DNA of 20,805 nt. It comes from a virus. Shown here one piece after another: positions 1-20,805 of this stretch. How positions within the stretch are numbered: position 1 is the first letter of the stretch; each line of letters opens with the position of its first letter. The DNA is taken from positions 1 through 20,805 of IMG/VR virus record IMGVR_UViG_3300025383_000129; one strand, written 5' to 3'. The translations under genes were made by a program, and so were the position numbers. The notes beneath the pieces were generated by a model. That model was given only the letters and a program-made list of their open reading frames with translations. It was not told the origin of the DNA and ran no database searches.

Positions 1-44
1 AAACAAATTTTTATGGTGTAGAATTGTTAAACATTAGACAAAAA

Positions 45-50
45 GAGGAG
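45..50 (+). promoter_or_regulatory. strong ribosome binding site for first gene
   Basis: GAGGAG at 45-50 lies 7 bases before the ATG at 58. I see no convincing -35/-10 promoter pair in the preceding 44 bases, which are simply AT-rich; the promoter of the plus-strand block may lie left of the window. Confidence 0.7.
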
Positions 51-57
51 AAGAAAA

Positions 58-474
58 ATGAGCGATTCACAGGATGAAGTGTCGGCGATCCCTTTGGATA
101 AGTTGGCAAAAGTGTATAGGAAAATGCAAGCGAGGATTCAAGAATTAACTACTGAGTATGAAAATCAAATTGAGGGTATCAAAGCTCAACGAGATGAAGT
201 TAAGTCAGTACTTAAAGATAGAATGCTTGCACTCGGAGTCAAGTCTGTAAAGACTGATCATGGCACAGTATCGTTAACAACAAAGACACGATACAACGCA
301 TCAGATTGGGACGCATTTAAAGAGTTCGTAAAAGAACATGATGCGCTTGATCTTTTTGAGAGACGTATTGCACAAACAAACATGGCAAAGTTTCTTGAAG
401 AGAATCCCAAACTACTACCCCCCGGTTTGAACTCACACAGTGAGTTTGATATTTCAGTTCGTAAACCAACGTAA
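58..474 (+). CDS. Gp157-like phage protein (coiled coil)
   Basis: A 138-residue protein with the layout of the Siphovirus Gp157 family. Residues about 12-60 form a charged helical, probably coiled-coil segment. They are followed by a short beta stretch (VKTDHGTVSLTTKTRY, about 65-79) and a conserved-looking C-terminal part (DWDAFKEFVKEHDALDLFERR, about 83-103, then NMAKFLEENP and LPPGLN). The ATG at 58 is preceded by a strong GAGGAG at 45-50 with 7 bases spacing. The family's biochemical role is unsettled; in aquatic phages it sits beside ssDNA-binding and primase genes, as here, so a role in DNA replication or recombination is inferred. It is the first gene of the plus-strand block, 9 bases upstream of the ssDNA-binding-like gene. 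Family assignment is by recognition of the sequence pattern, not by a search. Confidence 0.75.
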   Translation: MSDSQDEVSAIPLDKLAKVYRKMQARIQELTTEYENQIEGIKAQRDEVKSVLKDRMLALGVKSVKTDHGTVSLTTKTRYNASDWDAFKEFVKEHDALDLFERRIAQTNMAKFLEENPKLLPPGLNSHSEFDISVRKPT

Positions 475-483
475 GGAGAAGAG

Positions 484-1440
484 ATGAGCAATATTGCTTT
501 ATTTGATGGGGCTAAAGCCCCAGCGTTTGCAAAACAACGTACAGGTAAATCTGCATTAGCAGAGGCATTAGGTGGAAGCGCAGACTTTGGTAAGCGCATA
601 TCTATTAAAGGCGGTGTATTCCGTTTGATGTCTAGTGGGAAAGAAATTGCTAACATTGAAGAGCGCTATCTTGATGTAGTGTTTGTTAATGCCGCACCTA
701 AGACAAGTCGTATTTGGTACGCTAAAGCGTACGATGGAGATGCAACAACTCCTGATTGTTGGTCTGCTGATGGTGAAACATCTAGCCCTGATTCTAAAGA
801 TCGTCAGTCTGAAAACTGTAGAGATTGCGCAAAGAATATAGCCGGTTCAGGTCAAGGTGACTCAAAAGCTTGCCGTTTCCAACACAGAGTTGCGGTAGTG
901 TTAGCCAATGATATTAATGGCGATGTGTTACAACTGCCAGTTCCTGGAGCTTCTGTATTTGGCGATGCTGATGGTGACAACATGCCTTTAAAAGCATACG
1001 CTCGTTGGTTAGCGGCTCAACAGATTGATCCTGAAATGGTTGTGACTCGTATGAAGTTTGATACCAAAGCAGAATCACCTAAGTTGTTCTTTAAATCCAT
1101 GAAGTGGTTAGAGCAAGAGGAATACGATGTTGTGTTACAAAAAGGTAAGAGTCCCGAAGCACTTGCGGCAATTACATTCTCTGTAACAAAAGTAGATAAA
1201 GTTGCGCCTCCGATTGCGATTGAAGGTAAAAAACCCGCTAAGGTAGCAGAACCCGAGATTACTGAGGACGAGGACGAAGTCATTGCTCCCGCACCTAAGA
1301 AGGCGAAACCCAAGGCGAAGGTAGAAGTCGTGGCAGACGATGAAGTCGACGAGCCAGTTGTCGTTAAGCAAGAGAAGAAAGCACCTGCGGTACCCCCCAA
1401 GGCGAGTTTAGCTTCAGCGATTGATGATTGGGACGATTAA
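484..1440 (+). CDS. ssDNA-binding-like protein with Cys4 motif and acidic tail
   Basis: A 318-residue protein. Residues 1-245 form a folded, beta-rich domain. It contains four cysteines, C92, C112, C115 and C130 (C-x19-C-x2-C-x14-C), which could bind zinc as in T4 gp32-type proteins. Residues about 248-312 are a low-complexity linker of alternating Lys/Pro/Ala and Glu/Asp/Val. The extreme C-terminus is DDWDD (314-318), the acidic aromatic tip typical of phage and bacterial single-stranded DNA-binding proteins, used to recruit replication partners. The position between a Gp157-like gene and the primase/helicase supports the same role. No strict OB-fold signature can be verified by eye, so the call rests on tail, cysteines and context. 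The ATG at 484 follows AAGGAGA at 473-479. Confidence 0.65.
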   Translation: MSNIALFDGAKAPAFAKQRTGKSALAEALGGSADFGKRISIKGGVFRLMSSGKEIANIEERYLDVVFVNAAPKTSRIWYAKAYDGDATTPDCWSADGETSSPDSKDRQSENCRDCAKNIAGSGQGDSKACRFQHRVAVVLANDINGDVLQLPVPGASVFGDADGDNMPLKAYARWLAAQQIDPEMVVTRMKFDTKAESPKLFFKSMKWLEQEEYDVVLQKGKSPEALAAITFSVTKVDKVAPPIAIEGKKPAKVAEPEITEDEDEVIAPAPKKAKPKAKVEVVADDEVDEPVVVKQEKKAPAVPPKASLASAIDDWDD

Positions 1441-1719
1441 ATGGCATATTCACCGAAAGTTATCGCAACGGTGAAGAAGGCGCCCAAGACTCTAGGAAAT
1501 CAACTAGGGCGATGGGCGATCCATCTCGAGTTCCCCGTTACAAAAATCGCTAGGGCTACTGGTGCAACTCGCCAGTCTGTATATAACTGGTTTAATGGTG
1601 GCGAAGTCTTTGTCGCATACCGCCCAGTTGTTGAGTCCCTCCTAAAAATATTACAGACGTCACCTACCAAGGAAGACGCGTGGAGAAAAGTATGCAAGTC
1701 ATTCCGCCTAGAAACCTAA
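1441..1719 (+). CDS. helix-turn-helix DNA-binding protein
   Basis: A 92-residue basic protein. Residues about 33-54 (VTKIARATGATRQSVYNWFN) have the shape of a helix-turn-helix: a first helix, a G-A-T turn, then a recognition helix with R-Q-S-V-Y-N-W. The rest is helical (YRPVVESLLKILQ and EDAWRKVCKSF). It may be a small regulator or a replication accessory protein; the sequence does not decide. The ATG starts at the base directly after the TAA of the upstream gene, with no good ribosome binding site of its own, so translation is probably coupled to it. The 3' end overlaps the next gene. Confidence 0.7.
   Translation: MAYSPKVIATVKKAPKTLGNQLGRWAIHLEFPVTKIARATGATRQSVYNWFNGGEVFVAYRPVVESLLKILQTSPTKEDAWRKVCKSFRLET
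1682..1686 (+). promoter_or_regulatory. ribosome binding site deciding the 1692 start
   Basis: GGAGA at 1682-1686, five bases before ATG 1692, lies inside the end of the upstream helix-turn-helix gene. It sits downstream of the alternative GTG at 1680 and so favours the ATG. Confidence 0.6.
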
Positions 1720-1880
1720 GTAATTCTGAATTGATTCGTTATGCCGCTGATGTGCTTGCATACCAAGTTGATTTGCCATTAAGTGTACAAGTAGAATTAT
1801 TAAGAAGGTTCTCGGCACTTAACCCTGCGGACACATTTCCGCCCAAAGATCCAAACCAACAAGAACTGTTCCCCCAATAA
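1692..1880 (+). CDS. small conserved-type phage protein with QQELF tail
   Basis: A 62-residue protein. I place the start at ATG 1692, because GGAGA at 1682-1686 is well spaced for it; an in-frame GTG at 1680 would add four residues but has no ribosome binding site. The N-terminal 45 residues are predicted helical (SNSELIRYAADVL, then LPLSVQVELLRRFSAL). The tail is proline-rich and ends N-Q-Q-E-L-F-P-Q. Q56-F60 (QQELF) resembles the bacterial sliding-clamp-binding motif (QLxLF, with Q-x-x-L-F as a looser form). It overlaps the helix-turn-helix gene by 28 bases and precedes the primase gene by 14 bases, so a replication-linked role is plausible but inferred. I recognise it as a type of small gene that often accompanies such primases, with no known function. 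Confidence 0.6.
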   Translation: MQVIPPRNLSNSELIRYAADVLAYQVDLPLSVQVELLRRFSALNPADTFPPKDPNQQELFPQ

Positions 1881-1894
1881 ACCCAAGGATACGC

Positions 1895-4807
1895 ATGACT
1901 CCGCAAGAATTTCTGGCGGCTGTACTTCCGTCTCCGGGGAATGGGTTGTACTGCGCCGTAGAATTAACAAAAAACAAAGAACACGCTTTTGCTGATAAGG
2001 TAGAAGAACTTGTTCCTCAAATAGATACTTGGCATGCCAATGAATGCGATGTGTTTTTTGCTTTATCAACTTTTGATAGACCTGAACGCAAAGCTGAAGC
2101 GGCACAAAGTATTAAGGCTTTCTTTATTGACATGGATGGCTACGCTACCAAAAAGGATGCGGGCTTTGCACTCGCCGCTTTTGCGGTTAAGACGAGCATG
2201 GACAAGTTGGGGCGACCCTACATTGTTGGCTCTGGCGGTGGACTTCATGTCTATTGGGCGTTGACCGAAGCTATCCCAGTAAGTGTTTGGAAACCTGTTG
2301 CTGAGAACTTTAAACGTCTTTGCAAACAAGAGAACCTTAATATTGACATGACGGTTACTGCCGATGCGGCACGCATATTGCGAGTACCGGGAACAAGTAA
2401 CTTTAAAAAGAAATATGGCACACCACGTCCTGTTAAGTTGCTCAATTCTGGCGACACGTTATCTTTTGATGACTTTAAAAGCTGGGTTGAGCGACATATC
2501 AAAGAGGAATTTAAAGCTCCTGAAATAGCTCTGCCCGGCAAACGTCCTGAGCGTAAGACTGCATCAGCGGTTAAACTGATTGAAAATTCAAAGAGTCTCT
2601 TTGCGCCTCTCATGGAAGAGTGTGGGCAGATCAAAGACTACATTGCCAACGCTCAAGAAGACGGCAAGGAACCCATTTGGCGTGGTCTACTTTCATGGAC
2701 AAAAGTGTGCGAAGATGGTGAGGAACATGCACTAAGTTTAAGCGCCATGCATCCATACAGTGAAGAGCGGATGCGCCAGAAGTTGGCAAATATTAAAGGT
2801 CCTTATGCGTGTATTAAGATGGACAGTGAGAATCCTGGCATCTGCGGGAAGTGTCCACACTTTGGCAAGATCACCAATCCATTGATATTAGGGAGAACCC
2901 TAGCTAAAGATAATACTGCCAAGATAATCCCAATCACGTCTGTAGAAAAGCCCGTAGAAGATTTTGATGAAGAAGTTGAATTTGGTCTAAATGAAGAGGC
3001 GGAATTAGAAGAAATCTTTGACGCGCCTCCCGCCGTGTACAGACCTGAACCTCCAAGAAATTACAGTTACGGAGAGAATGGTGGTGTGTACTGCGAGAAG
3101 ACTGAGAAAGATGTGGACGGCAAAACTTCTACAAGAATGATCGAGTTGGTTCCCTATGACTTGTTTGTGGTTGACTTGTTAAAGCTTGAGAATGAACACA
3201 TGATTCATATGGCGGCAGTTAGACCCAACAAAGTAGAGACGTTTACGTTCCCCCAAAAGGCGGTGGTTAGTAAAGACGATACCTTAAAAAACCTTGCGAC
3301 TCACAACATACTTGCTTCACATGGGGCGGGTAATGATAAGAACCTTTACGACTATGTCCGTGCTTGTGCAAACGAAGCTTCAACTAACAAAAAACCAATC
3401 GAAGTCCCGCTTCAATTTGGTTGGCAAGATAATGGCTCGTTCGTTTATAACCATAGGGTTTTCACTAAGGATGGCAAAGAAACCACAATCCCAATGCCAG
3501 GCTTGGAGAATATCAACCGCAATACAAACAAGATGGGTAACTTAGACGATTGGCGTCAGGTCTGGAACATATTTGTTGAGCGTAAGATGTATCCACTTTT
3601 AGCTAATGCTTTGGATTCTTTTGGTTGCCCATTGATGAGGTTTACTGAGTATGAGGGTTTTACTTGGGCACTTACTTCTAAGCTATCAGGTACAGGTAAA
3701 TCACTTACGCTAAGCGCTAAGGCGGGAGTTTGGGGGCACCCAATTATGTACAGGACTGGTAAGGGAACATCGCCAGTTGCAATGCAACAAAGAGCCGGTT
3801 TGCTAAAGAGTTTACCCCTACTGATTGACGAGATCACATCGACTCAACGTGCCAATATGGAGTGGGCGCCTGCCTTTATTTTTGACTTTGCAGAGGGTCA
3901 AGGTAAGGAACGTATGGATGCATCTGTAAATAAAGAACGTTTAAATAATACTAACTGGGCTTCTACTTGCACGCTGACATCCAATGAGGTGTTAACAGAT
4001 TACATGGCGGGCGCTAGAAAGTTTAGCTCAAATGGTGAGCTTCTTAGAATGCTTGAGTGGAACCCAACTGAAAAATTACAATGGAGTGCAGAAGAACGTA
4101 TAACTTTAAAGAAATTAAAGCGCAATTACGGCGTAGCCGGAGAAGCATGGGTGCGTTGGCTTGTTAGGAATCAAGACGTTGCTGAACAAATGGTGCAGAA
4201 AGTTTCTGTAAAGTTAGGTAAAGAAATGAATTTTACAGATGATGAGCGTTATTGGCATGCGGGTTGTGCGACTACTATAGCGGCGGCTATTCTTTTGGGC
4301 AGTAATTATGCGGGGATCTTAGATGTTCCAGTTAAAGCGCTTACAGATGCCTTGCATGAATTGGTTAAGAAAGCTCGAGGTATCATTGCATCTAACATCA
4401 AAACTGCGGAAGATGTGCTTAGTGCCTATACGGGAGATAACTACGGAAGCTTTATTGTCATTAAGAAAAATGAGGGGCGCTTGCTATCCACATGGGGGTC
4501 TGGAGATACTATTGACAAATCCCTTACTCGTTCTAAAGTACGTGGGCGTGTTGAGCATGAGCTTGATTCTGTTGGACACGTTGACTATTTTATTGAAGAG
4601 CAGTTATTGAAAGCGCACTGTGTTGCCATGAGCTTTAGTTATGCAGACTTTAAAGATCAAATAAGTAGGGTTTACAAAGTTAAGTATGGCAAAAAAGATA
4701 TGCTTGCAAAAACCAATGGTCCGAGCATGCGAGTAAATGTGGTGCAGATTTCGAAAAGGATTGAAGATGTTGAAGAATTTCAACTGGGAGACCTTGAAGC
4801 CGGGTGA
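1895..4807 (+). CDS. AEP primase-polymerase / P-loop helicase fusion
   Basis: A 970-residue replication protein. The N-terminal part has archaeo-eukaryotic primase (PrimPol) motifs: metal-binding FFIDMD (D79, D81), VGSGGGLHVYW (S113-H118), and NIDMTVTADAARILRVPGTSN with D151 and R160/R163. A cysteine cluster follows (C306, C317, C320, with H322: GICGKCPH), as in PriCT-like linkers. An acidic linker runs about 350-380. The C-terminal half is a P-loop ATPase of the DUF927/phage-helicase type, with SGTGKS at 598-603 as Walker A and LPLLIDE (D645, E646) as Walker B. It should prime and unwind phage DNA. The first Walker A glycine is replaced (K596 in the GxxxxGKS register). ATG 1895 follows AAGGA at 1885-1889. 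It overlaps the next gene by 41 bases. Domain calls are by motif; family names are from memory. Confidence 0.85.
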   Translation: MTPQEFLAAVLPSPGNGLYCAVELTKNKEHAFADKVEELVPQIDTWHANECDVFFALSTFDRPERKAEAAQSIKAFFIDMDGYATKKDAGFALAAFAVKTSMDKLGRPYIVGSGGGLHVYWALTEAIPVSVWKPVAENFKRLCKQENLNIDMTVTADAARILRVPGTSNFKKKYGTPRPVKLLNSGDTLSFDDFKSWVERHIKEEFKAPEIALPGKRPERKTASAVKLIENSKSLFAPLMEECGQIKDYIANAQEDGKEPIWRGLLSWTKVCEDGEEHALSLSAMHPYSEERMRQKLANIKGPYACIKMDSENPGICGKCPHFGKITNPLILGRTLAKDNTAKIIPITSVEKPVEDFDEEVEFGLNEEAELEEIFDAPPAVYRPEPPRNYSYGENGGVYCEKTEKDVDGKTSTRMIELVPYDLFVVDLLKLENEHMIHMAAVRPNKVETFTFPQKAVVSKDDTLKNLATHNILASHGAGNDKNLYDYVRACANEASTNKKPIEVPLQFGWQDNGSFVYNHRVFTKDGKETTIPMPGLENINRNTNKMGNLDDWRQVWNIFVERKMYPLLANALDSFGCPLMRFTEYEGFTWALTSKLSGTGKSLTLSAKAGVWGHPIMYRTGKGTSPVAMQQRAGLLKSLPLLIDEITSTQRANMEWAPAFIFDFAEGQGKERMDASVNKERLNNTNWASTCTLTSNEVLTDYMAGARKFSSNGELLRMLEWNPTEKLQWSAEERITLKKLKRNYGVAGEAWVRWLVRNQDVAEQMVQKVSVKLGKEMNFTDDERYWHAGCATTIAAAILLGSNYAGILDVPVKALTDALHELVKKARGIIASNIKTAEDVLSAYTGDNYGSFIVIKKNEGRLLSTWGSGDTIDKSLTRSKVRGRVEHELDSVGHVDYFIEEQLLKAHCVAMSFSYADFKDQISRVYKVKYGKKDMLAKTNGPSMRVNVVQISKRIEDVEEFQLGDLEAG

Positions 4808-4961
4808 GTGCATCTTTGTTCCAACGCTTGATGTGTACAAAACAAGGGAGATGGGGCTTCGTGCCGCCATCTGCCACGGAACAAAAACATACGCCAAGAT
4901 TGGAATCAAAAATGGTTTGCTTGGCGTGCTGTTCTTTAGACGCGGGAAGTTGCCTTCCTAA
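4767..4961 (+). CDS. small basic phage protein, function unknown
   Basis: A 64-residue basic protein (MLKNFNWETLKPGECIFVP...). The ATG at 4767 is chosen because AAAAGGA at 4754-4760 stands six bases before it; an in-frame upstream ATG at 4737 has no such site. The gene begins inside the last 41 bases of the primase gene and so is probably translationally coupled to it. It ends at 4961 after crossing the stop codon of the convergent late operon (4936). The pattern 'LKPGECIFVP ... REMGLRAA ... YAKIGIKNGLLGVLFFR' suggests a compact alpha/beta fold, with the pattern of a conserved small phage gene. No function can be given. It is the last gene of the replication block. Confidence 0.6.
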   Translation: MLKNFNWETLKPGECIFVPTLDVYKTREMGLRAAICHGTKTYAKIGIKNGLLGVLFFRRGKLPS

Positions 4962-7900
4962 AATTAGCAGAGAGTTTTTGTTTAGCTTCATCAATGCGGT
5001 CTAAACGCTCTCGCTTTTGGTCTGCGGTCAGGTGTGGTGAGTTTTGAATTATCCGTGTTTGCGCCGCAAACTGTGCCATCGTGTTTTGAAATTGTGTTGC
5101 TAGTTTTGCAAGCATTAAACGATCTTTATTGGCAAGCATATACTCTCTAGCTTCTTGTCCACGCCCTTCTTTGACCATTGTATTGAACGTGTTCTGCGCC
5201 TTGATTGCGTCTTGCGCTTCTTCATAAGCAATGTTTTCATCACCTCCACCAAACTTCTTCTGGAATGCGCTACCAATTAATGGCGCCTCAGTGATACGAG
5301 CGGCAGGTTTTTCAGTACCAGGTTTGAACAAATCATTGGCGGCACCGGCGGCGGCAAGAGGTAACTGTCCTAAATAACCTTTGACAATGTGCTCTAACTT
5401 AATAGGGGAAATTACTCCGCCAACTAAGTGACTCATTTGTTTAGCAAGTTCTGTAGTGTTTGCAGTAATGCGTTGCTCAGGATCTAATTTTTGCAAACGT
5501 GCAGACTCTAAGGGTTGCATGTAGTTTAAATCTAAATTCAGTGCAGCTTCTGCAATAGGCTTAATTACTTGTGGCACGCCCTTGGAACTATACCCAGGAA
5601 TTGAACTAGAAAATAACTTAGCTAATGCCCCTGCTTGATCTTTAGTTTCAGCCGTACCATTGATTGCATCTGCGGCGGCGGCACCAAGAGAAAAGAAATA
5701 ACCAACCTCGTAAGGTACAGGAATCTTTATAGGCTCTTCAAGACCAGGCAAGAACACAAACATGTTACTGTACTTATCTTGTAGCGTTGCATTCTTATAG
5801 TAAGGATTGTCTGATAGCGCAAAGCCGTATGCTAAACCTGAACCCGCCAAAGTAAGTGCTGTATTGTAGAACTTCTTCTTGATGTTCAGTTGGTCATTAA
5901 AAGGCATATTGCCACGAGCGGCTTTAGCAAATGAGTTGAGCGCTTGGATTTGTCCGTTCATGAACGGGATCATTCTGTTGGTATGTTGAACTGACGCAGA
6001 CAATCCACGCTTTTGATAGTTCACAATTTCACGAGCCGCAACTTCAGCTTCAACCTCAGACATACCTTTTTCACGAGCATTCTGATATACCAAAGCACGT
6101 GTAGACGCATCAGCATCCAGCGCCATCTTATCGGCTTTTGAAATTAACCATTGAATAGCGTTTTGATCTTTACCACTTGCCAACTGCAAAGCATATTTAG
6201 AAATGTCGCTACTGTCGCCTTTGAATATTTGACTGTGCAAAATACCTTTTCTTATAAGCTCTGCGCCAACTTCACTCTTACCCCTTTGCATTTGAATAAA
6301 GTTTTTACCGGCGGCAAGCACAGCCATTAAAGGATTTTTATCCACACCACCAGTTGCTATTGCCGCTATAGGATCACGAAGCAATTGATGCGCAAGATAA
6401 AGCGGAGTTCTTGTAACACCTGAACGCAACAGATCTGATGCATCGCCTGCAAGTTTTAAGTAAGCTGGTAAACTGAACGCAGTACCTTCAATACTCTTCA
6501 TGATCATGGCATCGGGCACACCCTCCATGACAGTTCCTGCGGTATTAATTTTTATCCAACGGTCGCCAGTATCTGCGGGATTTTTGGGATCGGGTTCTTG
6601 TGTGAAACGCAATACGTTTTTATCTGCTGGACCTTTACCTGTGTGCACAATCATTTCATTTTTGCCGCCATTTGGACGAGCATTACCAATTTCTTGGAAC
6701 GCATAGGCAATAGATTTTTGTGTAAGGTTAGTCAAGCCCTTATCTGTTAAGAGTAACGTGTTTTGCAACATTGACTGATCGAGTGGAAGTATCTTAGTCT
6801 CGCCACCTTTTAACGCATGCAGATATGGCTGATTTTTTATGTCGCCAACTTTGATCATGACGTTGTCATTGAAAATTAATTCAGCTTTTCCATCAGCGCC
6901 AACACGGTAGAACGGAACATAATCTTTATCCCGCATTAAATCTGCGGCGGCTTTCTTAGTGATTGCGCCAGTATCAGCAAGGAATTTGATCTGCCCTTCG
7001 TTGTAGGCATTATATTTAGTGCGGACATCTTCAAGCGCGGCTTTCATAGCGGGACGGGAATCCACATACGCCATTGTGTCCTGCAAATCTTTTTCACTTA
7101 AACCAAGTTCGCCAATGTCAAGTTTCTTCAAGCCTTTGTTAAGTGCACGAACAGCAATAAGATAGGCGGTTGCCATGTCGGTTTTGCCTTGAGCATTGCC
7201 TTCTGGTATGGCGGAAATAGCTTTAAATACGTCGGTTCCGCTATTTTTATTACGACTTTGAACTCCTTTAAGTCCTTTCTCATCCGTATACATTTCAAGC
7301 GGACCTTTGCCCAAGACAGACATTGCCATCTGAACTTTGTCGTCACCACGTATGATGTGTGAAATAACTTGAGTAGCAAGATTAGGATTGTTGATTTCTT
7401 TAGCGCCAACAGTAATTGCTTTTCTTAAGGCGGCACGCATGTCGACAGCTTCCATTTCAGCTGCAAGGGCTGACACATTGCTCATCTTGTCTTTGAGTGT
7501 GGGCTTTTGTGCAATTACTTTTTGAGTCAATCTAGACAACGGGTTGTCTGTACCGTAATCAGCTTTGCGTGAAAACAAAGGTTCTTTAGCAGGACCGATA
7601 GGATTTAAATCAGATGCAATAATTTTTGCGCCATTTTCTTTATCCGCAAAATCAACGTAGTTTCGGTAGCCTTCTTTTTTTCCACGCGAGTAACCATCCC
7701 AATGCTTGCTACCAGCAATACCGTTTGCTTCCATTATTCGTGATGCAAATTCTTGAACTTGTTTGTCAGGAATACCCACGGCTTCCATTGCATTTTCTAC
7801 GGCGCCAATAATATCTCTACCGGATCTGCGATCTTCAGGCATTTCCTTAAGCGCTTTATTAAACGCTATTTTTTGGTCTTTATTAAGCGAATTAAATAGG

Positions 7901-10900
7901 TTTGCTAAGCTATTCTTTACATGCTCACTTTGAGCTTCAAGGGGAGCATCCCAATCAAGATAGTGGTCTTCAGGACTGGTGTGTAAAGTTCTATATAGTA
8001 CCCCTTCTGTTTTAGGTACAGGTGGTTCAGTTATTTTTGGTTGCTCAAAACCTTGACCATTTTTTTCTGTTGTTTTAATATATTCTTCAAGAGCGTTTAA
8101 TGTCTTTTCAAAACTTTCAATAGAAGGAAATGTCGAACCAGAAAAGCCTGTAGTAAACGGGTCAGGTTTTCTTCCTAGCTTTTTATCTACTTTAAGAGTT
8201 TCTCTTTCTTCATTAATTGTGTTTTGTATGTGATTTAGAAATTCTTGTTTAGCGCGTGCTTCATCCCCAGGTTTTAACATTTTTTCTGGAACATCCGAAT
8301 ACGCAGACAAAAAGTGTACGTCATTAAGTGCGGACACAATAGGTCCAATAAACCCAGGAGGTATACCAGCTTCAGGATCTTGTAAAACAGTTTGTATACT
8401 TTTTCCATTAAAAGTAGGCTCTAAAGATTCAGCCCATGCTTTCATTTTAGGATTGTCATATCTAGCTGCGTTTACTTTTTCAGCTCCCTCATCTGCATAG
8501 TGTTTAGCAACTTTTTTCTGTTGCCCTCTATAAGTACCCCACCCAAATGCTTGGGCGCCTTCACCTGAACCCATGTGAGTAAAATCAAACTCACCAAACC
8601 TAGCGCCTGATCCGTGCCATGTACCTTTGAGTTCTAAGTGTGCGGCGCCATAAGCCAAATCAACGAGGTCTTGTGCAGTCAATTCTTTTGGACTTAAACC
8701 TAAACGTGCCAATACATTTTTAAATGAGTTAACAACAGTATTTAACCAATTTTGAAGCGCACTTCCTTTTTTTGTTCCGCTAGGATCTATGCCAGCTTTA
8801 AGTGCTTCTTCAACTGTATAAGCAAGCATTTCATCATCAACTTGGTCAGGTTTAGTTTTAGCGGCTTCTACGCGAGCGCGAGCAGCTTTTGCTACACGAG
8901 ATTCTATTGAGTTATCATTCCTGGCTTCCCACTGCTTAACAGTTTCTGCCAGTGCCTTGTATTGATCTTTGTTAAAGAAATTTCTAAAACCTAAGTGTGT
9001 ACCGACTTCATGCAATAAAACGCTTAGTCCTTCACCCTTGTTAATGTTCTTGGCAAATAAGTACGCCTTACCATTGGGCAATACCACGCCTTTAGCGTCT
9101 GAAGGCAGCCCTTCTAAATTAAGACTTTCTGGTGATGGTAGTATCGTAAGTTTATGCGTAATGTAATCATTGCCCCGACCGGTAACACGTTCACCCATTG
9201 CTTGCGTTAACTCGGCTTTAAGAGAGTCTGTAGTATGCGGCTCTGTTGCTGTACCTCTAGATAATTCTAAGTCCTTGTTTACTTTTTTAGTTGCGCCCTT
9301 TTTAGGTTGCTTGTTGCTTTCGGTTTCTAGTTTAGCCGCAGTCTTAGCAACTCGATCTTGATACTTAGAAGATGCTTTACCTAATTCAACCGCTTTGTTA
9401 TAACCCTCAAAAGTTGTTTGCGCACGCAAAGCATTAGCGCCATTGATGTCCCCGCTCTGTCTAAGATCTGCAATTTGTTGATTGCGTTCCTTCATAAACG
9501 CTTTGTGTTCAGGCGTTTTAATTCCTTCTGCGTGTGCCATTGCACGCATCTCTGGCGTCTCGGCGGCTTGCGATATAGTTTCGGGCGTTACATTTTCTTT
9601 AGTTGGAATTACTTCGCCCTTTGGTCCAAACATTTCTTGTTGACCAGAAGTTTTTCTTGGCGCGATTTCTGGCGCGATTTCGGTTTCAGTTGGCGCGATT
9701 ACGTCTTTAGGTATTGGCGCTTCTTTCTCATTAAATAAAGGCGCTGTCTGACCTTCTGGGGTAGCCGCAATCCTATCTGCTTCTGTTTGATTACGAAGCG
9801 CAGTGTCTTTATAGTTCTGTCCGTGAAATAAAACACGTTGACTTTTATCTGGTTTTGTAGGTTGTTCAGCCGTGGGTTGGTCAAAAGATACCGCATCTTC
9901 TGGAGTTTGTGCCACGCCTGGGGGTGTTTCTTTTTCACTAAACAAAGGCAAAGTCTCGCCTTTACCTGTAGCTTGTTTAGCTAACTGCAAACGTTGTTGG
10001 TCGTGCAGATCAAGCAAATCTTGTTTTTCTTTTTGTAACTTTTGTAGTTTTTCTGCTTGCTTTCTAGCGCCTTCAAAGTTGCCAATCTCAGGATCTTTAG
10101 CTTTGTTATATGCGTCAGTAGCAGTCTTAATTTTTTTATCGACCGTATCAACTTGTTTCTTAGCAAGCGTCTCAAACTCTGATGGTTCAGATAAAACTCC
10201 ACCAGCATCTCTAATAGATTGTTCCGCAAAATTAATTCTGTGGTTTAAACCTTCATAGGCATTGTGTAAATCCGCAAATTCTTCAGGTGCGGCATTGTGC
10301 ATTCTTTGTTCAATTTCTGCTTTCTTTTCAAGCATTTGCTTGTGTTCATCAACCAAGTCAAGAACATTGCGTTTAGCGCCTTCAGGTGTTTCCATTCCTG
10401 GAAGTTGTTTAGGCGTTGGGGTATACCCAAGTAACTTTGGTGGTTCTTCTTCAGTTTTAAGTAGCTTTTGAACACGGTGATATTCAGGCGCTAAATCTTC
10501 GACAATTTTCTTTTGTTCAGCAACAGCATCTTTTTGTTCTTGATGTTCGATTGCTAAGTGTGGCGGCTCATCTTTACCCGGTGCCTTGCCAAGAGCGTCA
10601 CGCATTTGGGTATATTTTTCCCATGCGCTTTCATAATCGTTCTTAATTTTTTGAAGATATTCAGGGTGATCCTGATCTACTTCAGTTTTTTGGTTGAGCT
10701 TGGCACGAGCTTCTTCACCTTCAACGGCTGCTTTTTTAAGCAATGTTTCTGCGTCGCCTCTAGCGCCCATCCCATGAAGCGCACCGAATAAGGGGGACAT
10801 GCCCACACCCATCTTTGCATTTTGCAAATAGGCTTCTTGTGCTTCAGGAGAAGTTAAACTTTGTCCTGTGGCGGCGCGAGTCAGTGCTTCATTACCGACC

Positions 10901-11682
10901 ATCATGCCTGTACCAACAACCGCATTTTGTGCAGTACCTTGAGCAATATTTCTAAGTGTACTGCCGACTTGTTTACTTGCTTCTTCAGCAGTTAATTTAC
11001 CTGCCAATACTTCAGGCGCTAAAGCCATAGCTTGTTCTTGCGCAGTTTTGCCTAAGATGCCTTTTAGTGGCGCATTAAATATAGCACCTGCCAATGAATC
11101 AATAGCGGTTTGTCCAATACCTGCGGCAATAGCGGCAGTGTAATCAGGCGTTTGTCCTAGTTTCTTTTGGGCAGCTATATTCTCACCAATGTGTATAGGA
11201 GCATTGGCAGCAGCAAAACCCAAAGCACTTGCTAAACCAACTTCAGGAGCAGCAGCTGCCGCGCCCATGCCTGCAAGTGTAGGAAGACCATAACGTCCAG
11301 CAATATTACCTACGGCTTCGCCAACAGGCTCAGTAATATATTTACTTAAATAAGCGCCGGCTTCAGGTAAAAAACCTTTTGCTCTAGCTGCTGCAATATC
11401 TTGTTCAGAAGTAGGTTGGTATGTTTTTGCGGCTGACTCTTCTAAACGTTTGCCGTAATCAGCTAAAGCGGGTAAGCCTGTAGTTTCTCCAATACCCTGC
11501 GCAGTTGATCCTAAACCACTTTTTACTCCTGCACCTAATGCGGAGAAAAGTCCTGAGTCTGGACCAGGCATGCCGTATAGTTTTGGAAAATGTTCTTTAG
11601 CTTTTGCTAGTGCTTGATCATAAGACACATTATCAGGTACCTCAAGAGAGTTACCATCCGGCAGAGTTAAATACTTTGGCAT
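4936..11682 (-). CDS. giant polyvalent/internal virion protein with peptidase-like and ART-like domains
   Basis: A 2248-residue protein, last gene of the late operon and probably packaged and ejected with the DNA. Order: a short N-terminal module (LPDGNSLEVPDNVSYDQALAKAKEHFP, 6-32); Ala/Gly-rich hydrophobic helices (about 45-310); charged coiled coils (about 310-560); linkers with PLF/QQEMF motifs (579-581, 648-650, 681-685); a metallopeptidase-like segment LLHEVGTHLG (H891, E892, H896); an ADP-ribosyltransferase-like domain (about 1020-1350) with HGSG at H1023, GEGAQAFGWGTY ending at Y1051, YLDWD around W1244 and a late NYVDF strand; another PLF motif at 1368-1370; and a long helical C-terminal region with RTPLYLAHQLLRDP near 1767, like large polyvalent-protein-associated domains. 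The start ATG is two bases after the upstream stop. The peptidase spacing is HExxxH rather than HExxH, so activity is uncertain. Role in ejection and host modification is inferred from family architecture. Confidence 0.8.
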   Translation of the reverse strand: MPKYLTLPDGNSLEVPDNVSYDQALAKAKEHFPKLYGMPGPDSGLFSALGAGVKSGLGSTAQGIGETTGLPALADYGKRLEESAAKTYQPTSEQDIAAARAKGFLPEAGAYLSKYITEPVGEAVGNIAGRYGLPTLAGMGAAAAAPEVGLASALGFAAANAPIHIGENIAAQKKLGQTPDYTAAIAAGIGQTAIDSLAGAIFNAPLKGILGKTAQEQAMALAPEVLAGKLTAEEASKQVGSTLRNIAQGTAQNAVVGTGMMVGNEALTRAATGQSLTSPEAQEAYLQNAKMGVGMSPLFGALHGMGARGDAETLLKKAAVEGEEARAKLNQKTEVDQDHPEYLQKIKNDYESAWEKYTQMRDALGKAPGKDEPPHLAIEHQEQKDAVAEQKKIVEDLAPEYHRVQKLLKTEEEPPKLLGYTPTPKQLPGMETPEGAKRNVLDLVDEHKQMLEKKAEIEQRMHNAAPEEFADLHNAYEGLNHRINFAEQSIRDAGGVLSEPSEFETLAKKQVDTVDKKIKTATDAYNKAKDPEIGNFEGARKQAEKLQKLQKEKQDLLDLHDQQRLQLAKQATGKGETLPLFSEKETPPGVAQTPEDAVSFDQPTAEQPTKPDKSQRVLFHGQNYKDTALRNQTEADRIAATPEGQTAPLFNEKEAPIPKDVIAPTETEIAPEIAPRKTSGQQEMFGPKGEVIPTKENVTPETISQAAETPEMRAMAHAEGIKTPEHKAFMKERNQQIADLRQSGDINGANALRAQTTFEGYNKAVELGKASSKYQDRVAKTAAKLETESNKQPKKGATKKVNKDLELSRGTATEPHTTDSLKAELTQAMGERVTGRGNDYITHKLTILPSPESLNLEGLPSDAKGVVLPNGKAYLFAKNINKGEGLSVLLHEVGTHLGFRNFFNKDQYKALAETVKQWEARNDNSIESRVAKAARARVEAAKTKPDQVDDEMLAYTVEEALKAGIDPSGTKKGSALQNWLNTVVNSFKNVLARLGLSPKELTAQDLVDLAYGAAHLELKGTWHGSGARFGEFDFTHMGSGEGAQAFGWGTYRGQQKKVAKHYADEGAEKVNAARYDNPKMKAWAESLEPTFNGKSIQTVLQDPEAGIPPGFIGPIVSALNDVHFLSAYSDVPEKMLKPGDEARAKQEFLNHIQNTINEERETLKVDKKLGRKPDPFTTGFSGSTFPSIESFEKTLNALEEYIKTTEKNGQGFEQPKITEPPVPKTEGVLYRTLHTSPEDHYLDWDAPLEAQSEHVKNSLANLFNSLNKDQKIAFNKALKEMPEDRRSGRDIIGAVENAMEAVGIPDKQVQEFASRIMEANGIAGSKHWDGYSRGKKEGYRNYVDFADKENGAKIIASDLNPIGPAKEPLFSRKADYGTDNPLSRLTQKVIAQKPTLKDKMSNVSALAAEMEAVDMRAALRKAITVGAKEINNPNLATQVISHIIRGDDKVQMAMSVLGKGPLEMYTDEKGLKGVQSRNKNSGTDVFKAISAIPEGNAQGKTDMATAYLIAVRALNKGLKKLDIGELGLSEKDLQDTMAYVDSRPAMKAALEDVRTKYNAYNEGQIKFLADTGAITKKAAADLMRDKDYVPFYRVGADGKAELIFNDNVMIKVGDIKNQPYLHALKGGETKILPLDQSMLQNTLLLTDKGLTNLTQKSIAYAFQEIGNARPNGGKNEMIVHTGKGPADKNVLRFTQEPDPKNPADTGDRWIKINTAGTVMEGVPDAMIMKSIEGTAFSLPAYLKLAGDASDLLRSGVTRTPLYLAHQLLRDPIAAIATGGVDKNPLMAVLAAGKNFIQMQRGKSEVGAELIRKGILHSQIFKGDSSDISKYALQLASGKDQNAIQWLISKADKMALDADASTRALVYQNAREKGMSEVEAEVAAREIVNYQKRGLSASVQHTNRMIPFMNGQIQALNSFAKAARGNMPFNDQLNIKKKFYNTALTLAGSGLAYGFALSDNPYYKNATLQDKYSNMFVFLPGLEEPIKIPVPYEVGYFFSLGAAAADAINGTAETKDQAGALAKLFSSSIPGYSSKGVPQVIKPIAEAALNLDLNYMQPLESARLQKLDPEQRITANTTELAKQMSHLVGGVISPIKLEHIVKGYLGQLPLAAAGAANDLFKPGTEKPAARITEAPLIGSAFQKKFGGGDENIAYEEAQDAIKAQNTFNTMVKEGRGQEAREYMLANKDRLMLAKLATQFQNTMAQFAAQTRIIQNSPHLTADQKRERLDRIDEAKQKLSANFRKATSRV
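4944..4959. terminator. weak hairpin in the convergent gene overlap
   Basis: GGAAG (4945-4949) pairs with CTTCC (4954-4958) around a TTGC loop, with one added G-T pair at 4944/4959. It sits exactly within the 26-base overlap of the two convergent gene ends. It has no clear U-tract on either side, only TAAAATT on the plus strand, so it is at best a weak or accessory terminator. Confidence 0.25.
7626..8625 (-). other. ADP-ribosyltransferase-like domain within the giant protein
   Basis: Residues about 1020-1352. Visible elements are H1023 in WHGSG, the glycine-rich GTGEGAQ-type stretch (here GSGEGAQAFGWGTY) ending at Y1051, and downstream LDWD and NYVDF segments. The H and Y positions match the first two elements of H-Y-E type ADP-ribosyltransferases. 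I cannot assign the third catalytic residue with confidence. Confidence 0.6.
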
Positions 11683-11684
11683 AG

Positions 11685-14510
11685 TTAGAACATACCTGCA
11701 CTTGAAATTACATTACCTGTAGGCGAAGAAGAAAAACTTGGTTGTGACCCTAATCCCATACCCATTCTAGAAGCATATCTAGATAATAAAGGATTTTTGG
11801 CAATTTCTTCTTGCATTCTAGCAGTACGTTTTGCACTTAAACTTGCGGGATCCAAAGTACTATTCATTGTATCTTTACTTATTTCAGTATCTACAAGTTG
11901 CTGTATTTTTAAGTACTCTTTTTGTGCTTCAAGATCACCGCCGTGTAGCATTTGCTGTAAACGAAGTTGTGCATTTGCCGCATTAGTCGATACTTGGGCG
12001 CCCAAATTAGCACGCGCATTAGCGCTGGTTTCAGACCCGCTAGCATTATAAACACCAAGTCCTGCGCCTGCACGTGCCATATCAAAATTATTTAAAGCGT
12101 TAGATGCAACTTCATTAAAGTGCTGTACCTTATCTGTTGCGCGTTCTCTATGCAAAAGTTCGGAATCTATGTCTTGATTAGTTCTGGCGTCACGCATATC
12201 GTCAATGTGTGAGTAAGCTTCTTGGCGTAATTGTTCTGCTTTATCAAGATCTTTCTTACCGGCTTTGTACGCTTCAATACCTTTAGTTGTCCCAATATTA
12301 GCCGCCCAATAAGGAGATGTACCACCAAGCGTTGCAAGTCCTTGTTCAAGCCAACTCATAGCTTTTAAATCTGCCAACTTACCTTGATCTTTTTCAGCTT
12401 CTTTATTTAAACGTTCTTCTTGTTTTTTACCAAGCATTGGACGATTTTGCAACATCATTTGACGTTCAATGTCTTCTTGTTCAATAGACTTTTTTATATC
12501 TTCTTGATAGTTGTTTAAACGCATTTCTACATTACCAGACGCATCATTGTAGAACTGATCAGCAGCTTGTTGTGACTGATATGGCGTCATTCGTTTTGTG
12601 TTTAATAAAGTAGGTGCGCCAATACTATAATTAGCGTTTGAAGGATCTGTTGGAGCTGCACCATTAGGATTAGCTGCTAACCCAGGATTTGTTGCACCAA
12701 GACCTGAAAACATTGGTGATCCACCAGGAGCAGTAACATTAGAACCATATGAATAGTTGTTACTTTGTTGCACAGGTGCATTAGGAGTGGCAGCTGCCGT
12801 TGGAGTTACGCCTGCATTCTTATCTGTGTATAAAGCTCCGTAAGGTCCTAGCTTAAGTAATGCGCGTTGAAATGGCGACATCTGGTCTGTAGGTGACGGT
12901 TGAGAACCTGTTTGAGGTCCAAAAGAACCTAACGAAACCATGCCTGGAACGTTGAACATTCCTAAATCTGAAGAAGGCGCACGAGTAGGTTGATCTCTAT
13001 TATCTACAAAATGCACCGCACCATCGTCTTCGGTATCCATAGCGATACCGCCCTTTTTAAAAGACTCTAAATTTTTAGCAGGTAACTTATCAATACCGCC
13101 TTCTTTAATTCGACCGCCTTTTGCTTTACCTGTACCTGTACCTGTACCTGTGCCTAATTGACTTAGACCATAACCTGCCATACCCAAACCTGCAACTTGT
13201 GATAGTGTGCTTGGCGCTGCGCTGTAGTTTGATGTGGTTGTGTTTGTTGGCGCACCTGTATATAAGCCCTCCATTTGTTGGAGTTGCTGCATTGGGTATG
13301 CTTGCATTGTGCTGTAGTTTTGATTTCCAGCATTAAGTATGTTTTGTTGCTGTTGTTGCTGTTGCGCACCGTATGCGTTTTGCAATCCGGCAATACTTTG
13401 TTGTCCAGCAAGTTGTTGAGTTCCAATGTTTGCCATTGTTCCAGCCGCAGTGTTTGCACCCGCATAACCTTGTTGTGCAGTATTGACGCCAGATAGTCCG
13501 GTTTGTGCCCCAGCAATACCTTGTCCATAAGTTGCATTAGCTTGACCTATACCAGACAGTCCTGCTTGTTGACCTTGAATTGCTGAATTGATACCAGACT
13601 GTCCAGCAGCGGCGCCTTGCATACCTGCTTGTGAACCTTGGATACCAAGTGTTGCGGCATTCTGCATGTTTTGATTAGCAGTATTGTAGGCTTGATTGTA
13701 TGCGTTGCCCACCAATTGATTTGTTGCCAACAACTGGTTTTGTTGATTGAGCGCATTTTGAACGCCCATACGTGAACCACCAAACGCACCCGCTTGTGTA
13801 GCGGCTCCTTGATTGGCATTTTGTTGCATGCCGTATTGTTGATTAAGCAATTGCAAAGATGGCGCTAACGTACTTTGTAGATACGGATTCATGTAGCTTT
13901 GAACAGCGTTTGGATTGGTCGCGTTCTGTCCATAGCTCATACCAGCATTAGCGCCCATCGCGCCATATCCCGCACCCATCGCACCGTAACCCAAACCTTG
14001 CATACCAATATTGGCTGCATTGGCTCCGTACTGTTGAGCTTGAGGTGCTAAACCAGCGGCTTGTTGTCCATACCCTGCGCCTTGAGCGCCATATAAACCT
14101 GCAGTACCTGTTGTGCCAAGAGCGCCTTGTCCTGCTTGTCCAGCCATTCCAGTTGCAGCGTTGTACTGCCCTGGCAATTGCATGTTTTGTGCGGCATTAA
14201 AAGACTGATTTTGTAAGTCTGAGAACCCTGCAGTATTTGCTTTACCTGCGTTGTATGCGGTGTTCATGCCTGTGTTAACAGGCTGTCCGTTGGCATCAAC
14301 TTGTTGTGCTGTATTAGCGTTAAATGGGGTATACCCTGATTGCGGACCTAATACGCCTGTCGATTGATTATATTGTGGAAAAATATTTTGCAACCCAGCT
14401 TGAGTAAGTTGCGTAACACCAGCTTGTGCCCAAGGCGCAATGTTTGATGTTGATATTGTTTGGCTTGTTGCCGCTGGCGATCCACCGCCTCCTCCGCCCA
14501 TCCAACTCAT
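11685..14510 (-). CDS. Gly/Ala/Gln-rich internal virion-type protein
   Basis: A 941-residue protein. It begins MSWMGGGGGG; residues about 60-420 are low-complexity, rich in Ala, Gly, Gln, Asn and Tyr, with quasi-repeats such as GYGAMGAGYGAMGANAG and a Q7 tract at 383-389. Two stretches are familiar from aquatic phage virion proteins: YMNPYLQ (from about 206) and QAGAFGGSR (about 240). Residues about 455-510 carry a (GT)n stretch and a KGG/GGI motif region (AKGGRIKEGGIDKL, then FKKGGIAMDTEDDGAVHF). The C-terminal third (about 650-941) is charged and helical. The ATG overlaps the upstream stop as ATGA (14507-14510), and the gene ends two bases before the giant protein. A virion or internal-core role is inferred from composition and context; no enzyme motif is seen. 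Confidence 0.65.
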   Translation of the reverse strand: MSWMGGGGGGSPAATSQTISTSNIAPWAQAGVTQLTQAGLQNIFPQYNQSTGVLGPQSGYTPFNANTAQQVDANGQPVNTGMNTAYNAGKANTAGFSDLQNQSFNAAQNMQLPGQYNAATGMAGQAGQGALGTTGTAGLYGAQGAGYGQQAAGLAPQAQQYGANAANIGMQGLGYGAMGAGYGAMGANAGMSYGQNATNPNAVQSYMNPYLQSTLAPSLQLLNQQYGMQQNANQGAATQAGAFGGSRMGVQNALNQQNQLLATNQLVGNAYNQAYNTANQNMQNAATLGIQGSQAGMQGAAAGQSGINSAIQGQQAGLSGIGQANATYGQGIAGAQTGLSGVNTAQQGYAGANTAAGTMANIGTQQLAGQQSIAGLQNAYGAQQQQQQQNILNAGNQNYSTMQAYPMQQLQQMEGLYTGAPTNTTTSNYSAAPSTLSQVAGLGMAGYGLSQLGTGTGTGTGKAKGGRIKEGGIDKLPAKNLESFKKGGIAMDTEDDGAVHFVDNRDQPTRAPSSDLGMFNVPGMVSLGSFGPQTGSQPSPTDQMSPFQRALLKLGPYGALYTDKNAGVTPTAAATPNAPVQQSNNYSYGSNVTAPGGSPMFSGLGATNPGLAANPNGAAPTDPSNANYSIGAPTLLNTKRMTPYQSQQAADQFYNDASGNVEMRLNNYQEDIKKSIEQEDIERQMMLQNRPMLGKKQEERLNKEAEKDQGKLADLKAMSWLEQGLATLGGTSPYWAANIGTTKGIEAYKAGKKDLDKAEQLRQEAYSHIDDMRDARTNQDIDSELLHRERATDKVQHFNEVASNALNNFDMARAGAGLGVYNASGSETSANARANLGAQVSTNAANAQLRLQQMLHGGDLEAQKEYLKIQQLVDTEISKDTMNSTLDPASLSAKRTARMQEEIAKNPLLSRYASRMGMGLGSQPSFSSSPTGNVISSAGMF
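13128..13151. repeat. ACCTGT tandem repeat, four units
   Basis: Four exact copies of the hexamer ACCTGT inside the 941-residue virion gene encode the alternating Gly-Thr stretch GTGTGTGTG on the minus strand. Unit number is open to slippage in multiples that keep the frame. Confidence 0.9.
13344..13364 (-). repeat. seven-glutamine codon tract (CAA/CAG)
   Basis: Seven consecutive glutamine codons, CAA and CAG mixed, in the low-complexity part of the 941-residue protein (residues 383-389). The mixed codons suggest selection for the residues and not plain DNA slippage. Confidence 0.85.
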
Positions 14511-14965
14511 AATGATTCCTTTAAAAATGTATCGAAAGAGTCAATCTCTGCGGACGAACCCCAACCTAATATAGATGCTTCCAAAGCGGCGTCATTGCCG
14601 GATAGTAATCGAACACATTCAACCACCAAATTAATCATCAACTTTCTGAGTGTATAAGCATGCGCCAAGTCTTCTTTGTCTTTACTTTGATGCAAGTAGT
14701 TTGCAGTTTGCCAAGCTGTCACAGTTGCTGCCACATGCGGATACAAAGCTGTAAAGTTCCGATTGTAAAAGGGATTGATAGGTAAGTAAATAACGGCTTT
14801 TTGAAATGCGTCGCTTATTAATTCATTTGATACAGGTTTATCTTTATCAATTAAATCATCCCAAACTTCAAACACATCAAAAATTAGACCAATAAAATCC
14901 AATGCCGTAGGCTCGTGTACTACGGCTGTAACCCAAACGGGTAATGGATTTACGGGATTAATCAT
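14507..14965 (-). CDS. helical phage protein of unknown function
   Basis: A 152-residue, mostly helical protein. A conserved-looking acidic block, VFEVWDDLIDKDKPV (residues 31-45), lies before NPFYNRNF and a long helix. It resembles small late-operon proteins of aquatic podovirus-like phages, with no known function. The acidic run D36-D37-x-x-D40-x-D42 recalls a metal site, but there is no second such motif. Both ends are coupled by 4-base ATGA overlaps: 14962-14965 with the 327-residue gene and 14507-14510 with the 941-residue gene. It is thus embedded between two virion-type proteins, and a virion or assembly role is likely by position only. Confidence 0.6.
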   Translation of the reverse strand: MINPVNPLPVWVTAVVHEPTALDFIGLIFDVFEVWDDLIDKDKPVSNELISDAFQKAVIYLPINPFYNRNFTALYPHVAATVTAWQTANYLHQSKDKEDLAHAYTLRKLMINLVVECVRLLSGNDAALEASILGWGSSAEIDSFDTFLKESL

Positions 14966-15945
14966 CCTGGCATGTACCTATCGGGGTGAATAGCTTTAGC
15001 TTGTTTCGGACTTCCTGTTCTTGCACGTCTAACTCTGTCCATCATACTATAAAGTTTCTTAGCGCCTGCATCAGAAGAGCCGTTACCCAAATGAGACACA
15101 ACATCTGCAGGAACCACAAACTCATCGTTAGCTAAACGTGCGGGTTGCTTATTGTTAATTGTTGCAGGAATATCATCAGACATGCCGTCCCCTGGACCTT
15201 TTAACATACGACCACCATCTGAGTACGAACCTAAATCAGAAACACCGCCTTGATTAAAGTGCATAACAGGTTGTGGCATGGGTGTGCTTGTAGCGCTATT
15301 ATAAATAGGTGTGCGGTTATATGCCATAGGTGCTGTGCCGGGATCACCCATTAAGCCACCAGCCGCATGACGAGTCAAATATGGAACACCTTGAGCACCA
15401 GTAAGATTACTTCCTACGCCTGTATATGGACCTACTGGTGTGGTGCCGTATTGTTTATTAGAAGCTTGAATAGCTGCGTTACCTAAAGCAAGACCGCCTA
15501 ATCCTACACCTGCTTGTCCAGCAAAACCCATGTTGTAGCCATTAGAAAAAGTGCCTGTTTTATCCGTCAAGTTACTACCAATTGAACTTAAAGAATTCCC
15601 TATTTTTGACATAAGCCCAGACTGTGGCATGTTTGAAGGTGTTACGGGGTATCCAACAGAAGGAGCCGCCGCAGCGTTTGCGCCCCCAGCTACAGCCCCA
15701 GTTACCGGACCGGTAGGAGAAACAGCATCTGCCGCCGCCGCAGGGGCATGACTAAAAAGTCCAGAAATGCCACTACCGATTGCTTGTGCGCCAGAATCAA
15801 TTGCGCCACCAAGTCCACCTAAAGCAGAGTCTGCGCCCAAACCAGCAAACAATTCTCCGCCAGTAGCCAGTTCGCCCACACCAGTACCAAGAGCTGCTAT
15901 ACCAAGCAGCTTCTCACCAAAAGACATGTCGTTCCAAAAACTCAT
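14962..15945 (-). CDS. phage virion-associated protein with DGMSDDIPATI motif
   Basis: A 327-residue protein. The N-terminal 200 residues are Gly/Ala/Ser-rich with little secondary signal (GLGGLALGNAAIQ and similar). The C-terminal part has a strongly conserved-looking block: GPGDGMSDDIPATINN (250-265), PARLANDEFVVPADVVSHLGNG (268-289), then AGAKKLYSMMDRVRRARTG (293-311). This block recurs in many aquatic phage late operons, as I recall; its function is not established, but it is found beside internal virion or tail proteins. It also carries GG motifs (AAGGLMGDPG, NQGGVSDLG, SDGGRMLKGPG) like the 941-residue protein. ATG 15945 follows an AAGGGG site. Structural role is inferred. Confidence 0.65.
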   Translation of the reverse strand: MSFWNDMSFGEKLLGIAALGTGVGELATGGELFAGLGADSALGGLGGAIDSGAQAIGSGISGLFSHAPAAAADAVSPTGPVTGAVAGGANAAAAPSVGYPVTPSNMPQSGLMSKIGNSLSSIGSNLTDKTGTFSNGYNMGFAGQAGVGLGGLALGNAAIQASNKQYGTTPVGPYTGVGSNLTGAQGVPYLTRHAAGGLMGDPGTAPMAYNRTPIYNSATSTPMPQPVMHFNQGGVSDLGSYSDGGRMLKGPGDGMSDDIPATINNKQPARLANDEFVVPADVVSHLGNGSSDAGAKKLYSMMDRVRRARTGSPKQAKAIHPDRYMPG

Positions 15946-15954
15946 ATTAACCCC

Positions 15955-16323
15955 TTATGTAGCTTCGCCGCCACTGATAAAAATGTTTGCGCCAGTTGTA
16001 CTAGCGTATGCTTGAATAGTTGATCCCGGTAAAATAACTTGCGTGCCAACCCAATGATATGGTGTTCCCGCCGCCACACTGACTGCGTTGAAAAATATGT
16101 TACCTGCGCCTGCGGTGCCACCACTCGGAACAAGATACACAGTAACCGTAATTGTACTCCCAGTAACGATTTGTATGTCTTTAATTATGGTTCTGGTTGA
16201 GTTGATGTTGGTTGCCAAATTAAATATTGGCGTCGTATAAAGCGTCTGTGGTGAGGCAGATGTGGTTGCAGTAATCGCGGCTTGCGAAAGCTGTTGTGGA
16301 ATTATGTTTTGATAACTACTCAT
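15955..16323 (-). CDS. small beta-rich virion-associated protein
   Basis: A 122-residue protein rich in Thr, Ser, Ile and Val, with a beta-strand-like pattern (IIKDIQIVTGSTITVTVYLVPSGG... VILPGSTIQAYASTTGANIFISGG). I start it at ATG 16323, because this overlaps the upstream stop as ATGA at 16320-16323; a TTG at 16335 would add four residues but is less likely. The composition fits a tail, fibre-attachment or decoration protein. It is encoded between the tail protein module and the 327-residue virion protein. No family name can be given with confidence. Confidence 0.6.
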   Translation of the reverse strand: MSSYQNIIPQQLSQAAITATTSASPQTLYTTPIFNLATNINSTRTIIKDIQIVTGSTITVTVYLVPSGGTAGAGNIFFNAVSVAAGTPYHWVGTQVILPGSTIQAYASTTGANIFISGGEAT

Positions 16324-16523
16324 AGGTTCAACCAAGTAAGAACATTGTTAGATGCAATAGTTTGTGTGTTGGCAGCCACCGCACTATTAAGCGCAGCTGA
16401 ATACAAACGTAGTACATTTATCAATTGAGTCTGTTGTCCTTGATCGTATGTGACCGGCGGATTAACAAACTGTGGGGGCGTAGGAACTGCTACGCTGTTG
16501 TTTGCTTTTGATGGTGTTGCCAT
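16320..16523 (-). CDS. small virion-operon protein
   Basis: A 67-residue protein, proline-rich at the N-terminus (VAVPTPPQFVNPPVTYD) and helical afterwards (TQLINVLRLYSAALNSAVAANTQ). A short protein of this layout often follows the large tail gene in related phages. Its ATG overlaps the tail gene's stop as TAATG (16521-16525), and its own stop overlaps the next ATG, so it is translated as part of a coupled chain. It may be a small tail or adaptor component; the sequence gives no function. Confidence 0.55.
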   Translation of the reverse strand: MATPSKANNSVAVPTPPQFVNPPVTYDQGQQTQLINVLRLYSAALNSAVAANTQTIASNNVLTWLNL

Positions 16524-19114
16524 TATCTACGCCCATCCGGTCTAATGTCGATACGATGAATACCTGATTGCCACTGTACACCCAAGCCTGTAGACTGAAT
16601 CTTAAGCGCCAACTGACGACCCCTTGCTCTAACATATAGCTGAGAAGTAAAGGTTTGAATCAAATACTCACGTTCGTTTGTGTAGTTTTGTTGGCTGATT
16701 ACTGTTGGGTTATTGGCTACGCCGTAATTATTCCCAGGATTTTGTCGTGGTAATAAAGTTAAGTTGACAGACGGATTCGGATTAAATGATCCTGTAAAGT
16801 TTATATCAGGAATAACACGCCAAACAAACCCAAAACTGTTACCATCCCCAATATCAAAATCAGAACTTTGGATGAAAGCATTAATACCACTAGGTTGTGG
16901 AGAAGTTGTTCCATCATTTACACCGCTTTCTTGATATATTAATTGTCCATAATAATTTGTTGCAACGGGTGTTAATCTTAAAGGTGAGTAAAGCCATGCA
17001 GTTCTTTGCATTGCGCCGTAATACCATGTTTGATCCACATAGTTATAGATTACATATGAGTCTGTCAATGTATTAGGGTTTGAAGGCGTGCCAGTACCCA
17101 AAGAGCCATCACTATTGCGCCCAGTAACAGAAGGATAAAACCACCACACTTCATTAAACGCTTCATTTGTACCAGAATACACTTGATTAGATTGCTGCAG
17201 ATTGATGTTATCAAATACGTACTGTCGTACTGCACAGGGTAAGGGTTGTACTGTACCGTTATAGAAATAAAACTTGTTGTACCCCATCCAATAAATAGTG
17301 TTATTAATATTAGATACGGCGTTGGGTCCCATAATAGATATATTACTTGCCATGACGTTAAAGCCCCACACATAGGGAGGACCAACGTACTGCATAATAT
17401 AAACAGAAGTATCTGTAAACACCAAAATACCTTGTTGCGCTGGGATAACACCAGCAATTTGAGAACCTTGTGACAATCTATAGCTACCTGCCTGATTAGT
17501 GGCGGTCGGTAACCATGTACCTGCACCTTGCTGATCTGACCAACGCACAAGCATAGGATCTAAATAGGTTGGTCCTACCACGCCTGATGGATCATTACAA
17601 CCTAAACAAATGACAAAGTTAGATGAGTCAGAAACAATTACATAACTGACTAAAGACGGCGTAGAGGAGTCACAAGTAAAAGAACCTGAAGCTGTATAAA
17701 TCGTACTACCGGCTGTATAGTTCTGCGCTCTATTAAAAATAGTAGGGTTGGCATAAACCGCCCAATAATACATCTGCGCATTACCTGGGCAAATAATCAA
17801 ATCCTGTCCGTAGTTGGCGTTAGACCAAAGACGCAATTGCTGTCCAATACCAAACGCAGTAGGCGCCGCCGCACCCCAACCTGAATATGCAGAACTGCCA
17901 GTAGTTAAAGAGTTATAGATCAATGCGCCAGTTGAGTGTGTGCTAGCTTGCGTACCATTTGCGCCGCGAACACATCCCGTAAAAGTCGAACCGCTAATAC
18001 CTGTATAAGTAACAATTTCAGGCGCATCTACATAAACCGATATGGTAACGCCTGCGCTATGCGCAGCAGCAGTGGTTCCGTTTTGTCCTCGAGTACATCC
18101 TGTAAAAGTGTTGCCTGTAATACCTGTATAAGTAAAGTATTCGTAGTCGGTATTATTAAAAAGCAAACCCATACCAGTTGTGGGAAAACCTGTTAAGTTG
18201 CCCCCAATAATAGAAGTTGATGCGTTAGTAATTGCAGTTGTTAAGTTGGTTGCGTTGTATGCTGGTGTTACGCTTGATGCTGGAAAAATAGCAAGCGTGC
18301 CCGTAGTAGGGAAACTAGAAGTAGAAGCCGATGCAGTTATTGTGGTGTTGTTTGCTGTCAGCGTACTACCAACTGTTGTAGCAATTGCGCCAGAATTATA
18401 GCCGCCCCAACCACCAGCACCCCAGCCTAAGTTATCGGTGTATGTAGAAGAACCTGTGGTCAATTGATATGCTGCAGAAACAGATCCGCCACCTTGTGTT
18501 CCACTTGCATTAGCAGTAATAGACGCCGTAATTGTGTAAGTATTACCAGCAACAGAAACTATTTGAAATTCTGCATTTAAGATTGCGGCAGTGATTCTTG
18601 TATCGGTACTTGTAGCGCCACTAAAAGTTACAAAGTCATTAGCCTGTGCGCCGTTGGCATTATCGGTTACAGTAATATTTGCTGACCCTGCAACAAGCGT
18701 GAAAGTTGCTCCAGTAGTTGTAGTACGAATAGGCGTTATATCATAGAAAGCGCCACCAATACCGTTTTGAATATAGTACTTTAGGTTAGTACCAAGCCCA
18801 AGTAAGTTGTATCCAGCAAGGTTGAGCCATGACCATAAGCTACGGCAAACTCCCCAAAAGGACGCCGTATTGTAACCTGCCGTTGTGGGCGGAGTAGCCG
18901 TAGGCAGATTGGTTGTTGCTAAATTGGCGCCATTGCTAGGATTTACAGCTATTTGTGTGGTAGGTTCTGTGCCTGTGTCTGTTGTCCAGCCACCAACTTT
19001 TTCTGGATAACCTGAACGAAAACGAATATTGTTACAGTCATACCAGCCACCCTCATTTGAAAGAGTTGTGGCTTCGCGGTTAACGCCCGGTTTAAACTGT
19101 AACTTTGTTAACAC
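16523..19114 (-). CDS. large tail protein, P22 gp10 / T7 gp12-type
   Basis: An 863-residue tail protein. The N-terminus (LQFKPGVNREATTLSNEGGWYDCNNIRFRSGYPEKVGGW, about 4-42) and C-terminus (RARGRQLALKIQSTGLGVQW... RIDIRPDGRR) have the pattern of the phage stabilisation/tail-hub family of podoviruses, whose members close and extend the portal. Residues about 150-400 hold beta-rich inserts with a 41-residue period repeat (329-355 and 370-396, YTGI-x-G-x-TFTGC-x-RG). The rest is aromatic and beta-rich with WGYNKFYFYNG-type stretches. The start is a GTG at 19114 preceded by GAGGA with four bases spacing; no in-frame ATG nearby. It follows the endolysin gene by 11 bases. Family placement is from memory of the end motifs and podovirus context. 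Confidence 0.75.
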   Translation of the reverse strand: MLTKLQFKPGVNREATTLSNEGGWYDCNNIRFRSGYPEKVGGWTTDTGTEPTTQIAVNPSNGANLATTNLPTATPPTTAGYNTASFWGVCRSLWSWLNLAGYNLLGLGTNLKYYIQNGIGGAFYDITPIRTTTTGATFTLVAGSANITVTDNANGAQANDFVTFSGATSTDTRITAAILNAEFQIVSVAGNTYTITASITANASGTQGGGSVSAAYQLTTGSSTYTDNLGWGAGGWGGYNSGAIATTVGSTLTANNTTITASASTSSFPTTGTLAIFPASSVTPAYNATNLTTAITNASTSIIGGNLTGFPTTGMGLLFNNTDYEYFTYTGITGNTFTGCTRGQNGTTAAAHSAGVTISVYVDAPEIVTYTGISGSTFTGCVRGANGTQASTHSTGALIYNSLTTGSSAYSGWGAAAPTAFGIGQQLRLWSNANYGQDLIICPGNAQMYYWAVYANPTIFNRAQNYTAGSTIYTASGSFTCDSSTPSLVSYVIVSDSSNFVICLGCNDPSGVVGPTYLDPMLVRWSDQQGAGTWLPTATNQAGSYRLSQGSQIAGVIPAQQGILVFTDTSVYIMQYVGPPYVWGFNVMASNISIMGPNAVSNINNTIYWMGYNKFYFYNGTVQPLPCAVRQYVFDNINLQQSNQVYSGTNEAFNEVWWFYPSVTGRNSDGSLGTGTPSNPNTLTDSYVIYNYVDQTWYYGAMQRTAWLYSPLRLTPVATNYYGQLIYQESGVNDGTTSPQPSGINAFIQSSDFDIGDGNSFGFVWRVIPDINFTGSFNPNPSVNLTLLPRQNPGNNYGVANNPTVISQQNYTNEREYLIQTFTSQLYVRARGRQLALKIQSTGLGVQWQSGIHRIDIRPDGRR
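17927..18130 (-). repeat. 41-residue-period internal repeat in tail protein
   Basis: Two imperfect copies at 18050-18130 and 17927-18007, 123 bases apart (41 codons). Both encode YTGI-x-G-x-TFTGC-x-RG-x-NGT... HS-x-G. The copies keep protein similarity and recognisable DNA similarity, pointing to an old internal duplication within the tail protein. Confidence 0.85.
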
Positions 19115-19118
19115 AGTA

Positions 19119-19123
19119 TCCTC
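19119..19123 (-). promoter_or_regulatory. ribosome binding site for the GTG start
   Basis: GAGGA on the minus strand four bases before the GTG at 19114 supports this uncommon start for the tail protein; the ATG overlapping this site is out of frame. Confidence 0.65.
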
Positions 19124-19125
19124 AT

Positions 19126-19545
19126 TTAAGCAATAGTTGCACCGGACTTTAATTGAGCAATAGTCAGATTATTTGTGTATTGGAAGTGCGCCAATTCTTT
19201 AAAGTGCACCCAATTTCCAGCCCATTCTAACCCGTTTTCAACGCCAAGTCTACCAATTTCTGCCCATACAGGATGCGTGCCATCCCAATCTGGCTTACCA
19301 TTAACAATCGGAACAACGTCGATTGCGCAACGATGATTATGAAAACTGTCGCCAGGTCCTGCATTTGTTACGATTTTACCAGGCGCCGTACGACCTTGCG
19401 CATATAACGCAGCTTGGCTTTCATTGTCGCGGTAAGTAGACGTAACAAGAATGTCGATTCCTGCCTGTTTGCAGGCTTCAATGAAAGCGTCAACCTTTGC
19501 TTTAACTTGTGGTAGTAGTTCATTTAAATCCCTTGAGTTAATCAT
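19126..19545 (-). CDS. endolysin, M15-type L-Ala-D-Glu peptidase
   Basis: A 139-residue peptidoglycan-cleaving enzyme of the M15 (VanY-like/T5 endolysin) type. The zinc site motif S-x-H-x4-A-x-D is visible as S67-F-H69-N-H-R-C-A74-I-D76. The second part is E107-W-A-G-N-W and A-H120-F-Q, matching the E and H of the family. S-T-Y-R (36-39) is another family signature. No signal peptide is seen, so release needs a holin. I place the start at ATG 19545, with GGAG eight to ten bases upstream, and not at the TTG at 19560. It overlaps the upstream membrane protein by 8 bases. Length and motif order fit the family well. One G of the usual E-W-G-G is Ala here. Confidence 0.88.
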   Translation of the reverse strand: MINSRDLNELLPQVKAKVDAFIEACKQAGIDILVTSTYRDNESQAALYAQGRTAPGKIVTNAGPGDSFHNHRCAIDVVPIVNGKPDWDGTHPVWAEIGRLGVENGLEWAGNWVHFKELAHFQYTNNLTIAQLKSGATIA

Positions 19546-19759
19546 TTTTCTTTTCTCCAATGTGAATACCAGTAATCAAACCTAAAAAACCACCGCAAAT
19601 ACTTTGAAATGCGGGACCAACAATATCAAACACAACCTTATCATCAACTGTTGGATCAAGCACTGCCTGTACAAACATCCATATCATGGAAGCAATAACG
19701 CCCATTAAGGACACAGTTGCAATTAAAGTTACACATCCTTTTAAAGTCCAGTCTTTCAT
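19538..19759 (-). CDS. small two-TM membrane protein, second holin or antiholin candidate
   Basis: A 73-residue protein with two predicted membrane segments (about 8-32, GCVTLIATVSLMGVIASMIWMFV, and about 46-66, VGPAFQSICGGFLGLITGIHI) and a charged tail GEKKND. This is the size and topology of a class II holin or of an accessory holin. Its ATG overlaps the stop of the 3TM-type gene as ATGA (19756-19759), and its end overlaps the endolysin start. A ribosome binding site-like AAGGTGA precedes it. Whether it is the holin, an antiholin or another membrane protein cannot be decided from sequence. Confidence 0.55.
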   Translation of the reverse strand: MKDWTLKGCVTLIATVSLMGVIASMIWMFVQAVLDPTVDDKVVFDIVGPAFQSICGGFLGLITGIHIGEKKND

Positions 19760-20151
19760 TTTTTCACCTTATCAGCAATCTTTTCAAATGTACGTCCACC
19801 AAAGTAAAAACTCATCACGACCATGCCCCAATTACCAAGCAGCTCAACATAGGAGCCACGAGTTTCATAATTAAACATAGATGCTACTGCAAACCCTGTA
19901 TAAGCCGCCAAAAGAAATATAAGTACCATAGGTCGAATATTCTTAGATAACCAAGAGTCGCTAGACATGTCCGCCTGTAAGCGCTTAGTCAGTTCTTGTT
20001 GTTCGGATACGTCAGCTTGAAGTTGTGCCAACTCTCCTGTTTGTTGCATTTTGGCAAGTTCTAATTGAGCAGCCGCTTTTGCTTGTGGGTCAGGAATTAA
20101 CTTGTCAATTAACTTATTGCCGATTCCCAGTAATGCATCTAAACCAAACAT
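19756..20151 (-). CDS. holin candidate, 3TM gene-transfer-agent type
   Basis: A 131-residue protein. The N-terminus MFGLDALLGIGNKLIDKLIPDPQAKAAAQLELAKMQQTGELAQ has the pattern of the 'holin of 3TMs' family known from gene transfer agents and phages. A coiled-coil stretch (about 36-66) follows, then membrane segments at about 75-91 (PMVLIFLLAAYTGFAVASM) and 103-118 (LGNWGMVVMSFYFGG), ending with a basic tail. Such proteins permeabilise the inner membrane at lysis. ATG 20151 follows AGGAGA with good spacing. It is coupled to the next membrane gene by ATGA and sits two genes ahead of the endolysin. Only two membrane segments are plain by eye. Confidence 0.65.
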   Translation of the reverse strand: MFGLDALLGIGNKLIDKLIPDPQAKAAAQLELAKMQQTGELAQLQADVSEQQELTKRLQADMSSDSWLSKNIRPMVLIFLLAAYTGFAVASMFNYETRGSYVELLGNWGMVVMSFYFGGRTFEKIADKVKK

Positions 20152-20160
20152 ATCATTCTC

Positions 20161-20400
20161 CTAATTACAGTATCTTGGTAGATACCCAGTTTGCCTAAAC
20201 ATTTTGTAACACTCAACCTCTTTACCATCATTCATAAAGTTTTTTTTAAACTCTATATACCAACCTTCATCTTCTCGCCGTGCTAAATAATCCTGTCTAA
20301 TATAGAACATCAAACCAAAAATTGTCAAGCAGACTGCAAAAATACTGGCGATAACGGCGATTTGAAAGTTTCGTTTATCGCGTGAAACACGCCTTTCCAA
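20161..20400 (-). CDS. membrane segment and tail, likely -1 frame extension of upstream gene
   Basis: A 79-residue reading frame that lacks a good start: the only candidate is a TTG at 20400 with no clear ribosome binding site, inside the upstream gene. It encodes a basic segment (ERRVSRDKRNFQ), one strong membrane segment (IAVIASIFAVCLTIFGLMFYI) and a C-terminal tail with two cysteines (ECYKMFRQTGYLPRYCN). Upstream of TTG the frame stays open through KDAQEAL back to the A9 run at 20417-20425, where the preceding gene could shift by -1. The joined charged helix reads smoothly into this frame, so I think it is the C-terminal part of one 214-residue membrane protein. An independent small protein from TTG is the alternative. 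Confidence 0.55.
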   Translation of the reverse strand: MERRVSRDKRNFQIAVIASIFAVCLTIFGLMFYIRQDYLARREDEGWYIEFKKNFMNDGKEVECYKMFRQTGYLPRYCN

Positions 20401-20804
20401 GGCTTCTTGCGCATCCTTTTTTTTTGAGCTTTGTCAAAATTGGCTTTGTCTTTTACAAGCCTAGCCCGTTCCGTTTGAAACTCTTCCCAAATAGCGCCCA
20501 GTTCTGGGGGCGTATCGTAAATCAATGTTTGGCGTAGATCGTACTCAGCTTGTTGCAGTCGTTTTCTGGCAAGCACATTTTCTAAAGCTTGCGCCTGAAT
20601 AGATTTACCTTTTGGCGGGTTCTTTTCTTTTTCTTTTATTTCTTGTTGCGCTTTTTCTTGGTGTTCAAAGAACGTACCAAGCCCTGTAGAAATTTCTTGC
20701 ATTACCCCATAAGCTTCTTTGCCAACAGACTTGTATTCTTTATACAGAGCTACGCCCTGCTTTACAGCAGAAAGCACACCTAGACAAATACTTATGGGTT
20801 CCAT
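20325..20804 (-). CDS. helical coiled-coil protein, zero-frame product with A9 slippery run
   Basis: A 159-residue, mostly helical protein (MEPISICLGVLSAVKQGVALYKEYKSVGKEAYG...). The middle is charged (EHQEKAQQEIKEKEKNPPKGKSIQAQALENVLARKRLQQAEYDLRQTLIYDTPPELGAIWEEF), typical of a phage late-gene family. After KAQKK (K128, K129) the zero frame continues for 30 basic residues (R130 to A159, ending FLQSA) that overlap the membrane-segment frame and look less protein-like. The codons CAA AAA AAA AGG hold the A9 run. A -1 slip after K129 would give a 214-residue protein. The ATG at 20804-20802 is one base from the window edge, so its ribosome binding site and the upstream gene are not visible. Confidence 0.65.
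   Translation of the reverse strand: MEPISICLGVLSAVKQGVALYKEYKSVGKEAYGVMQEISTGLGTFFEHQEKAQQEIKEKEKNPPKGKSIQAQALENVLARKRLQQAEYDLRQTLIYDTPPELGAIWEEFQTERARLVKDKANFDKAQKKRMRKKPWKGVFHAINETFKSPLSPVFLQSA
20417..20425 (-). other. A9 slippery run, candidate -1 frameshift or transcript slippage site
   Basis: Nine A on the minus strand (nine T on plus) read CAA AAA AAA AGG in the zero frame. A -1 slip on the A-AAA-AAA heptamer makes the next codons AAG GAT GCG CAA GAA GCC TTG, which enter the membrane-segment frame with no stop. A TGA in the -1 frame lies just upstream (in TTTTGACAAAGCTC), so any frame change must occur near this run. A sequencing miscount of the homopolymer would give the same picture. 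Confidence 0.6.
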
Positions 20805-20805
20805 A

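Follow-up and report, generated by a model that had tools for sequence, protein, structure and literature searches.

At one end of the window, by which we mean the whole stretch of viral DNA analyzed (20,805 nucleotides), the minus strand carries a gene for a coiled-coil protein that heads a lysis cassette, followed downstream by genes for a holin, a 73-residue membrane protein and an M15 endolysin. The features of the locus are listed below.

20804-20325, minus strand: coiled-coil gene, zero-frame ORF of 159 amino acids, at the end of the 20805-base viral contig
20418..20804, minus strand: N-terminal domain, residues 1-129 in the zero frame, helical, common to the short and long products
20417..20425, minus strand: candidate slip site, A9 (T9 on the plus strand), zero frame CAA AAA AAA AGG
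20325..20417, minus strand: zero-frame tail of the short product (RMRKKPWKGVF...), without protein-level constraint in relatives
20161..20424, minus strand: -1-frame extension of the putative long product, kept in all slip-type relatives; its 87 codons run from the third base of CAA and are closed by TAG
20299..20361, minus strand: predicted transmembrane helix IAVIASIFAVCLTIFGLMFYI, from hydropathy and flank charges
20167..20211, minus strand: C-terminal EC(x10-16)C motif, two conserved cysteines past the membrane helix
19756..20151, minus strand: three-helix holin (PF11351 GTA_holin_3TM / phrog_3427), starting 9 nt after the -1-frame stop
19538..19759, minus strand: 73-aa membrane protein of the same cassette, with a homolog in the cassette of relative L240 and no family match
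19126..19545, minus strand: endolysin, VanY/M15 peptidase (PF02557, phrog_6523)

In the zero frame, the slip site reads ...GCT CAA AAA AAA AGG and its CAA AAA AAA contains the heptamer A_AAA_AAA. The -1 frame encodes KKKDAQEALERRVSRDKRNFQIAVIASIFAVCLTIFGLMFYIRQDY...ECYKMFRQTGYLPRYCN and closes with the stop TAG at 20161-20163, so that a shifted product would join 127 residues to 87 for a length of 214 amino acids, with QKKKDAQEALER as the region that spans the junction. An earlier note on this DNA had placed CAA AAA AAA AGG and its A run at 20417-20425 and had proposed products of 159 and 214 residues; its description of the sequence proved right throughout. Its main reading, a programmed -1 frameshift, is supported here by the conservation of the A9, by protein selection on the -1 frame, by the lack of a start belonging to that frame and by the continuity of the protein in single-frame relatives. 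A second run, A8 in the context GAG TTT AAA AAA AAC TTT, lies within the tail coding region at 20240-20247 of the window (minus strand) and at 10287-10294 of relative L253.

Searching IMG/VR with the N-terminal domain yielded 80 loci at first, to which further scans with other family members and a scan with the tail alone added more, leaving 207 distinct sequences after removal of identical stretches; the N-domain searches imposed no selection for an A run. We class 127 of the 207 as slip-type and 73 as single-frame, with 7 unclassed (6 that end at a contig end and L164, which has a frame break), although the loci come from limited, largely freshwater metagenomes and are partly near-copies, so that these distinct counts overstate independence and the sets of 40 and 50 sequences used below are a fairer basis. 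The run is A9 in 125 of the slip-type relatives and A10 in the other 2, one of which arose by substitution with the -1 relation kept; A7, A8 and A11 do not occur. In 109 of the 207 relatives the A9 starts in a CAA or GAA codon (phase 1), whereas in 16 it has moved by one base to give TTA/CTA AAA AAA AAG (phase 2). Across ~99 kb of the window and its sister contigs, A or T runs of at least nine are found at the slip site only.

The codons of the run are constrained more tightly than the protein requires. Among 40 sequences that differ by >5% in nucleotides (under 95% nucleotide identity), 42 degenerate codon columns are conserved in amino acid; synonymous variation is seen in 39 of these, and the only columns without any synonymous change are the CAA, AAA and AAA of the slip site. 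Elsewhere in the N-domain the synonymous alternatives are in use, with Lys encoded by AAG in 164 of 496 cases and Gln by CAG in 71 of 288. Likewise, AGG follows the run in 38 of the 40 sequences, against 35 of the 157 Arg codons counted in the rest of the domain. The fact that Lys-Lys-Lys is absent at the junction position in single-frame relatives further indicates that protein function does not explain the run. Judged from these alignments, the A9 is conserved far beyond chance, and the slip-prone site keeps its nucleotides beyond amino-acid needs in the manner of recoding genes.

Downstream of the run, differences fall at -1 codon positions 1, 2 and 3 in the proportions 1350/963/3186. Over the first 20 codons, the -1 frame has a synonymous fraction of 0.40 where 0.21 is expected; for the zero frame the observed and expected values are 0.26 and 0.19, and for the +1 frame they are 0.19 and 0.20, all calculated from sequence pairs that are not independent of one another. 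The zero-frame tail is no better conserved in amino-acid identity than the +1 frame, and its end point differs between relatives, giving tails of variable length, which agrees with the earlier impression that this extension looks like out-of-frame translation. From these patterns, protein selection is seen to act on the -1 tail and not on the zero-frame tail.

What the -1 frame encodes is uniform, and bears out the membrane helix and cysteine-containing tail first noticed in the window. A strong membrane helix is present in 122 of 122 tails, with a median best 21-residue hydropathy of 2.5, and the EC x10-16 C cysteine pair is found in 121 of the 122 distinct tails. Lys and Arg residues around the helix number 7.7 before and 4.6 after it over the same 122 tails, which suggests that the long form is oriented N-in, C-out. 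The C-terminal tail looks modular, in that close N-domains carry either a WYIEFKKNF...ECYK or a WHIMFMKHYYDDS...ECEH type, as if exchanged by recombination (L009-L017, L011, L291-L305, L377-L383).

In other relatives, the two parts of the protein are joined without any shift. L307-L313 encode the N-domain, the membrane helix and the Cys tail in one frame of ~213 amino acids that lacks the A run, and ~70 more distant relatives, including MW202462 and MW202484, carry the N-domain and membrane helix in one frame. In N-domain, spacing and membrane helix, the single-frame homologs match the slip type. In addition, the genomic A10 of L239 encodes the long form directly, so that relatives of the N-terminal part do continue into the membrane segment in one frame, which was a check proposed in the earlier note. 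When aligned to the single-frame relatives, L239 is gap-free from a conserved WxxF motif via the junction into the membrane helix, and an AlphaFold2 model of this natural in-frame homolog (mean pLDDT 81) has helices at 3-27, 32-61 and 69-97 and one helix at 100-179 that passes through the junction. Both results are in keeping with the view that the charged helix runs smoothly into the -1 frame. In this one phage contig (L239 2602-3246; L320 3001-3645), the A10 with its single 215-aa frame, set against A9 in the near-identical sisters L241-L246, may be a natural frame-locked variant or a read error.

The single-frame relatives show two further arrangements. Distant ones have a second small membrane ORF with start candidates of its own, such as MVGNVILMLILVFCLTFGGFLFMDYK..., which lies in the -1 frame across the 3' end of the gene, and the overlapping pair sits before lysis genes (L095-L120, L160, L166, L172, L255, which is MW202484, and L082, which is MW202462, 6092-6757). 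In some single-frame relatives (L123-L162, e.g. L125 3791-3934), the membrane helix is immediately preceded by the A-rich CGA AAA AAA AGA, and another membrane ORF, of 48 amino acids and in the +1 frame, overlaps the stop.

A tree of 50 N-domains over 88 columns, many forks of which are weak, places the slip form in one large clade with the phase-2 form inside it, and weakly places a single-frame subclade (L308, L311, L313) inside the slip clade beside the slip-type L306. The simplest reading of this tree would be one gain of the run, one change of phase with its length kept and one loss; the phase change was probably a single event. The single-frame relatives live without a short form, which is therefore not essential everywhere.

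Could the -1 frame instead be a separate membrane gene with its own start, in an ordinary overlap? Distant relatives such as L095, MW202462 and L172, with their small overlapping ORFs, offer a precedent, but they also have a zero-frame membrane helix, and it is with that in-frame helix that the slip-clade tail aligns. Of 94 distinct slip-clade sequences, 56 lack any ATG, GTG or TTG over the opening 24 codons of the -1 frame, and candidate starts, where present, are not conserved. In slip-type relatives, a stop lies 1-18 codons upstream of the run and the open stretch holds no start codon in any of them, matching the description of a frame closed just upstream with no good start. The tail-only search recovered 67 distinct tails, all attached to this N-domain gene, 66 of them slip-type and 1 (L239) fused in frame through its A10; none of the 67 is a separate gene with its own start, the arrangement that the earlier note had set against its own reading. 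We therefore reject a separate start, which seems very improbable. Protein selection on the new frame and the absence of its own start are both features of recoding genes.

Two further alternatives concern the run itself. A sequencing or assembly error, with a true A10 and the gene in one frame, had been raised from the window and draws on the fact that A9 is a homopolymer and that L239 combines an A10 with a single frame. The same A9 recurs, however, in 125 distinct sequences from many contigs and metagenomes, and an error would neither strip the run codons of synonymous variation nor hold nine A's through a change of codon phase. On these grounds we exclude it, as hardly credible. Genetic switching of the long form by replication slippage in the run (phase variation) would suit a homopolymer just ahead of a membrane segment in another frame, and also the A10 of L239, but phase-variable tracts differ between isolates and here the length is near-constant among the 127 slip-type relatives (125 A9, 2 A10 and 0 A8). 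It was likewise rejected, its chance being slight.

We consider it likely that the gene, conserved among freshwater tailed phages, is recoded to give a short product and a -1-extended one. Through the A9, one gene very probably gives a short soluble protein and a longer membrane-fastened protein. Expression would usually lead to a soluble product of ~150-165 amino acids, consisting of the helical domain and an arbitrary short tail. A fraction of expression events would instead involve a -1 shift inside exactly nine A's, with the same long helix running on into the membrane helix, followed by a short tail with two cysteines that is predicted to lie in the periplasm; this product would have ~214 amino acids. 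We infer that the phage makes both forms and needs them at a set ratio.

The shift could occur on the DNA template or on the ribosome, and both mechanisms would give an identical protein, ...QKKKD..., with the genomic A10 of L239 as the equivalent of a one-A insertion. Nine A or T residues is a run length at which slippage of bacterial RNA polymerase is well documented (PMC5009743; PMC6260861), A9 being enough (PMC5009743), and the products of slippage are mostly single-A insertions (PMC5574713). A one-base insertion at the run leads exactly into the -1 frame, and an A/T homopolymer of about nine or more, as in the transcriptional slippage of Thermus thermophilus dnaX and tssM1, is present in 127 of 127 slip-type sequences. 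Slippage of RNA polymerase that adds one A is, in our estimation, the more probable mechanism. A search of eight sister contigs for a T7-type RNA polymerase (PF00940) gave no match, and the controls were equally silent.

In classical programmed -1 ribosomal frameshifting, P- and A-site tRNA-Lys would slip together on A_AAA_AAA to give the same two products. This has a real though lesser chance of being correct. The heptamer is in frame in phase 1, and A_AAA_AAG is in frame in phase 2 as well; of the features of stimulated bacterial sites of the Escherichia coli dnaX or IS911 type, the locus has the X_XXY_YYZ heptamer but not the Shine-Dalgarno (SD)-like motif or the stem-loop. An SD-like motif is absent from the 22 nt upstream of the run in 35 of the 40 sequences. 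RNAalifold, which models nested structures, predicts 0 conserved pairs in 30 aligned downstream stretches, and single-sequence structure z-scores downstream of the run have a mean near 0. The window has a local hairpin downstream of the run (GCCTTggaAAGGC, CGTGtttCACG), which was considered as a stimulator and rejected, since it is not conserved and some relatives lack any predicted structure. Although some bacterial sites work without stimulators, heptamers of that kind are weak in E. coli, reaching at most ~10-fold over controls that lack the motif (PMC4066793), and sliding of the ribosome in vitro is weak at A9 (PMC4363877). Furthermore, seven A's would suffice for the ribosome, yet nine are always kept, even in the subclade in which the run is displaced by one codon phase. 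The lack of an SD-like motif, the lack of conserved structure and the retention of nine A's through the phase change together favor transcriptional slippage over ribosomal frameshifting; this retention probably goes back to a single phase change, may partly reflect amino-acid constraint in two frames and is an argument rather than a proof.

Known systems offer partial parallels. As in Citrobacter rodentium tssM1, where transcriptional slippage on an A11 tract was shown to occur without stimulators and both forms are needed (PMC4256274), the phage gene has a coding A tract with no SD motif or structure nearby and appears to yield a membrane protein in two lengths, the longer of which arises in tssM1 by an added A. 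It differs in protein and system, and the A11 is rare among tssM genes, whereas the phage A9 is conserved across a large clade. The T. thermophilus dnaX gene likewise produces two products in a set ratio by transcriptional slippage on a nine-base run (PMC5009743), as is presumed for the phage gene; in dnaX, a cytoplasmic clamp-loader protein, the zero frame gives the long product and slippage the short one. Lambda G/GT, a known phage frameshift (PMC5009743), and other tail assembly chaperones share with our gene a -1 shift near the gene end, a C-terminal extension and a conserved site. Unlike G/GT, the gene lies not between the major tail and tape measure genes but before a lysis cassette, its extension is a membrane helix with cysteines, and a sequence match to the chaperone family is absent.

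Searches of Pfam, PHROGs, PDB sequences and PDB folds returned no protein of known function. Structural matches in BFVD (Foldseek, probability 1.0) are to uncharacterized proteins only, from uncultured Caudovirales (A0A6J5LM43, A0A6J5L7T4 and others), and the listed lengths of several (132-166 aa) would presumably fit the short or a truncated form. The gene neighborhood is more informative. An endolysin resembling that of the window lies within 2 kb downstream in 66 of the 97 slip-type loci with enough sequence. Other cassettes in the family comprise a phrog_1544 membrane protein with an M15-like endolysin (L048) or with another endolysin type, phrog_7 (L313), and Rz/Rz1 spanins with a 75-aa membrane protein and a peptidase endolysin (L240); an Rz/Rz1 pair is also found in the distant L095 cassette. 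This place directly before holin, spanin and endolysin genes makes a lysis-associated role our best guess, tentative as it is. The protein might act at the inner membrane around lysis, its soluble form competing or assembling with the anchored form. The lambda S gene, a single lysis-cassette gene, gives a holin and an antiholin (S105/S107) that differ at one end. The phage gene likewise lies at a lysis cassette and would give two products that differ at one end, but lambda uses two start codons, whereas here a frameshift would add or omit a membrane anchor of one predicted helix, and homology to holins is absent. It is also unlike a spanin (Rz/Rz1, with an N-terminal membrane helix and periplasmic coiled coil, or a lipobox) in that its membrane helix is C-terminal, and the L240 and L095 cassettes have an Rz/Rz1 pair besides it.

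Tail-fibre genes lie upstream and virion genes are among those further downstream, and phage frameshifts are known mostly in virion assembly genes, where they set ratios of tail or capsid proteins. As the main rival to a lysis role, the protein could be a virion (ejection or tail) component, with frameshifting setting the ratio of soluble to membrane-inserting copies, but holin, spanin and endolysin genes follow immediately downstream in very different family members, and we regard a virion role as somewhat unlikely. To return to lysis, the most specific combination, in which the A9 is a transcriptional slippage switch that sets the soluble-to-anchored ratio of a lysis-timing protein across a large freshwater phage clade, is an improbable one as a whole. 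If true, an error of RNA polymerase, and not a second start codon or gene, would tune the timing of host-cell burst.

The conserved shift would here decide membrane fastening at the head of the lysis genes of an abundant, uncultured freshwater phage group. In the databases searched, the protein has no assigned function; gene callers would be expected to cut it off at the run. The exact A9, which survived a shift in codon phase and which one subclade seems to have lost, also provides a natural comparison of transcriptional and ribosomal slippage by evolution. Among bacterial genome assemblies, a single related contig turned up (L088, in a Bacteroidetes MAG, possibly mis-binned). In the window itself, the virion gene block is closed by a very large ORF of 2248 amino acids at 4936-11682 on the minus strand.
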